A stretch of DNA of 64,000 bases from Phycisphaera sp. (lineage in GTDB: Bacteria > Planctomycetota > Phycisphaerae > Phycisphaerales > Phycisphaeraceae): NCBI GenBank assembly GCA_016125215.1, contig WGMF01000015.1, positions 1 through 64,000 of the forward strand. The letters are read 5' to 3'. This document shows positions 1 to 64,000 of this stretch, piece after piece. The notes beneath the pieces were generated by a model. That model did no database searches and was not told where the DNA came from. It was given only the letters and a program-made list of their open reading frames with translations. Position 1 is the first letter of the stretch; every line of letters begins with the position of its first letter. Made by a program: the position numbers and the translations under genes.

Positions 1-33
1 ACGCTCGTCTGCGGTAAGATGGTTGCGAGGCAT
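1..33 (-). CDS. Possible start of a minus-strand gene cut by the window edge
   Basis: An ATG at 33 on the minus strand opens a reading frame (MPRNHLTADER) that runs off the left edge. A GGAG Shine-Dalgarno-like stretch lies about 8 bases upstream of it. Only 11 residues are visible, so no family can be assigned, and the frame could be chance. The stretch from 34 to 160 shows no other gene. Confidence 0.35.
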   Translation of the reverse strand, partial: MPRNHLTADER

Positions 34-160
34 CGCGGGCTCCGGTCGGGATTGAAGTCGTCGAACAACCTCAATCTACCGAACGACCCGTGATGCCTCC
101 TGTTGTTTACCCGGTGTTGCGCTTCGGAATTGAATCCGCCACTCAATTCAATGTCTCTCC

Positions 161-186
161 TCTGTATTCGCGTTCATTTGCGGCTA
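161..186. repeat. Solo class A repeat arm at the end of the thioredoxin-fold gene
   Basis: Read on the minus strand this is TAGCCGCAAATGAACGCGAA followed by TACAG. It is a diverged copy of the class A arm seen at 2987, 3394, 5354 and 50337. The leading TAG of the arm is the stop codon of the minus-strand gene ending at 184, so the repeat supplies that gene's terminus. No inverted partner is visible nearby. Confidence 0.7.
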
Positions 187-1521
187 CTCTCCGGGTTTCA
201 CTACCGGGGGCGGGGGCGGGGGCGGGGGTGGGAGGAGTTCTTTGATCTTGGTTTCGATCTGTGTGTCGAGGTCGGGGGTGCCCATGGGGTAGACCTGCGT
301 GACCTTGCCGTCGAAGACTAACAGAGTGTAAGGCACGGTTTGCAGGCCGTAGGCGTCGGAGGTTTTCGAGTCGCGGTCCATGAGCACGGGCAGCGTGAGC
401 TTGTTCTTTTCGACATAGTTCTTGACCACCGCGTCGGCCTCCTGCACGTTGATGGCGTACACCCCGGCGTCGGCGATTTTTTCCTGTGCGACCCAGTCGT
501 AGACCTTCTGAATCTTGGTCAGGTCAGTCAGGCTCATGGGCGACCACGAAGCCCAGAAGATGAGCACGCGCAACCTCGGGCCGGCGGTCTTGCTCATCTC
601 TCGCACCTGACCATCGGAGAGCGCGGGCAGCGCGACCGACGGTGCATCAGGCCTTTCCACGTCGCCGGACGGTTGCCCGTCCTCCGTGCCACTTGCCCCG
701 CCACCGGCCGCGGCGCGTTGCGGGTTTTGGCCCGTTTTTTCCATCAGTTCCTTGATGCTCGACACCGCGTCCCGCCCGTCGGCGCTGAAGGCAAACGACA
801 TGTCCGCCATCTGGCCGTTGATCGTGGGCTTGTCGAGTTCGTAGCGGATCACCACGTCGCCGCCGCCGAATTGCTGAGCGCCGGCTGTGGTCAGTACGAG
901 TTCCGCGAGGTCCACGGTGTGATGGGCGTCACTGACCCAGAGCGTCATCCTGCCCTGCGGCGTGTCGAAGCACAGGCCCGTGTGCTGCGCGGGGTCGCTC
1001 TTGACCAGCGGCTTGACGAGATCGATGTTGCCGACCTGCCCCCCGGAGAGCTGCGCGACGATGTCATCCGACATCAGCGGCATCTCGAGCGCAAGCGGCG
1101 GGTCGCCGATGAAGGGCACCAGCGCCACGAGGTGCGCGTAATCGAGCACCGGCGGGGCGTCGACTTCAAGGTAGAACTGACCGAACGCATCGCTCTGGAC
1201 GCGCAGCTTCTTGCCGTCGCACACCACCGTCACGTCCGGACGGTCGATGAGCAGCCTTTTACCCACGCGGTCAAAAAGAAACGGGTAGCTCGTCTGGCGC
1301 GACACCTTCCACGGGCCCTCGTGCCACTGGATCGACATCACGATGCGGGCGTCGAAGCGGTCGATGTCCGCGTAAGTCTTCTGGACCTGCGCGATGAGCG
1401 TCTGGGCTTCGGGGTTCTGCGTGGCGGTCGGTCGGGGAGGGTCCGCTAAAACCGAACCAGCCCATCCCACAAGAATCGCAAGACCCAGCGCGGCCCGGTG
1501 GAGGAGTGCGGTTCGTGGCAT
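184..1521 (-). CDS. Secreted protein with LolA/DUF2092-like and cysteine-less thioredoxin-like domains
   Basis: Predicted exported protein of 445 residues. The ATG at 1521 begins a clear signal peptide (residues 1-26, ending ADPP), so longer upstream starts were rejected. Residues about 35-260 resemble the DUF2092/LolA-like outer-membrane carrier fold. Residues about 305-430 resemble a TlpA/AhpC thioredoxin fold, but the usual WCxxC is WASWSPMS (323-330), so both redox cysteines are missing. The protein ends in nine consecutive prolines. By family knowledge a thioredoxin fold without CxxC cannot perform dithiol exchange and more likely binds a ligand or partner. It is divergent from sat. Function is not known. 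Confidence 0.75.
   Translation of the reverse strand: MPRTALLHRAALGLAILVGWAGSVLADPPRPTATQNPEAQTLIAQVQKTYADIDRFDARIVMSIQWHEGPWKVSRQTSYPFLFDRVGKRLLIDRPDVTVVCDGKKLRVQSDAFGQFYLEVDAPPVLDYAHLVALVPFIGDPPLALEMPLMSDDIVAQLSGGQVGNIDLVKPLVKSDPAQHTGLCFDTPQGRMTLWVSDAHHTVDLAELVLTTAGAQQFGGGDVVIRYELDKPTINGQMADMSFAFSADGRDAVSSIKELMEKTGQNPQRAAAGGGASGTEDGQPSGDVERPDAPSVALPALSDGQVREMSKTAGPRLRVLIFWASWSPMSLTDLTKIQKVYDWVAQEKIADAGVYAINVQEADAVVKNYVEKNKLTLPVLMDRDSKTSDAYGLQTVPYTLLVFDGKVTQVYPMGTPDLDTQIETKIKELLPPPPPPPPPVVKPGE
206..232 (+). other. G-quadruplex-capable GGGGGC tandem repeat
   Basis: Four runs of five G separated by single bases, followed by GGG, lie on the plus strand. On the minus strand they encode the polyproline tail of the gene ending at 184. 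The tract meets the standard G4 motif (four G-runs with very short loops) and lies close to that gene's stop codon. A role in slowing transcription or in length polymorphism is inference. Confidence 0.6.
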
Positions 1522-1714
1522 GGCATAACTCCGATGAATAGGCCCCGTCGACCCCCTCACATTACCCCCGCCGAGGCGTCGGGACAACACCAAACCCCGT
1601 GTTTGCGGCCATGTAGCTCCCCCGCTACCATCCGGCCTCCCCCGCGCGGGAAACCCACGTTTTTCGCGCACAACTTCGGTACCCACGCAAACACCTGACC
1701 ACGGAGCAAGCCCC

Positions 1715-2974
1715 ATGACCGCACCCCTCGTCCCACCCCACGGCGGACTCGATCAACTCGTCAACAAAACCGTCCCCGCCGGCGAGGTCGAAAGCTTCAA
1801 GGCCGCGGCCGCCAAGCTCCCGAAAGTCAGCGTCACCGCGGCGGACCTCTCCACCGTCTACCGCATCGCTGACGGCACCCTCAGCCCGATCACCGGGTTC
1901 ATGATCCAGAAGGTCTACGACCGCGTACTCGACGAAAAAGTCGTCGAGTCCAACGGCAAGCTCTTTGCGTGGACCATCCCGCTCTCGCTGCCCGTCACCG
2001 CTGAGGTTGCGCGGAGCGTCGGCAAAGGCACGCAGGTCGCCCTGACCAACACGGCCGGCGATATCGTCGGCACGATGAACGTCAGCGATGTCTTTGCATG
2101 GGACAAGCCCCGCTACCTCAAGAGCGTCTACGGCACCGAACGCACCGACCACCCCGGCGCGGACATGGTCCTCAAGAACGACGCGGACAAGTCCCACCTG
2201 CTCGGCGGTGAGATCAAGGCCCTGCCCACCAAGCGCGCCGGGCTCGTCGGCAAATACCTCATGTCGCCCACCGAGTGCCGAAAGATGCTTGCGGACAAAG
2301 GCTGGAACGCGGCTGTTGCCTTCCAGACACGCAATCCGCTCCACCGTGCGCACGAATACGCGCTGGTCTATGGCCTGGAAACATTGCTGCGCGAGGGCAA
2401 GAACGCCGGCGCAGTGCTCAACCCGCTCGTCGGTGAGACCAAGGGCGACGACGTGTCGGCTGAGGTCCGCATGCAGACCTACGAACGCCTGATCGAAGCC
2501 CGCGAGATGGGCGACGGCGACAGCGACGCGGCGCTTTGGAAGAAGGTCGGCGGCTCCGTGCCCGACCGCGTGCTGCTCCTGGGCGTGGACATCAAGATGT
2601 TCTACGGCGGGCCGAGCGAAGCGATCATGCACGCGATCTACCGCCAGAACATGGGCTTTTCGCACATCATCATCGGGCGGAAGCACGCCGACGCGCCTTA
2701 CCACGACGGCAGCGCGATCTGGGGCGACTTCGACGCGCAGACCATCTTCGACAACCTCAAGGGCGACCTGAAGATCAAGCCCCTGAAGGTCGGCTTCGCG
2801 GCGTACTACGAGTCGATGGGCCGAGTCGATCTGATGGAGAATCACAAGGAAGAGAAGCCGGTCTTCATCAGCGGCAAACAGGTGCGCGCCACATTGCAGG
2901 CCGGCGAACAGGTCGACCCGCGCATCATGCGCCCCAGCACGAGCCAGATCCTCGCCGCGGCGATGAAGCAGTGA
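1715..2974 (+). CDS. sat: Sulfate adenylyltransferase (ATP sulfurylase)
   Basis: Catalyses ATP + sulfate to adenosine 5'-phosphosulfate + PPi in the cytoplasm, the first step of sulfate assimilation; in sulfur oxidisers or reducers the same enzyme is dissimilatory. It has 419 residues, normal for the homo-oligomeric Sat family. The ATP-binding motif [11 protein letters not shown] is at 204-214, VGETKGDD follows at 239-246, and IIGRKHAD near 325 matches the third conserved block. A purine-rich SD (GGAG, 1703-1706) precedes the ATG. No APS kinase or APS reductase is adjacent, so the flow of APS cannot be read here. A class A repeat and the GxxExxY gene follow directly. Confidence 0.95.
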
Positions 2975-2986
2975 AGAAAGAACCGG

Positions 2987-3429
2987 GGATTTAGCCGCAG
3001 ATGAACGCAGATGAACGCCGATGTTTGAACGAAGTAACCGAGCGGATCATCGGGGCTGCGATGGAGGTGTCGAATGTGCTTGGAGTTGGTTTTCTTGAGA
3101 AGGTGTATGAAAACGCACTGGTGGAGGAGTTGAAGTTGCGGGGCCTGCATGGCGTTCGTCAACAGCGATTGCAGGTGCAATATAAAGGCGTCAACATCGG
3201 TGACTATGTGGCAGACTTGGTTGTTGAGAATCAGGTCATTGTGGAGCTCAAATGTGTTGAAGCTCTTGCTCCCGAACACACCGCCCAGTGTCTCAACTAC
3301 CTCAAAGCTACGGGTAAACACATCGCACTACTTCTCAACTTCCAGAAACCACGCCTGGATTTGAAACGGATCGTTCTGGATTTCTAACTTCTGATCTGCG
3401 TCCATCTGCGTTCATCTGCGGCTAAATCC
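2987..3429. mobile_element. Class A inverted-repeat element carrying a GxxExxY gene
   Basis: Two 36-bp arms (2987-3022 and 3394-3429) are inverted copies differing at 2 positions. Each is built of about 10-bp units of the type CAGATGAACG. Between them lies only the GxxExxY gene, whose ATG at 3001 is inside the left arm, so its first residues MNADERR are repeat-encoded. Gene-less copies of the same arm pair occur at 5354-5494 and 50337-50564, with solo arms at 161 and 8230. The cassette sits between sat and an unrelated gene. Mobility is inferred from this distribution. Confidence 0.7.
3001..3387 (+). CDS. GxxExxY protein, PD-(D/E)XK nuclease-like
   Basis: A 128-residue protein of the GxxExxY family. 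The name motif is visible as G30-x-x-E33-x-x-Y36. A PD-(D/E)XK-like core follows: D72 in VADLVVE and E82-x-K84 in IVELK. Members are thought to have the restriction-endonuclease fold; their biochemical role is not established. The start lies inside a class A repeat arm and no clear Shine-Dalgarno precedes it. The gene is visibly lower in GC than its neighbours, consistent with acquisition. Its placement between inverted arms suggests it acts on, or moves with, the repeat; that is inference. Confidence 0.85.
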   Translation: MNADERRCLNEVTERIIGAAMEVSNVLGVGFLEKVYENALVEELKLRGLHGVRQQRLQVQYKGVNIGDYVADLVVENQVIVELKCVEALAPEHTAQCLNYLKATGKHIALLLNFQKPRLDLKRIVLDF

Positions 3430-3451
3430 GTTTTTAATATCGCCATGTGGC

Positions 3452-4072
3452 TTAATATGTCCGCGAGCTCACCACGCCGATGGCGATCACGGCGATTACG
3501 CTGCCCACGAAGTTGGATACCAGGTCCCAGCCGGTGTTGGTGTAGCCGCCGACGTTGGTGCTGGGCATGATGAGTGTGGCGACGAACTCGACCACTTCGT
3601 TGAGTGCGCCGAAGCCCATGCCGCCCATGACGCACAGTGTCAGCGCCCCGAAGCTCGGGCGTGCGTGGCCCGCGATCGTGCGCAGCCCGCGCCAGCACGC
3701 CCACGTCGTGACGCCGAAGCCGAAGGCGTGCACCACGTGGTCGTATTTGAGGTAATTGGGGATCAGCCACCACGAGTAGAGCACGCGCTGGTCGCCGTTG
3801 ATCGACCAACTCTCGGGCACGGGCACCAGGCCGCCGGCCATGTGCAGCGCGCCCCACGCACTGAGACACCACAATAGCGCCGCTGGGAAACGGATACGGC
3901 GGTCGAATGCGTAGACCCCCGCACCCAGCACCAGCATCACCAGGATGTAAAAGATGAACTCGCCGTTGCCACGGATCAGCGCCGCGGGGATCGAAACCAG
4001 CACGTACAAAGCGGTCGCCACAATGATCGGCCAAACGCGGCGGGTGTCCGGTGACGGGTCGGAAGTCTGCAT
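3452..4072 (-). CDS. DUF2238-like integral membrane protein
   Basis: A 206-residue polytopic membrane protein with about six hydrophobic helices. Conserved polar residues sit in or near the helices (NYLKYDHVVHAFGFG and ALNEVVEFVATL), a pattern of the DUF2238/YjdF-like family, whose function is unknown. The ATG at 4072 is preferred because the longer frame starting at 4177 would overlap the divergent esterase at 4140 and adds a non-hydrophobic tail. It is transcribed toward the class A/GxxExxY element. Family assignment is by resemblance. Confidence 0.7.
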   Translation of the reverse strand: MQTSDPSPDTRRVWPIIVATALYVLVSIPAALIRGNGEFIFYILVMLVLGAGVYAFDRRIRFPAALLWCLSAWGALHMAGGLVPVPESWSINGDQRVLYSWWLIPNYLKYDHVVHAFGFGVTTWACWRGLRTIAGHARPSFGALTLCVMGGMGFGALNEVVEFVATLIMPSTNVGGYTNTGWDLVSNFVGSVIAVIAIGVVSSRTY

Positions 4073-4139
4073 ATCGAGCCCCAATGGGTGTGTGACGGTG
4101 CGTAACGACTGAAAATGAACGTCTGCTATTCTACCGCTC

Positions 4140-4901
4140 ATGCGACAGGCCCCGATCGAAGTCGAACGCGATGGCAAGACGATGCGCGGCTGTCTCTACA
4201 CACCCGATGCAGACAGGCGTTGCCCCACCGTGCTCTTTCTCCACGGTTTCACGGGCCACCGGATCGAGTCGGGCTTTCTGTTCGTCAGGCTTGCACGCGC
4301 GCTCAACGAACGCGGGATCGCCGCGGTCACCTTCGACTTTATCCACTCCGGTGAGTCCGACGGCTCGTTCGATCAGATGCTGGTGACGGGTGAACTCAAA
4401 GACGCGCTGCGCATGACCGATTGGCTGAAGGGCCAGCCGTTCGTCGACCGTTCACGCATGGGCCTGTTGGGCTTCAGCCTCGGCGGGTTGCTGGCGGGCT
4501 GTGTGCCGGCGCGGACGAATGCGTTCAAGACGCGCGTGATGCTCGCGCCGACCACCGTCGAGAACATGTGCCGACACACCAGCCAGGAGGCGTGCGCCCC
4601 CACCGGCACCGTCACGCGCGGCCCGCACACACTGCACAGGGATTTTTTCAAGGACATCCAGACGCTCGACCCCGTGGGTGACGCCGCCAAAGTCAAAATC
4701 CCCACCCTCATCGTGCAGGGCACTGCCGACACGGCTGTCACGCCCGCGGTCTCGGAGAAGTTTCACCAGCGCATGGCCCAGGCCGGCGTGCCCGTGACCT
4801 ACCACACAATCCCCGAAGCCGACCACAGCTTCTCCCAGATCACGTGGCGCACGCGGTTGCTCGACCTCGTACCGGGTTGGCTTGCCCGTCAATTGGCGTA
4901 A
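4140..4901 (+). CDS. Alpha/beta hydrolase, probable carboxylesterase
   Basis: A 253-residue cytoplasmic alpha/beta hydrolase, normal length for small esterases of the feruloyl-esterase/BAAT-like group. FLHGFTGHR (33-41) is the oxyanion-hole region and GFSLGG (111-116) is the nucleophile elbow with Ser113. The Asp in QGTADTAV and the His in ADHSF complete a plausible triad. The substrate cannot be read from sequence; short-chain acyl or phenolic esters are typical. It is divergent from the DUF2238 gene, about 67 bp apart start to start, so a shared promoter region is likely. Confidence 0.85.
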   Translation: MRQAPIEVERDGKTMRGCLYTPDADRRCPTVLFLHGFTGHRIESGFLFVRLARALNERGIAAVTFDFIHSGESDGSFDQMLVTGELKDALRMTDWLKGQPFVDRSRMGLLGFSLGGLLAGCVPARTNAFKTRVMLAPTTVENMCRHTSQEACAPTGTVTRGPHTLHRDFFKDIQTLDPVGDAAKVKIPTLIVQGTADTAVTPAVSEKFHQRMAQAGVPVTYHTIPEADHSFSQITWRTRLLDLVPGWLARQLA

Positions 4902-4962
4902 GCCGCGATTGCGTGTCACTGCTACACTGACCTGAATCAGACCGAATCAAGGAGACTTCGAT

Positions 4963-5349
4963 ATGCCCAGCCCCAACGACCGACGCTACCTCGAATCGCA
5001 CGAGTGGCACAAGCTCGAAAGCGACGGCTCGACCGTGACGATCGGCGTTAGCCAGTTCGCGGTCGATGAACTGACCGACGTGACTTATGTCGACATCACG
5101 AAGACCGCCGGCCCGATCAAAGCCGGTGAGACCTTCGGCGAGGTCGAGTCCGTCAAGGCCACGAGCGAACTCTACGTCGGCGTCGATGGCGAGGTCGTCA
5201 AGGTCAACCAGGAAGCCATTGACAACCCGGCGATGCTCAACGAAGACCCGTTCGGCAACGCCTGGCTCATCCAGGTCAAAGCCAGTGACCCCGCACAACT
5301 CGAAAAACTCCTCTCGGCTGCGGATTACGACAAGCAGCACGGGGCGTAA
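4963..5349 (+). CDS. gcvH: Glycine cleavage system H protein
   Basis: Lipoyl carrier protein of the glycine cleavage complex. It shuttles the aminomethyl group from P protein to T protein and returns electrons to L protein. At 128 residues it matches the family. The lipoylation site is Lys65 in GEVESVKATSELY. A strong SD (AAGGAGA) precedes the ATG. No gcvT or gcvP is in the window, and the 61 bp upstream show no glycine-riboswitch architecture. A gene-less class A repeat pair follows the stop codon. Confidence 0.96.
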   Translation: MPSPNDRRYLESHEWHKLESDGSTVTIGVSQFAVDELTDVTYVDITKTAGPIKAGETFGEVESVKATSELYVGVDGEVVKVNQEAIDNPAMLNEDPFGNAWLIQVKASDPAQLEKLLSAADYDKQHGA

Positions 5350-5353
5350 GAAA

Positions 5354-5494
5354 TAGCCGCAGATGAACGCAGATGAACGCCGATAAATACAAAAAGCATA
5401 GAGATCGTGGCTGTGATTACATCGCCTACTTTTGCAAATCGGATTTATTCTTGCTCTTTTTCTATCTGCGTTCATCGGCGTTCATCGGCGGCTA
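5354..5494. repeat. Class A inverted-repeat pair without a gene (MITE-like)
   Basis: The left arm begins TAGCCGCAGATGAACGCAGA at 5354. The right arm ends at 5494 as its inverted copy, with three differences in the first 32 bases; all three are A/C exchanges between CAGATGAACG and CCGATGAACG units. The core of roughly 60 bp carries no reading frame. Compared with the element at 2987, the GxxExxY gene is absent. Confidence 0.85.
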
Positions 5495-5536
5495 CTTCCT
5501 TTCCGTCTGCCCACGGGTTAACATTTCAATCACACG

Positions 5537-6478
5537 ATGATCGTCGACACGCACACCTTTTACTGGCAGCAGCCCGAGCAGGTCGGGCCGGCGGTGGCGC
5601 AGAGGCTCGTGCGACAGAGCCCCGACCCGTGGGACCGACCCGGTTCGACGCCCGAGGCGTTCGATGAGGCGACATCGGTCGTGGACATTGCCATCGTGCT
5701 GGCGCTTCAAAGCCCGCTCACGGGCGCGTCGATCTCGTTTGAAGACGTGGCGACTTTCGTCAAACGCAGGCCCGACCGGTTGCTGGGCATGGGCTGCATC
5801 GACCCGCTACGTGACCGGAACGCGGCGCTGGACGACCTGGTCGCGCAAGGTCTGGTCGGCGTCGTCGTCAGCCCGGCGATGGGCGGCTACTCCCCGACGC
5901 ACTCCCGCGCGATGCGCCTCTTTGAGCGGTGCGAAGAAAAAAACCTGCCCGTCATGGTGGTGAGCAACACCGCGCTGTCGCCCACCGCGCAGCTCGAGTT
6001 TGCCCAGCCCTTTCTCTGGGACGAGGTCGCCCGCGCGTTCCCGACGCTGCGCGTCTGCCTCTCCGGGATGGCCCACCCCTTCACCGACCAGGCGTTGGCG
6101 CTCGTGGACAAGCACCCGCACGTCTACGCCGACACCGCCGAGGTCGCCGGCCACCCCTGGCGGCTCTATAACAACCTGTTAGCCGCCTACGAGGCCAAGG
6201 TCATCGACAAGCTGCTCTTTGCCTCGGGCTACCCCTTCTGCCAGCCCCGCGATGCGGTCAGCGCGATCTACACGCTGCACAACCTCTGCCACGGCACGCC
6301 GTTGCCCGTCGTGCCGCGTGAGGCCCTGCGCGCCATGGTCGAGCGCGACGCCCTGGCGTGCCTGGGCATCCCCGCCCCGAAAAATGTTTTGCCCACCCGT
6401 GCGGAACGCCGACCCGAATCACTCAACGATCCCGTCCCCGACCCCCTCCCCGAACCCGTGGCCAAGGAAGAAGATTGA
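5537..6478 (+). CDS. Amidohydrolase-2-like TIM-barrel protein with altered metal ligands
   Basis: A 313-residue protein with the layout of the amidohydrolase-2/ACMSD family: MIVDTHTFYW at the first strand, CLSGMAHPF in the middle and LLFASGYPF near the end. The usual DxHxH is DTHTF, the usual mid-barrel HxG is VVSNTA, and the usual GSDxP is ASGYP, so most canonical metal ligands are replaced. It may be a pseudoenzyme or a divergent hydrolase. It overlaps the next gene by one base (TGATG at 6476), implying translational coupling to a lipoprotein. Confidence 0.7.
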   Translation: MIVDTHTFYWQQPEQVGPAVAQRLVRQSPDPWDRPGSTPEAFDEATSVVDIAIVLALQSPLTGASISFEDVATFVKRRPDRLLGMGCIDPLRDRNAALDDLVAQGLVGVVVSPAMGGYSPTHSRAMRLFERCEEKNLPVMVVSNTALSPTAQLEFAQPFLWDEVARAFPTLRVCLSGMAHPFTDQALALVDKHPHVYADTAEVAGHPWRLYNNLLAAYEAKVIDKLLFASGYPFCQPRDAVSAIYTLHNLCHGTPLPVVPREALRAMVERDALACLGIPAPKNVLPTRAERRPESLNDPVPDPLPEPVAKEED

Positions 6479-7089
6479 TGGACTCTTTGCGTCGTGCGAT
6501 TGCCCGGATCGTGTGCGTCACCACGGTATCGCTGTGTGTCGCCGGCTGCGGGCTGATCCCGAGGATGGGGCCCTCCGGTGAACTGGCCATCACCAGTATC
6601 ACCCATCAGGGCGTCTCGCTCTCGGGCGGGTTCGAGTCCGCGGTTTACTCCTTCGATGACAGCAACAACCTCACGATCCTGCTCTTCGACGGGCCGGCTG
6701 AGAACCCGGTGCAGGCGGTGACGCTGCGCGTCTTCTGGCAGCCCCGCGCCGGCCGTACGCCCATGGACGAGACCGCCACCAACACCACGGTCCACTACGT
6801 GATCTTCGCCGGCGAAGACCGTCGCGAGGTCGGCATCTACGAGGGCGCGGGCTTTGTCTACGTCAAGAACGACCCCGGCGACGACCCGCTCCGCGCCGCC
6901 GTCTGGCAGGCCACGCTCCAACTGGCCGACCATACCGCGATGTTCAACGACCTGCTCGGCAAGGCCGACCTCAAAGGCTCCTTCAGTGCCAAACGCGACG
7001 ACGCCGCGGTCAACAGTTACCTCCGCGCGCTGCAGGTGCGGGTGAACGAAAAACTCGGGTACCCGAGGCTCGTCAGAGGCAAGGGTTGA
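6478..7089 (+). CDS. Predicted lipoprotein, function unknown
   Basis: A 203-residue lipoprotein. The start ATG at 6478 overlaps the stop of the amidohydrolase-like gene and opens a signal peptide whose lipobox is CVAGC (cysteine near residue 24). The remainder is a mixed alpha/beta domain without a motif I recognise. Longer upstream starts were rejected because they place the lipobox far inside. The coupling to the preceding gene suggests a joint, unknown role at the cell envelope. Confidence 0.75.
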   Translation: MDSLRRAIARIVCVTTVSLCVAGCGLIPRMGPSGELAITSITHQGVSLSGGFESAVYSFDDSNNLTILLFDGPAENPVQAVTLRVFWQPRAGRTPMDETATNTTVHYVIFAGEDRREVGIYEGAGFVYVKNDPGDDPLRAAVWQATLQLADHTAMFNDLLGKADLKGSFSAKRDDAAVNSYLRALQVRVNEKLGYPRLVRGKG

Positions 7090-7217
7090 CGATTGACGTG
7101 CTCCCATAGCGATCAGCGCCCGCGGGCAATTCTTTTTTTGTCCAATCCTATTCATCTTGCCTAAACCCCCCAGCCCTTCTGCGGCTCACGTAAACATAAA
7201 AAATATATAGATTTATC

Positions 7218-7245
7218 TTGACCCCAAATATTTTAGTGGTATATT
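7218..7245 (+). promoter_or_regulatory. Probable sigma-70 promoter of the PEP-CTERM gene
   Basis: TTGACC at 7218-7223 and TATATT at 7240-7245, 16 bases apart, with a TG extended -10 (TGGTATATT, 7237-7245). It lies in an unusually A/T-rich island inside the 295-bp gap 7090-7384. The rest of that gap shows no gene or repeat. Confidence 0.6.
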
Positions 7246-7384
7246 CCATCGCCGTGATATTCGGGATACACAACGGTACCTCGAACAGGATGGGGTACCA
7301 GACGGTGTCACGAATCATGGGTCGGCACCACTCTACCGCTGGTGGCAAAACTTGGCGGGAACACAGGGAAAAAGGGAACCATAC

Positions 7385-8029
7385 GTGAAAACGATTTGGC
7401 AAACACTCGTGGTCGTGACACTCATGGCGGCATGGATGGTCGGCAGAGCCCAAGCGGCCCCGGTCGTGGTGGACCCCTGGAACTCTTCAGGGAATGGAAA
7501 CGTCACGGGTGACAACTTTGGCACCGCCCCAAACCTGGACATTCTCTACAGGGCCAAGAACGGTTGGGGTAGCGCTCCGGCGACCGACCAGTTGCGTGTC
7601 TGGGCCTTGGGTTTCAGTGACCTTCAGGGCATCAGCTACAACTCCGATACCTATGGCGATGTCGCAGTGATGCCTGACTCGGGCTGGACGCAGGGTGTCA
7701 GCCTTTTCAGTTTTGATCTGGGGGTGTATGACTACGCCACGCAAGCCCGCAATGTGGAAGTCCAGATATGGAGCGGCGACTACACGACGCTGCTCAAGAG
7801 CAAGACCGTCAACATTGGCGCCTCCCACTACAGCTTTGAGGCCAATCTTTTTAGCCTCAATGGGCTGCACATCCAATTCGGTCCTTACCCGGGATATGTT
7901 GGGATCGATAACATCACCGTCGAAGCAGGCAACACCGTCATCCCCGAGCCGGCGGTCTTCATGTTGTACCTGACGGGCATGGGAGTCTCGGTGTTCGGTT
8001 TACGCCGAACGAACGGTGTGCGAGCCTGA
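7385..8029 (+). CDS. PEP-CTERM sorting domain protein
   Basis: A 214-residue exported protein. The GTG at 7385 is chosen because AAGGGAAC lies 8 bases upstream and the frame then begins with a classical signal peptide ending RAQAAP; a TTG at 7352 is the alternative. The body is a beta-rich, glycine- and asparagine-rich domain. The C-terminus reads VIPEPAVFMLYLTGMG, then a hydrophobic stretch and basic residues (GLRRTNGVRA). In this family the tail directs processing by an exosortase and surface or matrix display. No exosortase gene is in this window. The ligand is unknown. Confidence 0.8.
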   Translation: MKTIWQTLVVVTLMAAWMVGRAQAAPVVVDPWNSSGNGNVTGDNFGTAPNLDILYRAKNGWGSAPATDQLRVWALGFSDLQGISYNSDTYGDVAVMPDSGWTQGVSLFSFDLGVYDYATQARNVEVQIWSGDYTTLLKSKTVNIGASHYSFEANLFSLNGLHIQFGPYPGYVGIDNITVEAGNTVIPEPAVFMLYLTGMGVSVFGLRRTNGVRA

Positions 8030-8163
8030 AAGGGGATCAGGGGAGACAAACCGGTCATGAAGCTGGGGACGAAGGTCACACGCGAATGCCCGGGTGGCGA
8101 GGCGGATGAACAGTGATGGATAATTGACCACGGTGTGTTGAAGATGAATGATCTCCATATTGC

Positions 8164-8193
8164 GCCCACCGGTCGCATGCGACCGGGCTAAAT
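8164..8193 (+). repeat. Class D palindromic repeat
   Basis: CCGGTCGCATGCGACCGG at 8169-8186 is a perfect 18-bp palindrome flanked by GCCCA and GCTAAAT. Related copies are at 12441-12466 (degenerate), 28113-28149 (inverted) and 36530-36559. All four share the trailing G(G/C)(T/C)T(A/G)AAT signature, so this is a family and not one operator. Confidence 0.75.
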
Positions 8194-8229
8194 AAACCCA
8201 ACCCCCGTTTCTCATGATCCAATCGCCAT

Positions 8230-8272
8230 CCCTTCCCCATCCGCGTCCATCGGCGTTCATCTGCGGCTGATC
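8230..8272 (-). repeat. Solo class A arm upstream of the symporter gene
   Basis: Bases 8230-8266 match 50523-50559 with two differences over 37 bases, including the flank CCCTTCCCCAT, so this is a copy of the right arm of the element around 50.4 kb. No left arm is visible between 8030 and 8220; that stretch holds only the class D palindrome. Confidence 0.75.
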
Positions 8273-8297
8273 CCCCATCTGTTATCCTGCATTCACC

Positions 8298-9734
8298 GTG
8301 AGCAAGACCAAGCCCCGAGGACGGTGGCCCTGGCAATGGGCGTTGCACTGGCAGATTCTGCTGGGGCTGGGGATCGGTGCGGCGCTGGGATACCTCGCGG
8401 GACACAGCGCCGTCGTCGCCATCCCCCCCGGCACGGCCGCCGCCGACGCGGGCAGCACCGCTGAAAAAATCGTTTCGCAACGCTGGGACGTGATGGTCTA
8501 CGGACTCGTCGGGGACCTGTTCCTCAACGGCCTGAAGCTCATCATCGTCCCGATCGTGACGAGTTCGATCATCCTCGCCGTCGCGTCGATCAGTCGGCAG
8601 CACAACTTCGGTCGGCTCGGGCTCAAGACGCTGGTCTATTACATCTCGACCTCGCTCATTGCGATCCTCATCGGGCTGGCGATGGTCAACCTCGTCAGGC
8701 CCGGCTTTGATTCGACCGGCAAGGGCATCCTCGTGGGGCAGGACATCTCAAGCTTTGCCCGCGAGGCCTCGGCCGTCGAGGGCAAGGTCGCGGGCAAGGG
8801 GGCCAGCGATTTTCTCAACGTCTTCCGTGAACTCGTGCCGCCTAATGTCGTCGCCGCCGCCGCCGAGGGCAAGCTGCTGGGTTTGATTGTGGCCAGCATG
8901 GTGACGGGCTACTTCCTCTCTCGCCTCAAGAGCGACCTGCGCGACACCCTCACCCGAGTGGTCGAAGCGGTCTACGAACTGTCGCTGCGAATCACCGATC
9001 TGGTGCTGCGCTGCGCACCCGTCGGCGTCCTGGGCCTGATCGCGGCCACCGTCGCGGTGCAATACGCCAAGCTCCGGCCAGAAGCACGGTTCGGTCAATT
9101 CGTCCACGGCATCGCGGTCTTTGCGCTTGTGGCGTTTATCGCGCTGGTGCTGCACTTCACCCTTGTGATGCCGCTGATCCTCGGCCTGGTTGCCAGGGTC
9201 AACCCGCTGCGCCACTACCGCAACATGGCCCCGGCCCTCGTGACCGCCTTCTCCACCGCGTCAAGCTCCGCGACGCTCCCCGTCACCATTGATTGCGTGG
9301 AAAGTCGGGCCGGCGTCTCCAATGCGACCGCCAGCTTCGTGCTCCCGCTCGGGGCGACGGTCAACATGGACGGCACGGCGTTGTACGAGTGCGTCGCCGC
9401 GATGTTCATCTGTCAGGCGTTCGGCGTCGAGCTGTCGATGGCGCAGCAGTTTTTTATTGTGCTCACCGCGCTTCTCACAAGCATCGGCGTGGCCGGCGTC
9501 CCCTCGGCGTCGCTCGTCGCCATCGCGGTGATCCTTCAGGGCGTCCAGTCGCAGCTTGTGGCGCGGGGCATCGAAGTGCCGCTCGTCACGGGCATGGCGC
9601 TACTCTTTGTGTTCGACCGCCCGCTGGACATGTGCCGAACCGCGGTGAATATCTTTTCCGATTCGTGCGGCGCGGTGGTCGTGGCACGCAGCGAGGGCGA
9701 GACGCTGACGCCTCCCGAAGCCGGGGCTGTGTGA
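8298..9734 (+). CDS. Dicarboxylate/amino acid:cation symporter (DAACS family)
   Basis: A 478-residue inner-membrane transporter that uses H+ or Na+ gradients to import glutamate, aspartate or C4-dicarboxylates. The GTG at 8298 is the start. The family's serine-rich reentrant loop is STASSSATLPVT and the NMDGT motif is in GATVNMDGTALYE. About eight membrane helices with the two hairpins can be followed. The substrate among dicarboxylates and acidic amino acids cannot be decided. It is convergent with the desaturase gene. Confidence 0.9.
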   Translation: MSKTKPRGRWPWQWALHWQILLGLGIGAALGYLAGHSAVVAIPPGTAAADAGSTAEKIVSQRWDVMVYGLVGDLFLNGLKLIIVPIVTSSIILAVASISRQHNFGRLGLKTLVYYISTSLIAILIGLAMVNLVRPGFDSTGKGILVGQDISSFAREASAVEGKVAGKGASDFLNVFRELVPPNVVAAAAEGKLLGLIVASMVTGYFLSRLKSDLRDTLTRVVEAVYELSLRITDLVLRCAPVGVLGLIAATVAVQYAKLRPEARFGQFVHGIAVFALVAFIALVLHFTLVMPLILGLVARVNPLRHYRNMAPALVTAFSTASSSATLPVTIDCVESRAGVSNATASFVLPLGATVNMDGTALYECVAAMFICQAFGVELSMAQQFFIVLTALLTSIGVAGVPSASLVAIAVILQGVQSQLVARGIEVPLVTGMALLFVFDRPLDMCRTAVNIFSDSCGAVVVARSEGETLTPPEAGAV

Positions 9735-9783
9735 TGGGGTGTGTCACCGGCGGTTTGCCCGCCAGTGAATCGAGTGTCAGGTA

Positions 9784-10749
9784 TTACACACCGACCGACG
9801 AGTTGGCTGTGGCACCCAGGTTGTGGGTATTGGACTCTTGCACAGCCACGGTGCCTTTGTGACCCGGCATCTCTTCGGGCTTGGGCAGGACGATGTCTTT
9901 GGCCAGGCCGACCCACGACAGGACTTTGATGATGAGGTAGGTCAGGTCGAACTCGAACCACCGCAGGCCGTGGCGTGCGGAGCGCTGGTAGGCGTGGTGG
10001 TTATTGTGCCAACCCTCGCCGAAGGAGAGGATCGCAACCCACCAGAGGTTGGTGGAGTGGTCGGTGGTCTCGAAGTTGCGGTAGCCCCAGGTGTGCGAGG
10101 CGGAGTTGACGAACCACGTGCCGTGGTAGACGACGACGGTTCTGAGGCAGACGCCCCAGAGGACCCAGGAGAGACCCATCGTCTCGAACCCGAACCACGG
10201 CACGACAAAGTGCCCGACGGCAAAGAGCACAAGGACGAGCAAGAGCTGGGGCAGGATGGCCAGCCGATCAATCCAGAGCAGGCCCGCGTCGCGCTGGAGG
10301 TCTTTGGCGGCGTCTTTGCCTCGCTTGCCCTCGGATTCGAGGTGCATGCACCAGGTCATGTGCGACCAGGTAAAGCCGTGCTTGGGCGAGTGGGGGTCGA
10401 GTTCTTTGTCGGAGTGTTTGTGGTGGATGCGGTGCGTGCCGACCCACTGGATGGGCCCGCCCTGCCACGCCAGGGTGCCGATGGTCGCCAGGACGTACTC
10501 GAACCACTTGGGTGTGCGGAAGGACCGGTGCGTGAGCAGGCGGTGGTAAGTCAGCGTGATGCCGACCGACCCGGTGAGGAAGACCAGCGCCACAAAGAGC
10601 GCCATGCCGGTCCACGAGAAATAGAACGGGGCCACGACCGCGCCGACGTGGACGGCGACAATGCCGATGACCACGGGCCAATCGAGCTTGGAAATCTGGA
10701 GCCAGCGCTTGCGGTCGAGCTTGGCCGCGGGGGTGGGGGTGGGCATCAT
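9784..10749 (-). CDS. Acyl-CoA/acyl-lipid fatty acid desaturase
   Basis: A 321-residue membrane di-iron desaturase of the delta-9 acyl-CoA type, inserting a cis double bond in membrane fatty acyl chains. The three histidine boxes are visible: HRLLTH, HRIHHKHSD and HNNHHAY. Hydrophobic pairs flank the boxes as in the family. Two tandem ATG codons (10749 and 10746) could both serve. Electrons would come from a ferredoxin or cytochrome partner not present here. Temperature regulation is common for such enzymes, but no regulatory site was recognised. Confidence 0.93.
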   Translation of the reverse strand: MMPTPTPAAKLDRKRWLQISKLDWPVVIGIVAVHVGAVVAPFYFSWTGMALFVALVFLTGSVGITLTYHRLLTHRSFRTPKWFEYVLATIGTLAWQGGPIQWVGTHRIHHKHSDKELDPHSPKHGFTWSHMTWCMHLESEGKRGKDAAKDLQRDAGLLWIDRLAILPQLLLVLVLFAVGHFVVPWFGFETMGLSWVLWGVCLRTVVVYHGTWFVNSASHTWGYRNFETTDHSTNLWWVAILSFGEGWHNNHHAYQRSARHGLRWFEFDLTYLIIKVLSWVGLAKDIVLPKPEEMPGHKGTVAVQESNTHNLGATANSSVGV

Positions 10750-11043
10750 AGGTCTCGGGGGCGGTGGGCGGGGTGGGTTCGGATAAACCGGTCTTGTCTT
10801 GGGGGGATTATCGGTTCGATTCCGTCGAGTCCCTTAGTGTAACCGGCACCGGATAAAACGCCAGTCGCATGTTGATGAATTGTGGCCAAGCCGGTTCAGG
10901 CCTGAAAAAACCCGCCACCGCCACAGAACCCGGCTTGAAATCGTGGATCGGCGAGTGAACCGGCTTGAAGGCGGGCAGCCCAGCGAGTTCCGAATAGAAT
11001 GAGCGGCCCGACCCGATGACTCGATCCCAGACAGGAGACCGCC

Positions 11044-11787
11044 ATGGCCGGCCACAGCCGATGGGCCAACATCAAGCACAAGAAAGCCAAGAGCGACGCC
11101 AAGAAGGGCAAGCTCTGGAGCAAGTGTGCCCGCGCGATCATCGTCGCAGCCAAGAACGGCGGGGGCGACCCGGCTGCCAACCTCACGCTGCGCTACGCCA
11201 TCGACGACGCCAAGGCCGCCAACATGCCGCGCGACACCATCGACAACGCCGTCAAAAAAGGCACCGGCGAACTCGGGGCCGAGTCCTATGAAAGCGCGCT
11301 CTACGAGGGCTACGGCCCGGGCGGCGTGGCCATCCTGCTCGAAATCCTCACCGACAACCGCAATCGCACCGCGCCGGAAGTGAGAAAAATCTTCGAGAAA
11401 GCCGGCGGGAACCTCGGTGGCGCGGGCTGTGTCGCCTACATGTTCCAGAGCAAGGGCCAGATTTTCGTCAACCGTGGAGCGGACGAAGAACAGCTCATGA
11501 CCGTCGCGCTCGACGCCGGGGCCCAAGACATCACCGACGAGGGCGAGACCTGGCAGGTCCTCTGCGAACCGGCCGCGTTTATCAGGGTCCGCGAGGCGCT
11601 GGAGAAGGCCGGCATGACCGTCGAGTCGGCTTCCCTCACCATGATCCCCGACACCACCGTCACCTGCACCGGCGAAGACGCCCGCAAGATTCTCAACATG
11701 GTCGAGGCCCTCGAAGACCACGACGACATCCAGAAAGTCCACGCCAACTTCGACGTGCCCGAGGAAGAACTCGCCGCGCTGGAATGA
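11044..11787 (+). CDS. yebC: YebC/PmpR family protein
   Basis: A 247-residue YebC/TACO1 protein. The hallmark N-terminus MAGHSRWANIKHKKAKSD is present and the three-domain layout spans the usual length. Members act as DNA-binding regulators (PmpR) or as ribosome-associated factors that relieve stalling at polyproline stretches; either role is family knowledge. AGGAGA at 11033-11038 precedes the ATG. A composite repeat follows the stop. The nearby ruv genes that often accompany yebC are not in the window. Confidence 0.95.
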   Translation: MAGHSRWANIKHKKAKSDAKKGKLWSKCARAIIVAAKNGGGDPAANLTLRYAIDDAKAANMPRDTIDNAVKKGTGELGAESYESALYEGYGPGGVAILLEILTDNRNRTAPEVRKIFEKAGGNLGGAGCVAYMFQSKGQIFVNRGADEEQLMTVALDAGAQDITDEGETWQVLCEPAAFIRVREALEKAGMTVESASLTMIPDTTVTCTGEDARKILNMVEALEDHDDIQKVHANFDVPEEELAALE

Positions 11788-11820
11788 TCGGACGGTTCAC
11801 TACGCCATGGCTCCGATCCG

Positions 11821-12004
11821 TAACCGCAGATTACGCAGATGACGCAGATGAGAAAAGACATGAACCCCAGAGTCACCCAGAGCACCGAGTCAGAAAATCA
11901 GTGATCCCCCGTTCTTCTCGGCGTCCTCGGCGTCTGGGCGGTTTATCCCGTTTGTCTTGAATCGGTATCTGTGAAATCTGCGCAATCTGCGGTTTCTGTA
12001 TCTG
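11821..12004. repeat. Composite inverted repeat: class B arms enclosing class C arms
   Basis: The outer left arm begins AACCGCAGATTACGCAGATG at 11823. The outer right arm, AATCTGCGCAATCTGCGGTT near 11974-11995, is its inverted relative. Inside lie a class C pair: CACCCAGAGCACCGAGTC near 11873-11891 and its relative CTCGGCGTCCTCGGCGTC near 11917-11935. The 250-bp gap between yebC and the acylphosphatase gene is essentially filled by this structure. Confidence 0.8.
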
Positions 12005-12037
12005 ACAAACTTTTGCCCGCACACCCCGGATAATCCC

Positions 12038-12322
12038 ATGATCCGCTACACACTCCACTTCTCCGGGCACGTGCAGGGCGTGGGCTTTCGCTACACCACA
12101 CGCCAGATCGCGCAGGGCCACCGTGTCGCGGGCTATGTCATGAACCTGCCCGACCGCCGCGTCGAGCTTGTCGTCGAAGGCGAAGAACCCGACATCCGCG
12201 CGTTCGTGAATGAGGTCAAAACGACCATGAGCGGCCACATCCGCTCAACCACCGAAGACCGCTCCCCCGCCACCGGCGAGTTTGGCCAACCCGCCAAGGG
12301 CGCATTGACGATCCGACACTGA
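12038..12322 (+). CDS. acyP: Acylphosphatase
   Basis: A 94-residue cytoplasmic enzyme that hydrolyses acyl phosphates such as carbamoyl or acetyl phosphate. The family signature GHVQGVGFRYTTRQIA is at about residues 7-22, with the catalytic Arg in GFR; the usual Asn lies in GYVMNLPD. The length is normal for AcyP. The gene is isolated between two repeat-filled gaps, so it is probably monocistronic. Confidence 0.93.
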   Translation: MIRYTLHFSGHVQGVGFRYTTRQIAQGHRVAGYVMNLPDRRVELVVEGEEPDIRAFVNEVKTTMSGHIRSTTEDRSPATGEFGQPAKGALTIRH

Positions 12323-12340
12323 TCTATTCATATGAAAGAT

Positions 12341-12580
12341 CTTGACGGGACCACAGGATCAGAACCTTCAACACAGAGGACGCAGAGAACGCAGAGCAGA
12401 AAAATGATGATGGGCAATGGATGATCGCTGAGGTTTGATCTTCGGTCGCAAGTGATCGGGCTGAATACCAGAAATGCCTTTCTCCTAACCCCTCTCTTCT
12501 CTGTGTTCTCTGTGTTGAATATCCAGCGATTTGGGCGGCTTTTCTGATCCTGTTGATCCCCAGAATCCTGTTATCCTGTC
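12341..12580. repeat. Composite repeat: class C arms around a degenerate class D palindrome
   Basis: Class C arms are at 12367-12396 (TTCAACACAGAGGACGCAGA...) and 12494-12519, inverted to each other. Between them at 12441-12466 is a degenerate class D palindrome (TTCGGTCGCAAGTGATCGGG). Outside them, GGACCACAGGATCAG at 12349 and CTGATCCTGTTGATCC at 12544 form a weaker outer pair with AATCCTGTTATCCTGTC units. No gene is visible in the gap 12323-12590. Confidence 0.75.
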
Positions 12581-12590
12581 CATTCTTCAC

Positions 12591-13613
12591 ATGACCACAC
12601 TCAAAACCATGCCGACGAATTCAACCGCCCAATCCCTGGGCTACCGCATGCCCGCGGAGTGGGAACCCATCGAAGCGGTGTGGGTCGTCACGCCGCACAA
12701 CGCCGAGACCTGGCCCGGGTGCATGGGCGAGGCCCGGTGGGAACACGAGATGTTCTGCCACGCCATACGCCCCTACGCCGACGTGCGCGAGGCCTCGCAC
12801 TTCGACATCCCGACCAACGACTCGTGGATCCGCGACTTCGGGCCGATCTTCGTGAAGAACACCAAGGGTGAACTGGCTGCGCACGACTTTGTCTTCAACG
12901 GCTGGGGCGGTAAGTACGAGACACGCGACCTCGACGACGCGGTCCCGCAACACATCGCTAAACACTTCGACATCCCGCTGTGGAACCACACGCTCGTGCT
13001 CGAGGGCGGCTCGATCGACGTCAACGGCGAGGGCGTCGTCATGACCACCGAGCAGTGCCTGCTCAACAAGAACCGCAACCCCCACCTCACGCGCGAACAG
13101 ATCGTCAGCGAACTGCACAACGCCCTGGGCACCTCACACGTGGTCTGGCTTCCGGGCGGCATCATCGGCGACGACACCGATGGCCACATCGACGACATCG
13201 CCCGCTTCGTCGCCCCACACAGGATCGTCGCGGTTCGGCCCTCGCCCGGCCATCACGATTACGACCTGCTCGAAAAAAACTGGCAGGCCCTTCAACAGGC
13301 ACGCGACGTGGACGGCAAGCCCTTCGACGTGATCGCGCTGCCTGCACCGGAGCCGATCATGTACAACTTTCCCCCCGACCGCTTCGGCCCCGGCGGCGTC
13401 AACCCCGTCCCCGCGAGCTACGCCAACTTCCTTATCGTGAATGAGGCTGTCATCGTCCCGACGTTCCGACAGAAGACCGACGAAGAAGCGTTATCCATCC
13501 TCGAACGCGCCATGCCGGGCAAAAAAATCATCGGCGTCCCCGCCAAACACCTCGTCGTCGGCCTCGGCAGCGTCCACTGCCTGACCATGCAGCAACCCAG
13601 GGCGGGGAACTAA
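12591..13613 (+). CDS. aguA: Agmatine deiminase
   Basis: Hydrolyses agmatine to N-carbamoylputrescine and ammonia, the second step of arginine-decarboxylase putrescine synthesis. From the ATG at 12591 it has 340 residues. Family motifs are NDSWIRDFGP, LEGGSIDVNGEG and GDDTDGHIDDIARF, and the catalytic cysteine is in LGSVHCLTMQQ near the C-terminus (about Cys330). The ATG at 12609 is an equally plausible start; the frame upstream of 12591 runs through repeat DNA. No N-carbamoylputrescine amidase gene is adjacent. Confidence 0.93.
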   Translation: MTTLKTMPTNSTAQSLGYRMPAEWEPIEAVWVVTPHNAETWPGCMGEARWEHEMFCHAIRPYADVREASHFDIPTNDSWIRDFGPIFVKNTKGELAAHDFVFNGWGGKYETRDLDDAVPQHIAKHFDIPLWNHTLVLEGGSIDVNGEGVVMTTEQCLLNKNRNPHLTREQIVSELHNALGTSHVVWLPGGIIGDDTDGHIDDIARFVAPHRIVAVRPSPGHHDYDLLEKNWQALQQARDVDGKPFDVIALPAPEPIMYNFPPDRFGPGGVNPVPASYANFLIVNEAVIVPTFRQKTDEEALSILERAMPGKKIIGVPAKHLVVGLGSVHCLTMQQPRAGN

Positions 13614-13778
13614 CCGCCGAGACACCGAGGGCACCGAGAAGAACAAGGCGGAGTTATTCACAGATTAAACAGATTGCGCGGATGAAGACAGAAAACCTAA
13701 GTCTTGGGTTCGAATCGGTGTAATCTGCGGATCAATCCGCTTTTGCTTCTTCTCGGTGCCCTCGGTGTCTCGGTGGTT
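13612..13778. repeat. Nested inverted repeat: class C arms enclosing class B arms
   Basis: Outer class C arms at 13612-13641 and 13749-13778 are 30 bp and match at 29 positions (AACCGCCGAGACACCGAGGG in the left arm). Inside lie class B units at about 13661-13684 and 13717-13740. The left arm begins on the aguA stop codon, and the right arm ends about 20 bp before the start of the next gene. Confidence 0.85.
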
Positions 13779-13797
13779 CATCCCAGAGGACTTCAAC

Positions 13798-14181
13798 ATG
13801 CCCAAACTCACTTCCTCCGCCCCGATCCTGCTCGTGAAGGACGTCGTGGCTTCCGCCAATTACTTCCGTGACAAGGTCGGCTTTGCCTACGACCGTTTCT
13901 GGGGCGAGCCGGCCGGTTTCTGCATCCTCCACCGCGACAATCTGCACATCATGCTCAAGCAGGTCGACGACCACTCGCTCATCCGACCGCACTGGAAATA
14001 CGTCGACAAGCTCTGGAACATTTATTTCTGGGTGGACGACGCCAAGGCCCTGTACGAGGAACTCAAGGGCCGCGGCGCACGCATCGATTACGATCTGTGC
14101 GAACAGCCCTACGGCTGCCTCGAGTTCGGCATCGAAGACCTCGAAGACCACGACATTGCCTTCGGGCAGGCAATCCGGTAA
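13798..14181 (+). CDS. VOC (glyoxalase/bleomycin-resistance fold) family protein
   Basis: A 127-residue single-unit vicinal oxygen chelate protein. APILLVKDVVASANYFRDKVGF is the typical first beta-alpha-beta unit, and the C-terminal half repeats it with GCLEFGIEDLEDHDIAFGQ. The ATG at 13798, with AGAGGA just upstream, is preferred over starts inside the repeat. VOC members bind metals for isomerase, dioxygenase or lyase chemistry, or sequester antibiotics; the substrate here cannot be told. Confidence 0.85.
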   Translation: MPKLTSSAPILLVKDVVASANYFRDKVGFAYDRFWGEPAGFCILHRDNLHIMLKQVDDHSLIRPHWKYVDKLWNIYFWVDDAKALYEELKGRGARIDYDLCEQPYGCLEFGIEDLEDHDIAFGQAIR

Positions 14182-14187
14182 AGGCAG

Positions 14188-15591
14188 TTAAATCTGGCTT
14201 AATTCGTGGAGCAGCCTTGCGTGGGTCTTGCATCCCAGGGTGAAGCAGTTGAGGTTGAATTTTTCGTCGGGGGCGTGGAGTCGGTCGTCGGAGAGGCCAA
14301 AGCCGATGAGCAGGCTGTCGAGGCCCAGCACGCCCTGGAAATCCGCGACGACGGGGATGGTGGCACCCTCACGCATGAGCACCGCGTCGCGCGATGTCGT
14401 GTGACGGATCGCACGCTTGGCAGCCTCGACAAAAGCCGAGTCGCGTGAGGTGATGACCGGTCGGCACCCGCCGTGGTTGGTGATCTTCCATCGGCAGCCG
14501 TGGACGGGTTGGGATTTCAACCAGGCCTCGAACGCCTCGCTGATCTTCCGGGGGTCCTGGTCGGGCGCGAGGCGGAAGCTGACTTTCGCCCCGGCAAACG
14601 AGGGGATGACCGTCTTGGCGCCGGCCCCGCCGTACCCACCGTACAGCCCATTGATATCGCAGGAGGGGCGCGCCCATTTCCGCTGGAGCGTGGTGTAGCC
14701 CGCTTCACCGAAGGGCGTGGAGACGCCGATGGGCTGCAGGCAGTTTTTCATTTCATCGAAACCGAGCCTGTCCCACTCGGCTTTTTCGTGGGCGTCGATG
14801 TCACGCACGTCGTCGTAGAAGCCCGGGATGGTGACGCGGTGGTTTTCGTCGAAGAGCTTGCCGAGCACCTGCGTGAGGATCGTGGCCGGGTTGGCTGAGA
14901 CGCCGCCGAACATCCCCGAGTGCAGGTCTCGGTTGGCGTTGTGGAGTTGGATGTCGTAGTAGACCAAGCCACGCAGGCTGTAGGTGATCGCCACGGTCTG
15001 CTCGTCCCACATCGCTGTGTCGCTGATGAGCACGAAATGGGTCTTGGGGTTGCCTTTGAGGTTTGCGGCTTGCGCTTCGAGGAAGGGCTTGAGGTTGACG
15101 CTGCCCATCTCCTCTTCGCCCTCGATGAGCACGCGGACGTTGACTGGCGGCTTGCCGTGGACGTGGTGCCAGGCGCGCAGCGCTTCGAGGAAGCAGGCGA
15201 CCTGGCCCTTGTCATCACTCGAACCCCGCGCGACGAGCATCTTGCCCTTGCCGTCGGCGGTGGGTTTGATCGTCGGCTCGAAGGGCGGGGTGGACCATTT
15301 ATCGAGCGGGTCGGCCGGCTGCACGTCGTAGTGGCCGTAGAACATCACGGTCGGTTTGTCGGGGTCGGGGTTGGGCGTGGTGCCGAGCACGACGGGGTGG
15401 CCCCTGGTCGAATGGATCTTGGCGTCGAGTCCCATCGAGGCGAGTTGATCGCAGACCCACTTGGCGGCGGTGGCAATGTGCGGTTTGTAAGCCGGGTCGG
15501 TGCTGACGCTGGGGATGGAGAGGAACTGCTTGAGGCGTTCGATCGCCGCGGGCAGGTCGCGTTCGAGGTGCTGCTGTACGGTATCTGGCAT
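14188..15591 (-). CDS. M20 family metallopeptidase, probable dipeptidase
   Basis: A 467-residue M20 zinc peptidase close to dipeptidases and carnosinase-like enzymes. Visible metal and catalytic motifs are MFYGHYDVQPADP (His and Asp), ARGSSDDKGQ (bridging Asp), IEGEEEMGS (general-base Glu and metal Glu) and a C-terminal HAPDE. The lid and dimerisation domain is the middle third. The ATG at 15591 begins a normal cytoplasmic N-terminus, so the long upstream extension was dropped. It is convergent with the VOC gene. Confidence 0.92.
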   Translation of the reverse strand: MPDTVQQHLERDLPAAIERLKQFLSIPSVSTDPAYKPHIATAAKWVCDQLASMGLDAKIHSTRGHPVVLGTTPNPDPDKPTVMFYGHYDVQPADPLDKWSTPPFEPTIKPTADGKGKMLVARGSSDDKGQVACFLEALRAWHHVHGKPPVNVRVLIEGEEEMGSVNLKPFLEAQAANLKGNPKTHFVLISDTAMWDEQTVAITYSLRGLVYYDIQLHNANRDLHSGMFGGVSANPATILTQVLGKLFDENHRVTIPGFYDDVRDIDAHEKAEWDRLGFDEMKNCLQPIGVSTPFGEAGYTTLQRKWARPSCDINGLYGGYGGAGAKTVIPSFAGAKVSFRLAPDQDPRKISEAFEAWLKSQPVHGCRWKITNHGGCRPVITSRDSAFVEAAKRAIRHTTSRDAVLMREGATIPVVADFQGVLGLDSLLIGFGLSDDRLHAPDEKFNLNCFTLGCKTHARLLHELSQI

Positions 15592-15733
15592 GGTCCCGTC
15601 CGTTGGGGTTGGGTGTGGTCGGTGGCTTGGGAAGCATAGGTTAGCGTGAACCCCCATCCGGGGCGACGCGGTGTGAAAATGTCGCACCGTGATGTAGACT
15701 GGCCGATACGAAACGATTTCACGGGAGCCTGCG

Positions 15734-16387
15734 ATGAACCGTCTAAAAGCCCTGTGCCCGGTGTTCTTGGTCGTGGCCGCGCTCTTTTCGGGCGGCTGCA
15801 AGAGCATCTACTACGGCACGATGGAGACCTTCGGCTACCAGAAGCGCGACATCCTCGTCGAGCGTGTCGAAGACGCGCGTGACGAGCAGACCGCCGCCAA
15901 GAAGCAGTTTGCGTCGGCGCTCGAACAGTTCCGCTCGGTCGTGAAATACGAGGGCGGCGAGTTGGAAGCGAAATACGACAAGCTACGCTCGGAGCTTTCC
16001 GCCAGCGAGGACCGCGCCGCTGCTGTGCGCGACCGCATCAAGTCGGTGGACAAGGTGGCCACGGACCTCTTTGGCGAATGGGAAAAAGAACTGGCGCAAT
16101 ACTCGAGTGAAGATTATCGCAGGCGCAGCGAAGACCAGCTCCGTGCGACGAAAGAGCGCTACCGTGAATTGCTGACCAAGATGCAGAACGCCGAGTCGAA
16201 GATGGAACCCGTGCTCGTGATCTTCCGCGACCAGGTGCTCTTTTTGAAGCACAACCTCAACGCAAGGGCGCTGGCGTCCCTGAGCGACGTCGCCACCGAC
16301 CTCGACAAACAGGTCGCCACACTCGTCAACGATATGCAGAAATCGATCGACGAGGCCAACGATTTCATCAAGACGCTGGAGCAGTAA
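15734..16387 (+). CDS. DUF2959 family lipoprotein
   Basis: A 217-residue lipoprotein. The signal peptide ends at lipobox SGGC (Cys22) after a good GGGAG SD. The remainder, starting KSIYYGTMETFGYQKRDILV, is almost wholly helical coiled coil and matches the DUF2959 layout of about 200 residues. Function of the family is unknown. It is convergent with another lipoprotein gene, with only seven bases between the stops. Confidence 0.85.
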   Translation: MNRLKALCPVFLVVAALFSGGCKSIYYGTMETFGYQKRDILVERVEDARDEQTAAKKQFASALEQFRSVVKYEGGELEAKYDKLRSELSASEDRAAAVRDRIKSVDKVATDLFGEWEKELAQYSSEDYRRRSEDQLRATKERYRELLTKMQNAESKMEPVLVIFRDQVLFLKHNLNARALASLSDVATDLDKQVATLVNDMQKSIDEANDFIKTLEQ

Positions 16388-16394
16388 CCCGTAT

Positions 16395-17378
16395 TCACGG
16401 CAGCACCACGTCTCGCAGTTCAACTTTCAGCGCATCCTGCTTGACTTCATCGATGAGGGTGAGCTTGACCTTGCCGACCTCCTGGCCGGGGTCGAGCGTG
16501 ATGTAGCCCGGGATCTTGAAGGGCGACTTGGGGCGCGACGAGTAGCTGCTGAGGTAGTAGTAAGACGAGGACGAGTTGTTGTTGATGTCCGAGTCGATGG
16601 GCTTGCCGTTCTGGTCGTAGAGGGCCACCCCGGTCACCACCGGCAGGGCGAAGCGCAGGGTTGACGGGTCGTTGTAAGAAATCAGCAACTCGACGCGGCA
16701 GCGCTGCGGCTGGGGCGGGTCGGTGCTGTTGCGTGAGCCGGTGCGTTCTTTGACGACGTTGAGATACGCGCCGGCGTTCGGGCCGATGGGGATTTCTTTC
16801 TGCGTGATCGAGGAATCGAGTTCGATCACCCGGCTGCCCGTGGCCAGGAGTACGGGCACCCGGCCGCGCACGAGGTCGAGTTTTCTCGGCAACGTGCCCA
16901 TGCGCTGGATGTTCATGTAGACCTGGGCCGGCGAGCTGTAGCCCGAACGGAGGTAATTCCAACTGATATTGGCGATGGGGTCCCGGGTGGGTTGATTGTC
17001 TTTGATCGACTCGATGACCTTCATGCCCGGACGGTCCGTCGGTTCGTCGTCCTTGCCGGTGGTCTGCAATTCGTCGATCACGACCTCCCTGCCGAAGGCC
17101 AGAAGTTCAACGTCGTCGGGGACGATGAGTGTGCCCGTGAGGCGGACGGAGGAGCTGATGTGTGCGTTGTCCGCCAGGTCGAGATTGCTGGAGGTGACGA
17201 CCTGGGTCCACCGGACGCAGGACCCGTTTTTCTCTGTGGGGGCTGTGGCCTCTGGGGTCGAGGCGTTGGCCGATGCGGTGGGATCCGGTCCGCACGTCTC
17301 ATAGGATTTGCACCCCGCAAGTGAGCAGGCAACACAAAAGACCGCAGCGGTGACCGGTAGGCGGGCACGTCGGTACAT
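16395..17378 (-). CDS. Predicted lipoprotein, function unknown
   Basis: A 327-residue protein. The ATG at 17378 gives a signal peptide and lipobox SLAGC (about residue 23). It is followed by a proline/alanine/threonine-rich spacer and a beta-rich body with a serine- and tyrosine-rich patch (NNNSSSSYYYLSS). I do not recognise the family. The 202 bp between this start and the hicA remnant hold nothing I can identify. Confidence 0.7.
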   Translation of the reverse strand: MYRRARLPVTAAVFCVACSLAGCKSYETCGPDPTASANASTPEATAPTEKNGSCVRWTQVVTSSNLDLADNAHISSSVRLTGTLIVPDDVELLAFGREVVIDELQTTGKDDEPTDRPGMKVIESIKDNQPTRDPIANISWNYLRSGYSSPAQVYMNIQRMGTLPRKLDLVRGRVPVLLATGSRVIELDSSITQKEIPIGPNAGAYLNVVKERTGSRNSTDPPQPQRCRVELLISYNDPSTLRFALPVVTGVALYDQNGKPIDSDINNNSSSSYYYLSSYSSRPKSPFKIPGYITLDPGQEVGKVKLTLIDEVKQDALKVELRDVVLP

Positions 17379-17580
17379 GGGGGTTCCTTTCAGTGTCCAT
17401 TTGTGATACGAGAGCACAATTCTAATAGACGCATACAAACGGATTCGGTTCCGACACTGTTGGCGATGAGTGATTTTGTTGGATCGCAGCAGAACATGCC
17501 TAGAGAGAAATTATCACCGAACCCGAACAACGGAGGATCGTGCTCTCCGGCTCAGTGCGAAACGCGACGCAATGGCACGT

Positions 17581-17823
17581 TCAAAGTCCGAGTATTTCCA
17601 GCACTTCCGTCCTGCTTAAGCCGTGATGAGCAGCAACGTCCTTGATGATGAAATTGAGCGTGCCCGACTTGATGGGGCTGTGGTTGGGCACAACGGCGTG
17701 GTGCTCGCCGTATCTTTGAGTGACGAGATGGATGTGGCTTCCTTTTTAGCGTGTGACGCGATGGCCCATGTGAACAAGGCCTTTGATGAGCGTTTCGGCA
17801 TCGATGTTGCGTGGTAGTTTCAC
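17581..17823 (-). pseudogene. hicA-like toxin gene interrupted by an in-frame TAA
   Basis: Reading from GTG at 17823, the frame translates as a HicA mRNA interferase: KLPRNIDAETLIKGLVHMG, then after the break KGSHIHLVTQ with the catalytic His of the GSH motif, and SGTLNFIIKD near the end. Codon 26 is TAA (17746-17748), where HicA proteins often carry a Gln or other polar residue before KGSH. Everything else to the TGA at 17581 stays in frame, so one point change accounts for it. The GTG overlaps the hicB stop by four bases (GTGA). A sequencing error is the alternative. Confidence 0.75.
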
Positions 17824-18062
17824 CCCGCGATGACCTCGTCGTGCACCACATGCAAACTTATCCTCTGAGGTCTTGGTTCGCCCGGCTCGAACCGGCACGC
17901 CACCGCGTCTTTGACCATCTCACGGAGTTCTTCGAGCGTTTGGCCCTGCGTGTAGATGCCCCATCGACTACACGCGGCGGTAAAGCCCCCAGCCTCCTTG
18001 TCTTCTTCAACGAGAAAAACAATCTCATCACCCGACAGATTGTGGGCTTTGCTGACAATCAC
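17820..18062 (-). CDS. HicB-like antitoxin
   Basis: An 80-residue HicB-like protein with a partial RNase H fold: VFLVEEDKEAGGFTAACSRWGIYTQGQTLEEL matches the family's core. It lacks the C-terminal DNA-binding domain of larger HicB proteins, so autoregulation may depend on other factors. The GTG start at 18062 overlaps the clpP stop by four bases, and its own stop overlaps the hicA start by four. The order is antitoxin first. With the toxin broken, this antitoxin may be orphaned. Confidence 0.85.
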   Translation of the reverse strand: MIVSKAHNLSGDEIVFLVEEDKEAGGFTAACSRWGIYTQGQTLEELREMVKDAVACRFEPGEPRPQRISLHVVHDEVIAG

Positions 18063-18745
18063 TCTTCCTTCTGTTCGGGCCTCTTCTCGATCACCTCGTC
18101 CACCAGGCCGTACTCCTTGGCTTCCTGCGCGGAGAAGTAGCGGTCGCGTTCGGAGTCGGCTTCGATCTGGTCGACGCTCTTGCCGGTGTGTTTGGCGAGC
18201 AGCTCGTTGATGAGTCGTTTGGACTTGAGGATTTCCTCAGCCTGAATCTGCACGTCGGAGGTTTGGCCATAGACCCCGCCGTAGGGCTGGTGGATCATGA
18301 CCTTGGCGTGGGGGAGGATGAAGCGTTTGCCCTTGGCGCCGGCGGCGAGGGTGATCGCTCCGCCCGACATCGCGCGACCGATGCAGTACGTCGCCACTTC
18401 GCAGTTGAGGAACTGGATCGTGTCGTAGATGGCAAGCGTGTCGTCGACGCTGCCGCCGGGCGAGTTGATGTAGAGGTTGATGTCGACGCCGGTTTTCTGG
18501 TTCTGCAGGTGGAGCAGCCGCATGATGACCCCGGTCGCCGAGGCGTGGTTGATCTCGCCTACGAGGAAGATGACGCGGTTTTCGAGCAGCAGCTCGTCGA
18601 TGGTCATCTCACGGTAGCGCTGGTAAGGCGCGGATGGCGCGAGGCGGTTGGGGTCGAGGCTAGGCCAGCCGGGCATCGGTCGGGAAGTGTTGGACACGTT
18701 CGCGGGCTGGTCAAAAAGACGCAGGGGGTCGAAGGGCTGGTTCAT
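18059..18745 (-). CDS. clpP: ATP-dependent Clp protease proteolytic subunit
   Basis: Serine protease barrel subunit that degrades proteins unfolded by ClpX, ClpA or ClpC. From the ATG at 18745 it has 228 residues, with a roughly 40-residue N-terminal extension compared with typical ClpP. The triad is readable: Ser127 in GRAMSGGA (usually GQAASMGA), His152 in VMIHQPYGG and Asp201 in SERDRYFS. Planctomycetes often have several clpP genes; this one, without an adjacent clpX or tig, may be a secondary paralogue. It is translationally coupled to hicB, an unusual neighbour given that Clp proteases commonly degrade antitoxins. Confidence 0.93.
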   Translation of the reverse strand: MNQPFDPLRLFDQPANVSNTSRPMPGWPSLDPNRLAPSAPYQRYREMTIDELLLENRVIFLVGEINHASATGVIMRLLHLQNQKTGVDINLYINSPGGSVDDTLAIYDTIQFLNCEVATYCIGRAMSGGAITLAAGAKGKRFILPHAKVMIHQPYGGVYGQTSDVQIQAEEILKSKRLINELLAKHTGKSVDQIEADSERDRYFSAQEAKEYGLVDEVIEKRPEQKEE

Positions 18746-18948
18746 CTTGGATGGTCTCAATGGGTTGGCGGGTGAGTCGCGTGGACGGTTCGTGGAATAT
18801 CATCGGCAAACGACGGTGATTCGCATTGCATGATAGTCGCAGCGGATTCGCTGGACAAAGCCCCCACGCAAAGGCGAGTCGGGTATGCTGATGCGTCCCG
18901 TATCTGGCAATCCATCTTGGCCGACTCAACCCCGGAGATTTTCTAGCC

Positions 18949-19593
18949 ATGCCCTTTGCCCTCAAACCCAGACAGACCGTTCTGTTCATCGGCGATTCGA
19001 TCACCGATTGCGGACGCCGCGGCCCCAACGCCCCGCTCGGGAACGGTTACGTCCTGCAGGTCCGCGACCTCATCGCCGCCAAATACCCCTCGCTCAAACT
19101 CAACATCATCAACCGGGGCATCAGTGGCCACACCGTCCGCGACCTCTTCCACCGCTGGACCGACGACTGCATCGCACACCAGCCCGACTGGCTCTCGATC
19201 AAGATCGGCATCAACGACATCCACCGCTGGCTGCGCGGCGTAGCCGACCAGTCCGTCACCGCTGAAGAGTTCGCGGACCTCTACGACAAAATCCTTGCGC
19301 GTGTGAAGAAAGAGACCAAGGCCCAGGTCGTGCTCGTCGAGCCGTTCTACATGTCCAACGACGCCGGGAGCGATTCGTTCAGAAGCCTCGTGATGAAGCA
19401 CCTGCCGAGCTACCTCAAGACCGTGCACGCGATGAGCAAAAAATACAAGACCCGGCTCGTCCGCACGCACAAGGCCTACCAGACCCTCATCAAACACGTC
19501 GACCCAGAACAGATCTGCGGCGAACCCGTCCACCCCAACACCAGCGGCCACACCGTCATCGCGTACGAATGGCTGAAAACCATGGGCTGGTAA
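18949..19593 (+). CDS. SGNH/GDSL-type esterase
   Basis: A 214-residue SGNH hydrolase. Block I is FIGDSITDCGRR with Ser17, the glycine block follows, block III is IKIGINDIHRW, and block V is GEPVHPNTSGH. In block V the usual DxxH is ExxH, so Glu would take the aspartate role or the triad is a dyad. No signal peptide is seen. It is followed 27 bp later by a secreted sialate O-acetylesterase-like gene, which suggests a pair removing acetyl groups from glycans. Confidence 0.88.
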   Translation: MPFALKPRQTVLFIGDSITDCGRRGPNAPLGNGYVLQVRDLIAAKYPSLKLNIINRGISGHTVRDLFHRWTDDCIAHQPDWLSIKIGINDIHRWLRGVADQSVTAEEFADLYDKILARVKKETKAQVVLVEPFYMSNDAGSDSFRSLVMKHLPSYLKTVHAMSKKYKTRLVRTHKAYQTLIKHVDPEQICGEPVHPNTSGHTVIAYEWLKTMGW

Positions 19594-19620
19594 GCCCGCT
19601 GTCCAACGGAGACAAACACC

Positions 19621-21513
19621 ATGCAATCCCACAAAACCTTTCGTTCCCTGATCGTCCTGATGGCACTGATCTGCACGTCGGCGTTCGTATCGTCTACATC
19701 CGCCGATCCGCTGCCGCGCGAAGACGTCATCGATGTCCCCGCGGTCGGCCAGGGGCTTTGCGTGAGCAACCTCTTCCAGACCAACATGGTCATCCAGCGC
19801 GACAAACCCATCCACGTCTGGGGTTGGGCCGACGCGGGCGAGAAAGTGACCGTGAAGTTTGCCGGAAAGCAAGGCGAAGCGACCGCCGGCGACGATCGCG
19901 CTTGGAAGGTCACGCTCGAAGCCGTGCCCGTGAGCACCACGCCGCAGTCGATGACCATCACGGGCAAAGACAAGACGATCACGCTCGACAACATCCTCGT
20001 GGGCGATGTCTGGGTTCTCGGCGGGCAGAGCAACATGGAGTTCGAGATTGCCAAGGTCAACCACGGCGATGTCGAGGTGATCTCCGCAAACATGCCGACG
20101 ATCCGCATCCTGACCGTGCCCTACGGCGAGGGGCCCGAGATGAAGAAGGGTTTTGCCCGGCTCAACGAGTGGAGCGGCTGGTTCGGTCGGCACTTCCGCA
20201 AGGGGGATTGGGATGTCTGCACGCCCGACACCGTGCGTGACCTCTCGGCGATCGGGTACATCTTCGTCAGGCGTTTGAACCTGGCCACCGGTGTGCCCAT
20301 CGGCGTGATCGATGCGTCGCGCGGCGGGACCACCGTCGAGACCTGGACGCCCATGCCCGTGCTCCGTGCTTCAAAGAGCGAACACATCAAGTCCATGCTC
20401 AAAGAATGGGACGATAAAGTCGCCCAGTGGGACCCGAAGAAAGACCTTGAGAACCGCGTCGAGCAATACCGTCAGCGCGTCGAAAAACTCAAGGCCGACG
20501 ACAAACCCATCCCCGACAACATGACCGAGCCGACCGACCTCAACCCCGGCCCGATCGCCGACCACAACTACCCCAGTACGTGTTACGCGGGGATGATCGG
20601 CCCGATCGTGGGCCTCTCCGTCAAGGGCGCGATCTTCCACCAGGGGTATAACAACGCGCTGCAAGGCTACGAGGGCGCCCTGATGTACCGCGATCTCTTC
20701 CCCGAGATGGTCAAGGCGTGGCGCGACACGTTCAACGACCCGGATATGCCCTTTGGCATCCTCTCGCTGTGTACCGACGGCACGCCGCAGACGCGCGACG
20801 ACTACGTCGAAAAAATGCTCGACACGGGTACCTATATCCGTGAGGCCCAGTACAAGACCTTCCTCGATCTTTACAACGCCGGCGACAAGAACATCGGCTT
20901 TGCCAGCACGTACGACCTGCGTCGCAACTGGTATCACCCGCAGTTGAAAATCCCCGCCGGCGAAAGGATCGCCTGTTGGGCGCTGGCGACGCAATACGGC
21001 TTCAACCGCATCGCGTGGAAGCCGCCGGCTGTGGTGGACATGCAGGCCAAGGACGGCTCGATCACACTGAAATACGAGTCAGACGTGGCCGATGCCGAGG
21101 GGGGCGCGATCGTGGGCTTTGCCATCGCCGGTGAAGACCGGAAGTTTCAACCGGCGGATGCGAATTATCTTCAGACCGGCAAGGACGGCCGCGGCCGACC
21201 GCAGTATGACAGGAAGACGCTCATCCTGACCAGCCCGCTCGTGCCCAACCCCGTGGCCTACCGCTACGCCTGGGGCCGAAGCCCGCTGGCCAACGCACAG
21301 TCCTCACTCATCCCCCTCGGCACGCAGCGCAGCGACGATTGGCCCATGGACGACGTGCCGTTGGGCGTGCTCGGCGAGAACCCCGACCCCAACAACGCAC
21401 GTGCCAACTACGGCACGATCCGCAGGGTGCTGCGAGAGGAAGACGCCCGACGCAGGCTCTTCGAGGCCCACGCGTACATCCAGGCCCACGAGCCCGACGC
21501 ACAGGCCCAGTAG
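19621..21513 (+). CDS. Secreted sialate O-acetylesterase-like (SASA domain) protein
   Basis: A 630-residue exported esterase. The signal peptide ends near residue 28 (STSADP). The nucleophile motif GGQSNMEFE places Ser137, a typical SASA/DUF303 feature. FHQGYNNA in the middle of the protein is the second conserved block (normally FxQGExN, here Tyr in place of Glu). A beta-sandwich region precedes the motif and another follows. Family members deacetylate sialic acids, xylan or other acetylated polysaccharides. It likely forms an operon with the GDSL esterase upstream. Confidence 0.85.
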   Translation: MQSHKTFRSLIVLMALICTSAFVSSTSADPLPREDVIDVPAVGQGLCVSNLFQTNMVIQRDKPIHVWGWADAGEKVTVKFAGKQGEATAGDDRAWKVTLEAVPVSTTPQSMTITGKDKTITLDNILVGDVWVLGGQSNMEFEIAKVNHGDVEVISANMPTIRILTVPYGEGPEMKKGFARLNEWSGWFGRHFRKGDWDVCTPDTVRDLSAIGYIFVRRLNLATGVPIGVIDASRGGTTVETWTPMPVLRASKSEHIKSMLKEWDDKVAQWDPKKDLENRVEQYRQRVEKLKADDKPIPDNMTEPTDLNPGPIADHNYPSTCYAGMIGPIVGLSVKGAIFHQGYNNALQGYEGALMYRDLFPEMVKAWRDTFNDPDMPFGILSLCTDGTPQTRDDYVEKMLDTGTYIREAQYKTFLDLYNAGDKNIGFASTYDLRRNWYHPQLKIPAGERIACWALATQYGFNRIAWKPPAVVDMQAKDGSITLKYESDVADAEGGAIVGFAIAGEDRKFQPADANYLQTGKDGRGRPQYDRKTLILTSPLVPNPVAYRYAWGRSPLANAQSSLIPLGTQRSDDWPMDDVPLGVLGENPDPNNARANYGTIRRVLREEDARRRLFEAHAYIQAHEPDAQAQ

Positions 21514-21559
21514 CCCCGTACGACACCGGCCGATCGCGCTTGTGTGTTAAACTCGACCC

Positions 21560-22258
21560 ATGCCCGCATCGCTCGATGACACCATGCAACGCGCCTCCGT
21601 CGCTTTGGCAAAGCTGGATTATCTTGCCAGCGAATCGCTGTGCCTCGAAGCGCTGACCGCGGCGCGTGAACAACAGGACTGGGCACGCTACCAGCGTATC
21701 CTGCTTCCCCTCCAGGAAGTCCGCAGGCAGCGACGGATGACGGCGGCCGAGGGCGTGGTCAGACTGGGCACGTCGGGCGCGACACTCTGCGGGTTGGCTG
21801 CGATGCGAGTGGGTTGCCTCCTTGTGACCCGCCCGATGACCCCGGGTGAATCGGCCCAACTCCTTCAATCCTTCAGGGACGACAAGCGCTACGTCGAGGT
21901 GCTCTTTGCGGACAACCCTAGCGATGCTGCGCGATGGTCAATCAGGTCGTTCCAGGGGCTGAGTATCGAGGTGACGATTAACGCCCCGCCGGGTGAGTGG
22001 GTTGACCGCGACATGACCCCGCCGCACATCGGATCACCCGGGAGCGCAGCGGATTTTTTCATCGACGCCACCGAGGCAATCGGTGACGCGGCACTGGCGT
22101 GGGTAGACAGACAGTGCCCGCCGACAGAGCGTGACACGGCCCAGGCGGTCATGCGTGTGGAGCTGCTCGAATCCTGTCTGGATGTCGTCGCAGACCACGA
22201 GCTGCTTCATCAGGCGCTGGCGTCGGCGGTCAAGGGGTTGCGGTTGATGGGCCGATAG
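21560..22258 (+). CDS. Hypothetical protein with helical N-terminus
   Basis: A 232-residue protein I do not recognise. Residues 1-70 look like a short tetratricopeptide-like helical region (DYLASESLCLEALTAAREQQ). A mixed domain with GEWVDRDMTPPHIGSPG follows. No signal peptide or membrane helix is seen. It precedes a membrane-anchored hypothetical by 12 bp and then ubiX, so the genes are probably cotranscribed. Confidence 0.65.
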   Translation: MPASLDDTMQRASVALAKLDYLASESLCLEALTAAREQQDWARYQRILLPLQEVRRQRRMTAAEGVVRLGTSGATLCGLAAMRVGCLLVTRPMTPGESAQLLQSFRDDKRYVEVLFADNPSDAARWSIRSFQGLSIEVTINAPPGEWVDRDMTPPHIGSPGSAADFFIDATEAIGDAALAWVDRQCPPTERDTAQAVMRVELLESCLDVVADHELLHQALASAVKGLRLMGR

Positions 22259-22270
22259 CGGGAGGCTCGC

Positions 22271-22993
22271 GTGGCAACAACGAACACACAGACGCCCCCC
22301 CGGCGCGCACCCCGACCGATGCGTTTTATCTTCACGCGCATCGTGCTTGTTCTCGTGGCGATGCTCATCGCGGTCGGCGGCGGGGCGTACCTGCTCTCGC
22401 GCGGGACGCCGGGCTATTGGAAGAAGGCGCAGCGCGCCATTGACAACACGCCAACCGATCAGCTCTCAGCTCGGGGTGAAGCGCTTCAGCAGCGCGTGTT
22501 CAACACCTTTTCGAGGCTCGGGCCGACGGGGTCGGGTGATGGGTTGTCCCAACTGCGCATCGGTGTCGACGAAGCCAACGCCTGGCTTCGGACACAGCTC
22601 CCATACTGGCAGGAGAGCCGGGGCCGATCGATGCCGGCCGGCGTGAGTCAGCCGATGGTTGCGATCCAGGACGGGCGGGTTGTGCTGGCTTTCCGGTTTG
22701 AGCGTGAGAGTTTCGACCAGGTCGTCAGCCTGTTCTTCGACGTGAAGCTTGTGGAGGCGGGCAGGGTGCGGGTCAAGCTCGCGGGTGTGCGTGGCGGGAG
22801 GCTTCCGATCCCGATCCAGACGCTGGCGAAGATGGCCGACCCTTCGGATGCGAAAGGGGGTTTCTTGACCGCGGCCATCGAGGGCACGACCTTCGACGCC
22901 GTGGTGCGGGATTCCCAGCACGAGGTGGCGGTGGTGGGGATCGATGTCGAAAAAGACGCGGTGGTGTTCACGTTGCGACAGGGTGAACATTGA
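22271..22993 (+). CDS. Hypothetical single-pass membrane protein
   Basis: A 240-residue protein starting at GTG 22271 (SD GGAGG at 22261-22265). One membrane helix at about residues 20-42 follows an arginine/proline-rich cytoplasmic tail. The remainder is an extracytoplasmic beta-rich domain with repeated hydrophobic strands. No family recognised. It lies between another hypothetical and ubiX. Confidence 0.65.
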   Translation: MATTNTQTPPRRAPRPMRFIFTRIVLVLVAMLIAVGGGAYLLSRGTPGYWKKAQRAIDNTPTDQLSARGEALQQRVFNTFSRLGPTGSGDGLSQLRIGVDEANAWLRTQLPYWQESRGRSMPAGVSQPMVAIQDGRVVLAFRFERESFDQVVSLFFDVKLVEAGRVRVKLAGVRGGRLPIPIQTLAKMADPSDAKGGFLTAAIEGTTFDAVVRDSQHEVAVVGIDVEKDAVVFTLRQGEH

Positions 22994-23044
22994 AGTTGCG
23001 GTGCCTAGAATCAGGGCGGTTAACAGGCCAAGAGGAGAGTATCC

Positions 23045-23650
23045 ATGCGTCGGATCGTCGTCGGGGTATCGGGTGCCAGTGGCGCAGCCTATGCGCGTCG
23101 CTTTGTGCAACTCTCGCTTGAAACGGGGGTCGAGACGCATCTGGTCGTCAGCCCGCTCGGGCAGCGACTCTTGCACGATGAACTGGGCATCGAAGGCGTC
23201 ACCGCCTCATCGCTCGTGGGCCACGGTGTCGCTACAGACCATCTGGTGATCCACAACTACCGCGACGTTGGCGCGGTCATTGCCTCCGGCTCGTTCCGGC
23301 ACGACGGCATGGTGGTCATCCCCTGTTCGAGCAACACGCTCAGCGCGGTGGCGACGGGGTCGTCGCTGAACCTCATGCACCGCGCCGCGCACGTGACGCT
23401 CAAGGAACGCAGGCGACTCGTGCTCGTCCACCGCGAGACACCTTTGTCGCTTGTCGATATCCGCAACATGGAACAGGCCACCTTGGCCGGGGCGATTGTC
23501 ATGCCCGCGAACCCGGGGTTCTACATGCTGCCCAAGAGCGTCGAGGATATCGTCGACTTCGTCGTGGCCCGCGCGCTCGACCTGATCGGGATCGACCACA
23601 AGCTCAACGTGAGATGGCAAAGCGGAGGGATGGCTATCCCTCCGCTTTAA
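23045..23650 (+). CDS. ubiX: UbiX-family flavin prenyltransferase
   Basis: Transfers a dimethylallyl group to FMN to make prenylated FMN, the cofactor of UbiD-type decarboxylases. It has 201 residues, normal for the family. GVSGASGAAYARRF is the FMN/phosphate loop, IPCSSNTLSAVATGSS is the second conserved block, and RETPLSLVDIRNM with PANPGFYM matches the C-terminal half. Its neighbour is a UbiA-like prenyltransferase, indicating quinone synthesis, probably menaquinone. A UbiD partner is not in the window. Confidence 0.94.
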   Translation: MRRIVVGVSGASGAAYARRFVQLSLETGVETHLVVSPLGQRLLHDELGIEGVTASSLVGHGVATDHLVIHNYRDVGAVIASGSFRHDGMVVIPCSSNTLSAVATGSSLNLMHRAAHVTLKERRRLVLVHRETPLSLVDIRNMEQATLAGAIVMPANPGFYMLPKSVEDIVDFVVARALDLIGIDHKLNVRWQSGGMAIPPL

Positions 23651-23685
23651 CGCGCTGTCAAGTCACCGCCGTTATCATCTGCCCC

Positions 23686-24603
23686 GTGCAAACGCTTTCC
23701 AAACTCACGCTGCTCGCGGGGGACATCAAGCTCTCCCACTCGGTCTTCGCGCTGCCTTTTGCACTGCTGGCGGCTTTTATCGCAGCGGCCGGTGACGGTT
23801 CACCAGCGGGAAAGCCGCCGGGGATACTTCCGGGGGTGCTCATTGTCGTATGCATGGTGCTGGCGCGCACGGTGGCGATGAGCGTGAACCGCTGGGCCGA
23901 CGCACGCCTCGACGCGGACAACCCGCGCACCAGGGGCCGGGCCATCCCGAGCGGGCGGTTGTCACGGTCGTACGTTTTAACCGTTGCGCTGGTGTGTGCG
24001 GGGCTGTTCATCGTGGCCGCGTCGGGGTTCTGGATACTCGACGACAACCCCTGGCCCGTGCTGCTCTCGCCCCTCGTGCTCGTGTGGTTGTGCCTCTACA
24101 GTTTCACCAAGCGGTTCACCTGGCTCTGCCACTTGTTTTTGGGTACCGCGCTGGCCATCAGCCCGCTCGCGGCGGGGTTGGCGATTCGCCCCGAATCGCT
24201 TGCGCGTCCCGACCTCTACCTGCTCTTCGTGATGGTCGCCTCGTGGGTCGCGGGGTTTGACATCATCTACGCCCTGCAGGATGTCGAGATCGACCGCGCC
24301 TCGGGGCTGTGGTCGATGCCGTCGCGTTTGGGGGTCGAGCCCGCGCTGTGGGTCGGCCGACTCTTGCATTTGATTAGCCTGGCTGCGCTCGTCACGCTCG
24401 TGCAGGTCAGCCCGACGCTGGGTTATTTATTCGCCGTCGGCGTCGGCCTCGTGGCGTGCCTGCTTGTCCTTGAGCACGCGCTGGTCTGGGGGTCGCGCAC
24501 GTACCACATCCCGATGGCGTTCTTCACCGTCAACGGCCTCATCAGCCTCTTGCTGGGCGGTCTGGGCATCGCGGATGTGGTGATGCACGTGTCACGGGGG
24601 TGA
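23686..24603 (+). CDS. UbiA-like aromatic prenyltransferase
   Basis: A 305-residue polytopic membrane protein that attaches a polyprenyl chain to an aromatic acid. The first Asp-rich motif is NRWADARLDADNPRTRGRAI and the second is ALQDVEIDRASGLWSMP. About eight membrane helices are visible. The GTG at 23686 is preferred because earlier codons overlap the end of ubiX. Pairing with ubiX fits either 4-hydroxybenzoate prenylation or the 1,4-dihydroxy-6-naphthoate step (MqnP) of the futalosine menaquinone route; the sequence alone does not decide. Confidence 0.9.
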   Translation: MQTLSKLTLLAGDIKLSHSVFALPFALLAAFIAAAGDGSPAGKPPGILPGVLIVVCMVLARTVAMSVNRWADARLDADNPRTRGRAIPSGRLSRSYVLTVALVCAGLFIVAASGFWILDDNPWPVLLSPLVLVWLCLYSFTKRFTWLCHLFLGTALAISPLAAGLAIRPESLARPDLYLLFVMVASWVAGFDIIYALQDVEIDRASGLWSMPSRLGVEPALWVGRLLHLISLAALVTLVQVSPTLGYLFAVGVGLVACLLVLEHALVWGSRTYHIPMAFFTVNGLISLLLGGLGIADVVMHVSRG

Positions 24604-24609
24604 TGCGTA

Positions 24610-26529
24610 TTACGCCCCGGAATTCTTGGGCCACCTCTGGTCCTGTTCACCGATTGCCCGGTCCAGGTCACTGGGGTTAATACGTGAGATCACCTGTTTC
24701 CAGGTCGTGACCGGTGTCGGGGGTTGATCGACCACCTGTCCGCACCCACTCGGGCTGCGCGGGGCGAGGGTGTAGAACCCTGCCCGATCGTGGCCCCAGG
24801 TCGATTCGAGTGTCACACGCACCGCCGTAACGGGCCTGTCCACCCGGATGCGACGGAGGCGTTGGTGGTTGTTCTCTTCAACGCAAAGGGTGGTCCACGC
24901 GTCGTTCTCCCGGCCCGTCTGGACTTCGACGCGGAACCCCTTTGCCAGCGTGGCCGGCACCGGCGACCAGTTCTCCTTCTGAGGGTTCTGCTTCCGGGGG
25001 TAGGAGCAGGGCAGGCGTTTATCGTGGTTGAGGTTGCTGTCCATGACCAGACGCAGGTGGTCCACCGGGGTGGGCTGGTCCCACGCAAAGGCGACCGACT
25101 CGCCGAGGGCCAGGTCGATCCCGTGCGGGTTGTCGCCGATTGGGCGTTCGTGTCCGTCTAACAGGATGTGAGTCTCACCCGGCCCGGTGACGGTGGCGCT
25201 GCGCACAATCTGGCCCAGGTCCAGCGCTCGCCCGGGCAGCCAACTGTCGTCGTCCATGAGTTGGGCCTGTAACTCGGCGATGTGGTCGGGATAGACCGCG
25301 CCGGCGCTGATGTTTTTGGACACACACATCGCCGCCGCGGTGCCCGCCGCCTGCCCGAGCATGGCACACGTCGCCATGACGCGCGTCGAGGAGAGCGCAG
25401 CGTGTGTGACACTGATGTTCCGCCCGGCACAGAAGAGGTTGCTGACATCCTGCGAGTAGAGGCAGCGGTAGGGGATGGGGTAGGGCGAGGGCGCGGCGTG
25501 GAAGACGGTGGGGTGGCCTGGGTAGTAGATGCCGGCGGTGTGGTGGTCGTCCATGGACCAGCCGCCGTAGGCGATGGTGTCTGTGAAATCGTTGCCGGAG
25601 CGGATGTCGTTCTGTGTGAGGGTGTAGGGGCCGACGTATCGGCGGTTCTCACGTTTGCCGGGGAGTTGACCGAACCATTCGAGGTGCCAGCTGGCAGCCT
25701 CCTTGCGGTGGGGCGAGCGGTTTTTGATGAAGTCCCACACGCCCAGGCCGACGCGTCGCAGCTCGTGGGCTATGGCTTCGCCGTCGTGGATCGTGTCGTT
25801 CAGACCGCCGACTTCCAGCCACCAGTAGTTGTGTCCGGTCACGCGCAGCCGACGGTTGGGCATGTCGGATTCGGATTCGATGCGGTAAGCCCAGTCGGGC
25901 GCGGTGAAGGGGACTTCCTCGTCGACCTCGCGAGCCTGGATGAGCAGGGAGTTGCCCATTGTTTTACGGTCAGCGGTTTCGGGCTGGATCGATTCGTTGA
26001 ACTCGTCGCGCGCTTCGCGTCCCCATCGGCAAGCTGCGTCGGTGATAGGCTGGAGCACGCTGTCGCCTGAGCAGTCGATGAAGTATTTGGCCTCGATCTC
26101 GTGCCAGGTCTGTGTGGTGGTCTGCCACGCGCGGGCCATGGCGAGTCGGCTGTTGGATTTCTGCATCTCGCCGCCGCAGACGGAGGCATTGAGCATGAGC
26201 GTGAGGTTGTTTTGAAACGCGGCCTTGGCGTAGAGGACGCTGTCCCACTGCGGGTAGTTGCCGTAGGGGTTGTACCGGCAGTTGTCGAGTTGGATTTCTT
26301 CGAGGAGGCCGGCTTCCTTGATGTTGCGGCCGTGCGCGCCGCAGATCCACATGCGGACTTCGGAAGAGGCGTTGCCCCCGAGCACGGGCCGATCTTGCAC
26401 GAGCACGGTCTTCGCGCCGTGCCGGGCCGAGGCCATCGCGGCACACAGGCCGGCCATGCCGCCGCCGACGACGCAGACATCGACGCTGTGACGTTGTATC
26501 GGGAAGCCGTCACGGTGATTTGCCGACAT
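24610..26529 (-). CDS. FAD-dependent oxidoreductase (FAD_oxidored family)
   Basis: A 639-residue flavoprotein. The dinucleotide-binding motif VVGGGMAGLCAAMASARHGA is near the N-terminus, followed by VLGGNASSEVRMW, typical of PF12831-type proteins in planctomycete and Bacteroidetes polysaccharide loci. The C-terminal 150 residues are a beta-sandwich-like extension (VDHLRLVMDSNLNHD) resembling a carbohydrate-binding module. The ATG at 26529 is used; a TTG at 26544 is the alternative. Substrate unknown; oxidation of a sugar or polyol is a guess from context. Confidence 0.8.
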   Translation of the reverse strand: MSANHRDGFPIQRHSVDVCVVGGGMAGLCAAMASARHGAKTVLVQDRPVLGGNASSEVRMWICGAHGRNIKEAGLLEEIQLDNCRYNPYGNYPQWDSVLYAKAAFQNNLTLMLNASVCGGEMQKSNSRLAMARAWQTTTQTWHEIEAKYFIDCSGDSVLQPITDAACRWGREARDEFNESIQPETADRKTMGNSLLIQAREVDEEVPFTAPDWAYRIESESDMPNRRLRVTGHNYWWLEVGGLNDTIHDGEAIAHELRRVGLGVWDFIKNRSPHRKEAASWHLEWFGQLPGKRENRRYVGPYTLTQNDIRSGNDFTDTIAYGGWSMDDHHTAGIYYPGHPTVFHAAPSPYPIPYRCLYSQDVSNLFCAGRNISVTHAALSSTRVMATCAMLGQAAGTAAAMCVSKNISAGAVYPDHIAELQAQLMDDDSWLPGRALDLGQIVRSATVTGPGETHILLDGHERPIGDNPHGIDLALGESVAFAWDQPTPVDHLRLVMDSNLNHDKRLPCSYPRKQNPQKENWSPVPATLAKGFRVEVQTGRENDAWTTLCVEENNHQRLRRIRVDRPVTAVRVTLESTWGHDRAGFYTLAPRSPSGCGQVVDQPPTPVTTWKQVISRINPSDLDRAIGEQDQRWPKNSGA

Positions 26530-26588
26530 ATAGAACCCGTTCAAATAAACTCATGGAATTGACAACCCAACAACATCAAATAAATGAC

Positions 26589-26883
26589 GAACCACAGAGG
26601 CGCAGAGGCACAGAGAATAGAGATTTTCTAACAGAAAGAGCACAGCCGGGACAACATTTGCCCGGAGAAATACGTGGGAGTCGAGACAGAAACCACAGAT
26701 GTCGCAGATCACACAGATTCAAGGCAGATTTTCCGGATCATGAATCTGTATCGATCTGTGAAATCTGCGCAATCTGTGGTTTCTTCCCCGGCCCCGTTTA
26801 TCCGTGCTCTGATTTCAAGTCATTCTGACACGTGCTCTGAAAATTATTTGCCTTCCTCCGTGTTCTCTGTGTCCTCTGTGGTG
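26589..26883. repeat. Nested inverted repeat: class C arms enclosing class B arms
   Basis: Outer class C arms lie at 26589-26617 (GAACCACAGAGGCGCAGAGG...) and 26853-26883. Inner class B arms lie at 26684-26723 (AGAAACCACAGATGTCGCAG...) and 26741-26784. The 368-bp gap between the FAD oxidoreductase gene and the DAHP synthase stop contains only this structure, about 66 bp of unassigned sequence between outer and inner left arms, and a short spacer at the centre. Confidence 0.85.
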
Positions 26884-26897
26884 AAATCTCTTTAGTC

Positions 26898-27914
26898 CTA
26901 GCAATCGCGGTCGATCGCGCCGGCGATTTTCTTGAGGGATACGATCAGTTCACTCAAACTTCCGGGGGTGATGGACTGGGCGCCGTCGGTCATGGCGTGT
27001 TCGGGGTCGGGGTGGACTTCGATGATTAAACCGTCCGCGCCGCAGGCGACCGAGGCCCGGCTCATGTCGGCTACCAGCCGCGCGTGGCCCGTGCCCTGCG
27101 AGGGGTCGACGATGACGGGCAGGTGCGTGCGCAGGTGCAATTCGGGCACAGCCGAGAGGGACAGCGTGTTGCGTGTGTGGTCCTCGAAGGTGCGGATGCC
27201 GCGTTCGCAGAGGATGACGTTCTCGTTCCCCGCGGCAAGGATGTACTCGGTGGCCTGGAGGTATTCGTCGAGGGTCATGGCCATACCGCGCTTGAGCAGG
27301 ACGGGCTTGCCGCTGCGCCCCGCCGCGTCGAGGAGCTTGAAGTTCTGTGAATTACGCGTGCCGATCTGGAGGCAGTCGGCGTATTTGGCTACAAGATCAA
27401 CCTCGGTGGGCGTGAGGACCTCGGTGACGACGGGCAGGCCGGTGGCGTCGCGTGCGGCGGCGAGGAGTTTGAGGCCCTCTTCGCCGAGGCCCTGGAAAGC
27501 GTAGGGGTTGGTGCGGGGTTTGAACGCGCCGCCGCGCAGCGCCTGGGCGCCGGCTTGTTTGACCGCCTTAGCGGTGGTGAGGATCTGCTTTTCATTCTCG
27601 ACGCTGCACGGGCCGGCCACGACGGGGATGTTTTTACCACCGAACACGCAGGACCTGCCCACGGTGACGGCGGTGCGTTCGGGCTTGCGTTCGAGCGCCG
27701 CGAGTTTGTAGGGGGCCAGCACACGCATGACGCGGTCGACGCCGGGGGCCTGCTCGACGACGTCCTTGTCTTTCTTACGGTCGTCGCCGATCACCGCGAC
27801 GACGGTGAGGTCGGTGCCCTCGATGACGTGGTCCTTGAGGCCCATCTCGCGGACGAGGTTGACGACGTGCTGGACCTGTTGTTTGGTGGCGGTGGGTTTC
27901 ATGACGATAATCAT
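26898..27914 (-). CDS. aroF: 3-deoxy-7-phosphoheptulonate synthase (DAHP synthase, AroF/AroQ-beta type)
   Basis: Condenses phosphoenolpyruvate and erythrose 4-phosphate to open the shikimate pathway. It has 338 residues. An N-terminal ferredoxin-like regulatory domain (residues 1-70, MIIVMKPTATKQQ) precedes the TIM barrel, as in Thermotoga-type I-beta enzymes. Barrel motifs are VVAGPCSVEN, RGGAFKPRTNPYAFQG, LKRGMAMT and IVDPSQGTGH. Feedback control through the N-terminal domain is known for the family. It is head-to-head with the tRNA-Thr gene. Confidence 0.94.
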   Translation of the reverse strand: MIIVMKPTATKQQVQHVVNLVREMGLKDHVIEGTDLTVVAVIGDDRKKDKDVVEQAPGVDRVMRVLAPYKLAALERKPERTAVTVGRSCVFGGKNIPVVAGPCSVENEKQILTTAKAVKQAGAQALRGGAFKPRTNPYAFQGLGEEGLKLLAAARDATGLPVVTEVLTPTEVDLVAKYADCLQIGTRNSQNFKLLDAAGRSGKPVLLKRGMAMTLDEYLQATEYILAAGNENVILCERGIRTFEDHTRNTLSLSAVPELHLRTHLPVIVDPSQGTGHARLVADMSRASVACGADGLIIEVHPDPEHAMTDGAQSITPGSLSELIVSLKKIAGAIDRDC

Positions 27915-27971
27915 GGCGCGTTCTCGTGCCGGGAGCGGGGGTTGTGGATTAGGATAGAATACGGCTTCGTG

Positions 27972-28044
27972 GCCGCCTTAGCTCAATTGGCAGAGCACCG
28001 CTTTTGTAAAGCGAAGGTTGCCGGTTCGATTCCGGCAGGCGGCT
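27972..28044 (+). tRNA. tRNA-Thr (anticodon TGT)
   Basis: A 73-base cloverleaf. The acceptor stem GCCGCCT pairs with AGGCGGC, the D arm is GCTC/GAGC, the anticodon loop is TTTGTAA with TGT at the anticodon, and the T arm is GCCGG/CCGGC around TTCGATT. One mismatch closes the top of the anticodon stem. CCA is not encoded. A short tandem repeat and a class D repeat follow directly. Confidence 0.93.
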
Positions 28045-28050
28045 TTCGTA

Positions 28051-28107
28051 GAACAGGAGACAGGAGAACAGGAGAACAGGAGAACAGGAGAGAGCAGACA
28101 GGAGTTA
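28051..28107 (+). repeat. AACAGGAG-type tandem repeat after tRNA-Thr
   Basis: Units of AGAACAGG / AGACAGG recur about six times with 7-9 base spacing directly after the tRNA gene. The array has no spacers, so it is not CRISPR. Its location at a tRNA 3' end is typical of insertion scars, but no attachment-site duplication is visible. Confidence 0.7.
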
Positions 28108-28112
28108 GGAGC

Positions 28113-28149
28113 ATTTAGCCCGGTCGCTTTCCGGCGGCGACCGGAGGGC
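28113..28149 (-). repeat. Class D palindromic repeat, inverted copy
   Basis: ATTTAGCCCGGTCGC ... GCGACCGGAGGGC is the reverse orientation of the copies at 8164 and 36530. The loop is longer (TTTCCGGCG). It lies between the tandem repeat and the TTG start of the next gene. Confidence 0.7.
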
Positions 28150-28198
28150 ATCTGTCAACCCGCGATCACACACCGCTTCATCCATCGGGAGTTAACCT

Positions 28199-29074
28199 TT
28201 GAGCAGCACCACACGCACGGGATCATTCGGCATCGGTTTCCGCATCGGTTGGAGCGCCTGGCAGAAAGACGCCAAACAACTCATCGCGTTTGCGAAGCAG
28301 GAAAAGTTCTCCGCACTCGACGCAGGCCCGAACCTCGAACAGGTCAAGGCCCTCACCGACGCGGGTATTGCCATCGGCACCGTTGACCTCCCGGGGGTAG
28401 GGGGCAAGCTCATCACGGAAGTCGAAGACGATCGCAAGAAAGCCACCGATGAAGCGATCAGCGTCCTTGACGCCTGCGCAAAGCTCGGCGTGTCGCGTTT
28501 TTTTGCCTGCATGTTGCCGCGTCAGCCACAGCTCGAGCGCAAAAAAAATCAGGAGTTGATGGCCGTCGGGTTTGAACCGGTCATCAGGCACATGGAAAAA
28601 CTCAAGGTCCGCCTCGCGGTCGAGGGCTACCCCGGGGCCGGCGCGGTGTGCTGCACGCCCGAGAGCTACCGCATGGCCATCGAGCACTTCAAGAGCCCTT
28701 CGTTCGGAATCAACTACGACCCGTCGCACCTGATCCGCATGGGCATCGACCCGCTGCGCTTCGTGCGCGAGTTTGCTGAGCACGTCGTCCACGTCCACGG
28801 CAAGGACTGCGAGATCGATAACGAACTGCTCTACCAATTCGGCTACGAGCAGAAGCCGATCGTCCCCGCCCCCGGGAGTTTTCGCGGCGGCGCGTGGCGG
28901 TACACCCTGCCGGGCCACGGTGTGTTCTCATGGACCACGGGTTTGGGCGTGCTCAAAGACGCGGGCTACAAGGGCCTGGTCTGTATCGAACTCGAAGACC
29001 AGCACTTCAACGGCTCGGAGGAGGGGGAAAAACGGGGCTTGGTCCTCTCGAGGCATTTCCTCGAGGGCGCGTGA
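28199..29074 (+). CDS. Sugar phosphate isomerase/epimerase-like TIM-barrel protein
   Basis: A 291-residue protein of the xylose-isomerase-like TIM-barrel family (AP endonuclease 2 fold). The start is TTG at 28199, with GGGAG about 9 bases upstream. The conserved metal-ligand residues are in VEGYPG (Glu), INYDPSHLIRMG (Asp and His), VVHVHGKD and CIELEDQHF. Family members isomerise or epimerise sugars, inositols or keto-sugars. It is convergent with the GH16 gene, with two bases between the stops, so it is likely part of the carbohydrate region. Confidence 0.85.
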   Translation: MSSTTRTGSFGIGFRIGWSAWQKDAKQLIAFAKQEKFSALDAGPNLEQVKALTDAGIAIGTVDLPGVGGKLITEVEDDRKKATDEAISVLDACAKLGVSRFFACMLPRQPQLERKKNQELMAVGFEPVIRHMEKLKVRLAVEGYPGAGAVCCTPESYRMAIEHFKSPSFGINYDPSHLIRMGIDPLRFVREFAEHVVHVHGKDCEIDNELLYQFGYEQKPIVPAPGSFRGGAWRYTLPGHGVFSWTTGLGVLKDAGYKGLVCIELEDQHFNGSEEGEKRGLVLSRHFLEGA

Positions 29075-29076
29075 GT

Positions 29077-31398
29077 TTATGGGCGTGATTCAAGCCGGCG
29101 ATTGAGCTGCGCCGCGTGCAATTCAACGGGCTGGAGCTGGTCCGGCGGGATCGCCTCGAACCATTTGCCGTCCGGTTCGAGCAGGGAAGGCATGTCGGTC
29201 TGCACCCCCACAAGGTTCATCGAGTCCGGGCCGAAGTTGCGTGGGGGCCACGACTGGTTTTGTTTGGCGCGGAGGTTCCAGAACGTCTCGCGTGCCCCGC
29301 TGTTCTTGCCCAGCGATTCGCCGCCGCCGCACTTCCAAGTCACGTTGCCCTCGCCGAGGTCGATGTTCGAGAAGAGGTTTTCGTAGGGCGCGCGTTTGTG
29401 GTGGTCGAGCGTCATATCCACGCCGCGCCCGTTCTTGAAGACGTTGCCGGAGTTGCCACCGGAGACGGATAGATCATGGTGGAACCGGGTTTGGATGTCG
29501 AAGTCCGTGACCACGCAATCGGTTCCGCCGTCGATCCCGTGGTGCCCGGTGTAGCCCCCGCTCGGTGGGCGTTGCGAGTCGATGACCAGCCCGTCGACCG
29601 TGCAGAAATACCCCCGCACGTAAACGCCGCTGTCGCTGTTGCTGATACGGACGTTGCGGACCCAGCAGTCGGCAGCACCGTTGATGGCAATGCCGTTGTA
29701 GCCGACCTCGCTGAAGTGGCCGCGGTAGGGCGTGAGGGGGAACTCGATGGCAAGGTCTTCGACGCCGCATTCGGTGACGTTGGGCTTGAATTGGCGCAGA
29801 GTCGGTTGCCACTGTTTACGGATGTCCAGGCGCAAGGGGCGTTCGAGTGTGACGGTTGATCCATCGATCTTGGCCACCCGGCTGACAAAGCGGATGGTAA
29901 TGGGCTTGTTGATCTTGCCTGTGTCACCGGGGTCGCCCGAATAAATGTGTGAAAGCAGCGACTTGTCTGCGTCGTCGGTCATCTGAACGGTGACGCGGTC
30001 GCCGGTTTGGATTCCCACCGGTGGTGATGCGAGTTGTAAGACACGATCGCCCCGCTGGGTTTCGTTGACGATCGGTGAGATCGTGTCCATGCCCACGGCT
30101 CCGTTGATCCACAGCAGCCCACCACCCCAGGAGTAGCCGGAGGTCGGCTTGCCGCCTGTCGTCTGCGAGGGGTTTGGACGGAGTGTCTCCAGCGGCGTGG
30201 GGAAAAACAGGACGGTCTTGCCGGGGCCTTCACCGCGCAGCACGACGTTGGGCTTTTTGATTTCCACGATCTGGGTGATCTTGTAACGCCCCGCGGGGAT
30301 GAGAATCGCGCCGGCGTGGGTGGCCTTGACCGCATCGAGAAACGCCGGTGTGTCATCGTGCCCGCCGTCGCCCACCGCGCCAAAGTCGCGCACATTCGCA
30401 GCCACCTTCACGTTCGGCAGCGGGTCCTCGCCGGAGTGATACCCCGCAAACGAAAAGTTCGGCAGTCGGCTGTCGGGCGACCATTTCTCGCCGTGTTCGC
30501 CCCACAGCATCGAGTATCGGGACCGGTCCGTTTGCGCGGGCGGCTGCGTCTTGCTGGATTCCGTTTTTTGATACACGCGCACGTAATCGATCTCGTAACG
30601 AGTCGGGAAGGGGGTCTTCGATGGATCGCCGCCCGCCGCTCCGCCGATCGCAAGGTTGACCAGCAGGTAGTGCGCTTGCCGGAACGGGTACGCCGGCCCG
30701 CGGTCGGTTGAGGGGTTTTTCGCCTTCTCCACGTCAATGGTGTTGAGCAACTCATCGTCAAGGTAGAGCTTGATTTCGTTTTCGTCCCAGTCCATCCGCC
30801 AGACGTGGAACTTGTTTTCCCATTCGGGGTCGTTGAACGACTCGACGGGTGTGGAGTAGCTGTCCCACTTCGGGCGGTGCTGGGCTTGTGTGCCCCACGC
30901 GGCGTTGGCGTGGATTCTGCCTTTGTAATACTCCATCAGGTCGATCTCGCCGTTGTCGGGCCACGGCCCCTCAACACCCAGAAACCATATCGCCGGCCAA
31001 AGCCCGTCCCGCGTCTGGATACGTGCCTTGACCTCGAAGCGTCCGTATTGCCAACTGTGCAGCCCGCGCGTCGTCAGGCACGACGAGGTGTATTGGGCAA
31101 ACTCACGGTTCCGCCAGTCCGTTTTATCCGGCGAGTATTCCGGATTCGCCTTGCGCTCGCGTCGGCCCTCGATCACCAGCATCCCGTTGTCGCAGAACGC
31201 ATTGTCGGGCTGGTACCACTGCAATTCGTGGTTTCGCACAAAGCCCCGCTCGGATGTCCAGTTTTCGGGGTTGGGCTTGCCATCCGCGTCGAACTCGTCT
31301 GACCAAACAAGTCGGTAGCCGGGCCCCGTTGGCTCCTGGGCAAGAACGACAGGACCAGCCAGCATCAACACGAAGGCAAATAACAGGAGCATCTTCAT
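29077..31398 (-). CDS. Secreted GH16 glycoside hydrolase fused to a right-handed beta-helix
   Basis: A 773-residue exported protein. The ATG at 31398 starts the signal peptide (cleavage near LAQ21); GGGAAG lies upstream, so the ATG at 31413 is less likely. Residues about 28-280 are GH16, with the catalytic motif GEIDLMEYY: nucleophile Glu151, Asp153, acid/base Glu156. GH16 cleaves beta-1,3/1,4-glucans or marine galactans such as agar, porphyran or carrageenan. From about 331 a pectate-lyase-3-type beta-helix begins (VRDFGAVGDGGHDDTPAF) and runs to about 745. The combination suggests one enzyme acting on a complex, possibly algal, polysaccharide; the substrate is inference. Confidence 0.88.
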   Translation of the reverse strand: MKMLLLFAFVLMLAGPVVLAQEPTGPGYRLVWSDEFDADGKPNPENWTSERGFVRNHELQWYQPDNAFCDNGMLVIEGRRERKANPEYSPDKTDWRNREFAQYTSSCLTTRGLHSWQYGRFEVKARIQTRDGLWPAIWFLGVEGPWPDNGEIDLMEYYKGRIHANAAWGTQAQHRPKWDSYSTPVESFNDPEWENKFHVWRMDWDENEIKLYLDDELLNTIDVEKAKNPSTDRGPAYPFRQAHYLLVNLAIGGAAGGDPSKTPFPTRYEIDYVRVYQKTESSKTQPPAQTDRSRYSMLWGEHGEKWSPDSRLPNFSFAGYHSGEDPLPNVKVAANVRDFGAVGDGGHDDTPAFLDAVKATHAGAILIPAGRYKITQIVEIKKPNVVLRGEGPGKTVLFFPTPLETLRPNPSQTTGGKPTSGYSWGGGLLWINGAVGMDTISPIVNETQRGDRVLQLASPPVGIQTGDRVTVQMTDDADKSLLSHIYSGDPGDTGKINKPITIRFVSRVAKIDGSTVTLERPLRLDIRKQWQPTLRQFKPNVTECGVEDLAIEFPLTPYRGHFSEVGYNGIAINGAADCWVRNVRISNSDSGVYVRGYFCTVDGLVIDSQRPPSGGYTGHHGIDGGTDCVVTDFDIQTRFHHDLSVSGGNSGNVFKNGRGVDMTLDHHKRAPYENLFSNIDLGEGNVTWKCGGGESLGKNSGARETFWNLRAKQNQSWPPRNFGPDSMNLVGVQTDMPSLLEPDGKWFEAIPPDQLQPVELHAAQLNRRLESRP

Positions 31399-31555
31399 CA
31401 CGTGGCTTCCCATCTGGGTTCAAAAGCTACACACGAGACCACCTCGTGTCGGCTCGGGCCGGCGTAAGAGTATGACCGCTCTGACGCGAGGGATTATTGC
31501 ATGGTTTCACTTGCCCGGAGCGGCAAGCGTTCGGGCGTGGCGGGTAAATCGTCGG

Positions 31556-32326
31556 CTATTGCGGTGCCAGGAACATGCGCAGGTCGTAGACCGCGCTGGG
31601 CCACATGGTGTAACCGACAAGTTGGGTCTCGAAGGCTGCGCTCAGGTCGAGCCGGGCGATCGGCACACCCTGGCAGCCCAGTTTTTCGAGCGGGATTCCC
31701 GAGACGTTGTGGCTTTCGTAACCCAGCGGACCGTGGCGGTACTCGGTGAAACTGTTGTTTGACCCGTATCGGGCAAAGCAGGCAAAGAGCATGGCGTCGC
31801 CCGCGTCGGTGATCCGCTCGACAGAGGCGAGTTTTTTACCGGGGCCCGCCCAGCCGCTTGTGTCGTAGCCTCCAAGGTAGATCGGGTTGTCATAGAAGAC
31901 CCATCGCACGGGCTGTTTCTGGTAGTCGAAGTAGGTCGGTTCCTGCTTCCTCTGAAAGCTTGGGCAATAGTAGAGGGGTTCGGGGTTGGGCAAGTCGCTG
32001 TATTTGTCGGGCTTGTTGTAGGTGGTGCGCGTGAAATCGCCGAACATCACCCTGGCGGCCGCGTCGCCGGGGCTTCCGAGGAAATCCCGCCCGCCGTTGC
32101 CCGAGTCGGCGGCGCTCGAGGGCAGGGTCTTTCGGCCACTGTTCATGACGGACACCACCATCCGTGTGGCCATCTGGCGCTGGTTGTTCAGACACGAAAC
32201 ACGCCTCGCCCGTTCCCGCGCAGCCTGCAACGAGGGCAGCAGCAAGGCCACCAGCAGCGCGATGATCGCAATCACCACCAGGAGTTCCACGAGGGTAAAC
32301 GCGCTTCGACGTGGGGAGTGGGTCAT
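31556..32326 (-). CDS. Prepilin-type N-terminal domain protein (pseudopilin-like)
   Basis: A 256-residue protein. [40 protein letters not shown] at the N-terminus is a type IV prepilin processing site and helix; cleavage would fall before Phe. The body is soluble and contains [16 protein letters not shown] and a late GYESHN segment, as in the large planctomycete family of pseudopilin-like proteins found in glycan loci. The role there is not established; surface assembly or secretion is a guess. It lies between PEP-CTERM and GH16 genes on the same strand. Confidence 0.85.
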
Positions 32327-32436
32327 GGCCGCCTCGGATGAAACTGTCGAAACGACTGCGCGCCCGGATTGGCCGCGCAGCCGCAGGAGGATCGATTCTC
32401 CGCCTTACCCCTCTGTCCAGGACTTCTGCCGACGGC

Positions 32437-33162
32437 TCAAACCCGACGACGCCGCGTGAGCAACACAAGGCCGGCCAGTGCGACCGCCACGGACGCCGGC
32501 TCGGGGACCACATACCTGATCGAGTCGATGTAAATCAGACGGCTTCCCGCACCGCCCGGGTTGGAACTGTCGAATGAAGTGATCTGTAAACCCAGTGCCT
32601 TGCCCACGTCGCCGACCTGCAGGGTGTAGGTCAACGGCCCGGTGGTTCTGCCGATGTTGCCCTCGGCCCCTGCCGTCACGGTGGTGAGCTTGTAGTTCGT
32701 GTCGGGGTCCAGGTCTCCCGAGGTGAAGGTGTTGGCTGACAGGTAGCTCTGTCCGCCTTCGGTGCCGACGTTGACGCCGTTGAGCTGGATCGACCAATTG
32801 ACTTCCGTGCCGGTCTCGTGACGGAAGCCCGCGTCGATCTTCACGGTCTTGCCCACGTCGCCGGCCTCGACCGTGCCGTAGTTCCCGTGGACGATGTTGT
32901 TTTTACTGGTGGTCGCGGTGCGTCGTAGCATCGCGTAACCGTCGTCCGCGCCATCGAGGAACGATCCATCGGTCACGCTGTTTTGCAGCGTAAATGACGA
33001 ATCGCTGGTGGAGGTCAGCGTATAGATGCTGGTGTTGGCCGACCCACCCCCGCCGCCGGTGAACGTGGCCAGGTCCGACGTGACCAGTGCGGCCTGCGTA
33101 TGGGCAACAGACAGCACCCAGACCACAGCACAGGCCCATGTCACACGAAGACGAGGTTTCAT
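32437..33162 (-). CDS. PEP-CTERM sorting domain protein
   Basis: A 241-residue exported protein. A signal peptide ends near VAHTQAA, followed by a beta-sandwich-like, glycine-rich region. The tail is VVPEPASVAVALAGLVLLTRRRRV, a textbook PEP-CTERM signal. The body may bind a glycan, as is common for such proteins in planctomycete loci. It shares strand and close spacing (27 bp) with another PEP-CTERM gene upstream. Confidence 0.85.
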   Translation of the reverse strand: MKPRLRVTWACAVVWVLSVAHTQAALVTSDLATFTGGGGGSANTSIYTLTSTSDSSFTLQNSVTDGSFLDGADDGYAMLRRTATTSKNNIVHGNYGTVEAGDVGKTVKIDAGFRHETGTEVNWSIQLNGVNVGTEGGQSYLSANTFTSGDLDPDTNYKLTTVTAGAEGNIGRTTGPLTYTLQVGDVGKALGLQITSFDSSNPGGAGSRLIYIDSIRYVVPEPASVAVALAGLVLLTRRRRV

Positions 33163-33189
33163 ATTTCGATCCTCCGGCTCAGACTCAAA

Positions 33190-33939
33190 TCAAAACAGTC
33201 GCCGATCACGGCGGGAAGCGATACCGATCCCCAGCAAGCCGATCAGCACCAGCGACGCCGGCTCGGGGATGGCGGTGCCGCTGACGGTAAAGTCGCGCAG
33301 GTACAAGCGGTCGTTGCCGGCAATAGGTTGAGTCGGGCCATCGATAGCCAACACGCCGGCCCGGGTGATGCCGCCTGCGGGCAACGATGCAGAGGCACCG
33401 TATCCGCCATCGGCAAACCCATTTGTGGGGTCTTCCCATGAATGCCAGTTTGCGGACGAGACCACCACGTTGGTGTTTGAAGTCGAGATGCTGCGGGCGA
33501 TGAAGTCCGAGGCGTACCATGAGCCACCGACTTCGACCAGCACGCGCCAGCCCATCGAACCAGAGTTCGTTGGATTATCATCGATCGCACTGTGGCCAAA
33601 TGAAATCGTCAGGTCGCTGTCATAACCCGCCGGGTTGACCGCGGCCAGGGCGGTAAACATCGCGAAGATGTTGTTGGCGTAGGGGCCCCCGGACCCGATG
33701 AACACATAGTCGTTGATGTGGATACGCAGCGGGTCGTTGGTCGAAGTTGAAAGATTGGTCCCGCCGTTGTCATATCCCGACCAGCCGTAGTCCGACAACG
33801 GCTTGCCCCCGGTGGGGCCGTCCGTGTTCGTGTTATTGAACGTCTCGGTGTAGATCACGTCGGCATGGGCCACGCCGACGCACAACACCAAGGCAACCAC
33901 GGCTGTGGCCACAGGGGAATAGCTGTTTAATTTTCCCAT
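33190..33939 (-). CDS. PEP-CTERM sorting domain protein, first gene of the XylR-opposed cluster
   Basis: A 249-residue exported protein with a signal peptide ending VAHAD and a concanavalin-like beta-rich body. The tail is IPEPASLVLIGLLGIGIASRRDRRLF. It is divergently arranged with the XylR/AraC regulator across a 147-bp gap with several palindromes, and is probably the first gene of a unit with the second PEP-CTERM, prepilin and GH16 genes. Confidence 0.85.
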   Translation of the reverse strand: MGKLNSYSPVATAVVALVLCVGVAHADVIYTETFNNTNTDGPTGGKPLSDYGWSGYDNGGTNLSTSTNDPLRIHINDYVFIGSGGPYANNIFAMFTALAAVNPAGYDSDLTISFGHSAIDDNPTNSGSMGWRVLVEVGGSWYASDFIARSISTSNTNVVVSSANWHSWEDPTNGFADGGYGASASLPAGGITRAGVLAIDGPTQPIAGNDRLYLRDFTVSGTAIPEPASLVLIGLLGIGIASRRDRRLF

Positions 33940-33970
33940 CTTTCAGCGTCTCCTTTCTGTCAAATCCGGT

Positions 33971-34068
33971 CACTCAACCAATGAGTGGTTGCGTTTTGTA
34001 CCCATCATGCCACAGGATTTTGTTAAAACAATCTCGCAATACGCATTTACATTGTGTTTTGCGCAAAA
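33971..34068. promoter_or_regulatory. Palindrome cluster between the PEP-CTERM operon and its regulator
   Basis: Three dyads lie in the 147-bp divergent gap. CACTCA (33971-33976) pairs with TGAGTG (33982-33987), overlapped by AACCA/TGGTT (33976-33980, 33986-33990). TTGTT-AA-AACAA lies at 34020-34031. A perfect palindrome TTTTGCGCAAAA is at 34057-34068, just upstream of the regulator start. They are candidate operators for the XylR/AraC-type protein. The gap is also visibly A/T-richer than its surroundings. Confidence 0.6.
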
Positions 34069-34086
34069 TTATCGTAATATCCTGCG

Positions 34087-35277
34087 ATGCCACGACGGTC
34101 CACGATGCCTCGAGTCACCATCGCGGTGGCAAGTTGGGCCTTGCTCGAAGGCGAGGTCGCCCTCGGTGCCTTCGGCTACAGCGAGCACCGCAGACGCTGG
34201 CGGTTCATAGGTACCGCCGGTGGACCGTTCACGCGTTTCGAGGACCTCGACCTGTCTAAGGTGGATGGGGTGATCGGTTTCTTTTTCGGCTCAACGGTCA
34301 CGCAACAGGTCGCGGCTTCGGTCCGAGAGGCGGCGGTTGCCGCGGTCAACGTCTCCAACGCATACGAACTTATCCCGTTGCCCCGTGTCGGCCCCGATGA
34401 CCAGGCGATAGGTCGGCTCGGGGCTGAGCACCTGCTCGAGCGAGGCTTCATCCACTACGGCTACATCCATCAGGGGGACACCTGGTTCTCCCAGCGTCGT
34501 GGCGATGCGTTCAGGGCCTTGATCGAACAAGACGCTCGGCGGTCGTGCCATGACCTGACCGCGCCGCTGTCCAAGGCGGTCTCGAGCCCGGAACTGATCC
34601 GTCACTGGCTCACGGGATTGCCCAAACCGATCGGCATCATGGCGGCCACGGACTTCCTGGCCCATCAGGTGATCGACCAGGCCGACGACCTGGGCATGCG
34701 TGTGCCCGATGACGTGGCGGTGCTCGGCGTCGACAACAACAAGTGGGAGATCGCGCTGTCGACCACACCCTTGTCCAGCATCGAACACGATCTGTGGCAG
34801 ATCGGCTACCGCGCCGCCGAGTTGCTCGATCAACTGATGGAGGGTCAGCCCCCGCCGGAGCACCCGATGTGGGTGCCTCCGGTCGGCGTCGTCTCCCGTC
34901 AGAGCACCGATATCGTGCTCACCGAAGACCCGCTCGTCGGTCGGGCGCTGGCTTATATCCACGAGCACTGCGCCTCGGGCATCACCGTCGAAGACGTGCT
35001 CGATCAATTGGGCGTCTCACGACGGAACCTCGAGGTGCAGATGAAACGCACGACCGGTCAGTCGCCCAAGAACGCCATCAGCCGGGCCCGCATCGAGCGT
35101 GCCAAGGCCATGCTCACCGGCGGGGACGACACCATGGACCGCATCGCCCGAGCGGTCGGCTACGACAGCGCCAACCGATTCTTTATCGTCTTCAAGCGCA
35201 TCACAGGCATGACCCCGGGGCAGTACCGCCAACGCTTCGGCCTCAAGCACATCGTCAGCCGGGACGGGTTGGGTTGA
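34087..35277 (+). CDS. XylR-type transcriptional regulator (LacI-like sensor with AraC HTH)
   Basis: A 396-residue regulator. Residues about 7-275 form a periplasmic-binding-protein-like sugar sensor (RVGPDDQAIGRLGAEHLLERGF and DVAVLGVDNNKWEI are typical). Residues about 290-390 hold two AraC helix-turn-helix motifs, ending DRIARAVGYDSANRFFIVFKRITGMTPGQYRQRF. This matches the XylR architecture, which binds a mono- or oligosaccharide and activates catabolic genes. Divergence from the PEP-CTERM/GH16 genes suggests it controls them. The ATG at 34105 is an alternative start. Confidence 0.92.
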   Translation: MPRRSTMPRVTIAVASWALLEGEVALGAFGYSEHRRRWRFIGTAGGPFTRFEDLDLSKVDGVIGFFFGSTVTQQVAASVREAAVAAVNVSNAYELIPLPRVGPDDQAIGRLGAEHLLERGFIHYGYIHQGDTWFSQRRGDAFRALIEQDARRSCHDLTAPLSKAVSSPELIRHWLTGLPKPIGIMAATDFLAHQVIDQADDLGMRVPDDVAVLGVDNNKWEIALSTTPLSSIEHDLWQIGYRAAELLDQLMEGQPPPEHPMWVPPVGVVSRQSTDIVLTEDPLVGRALAYIHEHCASGITVEDVLDQLGVSRRNLEVQMKRTTGQSPKNAISRARIERAKAMLTGGDDTMDRIARAVGYDSANRFFIVFKRITGMTPGQYRQRFGLKHIVSRDGLG

Positions 35278-35293
35278 CGCTATGCTCTCTGGC

Positions 35294-36571
35294 ATGACGC
35301 AAGCCTGTGACGCGGTGATCGTCGGCGGGGGCGCGGCCGGGCTGGCCGCCGCGATCTTTGCCGCGCAGAACCGCCCGGGCCTGCGCGTCACGATCCTCGA
35401 CGGCGCCAAACGCCTGGGGGCAAAAATCCTCGTCTCCGGCGGGGGCCGGTGCAATGTCACCCACGCGCGTGTCACCGAGAAAGATTACACCCCCGCTTCA
35501 CCTTTTGTGCGTCACGTGCTTGCGGGTTTCGACCAGCCCTCGGTGGTGCAGTGGTTCGCGTCGTTGGGTGTCACGCTCAAGACCGAGCAGACCGGCAAAC
35601 TCTTCCCCGTCAGTGACGACGCCCACACCGTGCTCGATGCGCTGCTTCGGCGGTGCGATGAGCTTGGCGTGGTCATCCACGAGGCGCAGCGCGTGGAGCG
35701 TGTCGAACGCCTGCACGAAGGGTTTGTCGTGGGGCACGCCGGGGGACTAACAGAATGTAAGTCATTGGTGCTGGCGACGGGCGGGCGGTCGCTGCCGCGC
35801 ACGGGAAGCGACGGGAGCGGCTACACGCTCGCGCAGTCGCTCGGTCACACGGTCAGGCCCACCTACCCCGCACTGGCACCGCTGGTGCTGTCGGAGCCGT
35901 TTGTCCATGTCAAACTCTCCGGCGTATCGTGCGGGGTGGAGCTGCGCGTCAGCATGAAGGGCCGGGTCCTCGCCCGACGCGGCGGCGCGATGCTCTGGAC
36001 ACACTTCGGCGTCAGCGGGCCGGCCGTGATGGACATCTCACGCCAGTGGATCATCTCCCACGCACGGGGCGATCAGCCCGAGATGCATTGCAGGCTCTGG
36101 CCGAGCTGCGTTTCATTTGACGAAGTGGACCGGAAACTGGTGGCGCTGGCCACGCACAACCCGCGCCGGTCCGTGTTGAACGCGCTCGAAGACGAACTTC
36201 CCGCGAGATTGACCGCGGCCCTGCTGGAGTTTCTGACGATTCCAAACGCTGTGACGATGGGCCAGCTCTCCCGTGACATGCGACGCAAGCTTGCCCACGC
36301 CCTCGACGGTCTGGTGTTGCCCGTCCTGCGCGACCGGGGGTGGAACTACGCCGAGGTCACCGCGGGCGGCGTGCCGCTGGACGAGGTGGACTACCGAACG
36401 ATGGCGTCGAAAAAGTGCCCGGGCCTCCATCTCGTCGGCGAGCTTCTTGACTGCGACGGACGCATCGGCGGCTTCAACTTTCACTGGGCGTGGGCGACGG
36501 GGAAGCTGGCGGGCGGTGCGGTCGCCGGTGCCCACCGGTCGCAAGCGACCGGGTTAAATGGCCAGGATTAA
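35294..36571 (+). CDS. BaiN/HI0933-family flavoprotein
   Basis: A 425-residue NAD(P)/FAD-dependent oxidoreductase. AVIVGGGAAGLAAAIFAAQ is the FAD motif, GAKILVSGGGRCNVTH is the family hallmark, and the C-terminal GGFNFHWAWATGKLAG closes the FAD domain. Members are widespread with poorly known substrates; BaiN reduces bile-acid intermediates. The ATG at 35282 is an alternative start. The last residues, HRSQATGLNGQD, are encoded by a class D repeat, so the repeat has replaced or extended the C-terminus. The 3' end overlaps that of ispD. Confidence 0.9.
   Translation: MTQACDAVIVGGGAAGLAAAIFAAQNRPGLRVTILDGAKRLGAKILVSGGGRCNVTHARVTEKDYTPASPFVRHVLAGFDQPSVVQWFASLGVTLKTEQTGKLFPVSDDAHTVLDALLRRCDELGVVIHEAQRVERVERLHEGFVVGHAGGLTECKSLVLATGGRSLPRTGSDGSGYTLAQSLGHTVRPTYPALAPLVLSEPFVHVKLSGVSCGVELRVSMKGRVLARRGGAMLWTHFGVSGPAVMDISRQWIISHARGDQPEMHCRLWPSCVSFDEVDRKLVALATHNPRRSVLNALEDELPARLTAALLEFLTIPNAVTMGQLSRDMRRKLAHALDGLVLPVLRDRGWNYAEVTAGGVPLDEVDYRTMASKKCPGLHLVGELLDCDGRIGGFNFHWAWATGKLAGGAVAGAHRSQATGLNGQD
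36530..36559 (+). repeat. Class D palindromic repeat inside the 3' end of the BaiN-like gene
   Basis: CCCACCGGTCGCAAGCGACC at 36531-36550, then GGGTTAAAT, differs from the copy at 8164 only at the loop centre and one flank position. It is in frame with, and encodes, the end of the flavoprotein. Confidence 0.8.
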
Positions 36572-37389
36572 TCCTCCTCGTCGCCGAACAGCTTCTTCTT
36601 GGCCACATCGGCGGCCTTGTCCTTGTGCATCATGTTCCACACCGCACGCGCAAGCAGAATATCGTCCGGCCTCGTAATTTTGAGGTTCGTCGCCTCGCCC
36701 TCGACGACAAACACTTCGTGCCCCATCGCCTCGACGAGGCCCGCGTCGTCGGTGATGGTCGTGGTGTCGACTTCGCCGTGTTCGATGCGGGCGTAGGCCT
36801 GTCTAATCAAGGGTAAGGTGAAAACCTGCGGCGTCTGGACCTCAACGGTGTTCCGACGGTCGAGGGTCTGCGTCACGCGTTGGACCTTGAGTTGCGACCT
36901 GCCGGCGGAGCCAAGGATGCGGTCAAGCGGGTCGGCTTCATCCGCATTCTGCTCGACATCCGCCACACGTTTGAGCGTCGCGCTGACAGGTTGACCCGGG
37001 ATCACCGCTTCGTATTTTTCCGCCGCCTCGAACACCCGGTCCACGAGCTTCTTGCTCGTAAGTGGCCTGGCCGCGTCGTGGATCGCCACCTGTGTGCAGT
37101 CGTCTCCCACGTGTTCCAGCGCGTTGCGCACCGTCTCCCAGCGTTCCTTGCGTCCGCCCATGACGACCTTGACCCCATGAAAAATCAGGCGGTCGTTCCA
37201 CTTGAAGACAAAGTCGTCAAACGTGTCGGGGTTCACCGCGACAAGGATCGATGCGATATCACGGCGCGAGGCAAATACCTCGATGCTGCGCAGCAGCACC
37301 GCCCGGCCGTCGAGGTCTTCTTCAAGCTTGTCGCCCGCCCCGTAGCGCTTGCCCACACCGGCGGCGGGGATGATGACGGTGGTCTTCAT
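36568..37389 (-). CDS. ispD: 2-C-methyl-D-erythritol 4-phosphate cytidylyltransferase
   Basis: Third step of the MEP isoprenoid pathway: MEP + CTP to CDP-methylerythritol + PPi. It has 273 residues from the ATG at 37389. PAAGVGKRYGAGDKLE is the nucleotide loop, VAIHDAARPLTSKK the second motif and QTPQVF the third, followed by TDDAGLVEA. A C-terminal tail (MMHKDKAADVAKKKLFGDEED) extends past the usual 230 residues. An ispF gene is not adjacent. Its stop overlaps the stop of the convergent flavoprotein gene. Confidence 0.92.
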   Translation of the reverse strand: MKTTVIIPAAGVGKRYGAGDKLEEDLDGRAVLLRSIEVFASRRDIASILVAVNPDTFDDFVFKWNDRLIFHGVKVVMGGRKERWETVRNALEHVGDDCTQVAIHDAARPLTSKKLVDRVFEAAEKYEAVIPGQPVSATLKRVADVEQNADEADPLDRILGSAGRSQLKVQRVTQTLDRRNTVEVQTPQVFTLPLIRQAYARIEHGEVDTTTITDDAGLVEAMGHEVFVVEGEATNLKITRPDDILLARAVWNMMHKDKAADVAKKKLFGDEED

Positions 37390-37481
37390 GGGCACTGGTA
37401 TAACCCATCCCCAACCGGTCCGCCAAGACGCTTAGACCGGCCCGCACGCAACGCGCCCCTTCGAATCGGCATAATGTCGCC

Positions 37482-39047
37482 ATGAGCACACCTCTGAACA
37501 TCCTCGAAGTCATCTCCGACCAGCATCAGGCCGCCTGCACAGGCTACGAAGGCCACCCGCAGGCGATCACGCCCAACATGGACCGCCTCGCGGCGATGGG
37601 CACGCGCTTCCGATACGCCTACACGCAAAACCCCATCTGCACGCCCAGCCGGGTGAGCATCCTCAGCGGCCAATACTGTCACAACCACGGGTACTTCGGC
37701 CTCTCGGGTCCACGACCCCACTCGTTGCCAAGTTTTCTCTCCCACTTCCGGGGGCAGGGCTACCGCACCGCGGGCATCGGCAAGCTCCACACGCCCAACG
37801 ACCCCGAAGACTGGCTCCGCGATCACTGCGACCTTTACGCCGAGTGTTACAGCTACGGTGAAAGATCATCCAGCGGTGAGGCCCAATCGCTTTACTACGA
37901 CTTCCTCCTTGCGCACGGCCGATCTCACCTCGACGACGACAGCGTCGCGCTGCCCGAGTTCCGCGGCGCGCAGCAACACGACGCCCGACCGTCGATCCTG
38001 CCGCTCGAGTTGAGCGTCGAGGGCTGGTGCGTGAGCACCGCAAAAAGGTTTATCGATGAATCACACGCAGCGGCTAAGCCGTTCTGTATGCAGGTCTCCC
38101 TGCCGCGCCCGCACCAGTGTTACACGCCCGACCGGCGCTTCTGGGAGATGTATGGCGAAAACCTCGACCTGCCCGCGACCTTTGAAAACGACTGCGCCCA
38201 CCGTCCCCCGCATTTCCGCGCGATGGTCGAACGTGCCCGCACAAAAGGCAAGGGCCTGATCGAGCCAACCGACTGGCTCAGCACATCGCGTCGCGTCTGG
38301 CGGGGGTACCTCGCCTGCATCACGCAGGTCGACTGGGCGCTGGGCGAGTTGATCAACCACGTCGAACAACTCGGCCTGCTGGGTAACACCGTCATCATCT
38401 ACCACGCCGACCACGGCGCCTACAGCGGGACGTTCGGCGTTCCGGAGAAAGCGCCGGGCATCTGCAGCGAGGCGGTCTGCCGTGTGCCATACCTCTGGTA
38501 TGTCCCCGGCATGACACAGGCCCGTGCGCAAAGCACGCAGCTCGTCGAGAACATCGACCTGGCCCCAACCATCACATCGCTCTGCGGTCTGCCCGCGATG
38601 GACACCACGGACGGCCACGACCTGACCCCGCTCTTGCGAGGAGGCGATCAAACACTGCGCGGGGTCGCGGTGACCGAGCACCCGTGGAGCAAGAGTATCC
38701 GCTGGGACCGCTGGCGGCTGGTCCACTACCAACCGGCAATGTTCCCGGGTGGCAAAGACCGGGACACGGGTGAACTCTACGACATCGAAGCCGACCCGTG
38801 GGAGACACGCAATCTCTACCACGACCCCGCGCACCGCGCCACTGTCGAAGAGGGCCGACGTCTGCTACTCGAATGGCTCATCGACACCACGCGACAGGTC
38901 ACCTACTGGCCCGAGCCCGGCCGTGTCGACGGCAACCCATACGCCACCGCAACGGCAGCGGACGGCAAGATCGGTAATCACGCCAACCCTCACGTCACCC
39001 TGAAAAATGCGGGTGACAACGCGCTGTGGTCACGGAATTATCTCTGA
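37482..39047 (+). CDS. Type I sulfatase
   Basis: A 521-residue sulfatase. CTPSR at 53-57 is the CxPxR signature; Cys53 is converted to formylglycine by a maturase not seen here. ISDQHQ (11-16) supplies metal-binding Asp and Gln, and YHADHGAYSG contributes the later metal site. No signal peptide is obvious, so it may be cytoplasmic, or exported with an unseen leader. Marine planctomycetes use such enzymes to desulfate algal polysaccharides, which fits the GH16 neighbourhood; choline or other sulfate esters remain possible. Confidence 0.92.
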   Translation: MSTPLNILEVISDQHQAACTGYEGHPQAITPNMDRLAAMGTRFRYAYTQNPICTPSRVSILSGQYCHNHGYFGLSGPRPHSLPSFLSHFRGQGYRTAGIGKLHTPNDPEDWLRDHCDLYAECYSYGERSSSGEAQSLYYDFLLAHGRSHLDDDSVALPEFRGAQQHDARPSILPLELSVEGWCVSTAKRFIDESHAAAKPFCMQVSLPRPHQCYTPDRRFWEMYGENLDLPATFENDCAHRPPHFRAMVERARTKGKGLIEPTDWLSTSRRVWRGYLACITQVDWALGELINHVEQLGLLGNTVIIYHADHGAYSGTFGVPEKAPGICSEAVCRVPYLWYVPGMTQARAQSTQLVENIDLAPTITSLCGLPAMDTTDGHDLTPLLRGGDQTLRGVAVTEHPWSKSIRWDRWRLVHYQPAMFPGGKDRDTGELYDIEADPWETRNLYHDPAHRATVEEGRRLLLEWLIDTTRQVTYWPEPGRVDGNPYATATAADGKIGNHANPHVTLKNAGDNALWSRNYL

Positions 39048-39081
39048 GCGTTCTTTGCAACAGCAAAGCGCACGCGCTCAG
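39044..39081. terminator. Hairpin spanning both stop codons of convergent genes
   Basis: CTGAGCG (39044-39050) pairs with CGCTCAG (39075-39081), and inside CTTTGC (39053-39058) pairs with GCAAAG (39063-39068) around AACA. The sulfatase TGA and the VWA-gene stop both lie in the outer stem. There is no T-run on either side, so it would be a non-canonical bidirectional terminator. Confidence 0.5.
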
Positions 39082-40850
39082 TCGTAGACCGTCTTGAGGT
39101 CGTAGCGTTTGCGCAGCTCGCGGATCTGTTCCTTGATCGCTTCGCCGTCGTTCGTCCGGATCATCTCGCTGTAGAGGTGGTGGAGCTTCCAGAAGCCCCA
39201 TGAGGTGGCGATGTTTTTATCGCCGGCCACGGCGTCGGCCAGGTCGCGTGTGAAGGTGAAGTCCGCCTGCTTCGAGCCGTTGTACCCGTGCAGGCGCATC
39301 GTGAAACTCTTCGTCTGGTCAAATCGGCCGAAGATGGACAGACGCTGGCCCTGGTGGGTGTCGGGCAGGTGGCTGGGGTAGATTTCGTCTTTGTTCAGCC
39401 CGACCACTTCGAGGTCGATGTTCTTGAGGATCGGGTAACGCAGCTTCGAGAAAAGGTCCGCCAGCGCATTGGGCGTGTCCTCGGGCTTGCCGACGAACTC
39501 GCAGAAGCCTTTGTTGCGGTAGGCCAAAAACTCGAGGAGTTGTTTGTTCTGCCTCGACCCGACGCCGAGGCAGTAGATGCTGGCCGACAGGTCGTTGTCG
39601 CGTGTAATGAGGTTGATCAGGTCACGTGTGTCCATGACGCCGCGCGTCGGCACGCCGTCGGAAATCAGCACCAGGTCGTAGACGCGCTGCACCGACACGT
39701 CGCGCACAAGCAACCGGGAGATCGCGGCGTTGACGTCGGTGAAGCCCGAACTGGTGGCGTTGGAGAGAAACTCGCCGGCTTTGGTCAGGTTGGCCTCGTT
39801 GAACTCCACGACGCCTTTCGTGCTCAAAAGCACGGGGTTTTCCTTGAAGAACATGATGTTGAAGCGGTCGCCCGTGTTGAGCGTCGCCAGCCCGTTGCGG
39901 ACGCCTGTGAGCACACGATCCACCCACGCCTGGCTGACCGACCCGGACGTATCGATGATGAAGACCACGTCCTTGGGCATGGCCGCCAATCGGCGAAGCG
40001 AACGCTTAGGCTCGATGTCGACACGGAAGTACCCGCGTTTGTCTTCGGGTTCGACCACCGTGCCCCAGAACGTGCGCTGGGCCTGCGGGACGTAGGTGGT
40101 CACCGTGTAATCAAAGTCGTCGTCGAGGTGTTCGGGGATATCCAGTTGTTTGGTCTGGTCCAACGCGAGCTTGGAAAAGTCCACTTCCGGGGGCTGGAGC
40201 GGGGCGTTGACGAGTGGGCTGTCGGAGATCGGGCCGACCCGGTCGAGGGCGATGGGCGTGGTTTGCGTGGGCGGTGCGATGGCCGTCGCGGTCAAGCCCG
40301 AGCCGGCGAGCAGTCGTTGCGCCTCGTCGGCCCCCGAACCCGTGCCGTCACCGGACGAGGCCCCCTGCGTCCCCGTGCCACCCGTGCCCACGGGGTCGAA
40401 CGCCAGCTCGGGCTGGGCGTGGAGTTGTGCCCGCACCGACTCGGGCAGCGCGACGGGCGGTGCGTAGAGCAGGTCGTCCGCGCCGGGTGGTGGCGTGGTG
40501 TCCACAGCCCGGGGCGGTTGGGCCGTCACCGTTGTTTGATCGATCGTCGGCGGGGTAGCGAGCGTGGCCTCCAGCAGCGTTCGGCTGATCTCTTGAAGAG
40601 TATTCGGCTTGTCGCCCGTCTCGCCCGCGCCAGGCAGGTCATCCACCACAGCGTCATCGTTCGACCGCCAGATGCGCATCGGCCCAAGGGCACGGTTGAG
40701 CCGACTCATATCCAGTTGCCCAAGCGATTCGTGATACAGCCCCAGCGCAACGCCGGCGTGGACCAGCACACTCAGCAGCGCACACCACACGAACAGCGAA
40801 GCCCCGCCGCGCACCACCGGCCCGGTCTTGCGTTGCTCGGTCGAGCTCAT
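39078..40850 (-). CDS. VWA domain protein with N-terminal membrane anchor
   Basis: A 590-residue protein. One membrane helix at about 17-38 follows a short cytoplasmic tail, as in TonB/TolA-type proteins. A long low-complexity Pro/Thr/Gly linker follows. The von Willebrand A domain starts VVFIIDTSGSVSQAW with the MIDAS DxSxS; later Thr (SSGFTDVNAAI) and Asp (ISDGVPTRG) complete the metal site. The start overlaps the stop of the TPR gene by four bases. Together with ExbB, ExbD and TPR genes it resembles an energised envelope complex; its exact role is unknown. Confidence 0.85.
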   Translation of the reverse strand: MSSTEQRKTGPVVRGGASLFVWCALLSVLVHAGVALGLYHESLGQLDMSRLNRALGPMRIWRSNDDAVVDDLPGAGETGDKPNTLQEISRTLLEATLATPPTIDQTTVTAQPPRAVDTTPPPGADDLLYAPPVALPESVRAQLHAQPELAFDPVGTGGTGTQGASSGDGTGSGADEAQRLLAGSGLTATAIAPPTQTTPIALDRVGPISDSPLVNAPLQPPEVDFSKLALDQTKQLDIPEHLDDDFDYTVTTYVPQAQRTFWGTVVEPEDKRGYFRVDIEPKRSLRRLAAMPKDVVFIIDTSGSVSQAWVDRVLTGVRNGLATLNTGDRFNIMFFKENPVLLSTKGVVEFNEANLTKAGEFLSNATSSGFTDVNAAISRLLVRDVSVQRVYDLVLISDGVPTRGVMDTRDLINLITRDNDLSASIYCLGVGSRQNKQLLEFLAYRNKGFCEFVGKPEDTPNALADLFSKLRYPILKNIDLEVVGLNKDEIYPSHLPDTHQGQRLSIFGRFDQTKSFTMRLHGYNGSKQADFTFTRDLADAVAGDKNIATSWGFWKLHHLYSEMIRTNDGEAIKEQIRELRKRYDLKTVYD

Positions 40851-43360
40851 GGCGTGCCCTCCAGGCCGCGCAGCGCCGCGTCGATCCGCTGGGCAAGCTC
40901 GGGGAGGATCGACGGACCCGCGGACTCGCGCGCTTTACGCAGCAGGAACTTTGCGTCCGCGGGCTTGCCCTCGCGCCGCGCCAATTCCCCACGGGCATAC
41001 AGGTCGTAAGGCGTTTCGGGGAATCGCTTCGAGAGGTCCTTGAGCGCCGCGACGCACTCGTCACCTTTATTCAGGGCCGAGGCGACATCCACCAGTTCCA
41101 TGTAGCCCGCCTCGGCGGTGGGCGAGAGGTCGGGGTAGCCGTAGAGCACGGTGAGCTTGAGTAACAACTTGTAAGCCTGTTCGTCGGCATCGGTCGCACG
41201 GTCGGTCAGGCCCCGGTCGGCATAGCCCCGTGATTTGACGCGGTAGAGTCTTGCGCTCTCCAGGAGCGCCGCCGCGGCGGTCGAGCCGTCCTGCGACGCG
41301 GTCAGGCCCTCGTATTCCGCAAGCGCATCGTCGGGATGCCCCTTGTCGGCGTAGACCCGTGCGATCTCGAGCCGGGCCTTTTTTTCCAAGCCGTAGCCCA
41401 GCGCTACCGCCTGGTTGAACGCGGTCATCGCCGCGTCGAGCTGGCCGAGGCTGCGCAGGCAAACGCCGGCGGCATAATACGCCCGGGCACGCTGCGCTCC
41501 GTCGAGCTTGCGCGGATCGAGCTTGAGCACGGGCTGGAGGTACCGCAACGCCTCGCGGGGTTGGCCGAGCCTGGAAAGCCTGCCACCGAGCCAGAGCTGT
41601 TCGTCCACGCTCAGGCCGTCCAGCCCCGTGAGCTTTTCAAGCGCCGCCAGCGTCACGGCAGAATCATCGTCACGGTTGGCTTGCCGGAGCGTGAGTGCCG
41701 ACAGTCGCAGGGCGTTGACCCGAAGCGATTTGTCAAGGGTTTCACGGTTGCCCGCCGTCATGAGGTCCGGCAGTGCTTCGTCGGGTCGGCCAAGACTCAA
41801 GAGCAACAGCCCGCGGTAATACGTCGCCCGGTCGAGATAGCGGTTCTGCGGGTGTTTTTCGAGCAGCGTCTTCACCGTCGCCAGCGCCTCTTTGTTTTTC
41901 TTCTGCGCGACCTGGGCCAGCATCATGCGGTAGATCGCCTCCTGTTCGTTGAGCGGGTCGAGCTTCTGCCCGGCAAGAAGATTGGCAAGCGTCTGCTCCG
42001 ACTGCTTGGCCAGGCCCAGCCCCGTGAGCAGGTCCGACACGCGCAGTGTCGCGGAGCATCGGCTGTCGGGGTTTTGTTGCGCCTCCGGCGTGTCGAGGTA
42101 GGCGCGGTAATCCGTCACGGCGGCGTCGGGCTGATTACTCGACTCAAACAACGCGGCACGCTGCAGCAAAGCCCGAGCGTAGAGCGGGTGGTCCTTGCCA
42201 AGTTGTACGACCTGCGTCAGACGCGCAGCCCCCGCCGCGGGGTCGCCCCTGCGCATGTCGGCCGAGGCCCGCAGGAAGACCGCATCGCCCGCAAGCGATG
42301 ACTTGGGGTTGTCGCGCACCAGCCGGTCCAGGGTCTGGTTCATCCGTTCGTATTGACCGGTCTCGAGCAGGCTCACCGCGAGCTTGTAGAGCGCCTTGTC
42401 ACCGCCGGAAGATTTCAGGGTGTCGGAAGCCTCGGTGAGCAACGGGATGGCTTGTTCGTGCTGGCTCTTGTCTTGATACGCCGACCCCGCCAGGTATTGG
42501 GCGGTGCCCAGGTCCGGTCCGCTGAGGCTGTCGCGGTAGGTTTCGTAGGTCTTGAGCAGTTCGTCGTATCGTTTGAGCTGGTAGAGCGACCAGAGCGTGC
42601 CGACGACACTGGGTGCAAACTGCGTGGAGGATTGATACCCGGTGAGTACTTTTCGGTAGGCCTCGAGGGCCAATTCCTGCCGACCGGCCTTGGCGTGGAT
42701 GTCGCCGGCCAGACGCGCCGCCTCCGGGGTGACGGCGGGGTCCTTGAGGTCGATGGCGTCTTCGAGTGTCTTGGTCGCCTGCTCGTTCTGGCCCTGCAGC
42801 GCCTGGACGCGGGCAAGGTCGAGCATGGCCATCGGTTTCATGGGCGAGTCGATACTTACAACCTGTTTGAGTTGCTCGGCCGCGGCGGGGAGGTTGTCCG
42901 CGCCGCGGTACGCCACGCCACGCAGGTAATGCACCGACGCGGCCACGGCGGGTTCGAGCGAATCGATGCGCACCTTTTCCAGCGCCGCCAGCGCCTTTTT
43001 GTTGTCGTGGAGGTCGAGGTAGCTCTGCCCGAGGAGGATGGGGACCGCGTGGGCGGGGACGAGCGTGGGCGGCGGCGCACCGTCGAGCATCTTGACCGCT
43101 TTAGTCGGCTCGCCGGCCTGACGCGCCAGCATCGCGCGGTAGTAAAGCGCATCGCCCCGGCGGGGTTCGCTGGGGAACTTGCCCAGGTAATCGTCAAACG
43201 CCTCCGCGGCCGCCTTGTCCTGGCCACGCTGGAGCAATCGGTAGGCAAAGACGAACGACTGGTAAGCCGCGTTGTCGTTCTGTGCGGCGCACGGCTGAAC
43301 ACACAGCCCGACGAGCAGGGCGGAGAAGAGCAACGCCGTGATGCGATGGAGTGTGGGCAT
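40847..43360 (-). CDS. Tetratricopeptide repeat protein, exported
   Basis: An 837-residue protein. A signal peptide (residues 1-26, ending PCAAQ) is followed by about 20 TPR-like helical repeats with typical A/G-x-x-x-Y-x-x-A spacing (DKAAAEAFDDYLGKFPSEPR, AMLARQAGEPTKAVKML). A periplasmic scaffold role is likely. It is 29 bp downstream of exbD and overlaps the VWA gene by ATGA. YbgF/CpoB-like proteins next to Tol genes are an analogue, but this one is far larger. Confidence 0.85.
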   Translation of the reverse strand: MPTLHRITALLFSALLVGLCVQPCAAQNDNAAYQSFVFAYRLLQRGQDKAAAEAFDDYLGKFPSEPRRGDALYYRAMLARQAGEPTKAVKMLDGAPPPTLVPAHAVPILLGQSYLDLHDNKKALAALEKVRIDSLEPAVAASVHYLRGVAYRGADNLPAAAEQLKQVVSIDSPMKPMAMLDLARVQALQGQNEQATKTLEDAIDLKDPAVTPEAARLAGDIHAKAGRQELALEAYRKVLTGYQSSTQFAPSVVGTLWSLYQLKRYDELLKTYETYRDSLSGPDLGTAQYLAGSAYQDKSQHEQAIPLLTEASDTLKSSGGDKALYKLAVSLLETGQYERMNQTLDRLVRDNPKSSLAGDAVFLRASADMRRGDPAAGAARLTQVVQLGKDHPLYARALLQRAALFESSNQPDAAVTDYRAYLDTPEAQQNPDSRCSATLRVSDLLTGLGLAKQSEQTLANLLAGQKLDPLNEQEAIYRMMLAQVAQKKNKEALATVKTLLEKHPQNRYLDRATYYRGLLLLSLGRPDEALPDLMTAGNRETLDKSLRVNALRLSALTLRQANRDDDSAVTLAALEKLTGLDGLSVDEQLWLGGRLSRLGQPREALRYLQPVLKLDPRKLDGAQRARAYYAAGVCLRSLGQLDAAMTAFNQAVALGYGLEKKARLEIARVYADKGHPDDALAEYEGLTASQDGSTAAAALLESARLYRVKSRGYADRGLTDRATDADEQAYKLLLKLTVLYGYPDLSPTAEAGYMELVDVASALNKGDECVAALKDLSKRFPETPYDLYARGELARREGKPADAKFLLRKARESAGPSILPELAQRIDAALRGLEGTP

Positions 43361-43389
43361 GGTCGTTCACCCCGAAAGCGCGAGGGTCT

Positions 43390-43812
43390 TCACAGTTCAT
43401 CCGCCGATCGGGTCGTGGCGATGTAGGCGTTGCGCAGCCCCGCGGCCCTGGCGGCGTCGAGCACCTGTACGGTCAGGCCCAGCGGGCTCTCCCGGTCGCC
43501 ACGGATGAGCACCGATTCGTCGGGGAATCGGCGTGCCAGCTCGCCCAGCGTCTGGCGCAGGTCATTCAAAGTGTAGGACCGTGTGCCCATGTGGATCACG
43601 CTGTCGGGGGTGATGGTGATGACGATCTGCGTGGGCGAGGCGGGTTTCGAGGAGGTCTGCTGGCCGGGGAGGTTGACATCGATCTGCCGATCCTGCTGGC
43701 GGAACTGCGAGATGGCCAGGAAGAAGACGAGCGTGATGAACAGGATGTCCACCATGCTGGCCAGTGGCAGCACGGGTCCGACGCGCGAGCGTGTGGGTGA
43801 AGAGAAGCTCAT
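43390..43812 (-). CDS. exbD: ExbD/TolR family transporter
   Basis: A 140-residue ExbD/TolR protein. One membrane helix at about 15-37 contains the key aspartate (LASMVDILFITLVFFLAIS), the proton-relay residue of the family. A periplasmic domain with NLPG and VLIRGD follows. It overlaps exbB by ATGA at 43809-43812, so the stoichiometric complex is made by coupled translation. The long frame extending upstream is a shadow of exbB. Confidence 0.93.
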   Translation of the reverse strand: MSFSSPTRSRVGPVLPLASMVDILFITLVFFLAISQFRQQDRQIDVNLPGQQTSSKPASPTQIVITITPDSVIHMGTRSYTLNDLRQTLGELARRFPDESVLIRGDRESPLGLTVQVLDAARAAGLRNAYIATTRSADEL

Positions 43813-44591
43813 GCGCGTCCCCGTTTCACGTGGTCCGCCAGGGAGTGGACGATCTGTTCGACGTCCGCCAGCGTGCGTGTGGTTCGGCCCTTGACGACGG
43901 CGTAGAAGATCAAGGCCAGAATGGCGACGATCAAGCCGAACATGGTCGTGCTCATCGCCTGCCCGATCGAGTCGGTGAGCACGCCGGAGGCGGCGCTGAC
44001 GGCCTCGAACTTCATGCTTGCGAAGGCTTTGATCATGCCGATCACCGTGCCGAGCAGCCCGAGCATCGGGGCGACGTTCGAAACGTCCGCGAGATAGCTG
44101 ATGCGGTTCCAGACGATGTCCGCGCGGCGGCGGCCCTCGCTGTCGATCATGTCGAGGATGACCGAGTGCTCCTTGCCAGCGTTTTCGACGCAGCGCTGCA
44201 CGACGGAGGCCAGGAAGACGCGGTGGTGGTTTCGGCAGACGCTGGCGGCCTCGTCGAATCGACCGGCCACGATGAGCTTGGTCAGGTCGTCCACGAGTGT
44301 CGCCGGCGCGAGCACCGCGGTGCGGATGGTCAGCAGGAAGTAGAGAAATAGCAGCAGCGCCACGACGGAGAGCGCCAGGATGAGACTGTTGATAATCGGG
44401 CTGGTGTTGAAGAGCGTGGAAAATGCGGCAAGCTGTCCGGACGCGGGATCGACGAGGGGGGCTGCGGCCGGCCCCGTGGGGCTTGTGGTGTCTTGCGCTA
44501 TTGCGATCCCGCCGGGGAAGACACAACACGCAGCGGCAAACACCACGGCCATCAACCTTGTGTGAGCTTGGGTGAAACGGTTTCTAATCAT
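43809..44591 (-). CDS. exbB: MotA/TolQ/ExbB proton channel protein
   Basis: A 260-residue TolQ/ExbB-type protein. A signal-like N-terminus (1-33) and a periplasmic segment precede the first helix (SLILALSVVALLLFLYFLL). The family's paired helices follow as VAPMLGLLGTVIGMIKAF and AMSTTMFGLIVAILALIFYAVV. It forms a proton-conducting channel with ExbD, harvesting the proton gradient for envelope work. First gene of exbB-exbD-TPR-VWA. Confidence 0.93.
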   Translation of the reverse strand: MIRNRFTQAHTRLMAVVFAAACCVFPGGIAIAQDTTSPTGPAAAPLVDPASGQLAAFSTLFNTSPIINSLILALSVVALLLFLYFLLTIRTAVLAPATLVDDLTKLIVAGRFDEAASVCRNHHRVFLASVVQRCVENAGKEHSVILDMIDSEGRRRADIVWNRISYLADVSNVAPMLGLLGTVIGMIKAFASMKFEAVSAASGVLTDSIGQAMSTTMFGLIVAILALIFYAVVKGRTTRTLADVEQIVHSLADHVKRGRA

Positions 44592-44717
44592 GGTGCGGTC
44601 CGTGGGAATGGTGATCGATCGACCGGGTGCCGGGGCTGGAGAGAATTACCGCGCAGCTCCCTGTCCATAAGAAACGCATGAGCGTTGTGTGTGTTGCATC
44701 GCACGAGTCATTGTACG

Positions 44718-44743
44718 AAAAACCCACGGCCAGAGACCGTGGG
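44718..44743 (-). terminator. Intrinsic terminator downstream of acs
   Basis: Read on the minus strand: CCCACGG, loop TCTCTGG, CCGTGGG, then TTTTT. It lies 34 bp after the acs stop codon. The stem and loop start (GCCCACGGTCTC) are the same as in the terminator at 56261, a shared sequence not expected by chance. Confidence 0.85.
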
Positions 44744-44776
44744 CGTTCGTGTGATGATTGATATTGTCTGGGCACC

Positions 44777-46771
44777 TCACCTCTCGTCGCTTGCGCGGAG
44801 CTTGGCCAGTATGCCGATATCTTCGAGTGTGGTGGTGTCGCCCTTGACTTCGCCGCCGGTCGCAAGCTCGCGGAGCAGGCGTCGCATGATCTTGCCCGAT
44901 CGCGTCTTGGGCAGGGCATCGGTGAAGCGGAGCTGGTCGGGCTTGGCAATCGCGCCGATCTCTTTACCCACGTGCGCGGTGAGTTTGGCCTTGAGTTCGT
45001 CGCTGGGCTGCTGGCCGGTCTTGAGCGTGACGAACGCGGCGATGCCGGTGCCCTTGATCTCGTGCGGGATGCCGACCACGGCGGCCTCGGCGACCGCGGG
45101 GTGGGAGACTAGGGCGCTTTCGACCTCCGCGGTGCCCAGTCGGTGGCCGGAGACGTTGATGACATCGTCGACCCGGCCCATGACCCAGAAGTTGCCGTCG
45201 AGGTCTTTTCGTGCGCCGTCGCCTGCGAAGTAGTAGCCGGGGATCTCGCTCCAGTAGGTCTTGATGAATCGTTCGCGGTCGCCGAAGATCCCGCGGAGCA
45301 TGGAGGGCCAGGGCTTGCGGATGACGAGGAAGCCGCCGGTGTTGTCGGGCATCTCGTCGCCGTCCTTGCTGACGATGGCCGGGTCGATGCCGAAGAAGGG
45401 TCGTGTGCAGGAGCCGGGGACGGTGGTGGTAGCCCAGGGGATGGGTGTGAGCATGTGCCCACCGGTTTCCGTTTGCCACCACGTGTCGACGATGGGGCAC
45501 TTCTCGTTGCCGATGTGTTTGTGGTACCACATCCACGCCTCGGGGTTGATCGGTTCGCCGACGGTGCCCAGTATTCGCAGTGATGAGAGGTTGTGCTTCC
45601 GGGGGTGGTCTTCGCCCCATTTCATGAACGCGCGGATGGCGGTCGGCGCCGTGTAGAAGACGCTGACCTTGTGGCGTTCGACGATGTCCCAGAAGCGGTC
45701 CTCGGCTGGGAAGTTTGGCGCGCCTTCGTACATGAGCGTCGGCACGCGGTTGGGTAACACGCCGTAGATGATGTACGAGTGCCCGGTGATCCAGCCGATG
45801 TCAGCGGTACACCAGTAGAGGGCGTCCTTGTTGTTATCGTGCAGGTCGAAGACGTAACGCGACGTGAGGTACGTATACACCATGTACCCGCCGGTGGTGT
45901 GCATGATGCCCTTGGGCTTGCCCGTCGTGCCGGAGGTGTAGAGCACGAAGAGTAAATCCTCGGCGTCCATCTCCTCGGCGGGGCATTGGTCGGAGGCGTT
46001 GGCCATCAACTCGTGGTACCACTGGTCCCGTCCGGGGGTCCATTGCACGTCGTTGCCGCAGCGCTTGAGCGTGACAACTTTTTCGACGAGGTTGGTCATC
46101 GTGAGCGCTTCGTCGACGTTGGCCTTGAGGGGCACGACCTTGCCCCGACGGTAGCCCCCGTCGGCGGTGACGATGATCTTGCTCCTGGCGTCCTCGACGC
46201 GGTCGCGGATCGCGCTGGCGGAAAAGCCGCCGAAGATGATCGAGTGCGGCGCACCGATGCGGGCGCAGGCGAGCATGGCGATGGCCAGCTCGGGGACCAT
46301 CGGCATGTAGAGCGTCACCACGTCGCCCTTTTTCACGCCCAGGCCCTTGAGCACGTTGGCAAACTTCGAGACCTCGCGCAGCAGGTCGTGGTAAGTCAGA
46401 CGGCGGACCTCTGGTTTGCCGTCGTTGAGTGGCTCGCCCTCCCACACGATCGCCGTCTGATCGCCCAGCCCGTCCCGGACCTGTCTGTCTATGCAATTGT
46501 AAGCAAGGTTGGTCTTGCCCCCGACAAACCACTTGGCGTCGGGCGACTTCCACTCCAGCACGCGGTCCCACTTCTTGAACCAGTGCAGCTTCGCGGCCTG
46601 CTCGCCCCAGAATTTCTCCGGGTTGTCGATCGACTGGCGGTAGAGCGCCTCGTAGTCTGCAAAGCTTTTGATGTGGGCCTGTGAAGCGAACGCGGCCGGC
46701 GGGGGGAACTTTCGGCTCTCGCTCAGGACCGATTCCATGCCCGACGACGCGGCGGAAGTGGGTTGCGACAT
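44777..46771 (-). CDS. acs: Acetyl-CoA synthetase (AMP-forming)
   Basis: Activates acetate to acetyl-CoA through acetyl-AMP. It has 664 residues from the ATG at 46771 (AGGAG upstream), normal for Acs. Motifs: [12 protein letters not shown] (P-loop), WWQTETGG (acetate/AMP site), [10 protein letters not shown] (hinge Asp), and [12 protein letters not shown] with the acetylatable catalytic Lys at about 627. Reversible acetylation control is family knowledge. Divergent from the carbonic anhydrase-chemoreceptor gene across 431 bp; a terminator follows. Confidence 0.96.
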
Positions 46772-47202
46772 CGCACGACTCCTGGGGTCAAAAAGGAAGA
46801 TCTCGAAAAGGCCAGCCATCCGACCGATACGGGAACCCGCCAACCAAATGGATTGGCTGTCATTCCAGAGGCCCAGGTGGGGCAGTTCATGACAACGGTT
46901 GGCCGCCCACCGATTTTCAGGTTATCGGATAGGCCACCGCCTATCAAACCCATCCATGAGAGGTTTACCCGGTAAACGCCCCGCTCACGGGACGCGATTC
47001 TTGTTAACGGGAATCATGGCTCAGGGTTGTCACGTATCGAGACGCAACAATCTTTAGTATTTTCCCGGAATAGCTGAAGCTTGGATATCCGCCAACCGAT
47101 GACGCTACCGAGGCCGCCTCTGTGACTGACCCTTGATAAGGGGAGCGATCGCGCGTTGGGCGCTCGTTCGACAGTTCAGAGGCCTATCCAGGGAAAGCTG
47201 TC
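46772..47202. promoter_or_regulatory. 431-bp divergent gap with two adjacent dyads
   Basis: Between acs and the carbonic anhydrase-chemoreceptor gene. GATAGGC-cacc-GCCTATC at 46928-46945 and GTTTACC-C-GGTAAAC at 46963-46977 are perfect dyads 17 bp apart and could be operators for either gene. An AGGGA SD at 47190 serves the downstream gene. No gene, repeat family member or convincing sigma-28 or sigma-54 promoter was seen in the rest. Confidence 0.5.
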
Positions 47203-50200
47203 ATGTCACGAGCCCACCGTTCGACCCGATCGATCTTTGCGATCCTGACCATTGCGGTCCTCACCCAGTTGCTCCTGCTCACCGCGCTGAACGTCGGTGC
47301 GCGGGCACAGGCCGCCGAGGCGTCACACGGCGCTTCGTCCCTGCACACAAAGGGCTTCGACCTCAAGCCCTCGCCCGATGAGGTGCTCGAACTGCTCACC
47401 ACGGGCAACGAACGATTCGTCGCGGGCCAATCCCTCAACCCCCACACCGACGCCGCCCGCCTTGCACAGGCCGGCTCGGAAGACCAGGGCAACCACGCCC
47501 TTGTCACCGTCATCACCTGCTCCGACTCGCGCGTCCCCGTCGAGCGGGTCTTCGACATGGGCGTCATGGACATCTTCGTCATCCGCGTGGCCGGCAACGT
47601 CTGCGACACCGACGAGATCGGCTCCATTGAATACGGCCTGGCGCACGTGAACACCCCGGTGCTCGTCGTGCTCGGCCACACGCAATGTGGTGCCGTCACC
47701 GCCGTCACCAAGAGCCTCAAGGGCGCGGACCTTCACCTTGAAGAAAACATCCCCCCGCTGGTGGACAACATCGCCCCCGCCGTCCAACGCGCCATGACGC
47801 ACAACCACAGCGACGACGCGGCGCTCATTGCCGACGGCATCGTCGAGAACGTCTGGCAGTCGATCTCCGACCTCTTCCAGCGCAGCCCTTCGACGCGACA
47901 GCTCGTCAAGATGGGCAAAGTCAAAGTCGTCGGCGCGATCTACGACGTGGCCACCGGCCGCGTGAAATACCTCGACGCCAACAAGCCCGCGCAACTGCTC
48001 GCCGCCGCCGAGATGAACCCCGCGCCCGCGGCCTCCTCTCACAACACCGCCTCGCAAAGAGAACCGTCCGCAGCCGCCGTTTCCACACATCCCGCTGAAA
48101 AACAGGACATTTCCAGCCTCGTTACGCACGACATGCAGGGCTGGGTTGCCACGATCGGTGCTCCAGGGAGCTTCAGCACACCCGAGCTGGTCAAGGACAA
48201 GCGGCAGGCGTTCGGGTCGGCCGCCGGCAATGCACAGAAGCTCGAACCACAAGCCCTCGACGAACACACCAGCACGATCGTCACTGTCTTTTGGGGCCTG
48301 ACCACCCTGGCGCTCGTCGGCACGCTCTTTGCCGGGTTCTTGACCGCCAAGATCAAAGACGCCAAGGGCCACACCGTCCGCGGCTTCACCATGGCCAGCA
48401 AGCTTTCCCTGGCCTTCGGGGGTATGGCCACCATGCTCCTGCTCGTCGGAACCTTCGCGCTCTCATCCTCCGACACCAGCGACCAGGTCTCCGATCAGTT
48501 CTCCGACATCGTCTCCGACGCCGGCCTGCTCGAAGAGGTCCAGACCAGCGTCGTCAACCTCCGCATGCAGGTCAAGGACTTTTTGCTCAACAACTCCGAC
48601 GAAGCCCTGCAGAAATATTCCGACGCCGCCTCCGAGGTCAGTGTCCGAATCGACAAGGCCCACGCGGATATTCACTCCCCCGACCGGGTCAAGATGATCG
48701 ACGAGATCGACAAGCTGCTCGAAAATTATGAAGAGAAGTTTGCTGAGGTCGTGGGCGTGATCGATGAACGCAACGGCATCGTCGAGTCGCAGCTCAACAA
48801 GGCCGGCCCGAGGCTGGGCAGTGTCATCGGCGCAATCATCGACACCGCGAACATCGACGGCGATATGGCCGTGCAGATCGAAGCCAACAATGCGGTGGAC
48901 CACCTCAACGCCGCGCGTGTGGCGGTCATGAAGTTCCTCCGCACCAGCGAAAAGGCCGACGCCCAGAACGCGATCACGAGCCTCAAGGAAGGCGAAGAGA
49001 TCATGGCCCGCCTCGAGGGTGAGGTCCAGAACCCCACACGCAAGAAGTGGCTGGCCGAGGCCAAGATGGGCTACCAGTTCTACGCCCAGCGCGTCGAACG
49101 CCTCATCGAACTCGTTGATGAACGCAACGACATCGTTAAAGGTCACCTCGACGCGATCGGCCCGAAGGTGGCCACGCTTGGTGCGGGCCTCAACGAATCC
49201 ATTCGGAACACCGAGGCGCAGTTGAGGACCACCGCCGTGGCCGTCAGCGCCTCGACCATCACTCGCACCGCCACCGTCTCCGGCATCGCCTTGGCGCTGG
49301 CCGTCTGCGTGAGTGTCCTGCTCATCCGCATGTTGACCCGCTCGGTCAACAAGGTCCTCAACGTCATCCAGGCTGTGGCCTCGGGCGACCTGACCCAGCC
49401 GCTGCTGAACATGAAGTCCAAGGACGAGATGGGCGAGATGGCCCGCGCGACCGACCATATGAGTAGCGCCCTGCAGGACCTGGTCAAGTCCGTCGCACAG
49501 GCTTCGAGCGAGGTGGCCGCCGCCTCGACCGAGATCGCCGCTTCGAGCGAAGAGATCGCCCAGGGCATGACCGAGCAGTCCTCGCAGGTCTCCCAGATCG
49601 CCTCGGCGGTCGAAGAGATGTCCGCGTCGATCACCGAGGTCGCGGGCAAGAGCACGCAGGCGTCGCAGTCCGCCAACGACTCGGGCCAGGCCGCGACCGA
49701 CGGCGGCAAGATCGTCGATCAGACCGTGCAAGGCATGCGTGCGATCAACGAAGCCGTCTCCGAGGGCGCAGCCCGTGTGCAGGAGCTTGGCAAGCGTGGC
49801 GAGCAGATCGGCCAGATCATCGAGGTCATCAACGACATCGCGGATCAGACGAACCTGCTGGCCCTCAACGCCGCGATCGAAGCGGCACGAGCCGGCGAAC
49901 ACGGACGGGGCTTTGCGGTTGTGGCCGACGAAGTCCGCAAGCTCGCCGACCGCACGACCAAGGCCACCGAGGAGATCGCCTCCTCGATTCAGGCCATCCA
50001 GGAAGAGACGACCCGCGCGGTCAAACAGATGAACTCGGGCACGGAAGAGGTCAACAAGGGCGTCGAGAGCGCGACCCTCGCCGGCCAGAGCCTGAGCAAG
50101 ATCGTGCAGAGCGCTAAGGACGTGGCCACGATGGTGCAATCCATCGCGGCGGCGGCGGAAGAACAGTCCGCCGCGAGCACGCAGGTCTCCAAGAACGTCG

Positions 50201-50328
50201 AAGCCATCAGCGCGGTGACGACGCAATCGGTCGAGGGCGCAAGGCAAGCCGCCCAGGCCGCCGCGGGCCTCTCCGAGAAGTCCGAACGGTTGCAGGAGAT
50301 CGTCGGCCGGTTCAAACTCGCGGCCTGA
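47203..50328 (+). CDS. Beta-carbonic anhydrase fused to a methyl-accepting chemotaxis protein
   Basis: A 1041-residue membrane protein. TM1 is at about 11-31. A beta-carbonic anhydrase domain (about 50-265) has the full zinc set: Cys106, Asp108 and Arg110 in TCSDSRV, and His159/Cys162 in GHTQCGAV. After a linker, TM2 is at 357-382 and TM3 at 402-421, with a short basic cytoplasmic loop between them. A helical ligand-binding region (about 425-680) with two DERN-x-IV repeats resembles HBM/4HB sensors. TM4 at 686-709 leads to HAMP (to about 760) and the MCP signalling hairpin (tip 875-910, [20 protein letters not shown]). Both sensor parts would be periplasmic. CO2/bicarbonate hydration coupled to chemotactic signalling is inference. 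No che genes are adjacent. Confidence 0.93.
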
Positions 50329-50336
50329 AGAAGAAG

Positions 50337-50564
50337 TAGCCGCAGATGAACGCAGATGAACGCAGATAAAGACCGAGAAACTCAGGTTCACGCGGGGGTC
50401 GCGGGGAGCGCTGGGAAAGACAATTGAATAATCAAAAAACCGACGCGTTACAGCGTCGGTTTTTTATTGTTTAACTCTTAATTTCTTCCCCCTCGCTCTG
50501 GGCGACCCCCGCGTGAAATCTTCCCTTCCCCATCTGCGTCCATCCGCGTTCATCTGCGGTTGAT
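50337..50564. repeat. Class A inverted-repeat pair around a terminator
   Basis: The left arm runs from TAGCCGCAGATGAACGCAGA at 50337 to about 50415. The right arm, 50484-50564, is its inverted relative and includes the shared inner block TTCACGCGGGGGTCGC. No gene lies between; the centre holds the hairpin terminator at 50434. The pair fills the gap between two convergent genes. Confidence 0.85.
50434..50465. terminator. Bidirectional intrinsic terminator
   Basis: AAAAAACCGACGC (50434-50446) and GCGTCGGTTTTTT (50453-50465) form a perfect 13-bp stem around GTTACA, with T-runs on both strands. It serves the convergent carbonic anhydrase-chemoreceptor and nuoH genes and is central within the class A pair. 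Confidence 0.93.
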
Positions 50565-52115
50565 TCACGCCGGCTCGGGCACGGGCTCGGTTTCCGCCTG
50601 CGGCTGCGGCCCGCGGGTGAACGGCACGGTGCGACCGACCGGCATGACGTCGGGGTAGAGCGTCTTGAAGGGTTGGCTCTTGTGTTTGAAGATCACACCC
50701 ATCCAGCCCAGGGCCATGATGAGCACGAACGACGCGACGATGAGCAGGCCGAATGCCGTGGTGGCGATCTGCGAAATCTTCTGGAGCGTCGGCGTTTCGC
50801 TTGCCAGGTGGCCCAGGCGGGTGATCGTGTTGGCGGACTCCGACCAGTGGCCGTGGATATCCGAGTTGAACGCGTAAGCGCCCTGGGGCTGCGGCACGAC
50901 GGCGATCCACACCGCCACACCCGCCAGCACCGCCAGGCTCAAGGGCAGGAGCACCTTGACACACGCGTGCAGCACCTGGTCGATGCGGATGCGCGGCAGC
51001 GTCCACCGCAACCAGATCTGCACCCAGATGACCGTCATCGCCTTGAGCGTGAACCACACCGCGCCCCACACGTGGACCAGGAGCAAGCCGATCGGCCCGA
51101 CGTGCAGCATCGTCGCCTTGTCCGTCCACGTCACCGCGTGGTCCAGCGCGCCGGACATGTACACCTGCCCCGCGTGGACGGGGTCGTAGCCGACGAACCA
51201 GTAGACCGGGTCCATCAGCCACTGCGTGTGGCCGATCATGAACCCGTCACCCAGCGGGCTGTTCCACCCGCCGAGGAAGAGCGTCGTCTGGATCGCGCCG
51301 ACGATGAACATCGCGCCGTACTCGGCGAAAAAGAAAAACGACCAGCGGATGCCGGAGTATTCGGTGTGGAAGCCCGCGACGAGTTCGGATTCGGATTCGG
51401 GCAGGTCGAAGGGCGCGCGTTTGTTCGACGCTAATGATGCGACAAAGTAGATCATGAACGCCGCGAACATGAGCGGGCTGTGGAAGATGAACCAGTCCCA
51501 GATGCCGCCGCCCTGGAGGTAGGACAATTCGACAAGGTTGAGCGTCCCGGCCACGAGCACGCCACAGAGGATGGAGACGCCCAGCGGGATCTCGTAGCTG
51601 ACCATCTGGCAGACCTCGCGCATCGCGCCGTAGATCGCCCACTTGGAGTTGCTGCCCCAACCGGCCATGATGACGCCCATCGCCTCGACCGCTAAGACCG
51701 CCAGCAGGTAGAGCACGCCGATGTTGAAGTTCGGCTCAAAGACCCACAGCGGCGCGAAGGGTAGCGCGAGGAAGGCTGCGAAGACGGGTGTGAAGGCGAT
51801 GTAGGGCGCGAACTTGAAGAGGAAGCCGTCCGCCCCGGAGGGCATGAGGTCTTCCTTGAGGATGAGCTTGATCCCGTCGGCCAATGATTGGGCCCAGCCG
51901 TGCCACCCGCCGACGTGCATCGGCCCGACGCGCGACTGGATGTGGCCGGCGACCTTGCGTTCCCACCAGATGCTGAACATCGCCACGAGCGAGATGATGC
52001 CCACAAACACCGTGGCCACGATGGTGAAGCGGATGATGATGGCGATCCACACCCCCCACGTCGCGGGGTCGAGGTGTCTCCAACTGGCAAGCTGCTCGGC
52101 AAAATCACGGATCAT
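50565..52115 (-). CDS. nuoH: NADH-quinone oxidoreductase subunit H
   Basis: Membrane subunit of respiratory complex I next to the quinone site. It has 516 residues from the ATG at 52115, clearly longer than the usual 320-430. Core motifs: WERKVAGHIQSRVGPMHVGG, PFDLPESESELVAGFHTEYSG and FFFFAEYGAMF. Extra length is in an insert around QWLMDPVYWFVGYDPVHAG and in a proline/glutamate-rich C-terminal tail. No other nuo gene is within the window, so it is detached from the usual cluster or the start of a cluster is broken. Confidence 0.92.
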   Translation of the reverse strand: MIRDFAEQLASWRHLDPATWGVWIAIIIRFTIVATVFVGIISLVAMFSIWWERKVAGHIQSRVGPMHVGGWHGWAQSLADGIKLILKEDLMPSGADGFLFKFAPYIAFTPVFAAFLALPFAPLWVFEPNFNIGVLYLLAVLAVEAMGVIMAGWGSNSKWAIYGAMREVCQMVSYEIPLGVSILCGVLVAGTLNLVELSYLQGGGIWDWFIFHSPLMFAAFMIYFVASLASNKRAPFDLPESESELVAGFHTEYSGIRWSFFFFAEYGAMFIVGAIQTTLFLGGWNSPLGDGFMIGHTQWLMDPVYWFVGYDPVHAGQVYMSGALDHAVTWTDKATMLHVGPIGLLLVHVWGAVWFTLKAMTVIWVQIWLRWTLPRIRIDQVLHACVKVLLPLSLAVLAGVAVWIAVVPQPQGAYAFNSDIHGHWSESANTITRLGHLASETPTLQKISQIATTAFGLLIVASFVLIMALGWMGVIFKHKSQPFKTLYPDVMPVGRTVPFTRGPQPQAETEPVPEPA

Positions 52116-52201
52116 GCGAAAGTTCCTGGGTCGGGGCCAAGTCGAGCGGTGGATTCTATCAATGCCCTTGCAAGAATACCAAAGTGTGACACCCCGCCCG
52201 C

Positions 52202-52229
52202 TTGACTTGATACCAATATATGGTACCAT
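52202..52229 (+). promoter_or_regulatory. hicAB promoter with overlapping operator palindrome
   Basis: TTGACT (52202-52207) and TACCAT (52224-52229) are spaced 16 bp. The perfect palindrome ATGGTACCAT (52220-52229) overlaps the -10, and TACCA at 52211-52215 pairs with TGGTA at 52221-52225. This is the expected layout for autorepression by the RHH domain of HicB. Confidence 0.65.
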
Positions 52230-52242
52230 TCGGGTGCCCTAT

Positions 52243-52494
52243 ATGAGCAAGCACGACAAAATCCTGGGGGCGTTGTTCACCGATCCACCGCCGGCCAACA
52301 TCAGGTGGAGGGACATCGAGAGCCTCCTGTCGCATCTTGGGGCAAAGATCACTCAGGGGCATGGTTCGAGGGTGAGGGTCGAACTGCGTGGACGGCGGGC
52401 CGTGTTCCACAGGCCACACCCCCAGCCCACAGCCAACCGTCCGGTGGTCAGGAGTGTGAAGGTCTTCCTTGAAAACGCGGGTATCCGACCATGA
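52243..52494 (+). CDS. hicA: HicA toxin, mRNA interferase
   Basis: An 83-residue HicA-type toxin with the dsRBD-like fold: WRDIESLLSHLGAKITQGHGSRVRVELRG, with the GHGS segment at the position of the usual GSH catalytic block, and a C-terminal SVKVFLENAG. It would cleave mRNAs when HicB is lost. The start ATG at 52243 lies just downstream of the operator, and its TGA overlaps the hicB ATG by four bases. It is intact, unlike the copy at 17581. Confidence 0.88.
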   Translation: MSKHDKILGALFTDPPPANIRWRDIESLLSHLGAKITQGHGSRVRVELRGRRAVFHRPHPQPTANRPVVRSVKVFLENAGIRP

Positions 52495-52886
52495 ACATTG
52501 AAAAAACCATTCTGGAACACAAGGGCTACATCGGGACCGCCGAGGTGGACACGGACGCGGGCATCTTGTTCGGCACGGTGCAGGGCATCAACGACGTGAT
52601 CCACTACGAAGCCCGCACCGTCGACGAGCTTAAAAAAGCGTTCCGCGATTCGGTCGAGGATTACCTGGAGATGTGCCAAGACTCGGGAGTCGAACCGGAG
52701 AAACCTTACTCGGGCAAGTTCCAGGCCCGCATCGGCGAGGAACTGCACCGCAAGGTATCCGCGGTCGCGGCGGCCAAGGGCGTGAGCTTGAACGATTTTG
52801 TCAAGCAAGCGCTCATGAAGGAGCTGCCCTCGGCGGGCAAGATCGGTCCGGTTACGAAAACAAAGCCCAAGTCAAAAGCGGGATAG
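52491..52886 (+). CDS. hicB: HicB antitoxin with RHH DNA-binding domain
   Basis: A 131-residue antitoxin. Residues 1-75 are the HicB partial RNase H domain (YIGTAEVDTDAGILFGTVQGINDVI), and residues 80-115 are a ribbon-helix-helix (FQARIGEELHRKVSAVAAAKGVSLNDFVKQAL). It binds HicA and represses its own promoter at the palindrome 52220-52229. A lysine-rich tail follows. Confidence 0.9.
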   Translation: MNIEKTILEHKGYIGTAEVDTDAGILFGTVQGINDVIHYEARTVDELKKAFRDSVEDYLEMCQDSGVEPEKPYSGKFQARIGEELHRKVSAVAAAKGVSLNDFVKQALMKELPSAGKIGPVTKTKPKSKAG

Positions 52887-52937
52887 CACCTCGCATATTC
52901 ATGCGTGGCTCTCAGAGATCACCCAAGTCGATCTTAC

Positions 52938-53867
52938 TCACGTCGGCACCGTGGCCAGCGTCACCAGAGATTCAATCAGACCATCCATGTCGTAGCTCTT
53001 TCGCAGGTCGATGGGCAGGCCCATGCCGTGTTCGTGGTCGGAGGCCAGGACGAGCATCCTTCTATTCGTGATCTCGTAACCGAACTCGGCGGGCTGGTGG
53101 CCCATGACGAACATGTCGACGCCCCAGGCTTGGGCAAGCTTGTCGGCGACGGCGTCGTTGTGGTTTCGGCCCCAGACCATGTGATAGGCCGACCCGTTGA
53201 GCTTGAGGTCGTCGGGGGTCGGGGTGCGGTCGAGGATGGTGGGGTCGAAAGTGTCGATCGCGCGGGGCGGGGGGAGCGAATGGGTGACGATGATCCCGTT
53301 GTCGCACTTGACCGCCAGCAGCATGGCAAGGATGAATCGGTTCATCGCATCACGGACGATGGCGGTCTTCTCGCCGAACGCGAATTCGAGGCCCTGGTCG
53401 AAGGCCTCGACGACGTTCAGGCCGTGCTTGGAGATGTTGCCTTTCTGGACCTGCGCCAGTTCGTGGTTGCCCATGAGGACGTGGACCTGCAGCGGGTAGC
53501 GGGCCTTGAGCTGGGCGACCCTGGCAAGGCTGCGGTATGAAAAGTCCATGTTGTTGGTGTGCGTCGGTCCGTGGACGATTTCCTGGAGGACGAGGTGGTT
53601 CTGGGGCGAGGCGTCGAGGTCAGCCAGGTGGACGAGTCGGCGGAGGTTCAGTGCGTGGTCGTGGAGGTCGCCACCAATGGTGAGTCGACCAGTTCGGGGG
53701 AGTTGGACATGCGAGCCTTTGCGACCGGGGGACTGGAGGCAGGCCCGGGCGGCGTCATTGAAGAGGTCGGCGACGGCGTCGGGATCGCGCAGGTCGAGCG
53801 TGGCCGGGGGGGGTGGGGCGGTCTTCGGGAGGGTGGATTCGGGTTGCTGGGGCAAGTGGTCCGACAT
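52938..53867 (-). CDS. Calcineurin-like metallophosphoesterase
   Basis: A 309-residue metallophosphoesterase. Motifs: GGDLHDHALN (first metal Asp/His), VLMGNHEL (GNHE), TGSHP-like IIVTHSLPPP and VMGHQPAEFG. The ATG at 53867 is chosen because longer starts would run into the divergent sigma factor gene. Substrate unknown; nucleotide, protein phosphate or phosphodiester substrates are all typical. Confidence 0.88.
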   Translation of the reverse strand: MSDHLPQQPESTLPKTAPPPPATLDLRDPDAVADLFNDAARACLQSPGRKGSHVQLPRTGRLTIGGDLHDHALNLRRLVHLADLDASPQNHLVLQEIVHGPTHTNNMDFSYRSLARVAQLKARYPLQVHVLMGNHELAQVQKGNISKHGLNVVEAFDQGLEFAFGEKTAIVRDAMNRFILAMLLAVKCDNGIIVTHSLPPPRAIDTFDPTILDRTPTPDDLKLNGSAYHMVWGRNHNDAVADKLAQAWGVDMFVMGHQPAEFGYEITNRRMLVLASDHEHGMGLPIDLRKSYDMDGLIESLVTLATVPT

Positions 53868-53956
53868 GAGAAGGGTTAGTATGGTGCAAGTGGCCGGTGT
53901 TGGCCAATGGTGATGCAATAGCCCGCCCGGGATGGGCGTTACAAGGGTAGTCGTGC

Positions 53957-54769
53957 ATGGGTCAGACTTCGAATGACCAGCCCGGATCGCGCCGTTCGAC
54001 CGGGACACCTCGCGCCGGGGGGCAGCCCGTGGGGAAACCCGTGGGGCAGCCCGTGAAGCGGCCCAGCGGGGCAGGTCATAAGGCTGGCCCGGCAGAACGG
54101 GGCTTATCGGACGCTCAGTCAAGCGTCCCCCCCGGTGGGCAGCCGATGGAAGCGACCATCGCCAGCGCCGCCGAGGGCGACCCCGGAGCGTGGCGTGTGC
54201 TGGTCGAGGCGTATTCGGCCAGGGTGTTCGGGCTGGTGCTCCGGCAGTGCAACGACCGGGAACTGGCTGAGGAGATTACGCAGGCAACGTTTGTGCGGGT
54301 GGTCGAGGGGCTGCCCGCCTACAAGGAAAAGGGGAAGTTCGAGCCTTGGCTGTTTCGGATCGCCATGAACCGTCTGCGTGACGAGATGCGTCGGCGAAAG
54401 AGGCAGGCCAGGGGGCAAGGGGGTCAGGATCAGGCGTCCGACCCGACCGAGCAGGTGCGAGACACGAATCGTTCAGCGGGTTCGAGCAGGGGCAGCACGT
54501 CGCCGGACCGGATCGTCGGTCGTGAGCCCTCCAGCCCGGACAACCCGCTCGAAGCGCTCGACAAGGAGGAACAGGTCGAACAGTTGCGTCAGGCTATCGG
54601 ACAACTCGGCGAAGCGGACCAGCAGATCCTGCACCTGCGTCACACGGCCGGCCTAAGCTTCCCCGAGATCGCCCAGACGCTCGATCAACCCCTGGGCACC
54701 GTCCTCGCAAGAGGCCACCGGGCCCTGGGCAAACTCAGGAAACTCATGATGGGGGACGATGAAGAGTAA
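53957..54769 (+). CDS. ECF-type RNA polymerase sigma factor
   Basis: A 270-residue sigma factor. A basic, Gly/Gln/Pro-rich N-terminal extension of about 65 residues precedes region 2 (AWRVLVEAYSARVFGLVLRQ, then FEPWLFRIAMNRLRDEMRRRKRQ). A charged linker leads to region 4 (LGEADQQILHLRHTAGLSFPEIAQTLDQPLGTVLARGHRALGKL). The next genes encode a one-TM protein and an exported coiled-coil protein, which look like its regulatory partners. Envelope-stress control is inference. Confidence 0.9.
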   Translation: MGQTSNDQPGSRRSTGTPRAGGQPVGKPVGQPVKRPSGAGHKAGPAERGLSDAQSSVPPGGQPMEATIASAAEGDPGAWRVLVEAYSARVFGLVLRQCNDRELAEEITQATFVRVVEGLPAYKEKGKFEPWLFRIAMNRLRDEMRRRKRQARGQGGQDQASDPTEQVRDTNRSAGSSRGSTSPDRIVGREPSSPDNPLEALDKEEQVEQLRQAIGQLGEADQQILHLRHTAGLSFPEIAQTLDQPLGTVLARGHRALGKLRKLMMGDDEE

Positions 54770-54820
54770 GGCAGAGAAACATAAGACGGAGATGAGTAAA
54801 GTAGAGAAGAGTAAGGCAGA
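54761..54820 (+). repeat. 15-bp direct repeat duplicating the sigma gene terminus
   Basis: GAAGAGTAAGGCAGA occurs at 54761-54775, where it contains the sigma factor's final codons and TAA stop, and again at 54806-54820. Between them, GATGAGTAAAG is a partial third copy. A short local duplication is likely. No hairpin is visible. Confidence 0.65.
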
Positions 54821-54829
54821 AAAGCAGCC

Positions 54830-55318
54830 ATGACCGACGAAACGACACAACTCCCCCACGACCCGGTGCTCGATCCACTCCTGGACGAAGCGCTGGCCCC
54901 GCAGGATGCGCCGCTTGACCTGGTCAACCGCATCGTGTCCGCGACCGCGCCGCATCTGGCCGCACACCGAAGGTCGTGGATCAACCGCTCACCGATCGTG
55001 GCCCGGCTCGGTGGCGTCCACCGCCTGCGTTACGCCGCCGCGGCCGTGATCCTCCTGGCCGAGGCCGGCATCTGGGGCACCATCCTCGGCATTGCCTCCG
55101 ACGCCAAATCGATGAGCAATATCGAAACCAAGCTCAACCGTCTCGATACTCTCAGTGCCTCGGCCGGCCCGATCGACAATGAACTCGAACTGCTCTCCCT
55201 GCGCATCGACGCCGCGGTCGACAACACCGACACCATCAACGTCTCCACAGACCTGGGCCAGGTGCTCGACCAGTGGGACCGCAGCAACCTCGGCACGGAC
55301 GAATACCTGATCTTCTAA
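54830..55318 (+). CDS. Putative anti-sigma-like single-pass membrane protein
   Basis: A 162-residue protein. An acidic N-terminal cytoplasmic region of about 60 residues is followed by one membrane helix at about 65-85 (AAAAVILLAEAGIWGTILGIA) and a helical extracytoplasmic tail. No zinc-binding HxxxCxxC anti-sigma motif is seen, so the call rests on position directly after the ECF sigma gene and on topology. Function unproven. Confidence 0.6.
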   Translation: MTDETTQLPHDPVLDPLLDEALAPQDAPLDLVNRIVSATAPHLAAHRRSWINRSPIVARLGGVHRLRYAAAAVILLAEAGIWGTILGIASDAKSMSNIETKLNRLDTLSASAGPIDNELELLSLRIDAAVDNTDTINVSTDLGQVLDQWDRSNLGTDEYLIF

Positions 55319-55352
55319 AGCCGACCTCAACCGACCAGGCTTGACCATCACC

Positions 55353-56201
55353 ATGTCTGACCCCGCTCAACGCGACAACCCGATGAAGCCCCAGCCCCAG
55401 CCCCAGCAGCGGTTCCGTGCGGGGCGCGGTCTGGTTCTGAGGGCAGGCGCGTGGCTTGTCTTGTCGTGTGCCCCGGCCACGTGGGCGGACGACGCCCCGG
55501 CGACCGGTTCGCCCGATCCAAACCCACCGGCGCAAAACGCCACCGTTCAGAACGAGCCGGCCAAGCCGAACAAACAGACTTTCGAGGACCACGACGGCGA
55601 AGCGGGCCTGGAACGGGATCGCCCCTCAAGAGACCGTGACCCAGACGAGGGCGTCTTCGACGGCGACACCGACCGCCCGCAACGAGACAGGGTTCCGGGC
55701 AGGGGCCCGGACAAAAAGCCCGACGACGGCCCGGTCACACCCCAGCAACTCAACCAGCGTCTCGAAGTGCTCCGCGAGATCCACCCGCAGTTGGCCAAGC
55801 AGCTCGAAGCCCTGCGCGAAAAAAACCCCGAGCGCGTCGCCCAGATGCTCCGTCAGCACTGGCCCCGACTGCAGGAGATCGTCGACACACGCGAGAGCGA
55901 CCCCGAGTTTTTCAACCTCCGCGTCTCCGACATCCGTCTGACCCGTGAGCGGATGGACTTGATCGGTCAGTTCCGCAAGGCTACCCGGTCCAGCAACATC
56001 ACGACCCTCAACGTCCTGCGCGACCAGCTGCTTGCCAACATCCAGGAACACTTCGAGGTCCGACAGGAGATGCGCCGCAAAGAACTCGAACAACTCGAGT
56101 CCCGCGTCACCGAACTCAAACAGAAACTCGACGACCGCGAAAAACAACGCGACCAGATCATCAACGATTACTTCAACTCCATCACCACCGACAGCAAGTA
56201 A
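55353..56201 (+). CDS. Exported helical coiled-coil protein, possible envelope sensor
   Basis: A 282-residue protein. A basic N-terminus and hydrophobic segment (about residues 22-38, ending ATWADD) form a signal peptide; starts at 55353 and 55383 are both possible. A disordered Pro/Asp/Arg-rich linker is followed by a helical, strongly charged coiled coil (ERVAQMLRQHWPRLQEIVDT and DQLLANIQEHFEVRQEMRRK). The coiled coil is reminiscent of Spy/zinc-resistance periplasmic proteins but without a clear match. Third gene of the sigma module. Confidence 0.65.
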   Translation: MSDPAQRDNPMKPQPQPQQRFRAGRGLVLRAGAWLVLSCAPATWADDAPATGSPDPNPPAQNATVQNEPAKPNKQTFEDHDGEAGLERDRPSRDRDPDEGVFDGDTDRPQRDRVPGRGPDKKPDDGPVTPQQLNQRLEVLREIHPQLAKQLEALREKNPERVAQMLRQHWPRLQEIVDTRESDPEFFNLRVSDIRLTRERMDLIGQFRKATRSSNITTLNVLRDQLLANIQEHFEVRQEMRRKELEQLESRVTELKQKLDDREKQRDQIINDYFNSITTDSK

Positions 56202-56243
56202 TCCCCCCGGAATCACCCCGGAATCCCCCCGGAATCCCCCCGG
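56200..56243 (+). repeat. Four tandem copies of an 11-bp unit
   Basis: AATCCCCCCGG is repeated four times head to tail (second copy AATCACCCCGG) from 56200 to 56243, beginning on the stop codon of the coiled-coil gene. The period is about one DNA turn. Confidence 0.9.
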
Positions 56244-56260
56244 CTCGTTTCCAACGAACG

Positions 56261-56287
56261 CCCACGGTCTCCCGACCGTGGGTTTTT
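56261..56287 (+). terminator. Intrinsic terminator after the sigma module
   Basis: CCCACGGTC (56261-56269), loop TCCC, GACCGTGGG (56274-56282), then TTTTT. A perfect 9-bp stem. The stem and flank are nearly the same as in the acs terminator at 44718 on the opposite strand. Confidence 0.93.
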
Positions 56288-56301
56288 CTTCACCGGATTC
56301 C

Positions 56302-57381
56302 TCAACCCCCCACCACACGCTGAACGTTTGCTTCATCCACCGGTTCGATCACGCCCTTGTCCGTGATGATCGCGGTGATGAGCGATGCGGGTGTCACGTC
56401 GAAAGCCGGGCTGTAGGTCTTGACCGCTTCGGGCGCGGTGCGTTTGCCAAAGCCCAGCGTGATCTCCTCCGCGGCCCGCTCCTCAATGGGGATCAACCCG
56501 CCCGTTTTCAGGCTCAAATCAAACGTCGAACACGGGGCCGCGACATAGAACGGGATGCCGTGGTGTTTGGCGTGGATGGCCACACCATACGTCCCGATCT
56601 TGTTGGCGGCGTCCCCGTTGGCCGCGATGCGGTCAGCCCCGACGATGACCATCGCCACTTTTCCCTCGCGCATGACCTGGGCCGCCATCGAGTCGCACAC
56701 GAGCGTCACGTCAATCCCCGCCTGACCGAGTTCCCACGCGGTGAGTCTGGCCCCTTGCAACAACGGCCGGGTCTCGTCGGCAAACACGCGCAGCGGCAGA
56801 CCGCGCTCGTGCGCGAGGTACATCCCAGCCGTGGCCGTGCCGATGCCCCCCGTCGCCAGCGCCCCCGCGTTGCAATGCGTCAAAACACCGACCCCATTAG
56901 CCCCGGACTCCGCCCGGGGATGGCCTACCCTCAATCCTTCCATAATCCCCAACGCATACTCCCCGATCTTCCGGCACATCGCCGCGTCTTCTTCGTGGAT
57001 GCGCCGGGCTTCTTCGAGCAACCGCTCGGGGGTGCAGGGCTCGACGCGCCGCATTCGGTCGAGTGCCCAGAAGAGGTTGACCGCAGTGGGTCTGCTTTTT
57101 GCCAGGTACGTCGCGGCGACTTCCAGCGCGTGCCGTACACCCTCTGACCCTGTTGCGTGTGCGTCCATCTCCTGGACTTTTTGAACACCGATGACGCACC
57201 CGTAGGCCGCGGCGATCCCGATGGCCGGTGCCCCGCGCACGGACAGGCGCTTGATCGCGTCCCACACGTCCTGCACCGTGGTGCAATCGAGGTTGACCGT
57301 CTCCCCCGGAAGTTTGGTTTGATCCAGAAGGCGCAGGTGCCCCTTCCGGGGGTCGCCGATCCATGTGATGTGTTCGATCAT
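56302..57381 (-). CDS. mtnA: S-methyl-5-thioribose-1-phosphate isomerase
   Basis: Methionine salvage enzyme converting 5-methylthioribose 1-phosphate to 5-methylthioribulose 1-phosphate. It has 359 residues from the ATG at 57381. RGAPAIGIAAAYG, LTHCNAGALATGG (catalytic Cys), ETRPLLQGARLTAWEL, and VGADRIAANGDAANKIGTY (catalytic Asp) are all present. Its start overlaps the hisI stop by ATGA; a larger reading frame through the hisI region is a shadow. The eIF2B-like fold is standard for the family. Confidence 0.95.
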   Translation of the reverse strand: MIEHITWIGDPRKGHLRLLDQTKLPGETVNLDCTTVQDVWDAIKRLSVRGAPAIGIAAAYGCVIGVQKVQEMDAHATGSEGVRHALEVAATYLAKSRPTAVNLFWALDRMRRVEPCTPERLLEEARRIHEEDAAMCRKIGEYALGIMEGLRVGHPRAESGANGVGVLTHCNAGALATGGIGTATAGMYLAHERGLPLRVFADETRPLLQGARLTAWELGQAGIDVTLVCDSMAAQVMREGKVAMVIVGADRIAANGDAANKIGTYGVAIHAKHHGIPFYVAAPCSTFDLSLKTGGLIPIEERAAEEITLGFGKRTAPEAVKTYSPAFDVTPASLITAIITDKGVIEPVDEANVQRVVGG

Positions 57382-57782
57382 TTTTTGTAGACCGCGTCGG
57401 GGTCGAAGGCTTTTTCGTCGGTGACGGTGAGGTGGCCGACCGCATCGGTGGTGCGGTAGAAGCACGAGGTGTAACCCACGTGGCAGCACGGGCCGTGCGA
57501 TTCGCAGAGCAGGAGCACGACATCCTGGTCGCAGTCGACGCGGGCTTCGAGGACTTTCTGGACGTGGCCTGAGGATTCGCCTTTGACCCACATCTTGTCG
57601 CGTGAGCGCGAGTAGAAGGTGGCGAGTTTCGTGGCAAGCGTCTGCTTGAGGGCCGCTTCGTTCATCCAGCCCATCATGAGGATGCGGCCGGTTGATTGGT
57701 CCTGCACGATGGCGGGGACGAGGCCCTTGTCGTCGTACTTGATGTCGAGTGTGTCGGTCAGTTCGCGTTGGGAGTCGCTCAT
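57378..57782 (-). CDS. hisI: Phosphoribosyl-AMP cyclohydrolase
   Basis: Third step of histidine synthesis: opens the adenine ring of phosphoribosyl-AMP. It has 134 residues from the ATG at 57782. GLVPAIVQDQSTGRILMMGWMN, SRSRDKMWVKGESSGH, DCDQD and CHVGYTSCFYR give the zinc and magnesium ligands. The monofunctional form is common outside enterobacteria. Overlap with mtnA by four bases suggests a two-gene operon, an unusual pair. Confidence 0.95.
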   Translation of the reverse strand: MSDSQRELTDTLDIKYDDKGLVPAIVQDQSTGRILMMGWMNEAALKQTLATKLATFYSRSRDKMWVKGESSGHVQKVLEARVDCDQDVVLLLCESHGPCCHVGYTSCFYRTTDAVGHLTVTDEKAFDPDAVYKK

Positions 57783-57954
57783 GGTAGGTGAGGGTCTGGG
57801 GTCGGGGTTTCGGGGTCCGGGGTCTTTGGGTTTCACTTCCGGGGGTTACGGGGGGGATTATAGAGACTCCCAGCACGAGGGCTGACACTCGCCACGGGGC
57901 TTGCTCGTCCGTATACTCAAACGCTCGCTATTTTGATTCCACGAAAGGTTTGTC

Positions 57955-58377
57955 ATGGCGGACGACACGGGACCGAAGTTGCACATCGACTCCGACTGGA
58001 AGGCCCAGGCCCAGGCGGAAAAAGAGAAGCTCTCCGAGAAAGCCAAACCCGCAGCCGGTGCATCGGGTGCTTCACCCGCGACCGCAGGTGCCACGGGCCA
58101 ATCGGCTCCCCAGGGGCTGCCGCCTGCCAACTTCGAGACCTTGATTTCCACCATGGCCACTCAGGCCCTCTTCTCGATGGGCGCGATCCCCGACCCACGC
58201 ACCGGTCAGCGCGTCGCGCATCTTGACCTGGCGCGTCACCACATCGACATGCTCAGCGTCATCGAAGAAAAAACCAGGGGCAACCTCACCGACGAAGAAT
58301 CGAGCATGCTCACCGGCACGCTCTACGAGTTGCGTTCGCGTTACATCCAACTGGCCACGCAGGCGCGAAACCGCTGA
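57955..58377 (+). CDS. DUF1844 domain protein
   Basis: A 140-residue protein with an alanine/lysine-rich N-terminal half and the DUF1844 core at about 60-135: FETLISTMATQALFSMGAIP, followed by DLARHHIDMLSVIEEKTRGNLT. The family is widespread in planctomycetes and acidobacteria and has no known function. It precedes a 340-bp gap (58378-58717) filled by the triple-nested repeat. Confidence 0.85.
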   Translation: MADDTGPKLHIDSDWKAQAQAEKEKLSEKAKPAAGASGASPATAGATGQSAPQGLPPANFETLISTMATQALFSMGAIPDPRTGQRVAHLDLARHHIDMLSVIEEKTRGNLTDEESSMLTGTLYELRSRYIQLATQARNR

Positions 58378-58430
58378 GGCCGATTGACTCGCCAAGGGAT
58401 TCAACTATCTTTTCATGCCAACCGTAGTAT

Positions 58431-58690
58431 GAACCACCGTGACACCGAGAACACCGAGGAAAGACCAACCCTCCGCAGATGACGCAGATTCAAACCGGAA
58501 CATTTACCGCAGAGAGCGCAGAGATCGCTGAGAAAACCATTAAGTTTAGTGATATGGATCACAAAATGGTTTCTCTGCGAACTCCGCGCTCTCTGCGGTA
58601 AACCAGATCGATGCCTTGAATCTGTGAAATCTGCGTAATCTGCGGATAACTCTTTTCCCGGTTTGTCCCTGTGCCGCTCTGTGGTTATTC
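58431..58690. repeat. Triple-nested inverted repeat upstream of sdhC
   Basis: Outer class C arms at 58431-58461 and 58661-58690; class B arms at 58471-58493 and 58616-58646; inner class C-like arms at 58503-58540 and 58566-58602. Pairing is in strict mirror order, so the whole 260 bp can fold as one long interrupted hairpin. No gene lies in it. Confidence 0.88.
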
Positions 58691-58717
58691 CCCAGTTCGC
58701 ATACCAAGGATCACCAA

Positions 58718-59551
58718 GTGTCCGAACACGCCACAACCCAATCGCCCAAGACCTCCCAAGGGTTTCTCGACAAGCACCACTTCCTCCTGCGACGCCTCCA
58801 CTCGCTCTCGGGCATCGTCCCCGTGGGCCTGTTCGTCTGCATGCACCTGTTCACCAATTTCCAGCTCGCCCCCGCCCTCGTCGGCAAGGCCAATACCTTC
58901 CAGCACGAGGTCGAGTTCATCCACTCCCTCCCCGCGCTGGTCATCATCGAAGTCTCCCTCTGGCTGGGCATCGGCTTTCACGCGGCGCTGGGACTGGTCT
59001 ACACCTTCACCGGTAAGGCCAACGTCAAGTGCTACTCATACATGGACAACGTCCGTTACACGCTCCAGCGCGTCACGGGCATCCTTGCCCTGATCTTCAT
59101 CTTCCTGCACATTGCCACCCTGCGCTGGCGATGGAACCTCGGCGGTTGGTTCACGCCCTTCTTCGTCGAAGGCCCCGACGGCACACCCCTCGTTGCCGCC
59201 ACCACCGCCCACGCGCTGCAAGGATCGGCCCTCGTGCTCACCCTCTACATCGTCGGCGTCTTCAGCGTCGTCTACCACTGGGCCAACGGCCTGTGGACCG
59301 CCGCCATCACCTGGGGCCTGACCGTCTCCGTCCAGGCGCAAAAACGCTGGGGCTACGTCTGCCTCGCGCTGGGCCTGGTCCTGGCAATCTTCAGCGCCGG
59401 CGCCATCGGCGGAGCGCTGCGCTACCCCATCAGCGAAAAAGAAACCGCCGCCTACAAAGCCTCCGTCGAACACTACAAACAGACCGGCGAAATCTTCCAC
59501 GGCGGTGGACACACGCCCGCTACGATCGAAACAACAAGTCCCGATCAATGA
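58718..59551 (+). CDS. sdhC: Succinate dehydrogenase cytochrome b558 subunit
   Basis: A 277-residue membrane anchor of succinate dehydrogenase, starting at GTG 58718. About five membrane helices with heme-ligand candidates (HHFLLRRLHSLSG, CMHLF, GFHAALG, FIFLHIATLRW, VYHWANG) fit the di-heme type found in Bacillus-like enzymes, which need no SdhD. A longer C-terminal tail (HYKQTGEIFHGGGH) is present. First gene of the sdh group. Confidence 0.93.
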   Translation: MSEHATTQSPKTSQGFLDKHHFLLRRLHSLSGIVPVGLFVCMHLFTNFQLAPALVGKANTFQHEVEFIHSLPALVIIEVSLWLGIGFHAALGLVYTFTGKANVKCYSYMDNVRYTLQRVTGILALIFIFLHIATLRWRWNLGGWFTPFFVEGPDGTPLVAATTAHALQGSALVLTLYIVGVFSVVYHWANGLWTAAITWGLTVSVQAQKRWGYVCLALGLVLAIFSAGAIGGALRYPISEKETAAYKASVEHYKQTGEIFHGGGHTPATIETTSPDQ

Positions 59552-59559
59552 ATACACGA

Positions 59560-59654
59560 GATACAGAAACCACAGATTTCGCAGATTACACAGAATAAGA
59601 AAAATCCGGTCTGAATAATCTGCGGCATCTGCGCAATCTGCGGTTTCTGTATCG
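59560..59654. repeat. Class B inverted pair between sdhC and sdhA
   Basis: The left arm GATACAGAAACCACAGATTT (59560) and the right arm ending CGGTTTCTGTATCG (59654) are inverted relatives over about 40 bp, with a core of about 12 bp. The pair sits in the sdhC-sdhA intergenic space. Confidence 0.85.
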
Positions 59655-59705
59655 AAAGCCCCTTAGTTCCTTCGACTCATTTGTTCATAAGATTCGAGCA
59701 ACACC

Positions 59706-61589
59706 ATGCCCACACCCCCACGCGTCATCATTGTCGGCGGAGGACTCGCAGGACTCGCGGCCGCTGTCCGTGTCGCCGAGGCCGGCTTAGACGTCGACCT
59801 CTTCTCCATGGTCCCCGTCAAACGCTCGCACAGCGTCTGCGCCCAGGGCGGGATCAACGCCTGCAACGAGGTCGCACGCCAGCAGGGTTACTCCGAGTGG
59901 ATGCACTTCGATGAAACGCTCTACGGCGGGGACTTCCTCAACCACCAGCCGCCGGTCTACGAGATGGCCTACGGTGCCCCGGGCATCATCGACCTGCTCG
60001 ACCGCATGGGCGTGCCCTTCAACCGCACACCCGAGGGCCAGCGCGACCTGCGCATGTTCGGCGGATCGCTCTACAAACGCACCCACTTCGCCGGCGCCAC
60101 CACGGGCCAGCAACTGCTCTACGCCCTCGACGAACAGGCCCGACGCTGGGAAGCGCAGGGCAAGGTCACCAAGTACGAGTTCTGGGAGTTCCTCTGGCCC
60201 GTCCTCGACGATGAGGGCACCTGCAAGGGCATCGTCGCGCAGGACATGCGCACCATGCAGGTCCGCGCCTTCCGTGGCGACGCGGTCGTCATGGCCACCG
60301 GCGGCTGCGGGTTGATCTTCGGCAAGAGCACCATGAGCGTCATCTGCACCGGCGGCGCGGCGGCGCGCTGCTACCAGGCCGGCGCAGCACTGGGCAACCC
60401 CGAGTTCATCCAGGTCCACCCCACCGCCATCCCCGGTGAAGACAAGTGCAGACTCATGTCCGAGTCGGCGCGTGGCGAGGGTGGTCGGGTGTGGGTCCCC
60501 CGCAAGAAACAAGACCCCCGCAAGCCCAACGACATCCCCGCCGCGGAACGCTGGTACTTCCTCGAAGAGAAGTACCCCAAGTATGGCAACCTCGTCCCGC
60601 GCGACATTGCCACACGCGAGATTTTCTACGTCTGTCAGGACGGTTACGGGGTCGGCGGCGGACGCATGGTCTACCTCGACGTGTCGCACCTGCCGATGGA
60701 GACTAAGAAAAAGCTCGCGGGCATCCTCGAGATCTACGAGAAGTTCGTCGGCGACAACCCGTACGAAGTCCCGATGAAAATCTTCCCCAGCGTCCACTAC
60801 TCCATGGGCGGCCTCTACACCGTCTACAAGGCCAAGCCCGACAACAAGGGCATGGTCCTCGGTGCGCACGAAAACATGATGACCAACATCAAGGGTCTGT
60901 ATGCTTTTGGCGAGGTCAACTACCAGTACCACGGCGCGACACGTCTGGGGGCCAATGCGCTGCTCAACTGCATCTTCGACGGCCTGTTCTGCGGGCTGAG
61001 TGTCGCCAACTACGCCAAGGAGCCGCACGGCAAACCGGCCGCGGAACTCGACGCCGGCGTGTTCGAGGGTGTGGTGGAACAGGAAAAGAACAAGGTCCGC
61101 AAGCTCGTCGACTCCAAGGGCACCGAGAACCCCTACAAGATCCACCAGAAGCTCGGCGAGGAGATGACCGACTCCTGCACCGTCGTCCGCACCGAAGACC
61201 GCATGAAGCAGGCTTACAATGTGTTAGAGGACCTCACGCAACGCTACCAGAGCGTGCGGTTGAGCGACACCTCGATGTGGACCAACCAGAACCTTTCGTT
61301 CACCCGCGCCCTGGGCGACATGCTGCTTTACGCCGAGGCGATCCTCAAGACCGCCATCCAACGCAAGGAGTCGCGCGGCTCGCACTACCGCCCGGACTAC
61401 CCCGAACGCGACGACGCCCAATTCCTCAAGACCACCATCGCCCGCTACGACGCCGCGACGAACAAGTGCAGGATCGAATACGAAGACGTGCCCCAGCCGC
61501 TTGTCGAACCCCGCGCGCGGACCTACGGCAAGGTCGAGGCCGAGGCCGAGAACAAAGCCGGCGATAAGAAGGAAACCGTCAAGGCGTGA
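59706..61589 (+). CDS. sdhA: Succinate dehydrogenase flavoprotein subunit
   Basis: Oxidises succinate to fumarate in the TCA cycle with covalent FAD. It has 627 residues. VIIVGGGLAGLAAAVRVAEAG binds FAD, and RSHSVCAQGG gives the FAD-attachment His42. GEDKCRLMSESARGEGGRVW is the active-site block and PSVHYSMGG the substrate-binding block. The TGA overlaps the next gene's GTG by four bases. The C-terminal tail is lysine/glutamate-rich. Confidence 0.96.
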   Translation: MPTPPRVIIVGGGLAGLAAAVRVAEAGLDVDLFSMVPVKRSHSVCAQGGINACNEVARQQGYSEWMHFDETLYGGDFLNHQPPVYEMAYGAPGIIDLLDRMGVPFNRTPEGQRDLRMFGGSLYKRTHFAGATTGQQLLYALDEQARRWEAQGKVTKYEFWEFLWPVLDDEGTCKGIVAQDMRTMQVRAFRGDAVVMATGGCGLIFGKSTMSVICTGGAAARCYQAGAALGNPEFIQVHPTAIPGEDKCRLMSESARGEGGRVWVPRKKQDPRKPNDIPAAERWYFLEEKYPKYGNLVPRDIATREIFYVCQDGYGVGGGRMVYLDVSHLPMETKKKLAGILEIYEKFVGDNPYEVPMKIFPSVHYSMGGLYTVYKAKPDNKGMVLGAHENMMTNIKGLYAFGEVNYQYHGATRLGANALLNCIFDGLFCGLSVANYAKEPHGKPAAELDAGVFEGVVEQEKNKVRKLVDSKGTENPYKIHQKLGEEMTDSCTVVRTEDRMKQAYNVLEDLTQRYQSVRLSDTSMWTNQNLSFTRALGDMLLYAEAILKTAIQRKESRGSHYRPDYPERDDAQFLKTTIARYDAATNKCRIEYEDVPQPLVEPRARTYGKVEAEAENKAGDKKETVKA

Positions 61590-62116
61590 GCAGCGTCGCC
61601 CAACCATCCCGACACACGACCGTCACGCGGAACACCACGCCCGAGGAACCCGACCTCTGGCTGCCACCCCGTCGCATGCGCCGCTACCAGTTGGCCAAGG
61701 TCGGCGGCGCGCTGGTTGTTACGCTGATCTTCGTCGGCTGGCTCGTCCTCCAGTGGTCCAACCCCGCGATGCGTTACCTCACGCTCGCGCTGCTGGCTAT
61801 CACGCTCTGGGTCACGCTTGCGTCGATCCTCGGCGACTTGGCCCGCTCACGCGGCAGGCAACTGCGCATCGCCGGCGGAAAGATGACCGTAAAACTCGGC
61901 GAACAGTTGACCACGATCTCCCTCGAAAAAATCTTCCGGGGGCAATGGCGAGAAGACGCTTACGACACCGCCGGCCTGTGGCTCATTGACCAGAACGGGG
62001 CCACACTCGCCCACCTCGACACCGGTTACCTCGCCGACCAGGACGAGGCCCGCGCGTTCCTGCGATGGGCACGACAACGCGCCAAGTTTGATTTCCCGAT
62101 ACAGTGGCCAACATGA
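61586..62116 (+). CDS. Two-TM hypothetical membrane protein coupled to sdhA
   Basis: A 176-residue protein starting at GTG 61586, overlapping the sdhA stop. Two membrane helices (about 38-58 and 65-85) are followed by a cytoplasmic or periplasmic beta-rich domain resembling a PH-like fold (QLRIAGGKMTVKLGEQLTTISLEKIF). No family recognised. Coupling suggests it is made with the sdh complex, but its role is unknown. Confidence 0.65.
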   Translation: MSSVAQPSRHTTVTRNTTPEEPDLWLPPRRMRRYQLAKVGGALVVTLIFVGWLVLQWSNPAMRYLTLALLAITLWVTLASILGDLARSRGRQLRIAGGKMTVKLGEQLTTISLEKIFRGQWREDAYDTAGLWLIDQNGATLAHLDTGYLADQDEARAFLRWARQRAKFDFPIQWPT

Positions 62117-62127
62117 GCCTAATTCCA

Positions 62128-62640
62128 CTCCCCTCCCTTTTCAGAGGGAGGGGCTGGGGGAGGGTGTTCTGCTTAGAATGAAACAGACGCAATACAACAC
62201 GGCCAGACGCTCCAAAGTGAGCGAGGGAACCCGCCAAGCCGCTAAAGCATTGCGTCGCGAAATGACGGTGCCCGAGCGTGTGCTCTGGAATCTATTACGC
62301 AACGGCCAACTGAATCATCTCAAGTTTCGCAGGCAACACCCCATCGGCTCGTACATCGTGGACTTTTGCTGCCCGCAAGCCAAGTTGATTATCGAAGTCG
62401 TTGGCTTATCCCACGCCGGTACAGGCGCTGCCGACCAGGCACGCACTTTAGTTTTGAAAAGACTGGGCGATAGAGTCTTCCGAGCGACAAATGACGAGGT
62501 ATTGCATGATCCCGATGCGGTATTTCATGCGATTGCGAACGCGGCGGGGGTTGAGGATCGCATGGTGTTTAATCAACGACATCGCAAGTCCATGGCTCAA
62601 GAGATCCCCTCCCCTGCCCCTGCCCTTGAAAGGGGAGGGG
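62128..62640. mobile_element. Class E inverted-repeat element carrying a DUF559 gene
   Basis: The left arm 62128-62165 (CTCCCCTCCCTTTTCAGAGG...) and the right arm 62606-62640 (CCCCTCCCCTGCCCCTGCCC...) are inverted relatives with internal hairpins. The only content is the DUF559 gene, whose C-terminal residues are encoded by the right arm. The element splits sdhB from sdhA. Confidence 0.7.
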
Positions 62641-62648
62641 TGAAGTGA
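62178..62648 (+). CDS. DUF559 endonuclease-like protein
   Basis: A 156-residue protein with a Vsr/REase-like core. RREMTVPERVLWNLLRNGQLNHLKFRRQHPIGSYIVDFCC matches DUF559, with Asp62. The usual E-x-D-G is EVVG (Glu73, with Val75 where Asp is typical), so activity may be reduced. The last 15 residues (EIPSPAPALERGGVK) come from the repeat arm. GC content is lower than in sdhA. Start ATG at 62178 after the left arm. Confidence 0.8.
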   Translation: MKQTQYNTARRSKVSEGTRQAAKALRREMTVPERVLWNLLRNGQLNHLKFRRQHPIGSYIVDFCCPQAKLIIEVVGLSHAGTGAADQARTLVLKRLGDRVFRATNDEVLHDPDAVFHAIANAAGVEDRMVFNQRHRKSMAQEIPSPAPALERGGVK

Positions 62649-62690
62649 GCCCACCCTTGGTGTAAACCTCCTTTGTATAGATATCTTTTT

Positions 62691-62732
62691 CTCCCTCTTT
62701 CTCTGCGAACTCTGTGCCCTCTGTGTTTAACC
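62691..62732. repeat. Solo class C arm upstream of sdhB
   Basis: CTCTGCGAACTCTGTGCCCTCTGTGTTTAACC and the preceding CTCCCTCTTT match right arms of class C (compare 58661 and 26853). A matching left arm would be expected upstream but is not visible, suggesting loss or disruption when the DUF559 element arrived. Confidence 0.7.
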
Positions 62733-62779
62733 GCCCACCCCGACATGACCCCCGCCCGATCATTGCCTAGGATTCACCC

Positions 62780-63574
62780 ATGATCGCCAAAAACCCCGAC
62801 AGTCAAAACAGCGTGCACTTCAAGATCAAGCGCCAGGACGGGCCGGACAAGCCCGCGTATTGGCAGACCTTCGACGTGCCTTACAAACCCAACTTGAACG
62901 TGATCTCCTGTCTTCAAGCCATCGCTGCCAACCCGACCACAAGTGAGGGGCAGGAGACGACCGTCGTCGTCTGGGACTGCAACTGTCTGGAAGAAGTCTG
63001 CGGCGCCTGCACGATGGTCATCAACGGCACAGCCCGACAGAGCTGCTCGGCCCTCATCGACCAGATGCGCGAGCAGGGCTTTGGCTCACGCGAGAACCCC
63101 ATCGTCCTCGAACCCATGACCAAGTTCCCCGTCGTGCGCGACCTGTGGGTCGACCGCTCACGCATGTTCAAGCAACTGCTGCGCCTCAAGGCCTGGGTCC
63201 CCATCGACGGCACACACAAACTCGGGGCCGGCCCGAAAGAGTCGCCCGAGATGCAGGACGAACGCTACCAGCTCTCACGCTGCATGACCTGCGGATGCTG
63301 CCTCGAAGCCTGCCCGCAATACCTCAAGGACAACCACTTCATCGGTGCCAACGCGATCGGCCAAACGCTTTACTTCAACGAGCACGAGACGGGCAAGAAC
63401 CTCCAGGGCGAACGCCTCGACGTCATGATGGAGCCCGGCGGGATCAGCGACTGCGGCAACGCACAGAACTGCGTCAAAGTCTGCCCCAAGGAAGTCCCCC
63501 TGACGCTGGCCATCGCCAAGGTCGGCAGGCAGGTCACCGTCCACGCCATCAAGAAGTTCTTCATGGGCAAGTGA
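62780..63574 (+). CDS. sdhB: Succinate dehydrogenase iron-sulfur subunit
   Basis: Electron-transfer subunit with three Fe-S clusters, 264 residues. The [2Fe-2S] ligands are Cys69, Cys74, Cys77 and Cys89. CMTCGCCLEACPQ and CGNAQNCVKVCPKE hold the [4Fe-4S] and [3Fe-4S] ligands. It lies over 650 bp after its sdhC/sdhA partners, separated by the membrane-protein gene and the DUF559 element. A terminator follows at 63629. Confidence 0.96.
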   Translation: MIAKNPDSQNSVHFKIKRQDGPDKPAYWQTFDVPYKPNLNVISCLQAIAANPTTSEGQETTVVVWDCNCLEEVCGACTMVINGTARQSCSALIDQMREQGFGSRENPIVLEPMTKFPVVRDLWVDRSRMFKQLLRLKAWVPIDGTHKLGAGPKESPEMQDERYQLSRCMTCGCCLEACPQYLKDNHFIGANAIGQTLYFNEHETGKNLQGERLDVMMEPGGISDCGNAQNCVKVCPKEVPLTLAIAKVGRQVTVHAIKKFFMGK

Positions 63575-63628
63575 TCCCCGTAATAGGGTTTTTTGAAAAG
63601 CAGTGGGCTGCCCCGCGCGGTGTCTCAG

Positions 63629-63655
63629 CCCCGCATGAACATGCGGGGTTTTTTT
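63629..63655 (+). terminator. Intrinsic terminator after sdhB
   Basis: CCCCGCAT (63629-63636), loop GAAC, ATGCGGGG (63641-63648), then seven T. A perfect 8-bp stem. Confidence 0.95.
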
Positions 63656-63716
63656 CCGATATTGCCATTACCATCATCCGGTTCTATCTTGCTCACTGAC
63701 CAACACGGGAAACACC

Positions 63717-64000
63717 ATGGCCGCACACAGCTCACTCGTCGTCCGCAAGACCAACGATGTCCACGTCGTCGAGTTCGTCGACTCGGCTATGCTTGAACAG
63801 GCGCAGATCGAACGTGTCCACCAGGAGCTTAAACAGCTCATCGACAACGCCGGCCACCCGAGGTTCATCATCAGTTTTGACGGGCTCAACTTCGTCTCCT
63901 CCGCGATGATCGGCGTCGTCATCAGCCTCCACAAACAGATCGCCTCCCACAAGGGCGAGCTGCGCCTGACCAACATCCCCCCCAAGGTCATGGAGGTCTT
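63717..64000 (+). CDS. STAS domain anti-sigma factor antagonist-like protein (partial)
   Basis: Starts at ATG 63717 and runs off the right edge; 94 residues are visible. FIISFDGLNFVSSAMIGVVISLHKQI is the STAS core with Ser in the position phosphorylated in SpoIIAA-like proteins. It probably belongs to a partner-switching system with a serine kinase outside the window. Confidence 0.85.
   Translation, partial: MAAHSSLVVRKTNDVHVVEFVDSAMLEQAQIERVHQELKQLIDNAGHPRFIISFDGLNFVSSAMIGVVISLHKQIASHKGELRLTNIPPKVMEV

Follow-up and report, generated by a model that had tools for sequence, protein, structure and literature searches.

What is a carbonic anhydrase doing at the front end of a chemotaxis receptor? 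CO2 gradients are ubiquitous in sediments and biofilms, yet bacterial chemotaxis is not known to have a receptor devoted to CO2. A single gene joining the two lies in a stretch of 64,000 nucleotides (here, the window) from Phycisphaera sp. (GCA_016125215.1, contig WGMF01000015.1, positions 1 to 64,000, forward strand). A sequence-only reading had proposed that the enzyme produces or tunes what the receptor senses and had added that it knew of no such protein described. On that last point the open-access full-text literature agrees: within it we found no published description of a carbonic anhydrase–chemoreceptor fusion. Both halves belong to known families; the combination, its spread, and a variant with an unrelated gamma-type enzyme appear to be new.

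Is it really one gene? The frame (47203..50328, + strand) is open throughout, with an ATG start, no internal stops and 1041 codons, and it reads, in order, as a putative signal peptide, a beta-carbonic anhydrase (CA), a linker, two membrane helices, a periplasmic sensor of the helical bimodular (HBM) type resembling that of McpS, another membrane helix, a HAMP domain and a chemoreceptor hairpin. The single open frame and its Pfam matches thus bear out the claim of one 1041-residue protein holding a beta-CA and a complete chemoreceptor. GC at third codon positions runs from 0.73 to 0.95 along the frame, as in the neighboring genes, and an independent genome of the same bacterial family (locus L093) has the architecture at full length, 52–53% identical to the window protein, a likeness that argues against an assembly join; we looked for such a join, or a frameshift, and found neither. 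The gene stands alone, outside any che cluster and flanked by genes on the opposite strand. A terminator-like hairpin of 13 pairs, T-rich on both strands, lies 3' of it (50434..50465, +), from a consensus scan that gave 3 such sites against 4.0 expected on shuffling and hence no excess overall. Opposite the receptor half runs a 642-aa open frame (48463-50391, −), most likely a by-product of high third-codon-position GC and no gene.

Is the enzyme half still an enzyme? Residues 102–254 (47506..47964, +) match Pro_CA (PF00484) with E 2.2e-37 and 129 bits against a cut-off of 25.7, in the position also given by the genome profile search, which found the chimera to be the sole PF00484 protein in the host genome. 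In the predicted structure (mean pLDDT 74.7, the CA domain mostly above 90), this domain matches the Rv3588c carbonic anhydrase (2a5v) with an rmsd of 1.6 and a TMt of 0.92. The zinc ligands C106 (47518-47520), H159 (47677-47679) and C162 (47686-47688) and the dyad D108 (47524-47526) and R110 (47530-47532), all on the + strand, sit exactly where they had been placed and are invariant in an alignment of 36 rows. Across relatives, the Cys-His-Cys ligands and the Asp-Arg dyad are intact in 22 of 22 CA domains of chimeras and in 69 other domains, rows that were cut out by the zinc-motif pattern from loci found with other peptides; among the best 80 of 163 matches, the motif is absent from only two loci, both broken frames. 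The window domain is therefore a predicted CO2-hydrating enzyme with a complete zinc and catalytic set. The possibility of a pseudo-enzyme we reject on sequence, the active site being intact in all chimeras and the single clear loss being that of genome G525, described below.

Where, then, would this enzyme sit? Hydrophobic segments at residues 11–29, 359–377, 397–415 and 690–708 match helices in the predicted model, and the sequence-only reading had taken all four as membrane helices that put enzyme and sensor together in the periplasm. The shared placement stands as a prediction, because the loop between the second and third segments is positively charged and HAMP must be inside; the count needs amending. 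The closest standalone relatives, proteins of ~270 aa, have the same kind of hydrophobic N-terminus, and for that reason the first segment, followed by ARAQA-A, is most likely part of a cleaved signal peptide (residues 1–36; 47203..47310, +; the cleavage is inferred), leaving three true membrane helices. The first of these (residues 359–377; 48277..48333, +), conserved in position, would run from outside to inside; the second (397–415; 48391..48447, +), after the short charged loop, from inside to outside; and the third (690–708; 49270..49326, +), by hydropathy, from outside to inside. Cleaved or not, segment 11–29 would leave the CA periplasmic.

Between the enzyme and the membrane lies a predicted disordered periplasmic linker (residues 267–356; 48001..48270, +; pLDDT below 50 at 275–349), which in relatives spans 40–173 residues and is often rich in histidine. 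Histidine makes up 5–13% of it in most relatives that carry the sensor called LBD-B below, 0% in L093 and 4.5% in the window protein; given these last two values, we do not regard a His-rich linker as a common element. One Planctomycetota relative (L046) has 173 residues after its CA, Gly/Ser-rich and with 12.7% histidine, the enrichment being milder in most LBD-B relatives; that stretch could be a proton buffer or a zinc binder.

The receptor half is more conventional. Its periplasmic sensor (residues 416–689; 48448..49269, +) we call HBM-like, since PF16591 matches at residues 445–634 with E 7e-6 and 26.1 bits, below the curated cut-off of 29.8. By sequence, the region found no match in the PDB, and a fold search was used instead: the model, six helices in HBM layout (mean pLDDT 71.8), is closest to the HBM domain of McpS (2yfa/2yfb; E 9e-6, TMt 0.60–0.64), with PilJ and TorS next. 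What had been described as a complete four-helix-bundle chemoreceptor is indeed complete, with HAMP (residues 706–759; 49318..49479, +; PF00672, E 4e-10) and signaling hairpin (822–1006; 49666..50220, +; PF00015, MCPsignal, E 1e-51, with a matching genome profile position); the sensor, by its fold match, is helical bimodular and McpS-like. HBM receptors bind organic acids, as McpK does alpha-ketoglutarate (PMC5126104). The hairpin is ordinary, has the conserved tip, and finds its nearest neighbors in the same bacterial family. A full chemotaxis set is at hand in the host genome, which encodes CheA, CheR, CheB, CheX and CheY, has three proteins with a CheW domain (the CheA included) and possesses only two chemoreceptors (MCPs). 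The other (G000:C57:19218; L182, L121) has a Tll0287-like sensor (PF11845) with a CxxCH haem-c motif, and both receptors of this organism may be gas or redox sensors.

Is the window gene an oddity or one of a kind that recurs? Relatives with the same architecture, whose lack would have told against the proposal, do exist: at least 17 further genes, making at least 18 with the window's own, in at least six phyla (Planctomycetota, Sumerlaeota, Zixiibacteriota, Hydrogenedentota, Desulfobacterota and Spirochaetota). The window's family contributes three genomes, one with a single CA (L093) and two with tandem CA domains (L041, L042). A scan of one genome per species over 84,980 species, of which the best 80 of 163 matches were followed so that the counts are lower bounds, added L040 (Sumerlaeota), L043 (a metagenome-assembled genome, or MAG, with tandem CA domains), L044 (Zixiibacteriota), L046 and L083 (Planctomycetota), L047, L048, L062, L064 and L071 (Desulfobacterota), L050 (Hydrogenedentota) and L118 (Spirochaetota); L195 (in G542) and L226 (a second copy in the genome of L064) are also counted. 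Two of the 18, L040 and L062, reach a contig end, and L057, with the same architecture split by a frameshift, comes in addition to them. Where two CA domains precede one chemoreceptor (L041, L042, L043), both active sites are intact. The fusion is rare nonetheless, found above threshold in 1 of 392 sampled Planctomycetota (the window's own) and 2 of 395 sampled Desulfobacterota.

These relatives are built alike. The join comes after the point at which standalone enzymes naturally end, near AMNAMAxxGH; nearly all chimeras retain the domain order, the linker and the membrane spacing; and conservation is stronger in the CA than in the sensors. On the CA tree, 10 changes account for the chimera label, against 18 after shuffling, and at least 2 are required by well-supported branches, the resolution being too weak to count origins. 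Among plasmids, 664 records match the beta-CA, all below 60% identity, and no fusion is annotated among the matches listed. Other joinings of this enzyme to the membrane also turned up: exported beta-CAs that end in a membrane anchor and lack any receptor, in the window's bacterial family (L037:6509-7753 in G005; L038:6688-7995 in G034), and, in genome G043 of the window's order, a SulP-type transporter whose C-terminal domain is a beta-CA (L035:6097-8982, −). The window protein is no such transporter fusion, its chain holding no sulfate transporter domain in a Pfam scan.

The sensors fall into groups: HBM in the window protein and L093 (group A); LBD-B, of ~280 residues, in L040–L044, L046, L083, L195 and L226 (group B); and LBD-C, a four-helix bundle (4HB), in L047, L048, L050, L062, L064 and L071 (group C); the 4HB domain of L118 is clear but stands apart from these groups. 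Groups B and C each occur on different signaling types, with DQTN tips (typical of Phycisphaeraceae), FQTN or RQTN, and therefore CA and sensor would act as a unit that has been attached to several signaling halves, or the reverse. In a search of 19 genomes, mostly chimera carriers, and the 395 Desulfobacterota, every LBD-B match shares its frame with a CA domain or, in one case, with what remains of one. That case is G525 (L234:5593-8229, G525:C110), an LBD-B receptor whose CA keeps both ends and lacks the catalytic core, either because the enzyme was lost in nature or because the assembly has a deletion there. Group C occurs also without a beta-CA, and two LBD-C receptors (L217, L219) have no CA nearby.

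Another LBD-C receptor without beta-CA occurs in G480 (Desulfobacterota; L230:5808-8897, G480:C162). Its signal peptide, a periplasmic stretch rich in histidine and the additional membrane helix are all present, and 18 bp upstream lies a gamma-CA gene that matches Cam (1qq0) with E 2.5e-75, begins with an RR-type export-like N-terminus and is itself preceded by a cheW gene. This locus is possibly a convergent version of the window system; that an unrelated enzyme of the same reaction should stand in this position, in what is a single case, is hard to explain unless CA activity matters to the receptor. In six loci (L044, L046, L048, L050, L064, L118), the chimera lies among che genes, the order being cheY, cheA, cheW, two unknown genes, chimera, cheR, cheD, cheY, a further ORF and cheB in L044; cheA, cheW, chimera, cheR, cheY and cheB in L046; and cheA, cheW, MCP, cheR, cheB, chimera and cheD in L048. 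All 12 chimera genomes tested from the species scan encode CheW-domain proteins. As for unfused beta-CAs, only one among ~60 (L056) lies directly beside a receptor gene, and linkage to receptors as a general pattern is rejected.

How might all of this work? We lean, by a modest degree, toward an enzyme-coupled transmembrane chemoreceptor, in which a periplasmic beta-CA, tethered through a flexible linker and one additional membrane helix, would interconvert CO2 and HCO3-/H+ in the immediate vicinity of the periplasmic sensor. This domain, of HBM type in the window protein and LBD-B or 4HB in its relatives, would respond to a product, most likely bicarbonate, given that carboxylates and nitrate are ligands of related helical sensors, or else protons, and the signal would pass through the membrane helix to HAMP, the hairpin and CheW/CheA, and so to behavior. 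The enzyme, in other words, would convert a gas that crosses membranes into a charged form that a receptor can read, fast enough for chemotaxis. Sensing of CO2, bicarbonate or pH is best supported by comparison because the architecture recurs, the active site is conserved, the chimeras lie in che contexts, one sensor type is tied to CA and a gamma-CA stands in at one locus; the original idea of a signal generated or tuned by the interconversion is partly supported on these grounds, and that the receptor reads the product is something we infer. Several findings count against the coupling: the sensors, being of three types, do not share one conserved ligand pocket, no CA lies near L217 or L219, G525 keeps its receptor and has lost the CA core, the gamma-CA case is single, HBM sensors may simply bind organic acids, and the window gene lies outside a che cluster.

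Might the CA itself be the sensor? On this account, substrate, bicarbonate, pH or zinc would alter its allosteric or oligomeric state, the change would pass through linker and helices, the HBM or 4HB domain would relay it or sense something else, and turnover would be irrelevant. Beta-CAs are dimers or tetramers, some of them under allosteric control by bicarbonate or pH, and Rv3588c, the nearest structure to the window CA, is among these; the superior conservation of the CA also fits. We nevertheless hold this unlikely, for a disordered linker of 40–173 residues would transmit mechanical change poorly, the catalytic residues are all retained, and in G480 an unfused, unrelated enzyme takes the beta-CA's place.

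It is also improbable, in our judgment, that the CA is a passenger, a useful periplasmic enzyme (for CO2 supply or polar pH buffering) anchored by a receptor that senses unrelated ligands such as organic acids through its HBM or 4HB domain. Anchored CAs without receptors in the same family, the carboxylates bound by HBM domains (the fold match is McpS with malate/succinate) and the chimera's being its genome's only PF00484 protein are what such a passenger would have going for it; the restriction of LBD-B, within the genomes searched, to frames with a CA or a CA remnant, a location in che clusters and a gamma-CA beside an LBD-C receptor would all be unexpected.

More improbable still is a beta-CA-fold enzyme acting on another small molecule, carbonyl sulfide or carbon disulfide, whose hydrolysis product (H2S or acid) the receptor would sense: the hydrolases of both share the fold (3vqj, 3ten) and many hosts are relatives of sulfate reducers, but the domain is far closer in sequence to Rv3588c (6e-27) than to the COS (1.5e-6) or CS2 (5.7e-5) hydrolase, and the alternative partner is a Cam-type gamma-CA. 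An artifact, finally, by assembly join or frameshift between two genes, would suit the origin of the chimeras found in MAGs and the split L057 and has next to no probability, refuted as it is by at least 18 genes from independent assemblies with the same junction and topology, by uniform composition and by one open frame.

There is a fair chance that the enzyme-coupled receptor we prefer represents a distinct class; the wider proposition, of a hitherto unrecognized class of dedicated CO2/bicarbonate chemosensors in which a periplasmic CA (a fused beta or a neighboring gamma enzyme) makes the species that the receptor reads, assembled more than once from different receptor parts, we put at even chances. 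If so, a built-in enzyme may let some bacteria perceive dissolved CO2, bicarbonate or pH. Such a receptor would be among the few whose sensing half includes a catalytic module, and it offers a model, taken from nature, of how coupling to an enzyme can serve to detect a gas. Because it brings its own CO2-hydrating enzyme, CO2 taxis comes within direct reach of experiment.

Several known systems resemble parts of the design. With Rv3588c of Mycobacterium tuberculosis and the exported bacterial beta-CAs (NCBIfam NF011765 match), the window protein shares the fold, the zinc ligands and the Asp-Arg dyad, and with the exported enzymes an N-terminal signal sequence; known beta-CAs are unfused to receptors, whereas the window chain runs past the natural CA C-terminus into one. 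The SulP–beta-CA transporters also join the enzyme covalently to a membrane protein, but at the transporter's C-terminus and with no signaling domain. The Pseudomonas receptors McpS and McpK have an HBM-like periplasmic sensor, HAMP and MCP hairpin in common with it; they have two membrane helices and no enzyme, to which the window protein adds enzyme, linker and one extra helix before the sensor. The PilJ-type receptor McpN, which binds nitrate through its PilJ domain in nitrate chemotaxis (PMC6381276), suggests how bicarbonate might be read, since its periplasmic sensor, likewise helical, recognizes a small planar anion, although it has no enzyme and the window sensor is closer to McpS than to PilJ. 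And the Cam-type gamma-CA of Methanosarcina, a fold unrelated to beta-CA and, unlike the window enzyme, unfused, has its homologue encoded beside the beta-CA-less LBD-C receptor of G480.

Follow-up and report, generated by a model that had tools for sequence, protein, structure and literature searches.

We consider it rather probable that the nested palindromes of the window (the whole stretch of 64,000 nucleotides analysed here) are small mobile hairpins with GxxExxY-bearing parents, stacked by sequential insertion at hairpin tips. The movement of these elements is something that we infer from sequence. The key to the identity of the repeats is a GxxExxY gene enclosed by X arms at positions 2987-3429, which was missing from the earlier note on this DNA. 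The triple-nested palindrome that this note had placed at 58431-58690 was borne out: it spans 58429-58687, as indicated by the arm profiles and by the complementarity of its two inner layers. The other nests that it had named, at 11821-12004, 13612-13778 and 26589-26883, are all real according to the arm profiles, each with two layers (Table 1).

The arms are built from a short leader followed by about three tandem units of 8, 9 or 10 nt, and step size and unit sequence go together. The unit is CGCAGATGAA in the X10 class and CGCAGATNN in the B9 class, the C9 and C8 classes are characterized by CACAGAG with 9- or 8-nt steps, and the D class by CACCGAG with a step of 8 and then of 9. When the five class profiles were run at a threshold of at least 10 bits over 1,097,673 of the 4,039,219 bases of the own genome, 227 arms were recovered against 6 in the reversed control. 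Over the whole genome, a two-unit pattern gave 620 matches against 2 for the reversed pattern, and the arms are therefore not due to chance. Their clusters range from single pairs up to triples, in which the same succession returns, complete or partial, at several places: B lies between an outer c, C or D and an innermost C9 (for example L095:12082-12352, L338:89-304 and the 58431 site). The strict mirror order described earlier holds at 58431 but is not a universal rule, since the arms of another cluster of the same genome (L097:18333-18585) cross in the order B C B' C'. Besides, the loops of two C elements (L034:6725-6899 and L046:9252-9420) carry short arrays like GACAGGAGTCAGGAG and ATCAATCATCAATCA, which resemble arms of further unit families.

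Table 1. Repeat elements, arms and the GxxExxY gene in the window (positions of the window).
Feature	Position	Strand	Remarks
Full-length element: X-type arms (10-nt units CGCAGATGAA) around GxxExxY gene	2987..3429	+	Arms 94% complementary; 44.2 and 43.3 bits (L109)
X arms of full-length element	2987-3022 and 3394-3429	inverted	Flank GxxExxY gene
GxxExxY ORF, 128 aa, PF13366 PD-(D/E)XK nuclease (predicted)	3001..3387	+	PF13366 and TIGR04256 profile matches
Short X-type element without gene	5350..5498	.	Inverted-repeat pair and units
Two-layer nest, B arms around C8/D pair (B+ c+ D- B-)	11820..11997	.	Arm profiles
Single-layer C9 element	12366..12520	.	Inverted-repeat pair
Two-layer nest, D arms around B arms (D+ B+ B- D-)	13610..13781	.	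Arm profiles; one pair 97% complementary
Two-layer nest, C8/C9 arms around B element (c+ B+ B- C-)	26588..26886	.	Spacers of ~70 nt on each side
Short X-type element	50333..50566	.	Encloses second, GC-rich inverted pair 50387-50420 / 50484-50517
Triple nest: outer left arm, D type, units ACCACCGTG ACACCGAG AACACCGAG	58429..58459	+	31.4 bits
Triple nest: middle left arm, B type, CCGCAGATGACGCAGATT	58473..58491	+	19.5 bits; two clear units, third faint
Triple nest: inner left arm, C9 type, ACCGCAGAGAGCGCAGAG...	58502..58534	+	34.5 bits
Triple nest: central loop	58535..58570	.	Between C9 arms
Triple nest: inner right arm, C9 type	58571..58602	-	31.2 bits
Triple nest: middle right arm, B type	58617..58648	-	38.2 bits
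Triple nest: outer right arm, decayed C8 type	~58667..58687	-	5.5 bits, within reversed-control noise
Single-layer B element	59560..59653	.	Class as inner element at 26688-26784

Across the triple nest, the arms follow each other in the order outer(+), B(+), C(+), loop, C(-), B(-), outer(-). Both inner layers are strong, with 91% complementarity over the 33 nt of the C pair and 95% over the 19 nt of the B pair. The outermost pair, which was missing from the output of the inverted-repeat search, is weak, a good D-type left arm facing a decayed C8-type right arm whose 5.5 bits correspond to the level reached by chance matches. Folded as single-stranded DNA, the stretch (267 nt) reached -70 kcal/mol versus -28.8 +/- 3.5 for shuffled sequences (z = -11.7), 0 of 200 shuffles folding as well, and all three layers are paired in the predicted fold. 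The nest is intergenic and lies between protein genes, in the gap upstream of an sdhC-like gene. The neighbouring genes are kept together in 26 of 29 loci of relatives, all from outside the host's own genus, and none of the 26 gaps found there between the same two genes harbours B, C, D or X arms. At one locus (L074, genome G024), the gap upstream of the sdhC homologue contains a different inverted repeat with CAGGAAA-like units. No Rfam family matched at the nests, the sole Rfam match in the window being a tRNA gene at 27972-28044.

The start codon of the GxxExxY gene sits within the left X arm (3001-3021 of the window) and, as a consequence, the first residues of the protein (MNADERR) are encoded by the repeat units. 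The protein matched PF13366 with 143.5 bits (cut-off 22, E 4.8e-42) and TIGR04256 with 147 bits (cut-off 35, E 2.8e-43). E33, Y36, D72, E82 and K84 are among the residues that are invariant in 36 of 36 aligned GxxExxY sequences, and the pattern formed by E33, D72, E82 and K84 presumably reflects an intact PD-(D/E)XK site. The protein is predicted to be a PD-(D/E)XK nuclease with a Cas4/lambda-exonuclease-like fold. Its AlphaFold2 model (pLDDT 95.7) had SSO0001, which we take to be a Cas4-type protein, as top structural neighbour (Z 10.0, rmsd 3.6 over 100 residues), followed by tied nucleases. Using Foldseek, lambda exonuclease and LHK-Exo came near the top, with E values of about 5e-4 to 1e-3 for the best matches. 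In the list ranked by Z, Hjc-type junction resolvases came further down (7.3, a value shared by many other entries). By sequence, the PDB contained no relative at E <= 0.001, and PADLOC gave no match for the window protein and weak Cas4-type matches for some members of the family.

The survey of GxxExxY genes took in 159 loci, drawn from the family, from the phylum and from 80 named genomes that represent many phyla and include archaea. The inverted repeat around the gene was above the 99th percentile of 540 position controls for 138 of the 154 genes with enough flank, in many phyla (9 of 163 genes were excluded for short flanks, and one locus comparison excluded 4 of 80 loci in the same way). 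In the own genome, four of the five GxxExxY genes bear short-element arm types on both sides (X10, B9, C9 and D), the units of the D-class parent (L212) being diverged (GCCAAG) with moderate scores of 11.0 and 16.4 bits. The fifth gene has CGCGAAG units, and none of the five is a full-length parent of the C8 class. A relative likewise has a 125-aa GxxExxY gene enclosed by arms of the same kind as those of the short elements.

Arm type follows the nuclease clade. Indeed, when each protein was compared with the nearest one differing by at least 30%, the unit type, GAT or GAG, was the same in 109 of 114 comparisons (chance 51%); within the own-family/phylum subset this held for 60 of 64 (chance 62%). 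This comparison covered 133 of the 154 genes (arm score of at least 28, no stop), 19 of undecided unit type being omitted; the named loci had been chosen for their resemblance to the window protein and are GAT-type wherever decidable (50 of 61 entered, 11 undecided), though their phyla are distant. Arms that are more distant also tend to belong to more distant proteins (Spearman 0.36, null maximum 0.10). Genomes of the family with more GxxExxY copies had a higher net arm count (rho 0.73, 51 genomes), a single G034 match below the family cut-off being counted as one gene. GxxExxY genes exceeded the cut-off in 69 of 149 genomes sampled from the phylum. Spread by phages or plasmids is not indicated, since matches occurred in none of 50,697 phage records and in 8 of 72,556 plasmid records.

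The nests themselves are more numerous than expected. The 90 arm pairs contain 22 direct parent-child nests versus 4.4 expected from random insertion over the noncoding DNA of a crude gene map (ORFs of at least 100 aa; p 3e-10). This excess had p = 4.8e-5 when half of the noncoding DNA was taken as open to insertion, and p = 0.16 when a quarter was. A stricter arm pairing without two-unit arms gave 10 nests where the profile method gave 22. After removal of 3 of the 22 as copies, the inner elements of the remaining 19 lay on average 0.116 loop lengths off the centre, versus 0.25 for a uniform distribution (KS p = 1.1e-4). Hence, the proposal that elements insert at the centre of others is supported in the own genome. 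It is not by the nine nests from other genomes taken alone (275 loci, same profiles; p = 0.28), three of which are strongly off-centre; all 28 nests pooled gave p = 2e-5. The partners of a nest usually differ in class, in 17 of 19 own cases (2 same-class nests versus 7.3 expected, p = 0.0085; p 3e-4 without X) and in 9 of 9 from other genomes. X elements take part in none of the own nests, against 5.4 expected, and one is nested in G035 (L284).

Mirror order alone proves little, as any palindrome landing within another yields it, and the symmetry of long spacers is weaker evidence because these are partly element sequence. Decayed middle layers were considered as the origin of symmetrical long spacers, and no significant complementarity was found in four of five cases; the fifth (L337) was marginal (16 versus a 95th percentile of 15), with B-type sequence on both sides. 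The other origin offered by the earlier note, a common hairpin whose stem diversifies, is not favoured. Under such stem covariation, arms would resemble their own partners most, and this was observed for C9 (p = 0.002) and C8 (p = 0.045), marginally for X (p = 0.09), but not for B and D, whose arms match their partners no better than they match arms of other pairs (p = 0.66 and 0.52).

Copying of whole elements is suggested by their loops. A c(B)c composite occurs at three sites of the own genome with inner loops 80-91% identical, its B part is also present at a fourth site, and a B element whose 25-nt loop is conserved was found by itself as well as within c arms (L341:12494). Composites thus appear to be copied as a whole, and the inner elements occur separately too. 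The loops of the short elements are mostly unrelated. No target-site duplication was detected in 56 elements, flank sharing being 2.6 versus 2.9 in re-paired controls.

Turnover is apparent in another genus of the family (G008, G035 and G067-G070). The L114 gap is empty and short in G068, is occupied by a GxxExxY element in G067 and G070, by a GxxExxY element with other units in G035 and by a different short hairpin in G069. In G008 (L265 ~2440-2830), it contains arms similar to those of the G067 element, with an unrelated ORF in the loop. A G035 element with B-like arms and at least a right outer arm (L291 ~840-1198) is absent from five of five congeners. At site 1 (L288:954-1240), C(B)C is found in G035, G067, G070 and G008, C only in G068 and another C9 element in G069. 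A single-level version of a nested site had been called for to date the layers, and G068, although of another genus than the host, provides one without the inner layer. It does not prove insertion, however. In an unrooted tree built from about 2.6 kb of flanks, G068 is sister to G035 (support 1.00), and since this sister and three other species are two-layered, the single layer of G068 is most simply explained by its inner layer having been lost. Dating by this site was consequently set aside, the tree making loss simpler than repeated gain. Elsewhere, two ORFs of 89 and 297 aa that resemble by eye an IS3-type transposase pair lie between C-type arms 1.7 kb apart in G036 (L081:2337-4123).

In the mechanism that we propose, the arms would mark the two ends of small mobile hairpins. 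In its full-length form, of about 440 nt, such an element consists of two inverted arms of about three 8-10-nt units each around one GxxExxY gene, and the matching arm classes suggest that the short palindromes are non-autonomous derivatives which kept only the arms. The GxxExxY nuclease would probably recognise the units of its own arm class and act on its arms in the form of an extruded hairpin or cruciform, the short copies using it in trans. The element would then be inserted anew into another hairpin, often of a different class, at its tip or close to it and without duplicating the target, through a putative chemistry in which host repair may supply the strand-transfer steps. Repeated rounds would stack hairpins into mirror-ordered nests, and the layers at 58431 would correspond to a C9 element inside a B element inside a C8/D-type element.

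Three other explanations have to be weighed against these insertions by GxxExxY-parented hairpins. The nests could result from random insertion in noncoding DNA, insertions into loops being harmless and remaining recognisable without any targeting of the centre. The number of nests would not be unusual if only a quarter of the noncoding DNA were open, and the three strongly off-centre nests among the nine from other genomes are in line with it. However, the count is well above expectation with half of the noncoding DNA open, the centring of the 19 own pairs is not explained by the survival of loop insertions, and same-class nests are too rare, which makes this explanation decidedly improbable. 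Alternatively, the hairpins could be kept for a cellular job, such as transcription end, mRNA stability or protein binding, with longer stems favoured so that nests arise and mobility is incidental. The very stable fold at 58431, the pair-specific similarity of the C9 and C8 arms and the C(B)C nest common to four species at one site would fit such a role. It nevertheless appears quite unlikely given the B and D arms, which lack this pair-specific similarity, the high turnover in one genus, where a given gap can hold different elements, and the orthologous 58431 gap of relatives, where no such arms occur.

It is also unlikely, if somewhat less so, that the short palindromes are moved by another host enzyme (RAYT/Y1 or an IS transposase), GxxExxY being a captured passenger. 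Seven Y1_Tnp (RAYT) genes are present in the own genome, 6 of them above the family cut-off, and other cargo is found between such arms, i.e., the unrelated ORF at the L114 site of G008 and the IS3-like ORFs at L081 of G036. Yet each of the seven Y1 loci comes with its own inverted repeats, which are mostly GC-rich and REP-like, and B, C, D or X arms of at least 8 bits occur at none of them, so that RAYT is not favoured as mobiliser. Besides, the agreement between arm type and GxxExxY clade holds across phyla. Insertion at hairpin tips by elements with GxxExxY parents is the reading that we prefer.

The earlier note had called central targeting a new type of target-site choice, which is too strong in view of precedents. 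IS1397, ISKpn1, IS621 and ISPpu9/10 insert into REP palindromes (PMC1525189) and share with the present elements a palindrome-specific target choice, but they are transposase-coding IS with fixed ends and not, as here, stacked palindromes of several classes. IS1272 targets inverted repeats of differing sequence and leaves no target-site duplication, as observed here (PMC5678879); in contrast, IS1272 has a transposase gene and takes the place of the repeat that it targets. The different hairpins in the same gap of congeners are as replacement of this type would give, whereas the outer arms of nests persist around the inserts. The 23S rRNA intervening sequences (IVS), which replace tetraloops of rRNA helices and carry an S23 ORF, are likewise small hairpin elements with one ORF in the loop, seated where a hairpin loop was (PMC4990558). 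In contrast to IVS, which RNase III removes from the 23S rRNA, the present elements are intergenic, outside rRNA, with units of 8-10 nt, and GxxExxY is a predicted nuclease and not an S23 four-helix-bundle protein, the TIGR02436 elements forming a separate set.

REP/REPIN-RAYT systems similarly combine many short intergenic palindromes with a nuclease-type gene that is present in few copies and lies between palindromes of the same kind. Here, in contrast, the flanked gene is a PD-(D/E)XK GxxExxY gene and not a Y1 HUH enzyme, the arms are tandem 8-10-nt units, and the own RAYTs have different palindromes. The present elements also recall MITEs, being short and gene-free with inverted ends and many intergenic copies. 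They differ from them by the lack of target-site duplication in the elements compared, by mostly unrelated loops, unusual for MITE-type copying, and by the parents found here, which share their ends and carry GxxExxY and no transposase. Within the literature covered, which left most subscription journals outside, no account of GxxExxY elements and nothing for the repeat letters themselves was found. Hairpin targeting has precedents, and a transposase-less nuclease element doing so would be new.

GxxExxY genes are widespread yet little studied, and are annotated merely as "GxxExxY protein". If the proposed explanation is true, a mobile element would be built around this family, its arms would carry a recognition code that can be read from unit sequence and spacing, the short palindromes that a genome contains by the hundred would become interpretable, and a testable model for the choice of hairpin tips would be available, bearing on the origin of rRNA intervening sequences. 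Much more tentatively, and rather doubtfully, bacteria and archaea may harbour a transposase-less class of mobile DNA whose Cas4-like GxxExxY nuclease would read the short unit repeated in its own arms and send gene-bearing and gene-free copies into the hairpin tips of other classes, with same-class immunity and Russian-doll palindromes as outcome; together with the four-helix-bundle elements, it might share tip targeting with the 23S rRNA IVS. The IVS link is worth testing because of the inverted arms of the four-helix-bundle (TIGR02436) genes of the family (L348-L377). Their arms were above the 99th percentile of controls for 22 of 27 genes, 3 of 30 short loci being skipped and the gene being assumed at the locus centre. 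They apparently consist of ~7-nt units, e.g., GGGGTTA and AAAGGTC.

Follow-up and report, generated by a model that had tools for sequence, protein, structure and literature searches.

A DUF559 nuclease gene between inverted hairpin arms as a probable REPIN/MITE-like mobile element in Phycisphaera and other bacteria

The palindromic elements of Rickettsia insert in frame in protein genes and are not known to carry a nuclease gene. In REPIN-RAYT systems, inverted pairs of short palindromes are dispersed over the genome together with one enzyme gene, and the gene-less copies are far more numerous, according to the accessible parts of two studies [PMC3116915, PMC8266576]. For proteins with a DUF559 domain, a genotoxic effect in vivo is reported for Caulobacter VsrA in the available portion of PMC12907096, and a DUF559 gene is named an EDxHD homing endonuclease, in an intein context, in the excerpt available of PMC9403480. 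In the literature surveyed, DUF559 was nowhere linked to palindromic repeats, including what is accessible of PMC12907096, PMC3733652, PMC9403480, PMC3943268 and PMC3116915, nor was any work found that joins DUF559 with an inverted repeat, or REPIN with an endonuclease and Vsr; a description in subscription papers is not excluded. The kind of element described below is apparently undescribed and apparently widespread.

The window, by which we mean the whole stretch of 64,000 nucleotides analysed (Phycisphaera sp., GenBank assembly GCA_016125215.1, contig WGMF01000015.1, positions 1 to 64,000), contains one such element on the + strand at 62130..62640 (511 nt, arm to arm). The left arm (62130..62166, + strand) consists of a hairpin, CCCCTCCCTT-TTCA-GAGGGAGGGG, whose stem pairs 62130-62139 with 62144-62153, followed by the G-rich tail CTGGGGGAGGGTG. 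The DUF559 gene (62178..62648, + strand) encodes 156 aa from the ATG at 62178, with an Asp-to-Val change at residue 75; no second DUF559 gene was found in the 4.04-Mb genome. The right arm (62604..62641, + strand), a hairpin with its tail facing inwards, encodes the protein's C-terminus, IPSPAPALERGGVK, and together with a few surrounding bases supplies the final 14 codons before the TGA at 62646-62648. More generally, an arm combines a short hairpin with a conserved G-rich tail behind it, GGGAG(A)GGG-YYR-GGG(T)GAGGG, and the two arms are inverted. The initial annotation had described class E arms enclosing a DUF559 gene whose C-terminus is encoded by the right arm, and both statements are borne out for the window copy: the protein matches the DUF559 profile (PF04480) at E 3.8e-34, with 117.3 bits against a curated cut-off of 20.6, and the inverted-repeat score of the arms is 21, compared with a 99th percentile of 18-19 for control placements. 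Each arm also folds alone as a DNA hairpin (z -2.1 for the left, -2.9 for the right). A stop codon within the right arm occurs in 14 of 72 arm-bearing loci of the order, and this detail of the window is not the rule.

The gene order at this locus is sdhA, an open reading frame of 176 aa, the element and sdhB. The names sdhA and sdhB are our assumption, made from the sequences alone, and 62780..63574 (+ strand) is on this basis taken to be of the sdhB type. The open reading frame (61586..62116, + strand) has no Pfam match and, with sdhA and sdhB, frames an empty site in relatives: the element is absent between it and sdhB in all five relatives with the order sdhA-ORF-sdhB (L330-L334), in which the gap measures 46 to about 130 nt, as against 667 nt in the window. 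Two other matches of the open reading frame, one in the genome itself and one consisting of the open reading frame only (L335), were left out of this comparison. Because the gap is short and free of DUF559 in five relatives with the same gene order, the element in the window is an insertion at the sdhA-ORF-sdhB locus.

Gene-less class E arms, whose presence elsewhere in this genome the initial annotation had left to be checked, occur at 29 other sites. A genome search with the arm palindrome returned 45 forward and 43 reverse matches, compared with 0 for a reversed control pattern, and these group into 30 sites, namely the element of the window and the 29 gene-less ones. A strict left-end/right-end pattern retrieves 19 elements, 18 of them gene-less (95-126 nt) and the last being the 511-nt gene copy; all 19 share one polarity, with the left-type hairpin first and the right-type second, and the ends CCCC...GGGG. 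The other 11 of the 29 gene-less sites are variants or single hairpins. By eye, no GTAG or CGTC tag common to the foot of the palindromes was found in the 19 strict elements, and no target-site duplication was seen around them, again by eye only. Four gene-less sites of this genome (L032, L034, L046 and L047) have an extra inverted repeat of the type GGCGTC.../...GACGCCA outside the arms and look as if the element were nested in another palindromic repeat. Inverted palindrome pairs at many sites, 30 here, with one associated enzyme gene are reminiscent of REPIN-RAYT (TnpA-REP) systems. In contrast to these, the enzyme is an EDxHD/Vsr-like nuclease with a REase fold and not a HUH Y1 transposase, GGG(T)GAGGG takes the place of GTAG in the tail, and copies of the element that carry the gene multiply as well and enter genes in frame.

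Arms of this kind accompany DUF559 genes well beyond the window. DUF559 is matched in 90 of 251 genomes of the order, and in 51 the match is strong (E below 1e-20); at the 76 strong loci taken from these, inverted arms, defined by a score of 18 or more, were present in 70, compared with 6 of 335 control placements (the count was 72 before runs of N were neutralised, which affected L199 and L245). A broader sample of named genomes, selected by protein, yielded 79 loci kept from 562 relatives, two of them with too little flank; inverted arms were found at 56 of the 77 testable loci, while 99% of 612 controls scored 18 or below, and 21 of the 77 failed the test. By title, the passing loci belong to Planctomycetota, Alpha- and Gammaproteobacteria, Nitrospirae, Chloroflexi, Cyanobacteria, Elusimicrobia and others, and many arm-bearing loci repeat the design of a hairpin followed by GAGGG. 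The two sets of loci partly overlap (L090 is identical to L088 and was dropped; L124 and L127 look like L238 and L225 and were kept). Chance as the origin of the arms was rejected on the control placements of both sets. No arms were found at the seven DUF559-like stretches within large proteins that were tested, and five of six orthologous DUF559 copies in Azospirillum had no scoring inverted arms. The proposal that DUF559 genes are linked to inverted repeats is hence supported in both samples, and the outcome that would have refuted it, an absence of related repeats beside other DUF559 genes, did not occur when their flanks were compared. The initial annotation in fact understated the extent of the phenomenon, which comprises a mobile unit, gene-less copies with both ends and in-frame insertion. 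In eight loci (L106, L113, L123, L129, L148, L149, L179 and L180) the tails face outwards, in the order tail-hairpin-gene-hairpin-tail, opposite to that of the window, so two arm orientations exist. In Escherichia coli, the 3' end of the DUF559 gene (L174; ycjD in K-12, L336) bears a right arm, CCCTCACCCCAACCCTCTCCCTGAAAGGGCGAGGGGG, and no other arm was seen at the ycjD locus. Coverage of the ycjD region reaches at least 80% in 3333 of 5426 E. coli genomes; the use of ycjD-less genomes as a clean empty site was rejected, an efflux operon following sapF in the two that were opened.

An AlphaFold2 model of the window protein (mean pLDDT 82) has its best structural matches in 3hrl (Z 14.6), the homing endonuclease I-Bth0305I (Z 11.2, rmsd 2.5 over 92 residues) and Vsr (Z 8.9), and a profile search matches the homing endonuclease 3r3p at E 3.3e-5; on the predicted model, DUF559 is shown to have the EDxHD homing-endonuclease/Vsr fold. 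Further VIA-align matches of intermediate Z, TnsA (Z 6.4) among them, are not relied on. The element shares this fold with Vsr and Caulobacter VsrA and differs from them in its arms and its mobility. The conserved residues E33, D62, E73, H79, D86 and R89 (window numbering) are intact in the window protein. At residue 75, where the initial annotation had noted Val in place of the usual Asp, the substitution is real: the window copy has Val (GTT), 150 of 154 aligned DUF559 domains have Asp, and the homing endonuclease 3r3p has Asn in this column. The reading frame is intact despite D75V, and the window copy may be impaired. In seven close pairs of DUF559 genes, dN/dS was 0.13-0.22 in five and 0.09 in one, with one not computable, and on this evidence, which is drawn from sequence comparison only, DUF559 is under purifying selection. 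No anti-phage defence family was matched by the window protein in PADLOC at E 0.01, and nothing in PADLOC, PHROGs or Rfam explained the element.

The arms and the gene have moved together, at different sites, with empty sites and gene-less copies that have the same ends. Two copies in a single genome (L239 and L242, genome G227) are 86% identical over 533 nt, arm to arm, whereas their flanks differ; the similarity spans from -111 to about +100 around the DUF559 domain. On plasmids of Synechocystis B12, one element splits a DUF1156 gene (L179) and a second one a methyltransferase gene (L180), and the methyltransferase site is gene-bearing there, gene-less in Pseudanabaena galeata (L187) and empty in Planktothrix (L188). 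The gene-less element of P. galeata is read in frame, leaving the protein open over 1218 aa, and another in-frame element (L063) stands ahead of the DPCCGSGHFL motif of a different methyltransferase. Insertion within genes in frame is possible because the arms are read through and translated as linkers rich in P, G and R. The Rickettsia palindromic elements are likewise palindromic and inserted in frame in protein genes, and its nuclease gene, which they are not known to carry, sets the present element apart from them.

A conserved metabolic gene also serves as an in-frame host site in the order: in nine genomes (G195, G229, G179, G104, G150, G084, G243, G115 and G054) arms and DUF559 form an in-frame insert of an HMG-CoA-lyase-like (HMGL-like) protein, placed in the loop between the motifs WVPQLGD (or WVPQLAD) and LVPN. 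In one of these fusions (L206), PF00682 and PF04480 both match above cut-off in one frame, and no intein splicing domain was found around the nuclease with Pfam. Across 120 genomes of that family, a search located the host gene in 113. Among the opened loci, 24 have a linker of 29-35 aa, including a scar in G169, and 11 one of 42-55 aa, some of which carry arm-like peptides (L281, L287); nine were not resolved by the motif used. Within a single genus, G195 and G104 share 86% identity in the host protein and 52% in the inserted DUF559, the corresponding values for G104 and G084 being 83% and 84%, and G169, of the same genus, retains a single hairpin at this spot. A tree of 76 DUF559 domains (106 columns) gives four changes, and a single origin of the HMGL copies is not rejected (AU p 0.169); the tree is too short to settle the number of invasions. 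Judged from the sequences, the site looks like one of repeated capture or replacement, as in homing, which the 106-column tree does not prove. EDxHD homing endonucleases of the I-Bth0305I type, which are free-standing or intron-borne, resemble DUF559 in sequence and in fold and, if the HMGL site was indeed invaded repeatedly, in the recurrent occupation of a conserved-gene site; DUF559 differs in its hairpin arms, in the absence of any intein domain found and in its gene-less copies at many sites.

The arrangement is real, repeated and mobile, and what moves it has to be inferred. The hairpin pairs could be the mobile unit and be moved by another enzyme, for example a Y1/HUH transposase, with DUF559 as a passenger in some of them. 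We consider this unlikely, although part of the evidence lends itself to it. Y1_Tnp matches occur in the genome itself (seven) and in 28 of the 32 arm-rich genomes, defined as those with 10 or more pattern hits; 12 of the 32 have no strong DUF559, among them G009 of the same family (99% complete), in which the arm pattern matches 87 times and DUF559 not at all; and a near-invariant residue is changed in the DUF559 of the window, whereas the ends of the gene-less copies have stayed similar. The 12 genomes point to passive movement, to foreign help or to gene loss. However, the seven Y1 transposase-like genes of the genome (L304, L323-L328) each have their own, different inverted repeat, and the arm motif, present at 28 of 76 DUF559 loci of the order, occurs at none of 36 Y1_Tnp loci, including the seven, even though inverted flanks of other kinds are found at 13 of the 36 within 260 nt and at 28 within 600. 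The idea that such arms flank any mobile gene was rejected on these grounds and, because the Y1 transposase link that defines the RAYT-REPIN family was tested and is absent at these loci, the element is not a member of it. It would also be odd for a passenger to lie between such arms in many phyla and to be strongly conserved, with the reservation that only DUF559 and Y1 genes were surveyed. Arm-rich genomes make up 20 of 51 with strong DUF559 and 12 of 200 without (odds ratio 10), compared with 28 of 159 with Y1 and 4 of 92 without (odds ratio 4.7), so that the association is less striking for Y1; within the family to which this genome belongs, 8 of 9 genomes with DUF559 are arm-rich, against 7 of 42. 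None of these comparisons is corrected for kinship, and the arm pattern used across genomes is mirror-symmetric, which makes a reversed-pattern control worthless, and none was used. For this one pattern, 31 of the 51 DUF559 genomes are arm-poor.

It is also conceivable, if quite unlikely, that DUF559 is a homing-endonuclease gene that alone is mobile and invades pre-existing palindromic repeats as its target, as its relationship to a homing endonuclease, the methyltransferase site with and without the gene (L180 and L187) and the match between the arms of the window and the gene-less copies of its genome would allow. Yet the arms accompany the gene to new sites, as in L239 and L242, and there are sites that lack both (L188, L330-L334). 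That DUF559 is instead a host gene of the Vsr kind, acting in mismatch repair after cytosine methylation, and the hairpins terminators or chance repeats, appears very improbable: its occurrence is patchy (a strong match in 51 of 251 genomes), and this reading fits neither the insertion within unrelated genes, nor the gene-less copies that share its ends, nor the similar arms across phyla, even if DUF559 has the Vsr fold and Caulobacter VsrA, with its DUF559 domain, is needed for an SOS response in cells without a cytosine methyltransferase, as given in the accessible part of PMC12907096.

Hence, we regard the DUF559 gene and its two arms as probably forming one REPIN/MITE-like mobile element with its own homing-type nuclease, where the role of the nuclease in movement is inferred, there being no data on cutting or movement. 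The nuclease would recognise the arm, as hairpin or duplex, or the target site, and cut; repair would then copy the element in, and gene-less copies would be served in trans through the ends that they share with it. Being palindromic, each arm would also be a direct repeat of the other, and the gene could therefore be lost with one hairpin left, as may have happened in G169. The 29 gene-less sites of the genome may now be orphans, because its only DUF559 has the near-invariant Asp mutated. More tentatively, and with slightly less than even confidence, we hypothesize a widespread class of bacterial elements in which paired hairpins with G-rich tags carry a homing-type nuclease of the REase fold instead of a transposase, spread with and without the gene and enter conserved genes in frame without splicing, the arms serving as harmless linkers and the nuclease becoming an inserted domain of the host enzyme. 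If true, this would assign a role to a large family of 'unknown function', of which E. coli ycjD is a member, and a second enzyme type to REPIN-like repeats, so far tied to HUH transposases; it would reveal a selfish gene living in frame within a metabolic enzyme without splicing, and it would become possible to test directly how CCCTC-type palindromic repeats arose and spread in many phyla.

Elsewhere in the window, a GxxExxY-like open frame at 2987-3429 (130 aa, GVGFLEKVYENAL) lies between unrelated inverted arms (GCCGCAGATGAACGCAGATG) and looks like a parallel system; gene-less pairs of the associated repeat stand at 5350-5498 and 50333-50566.
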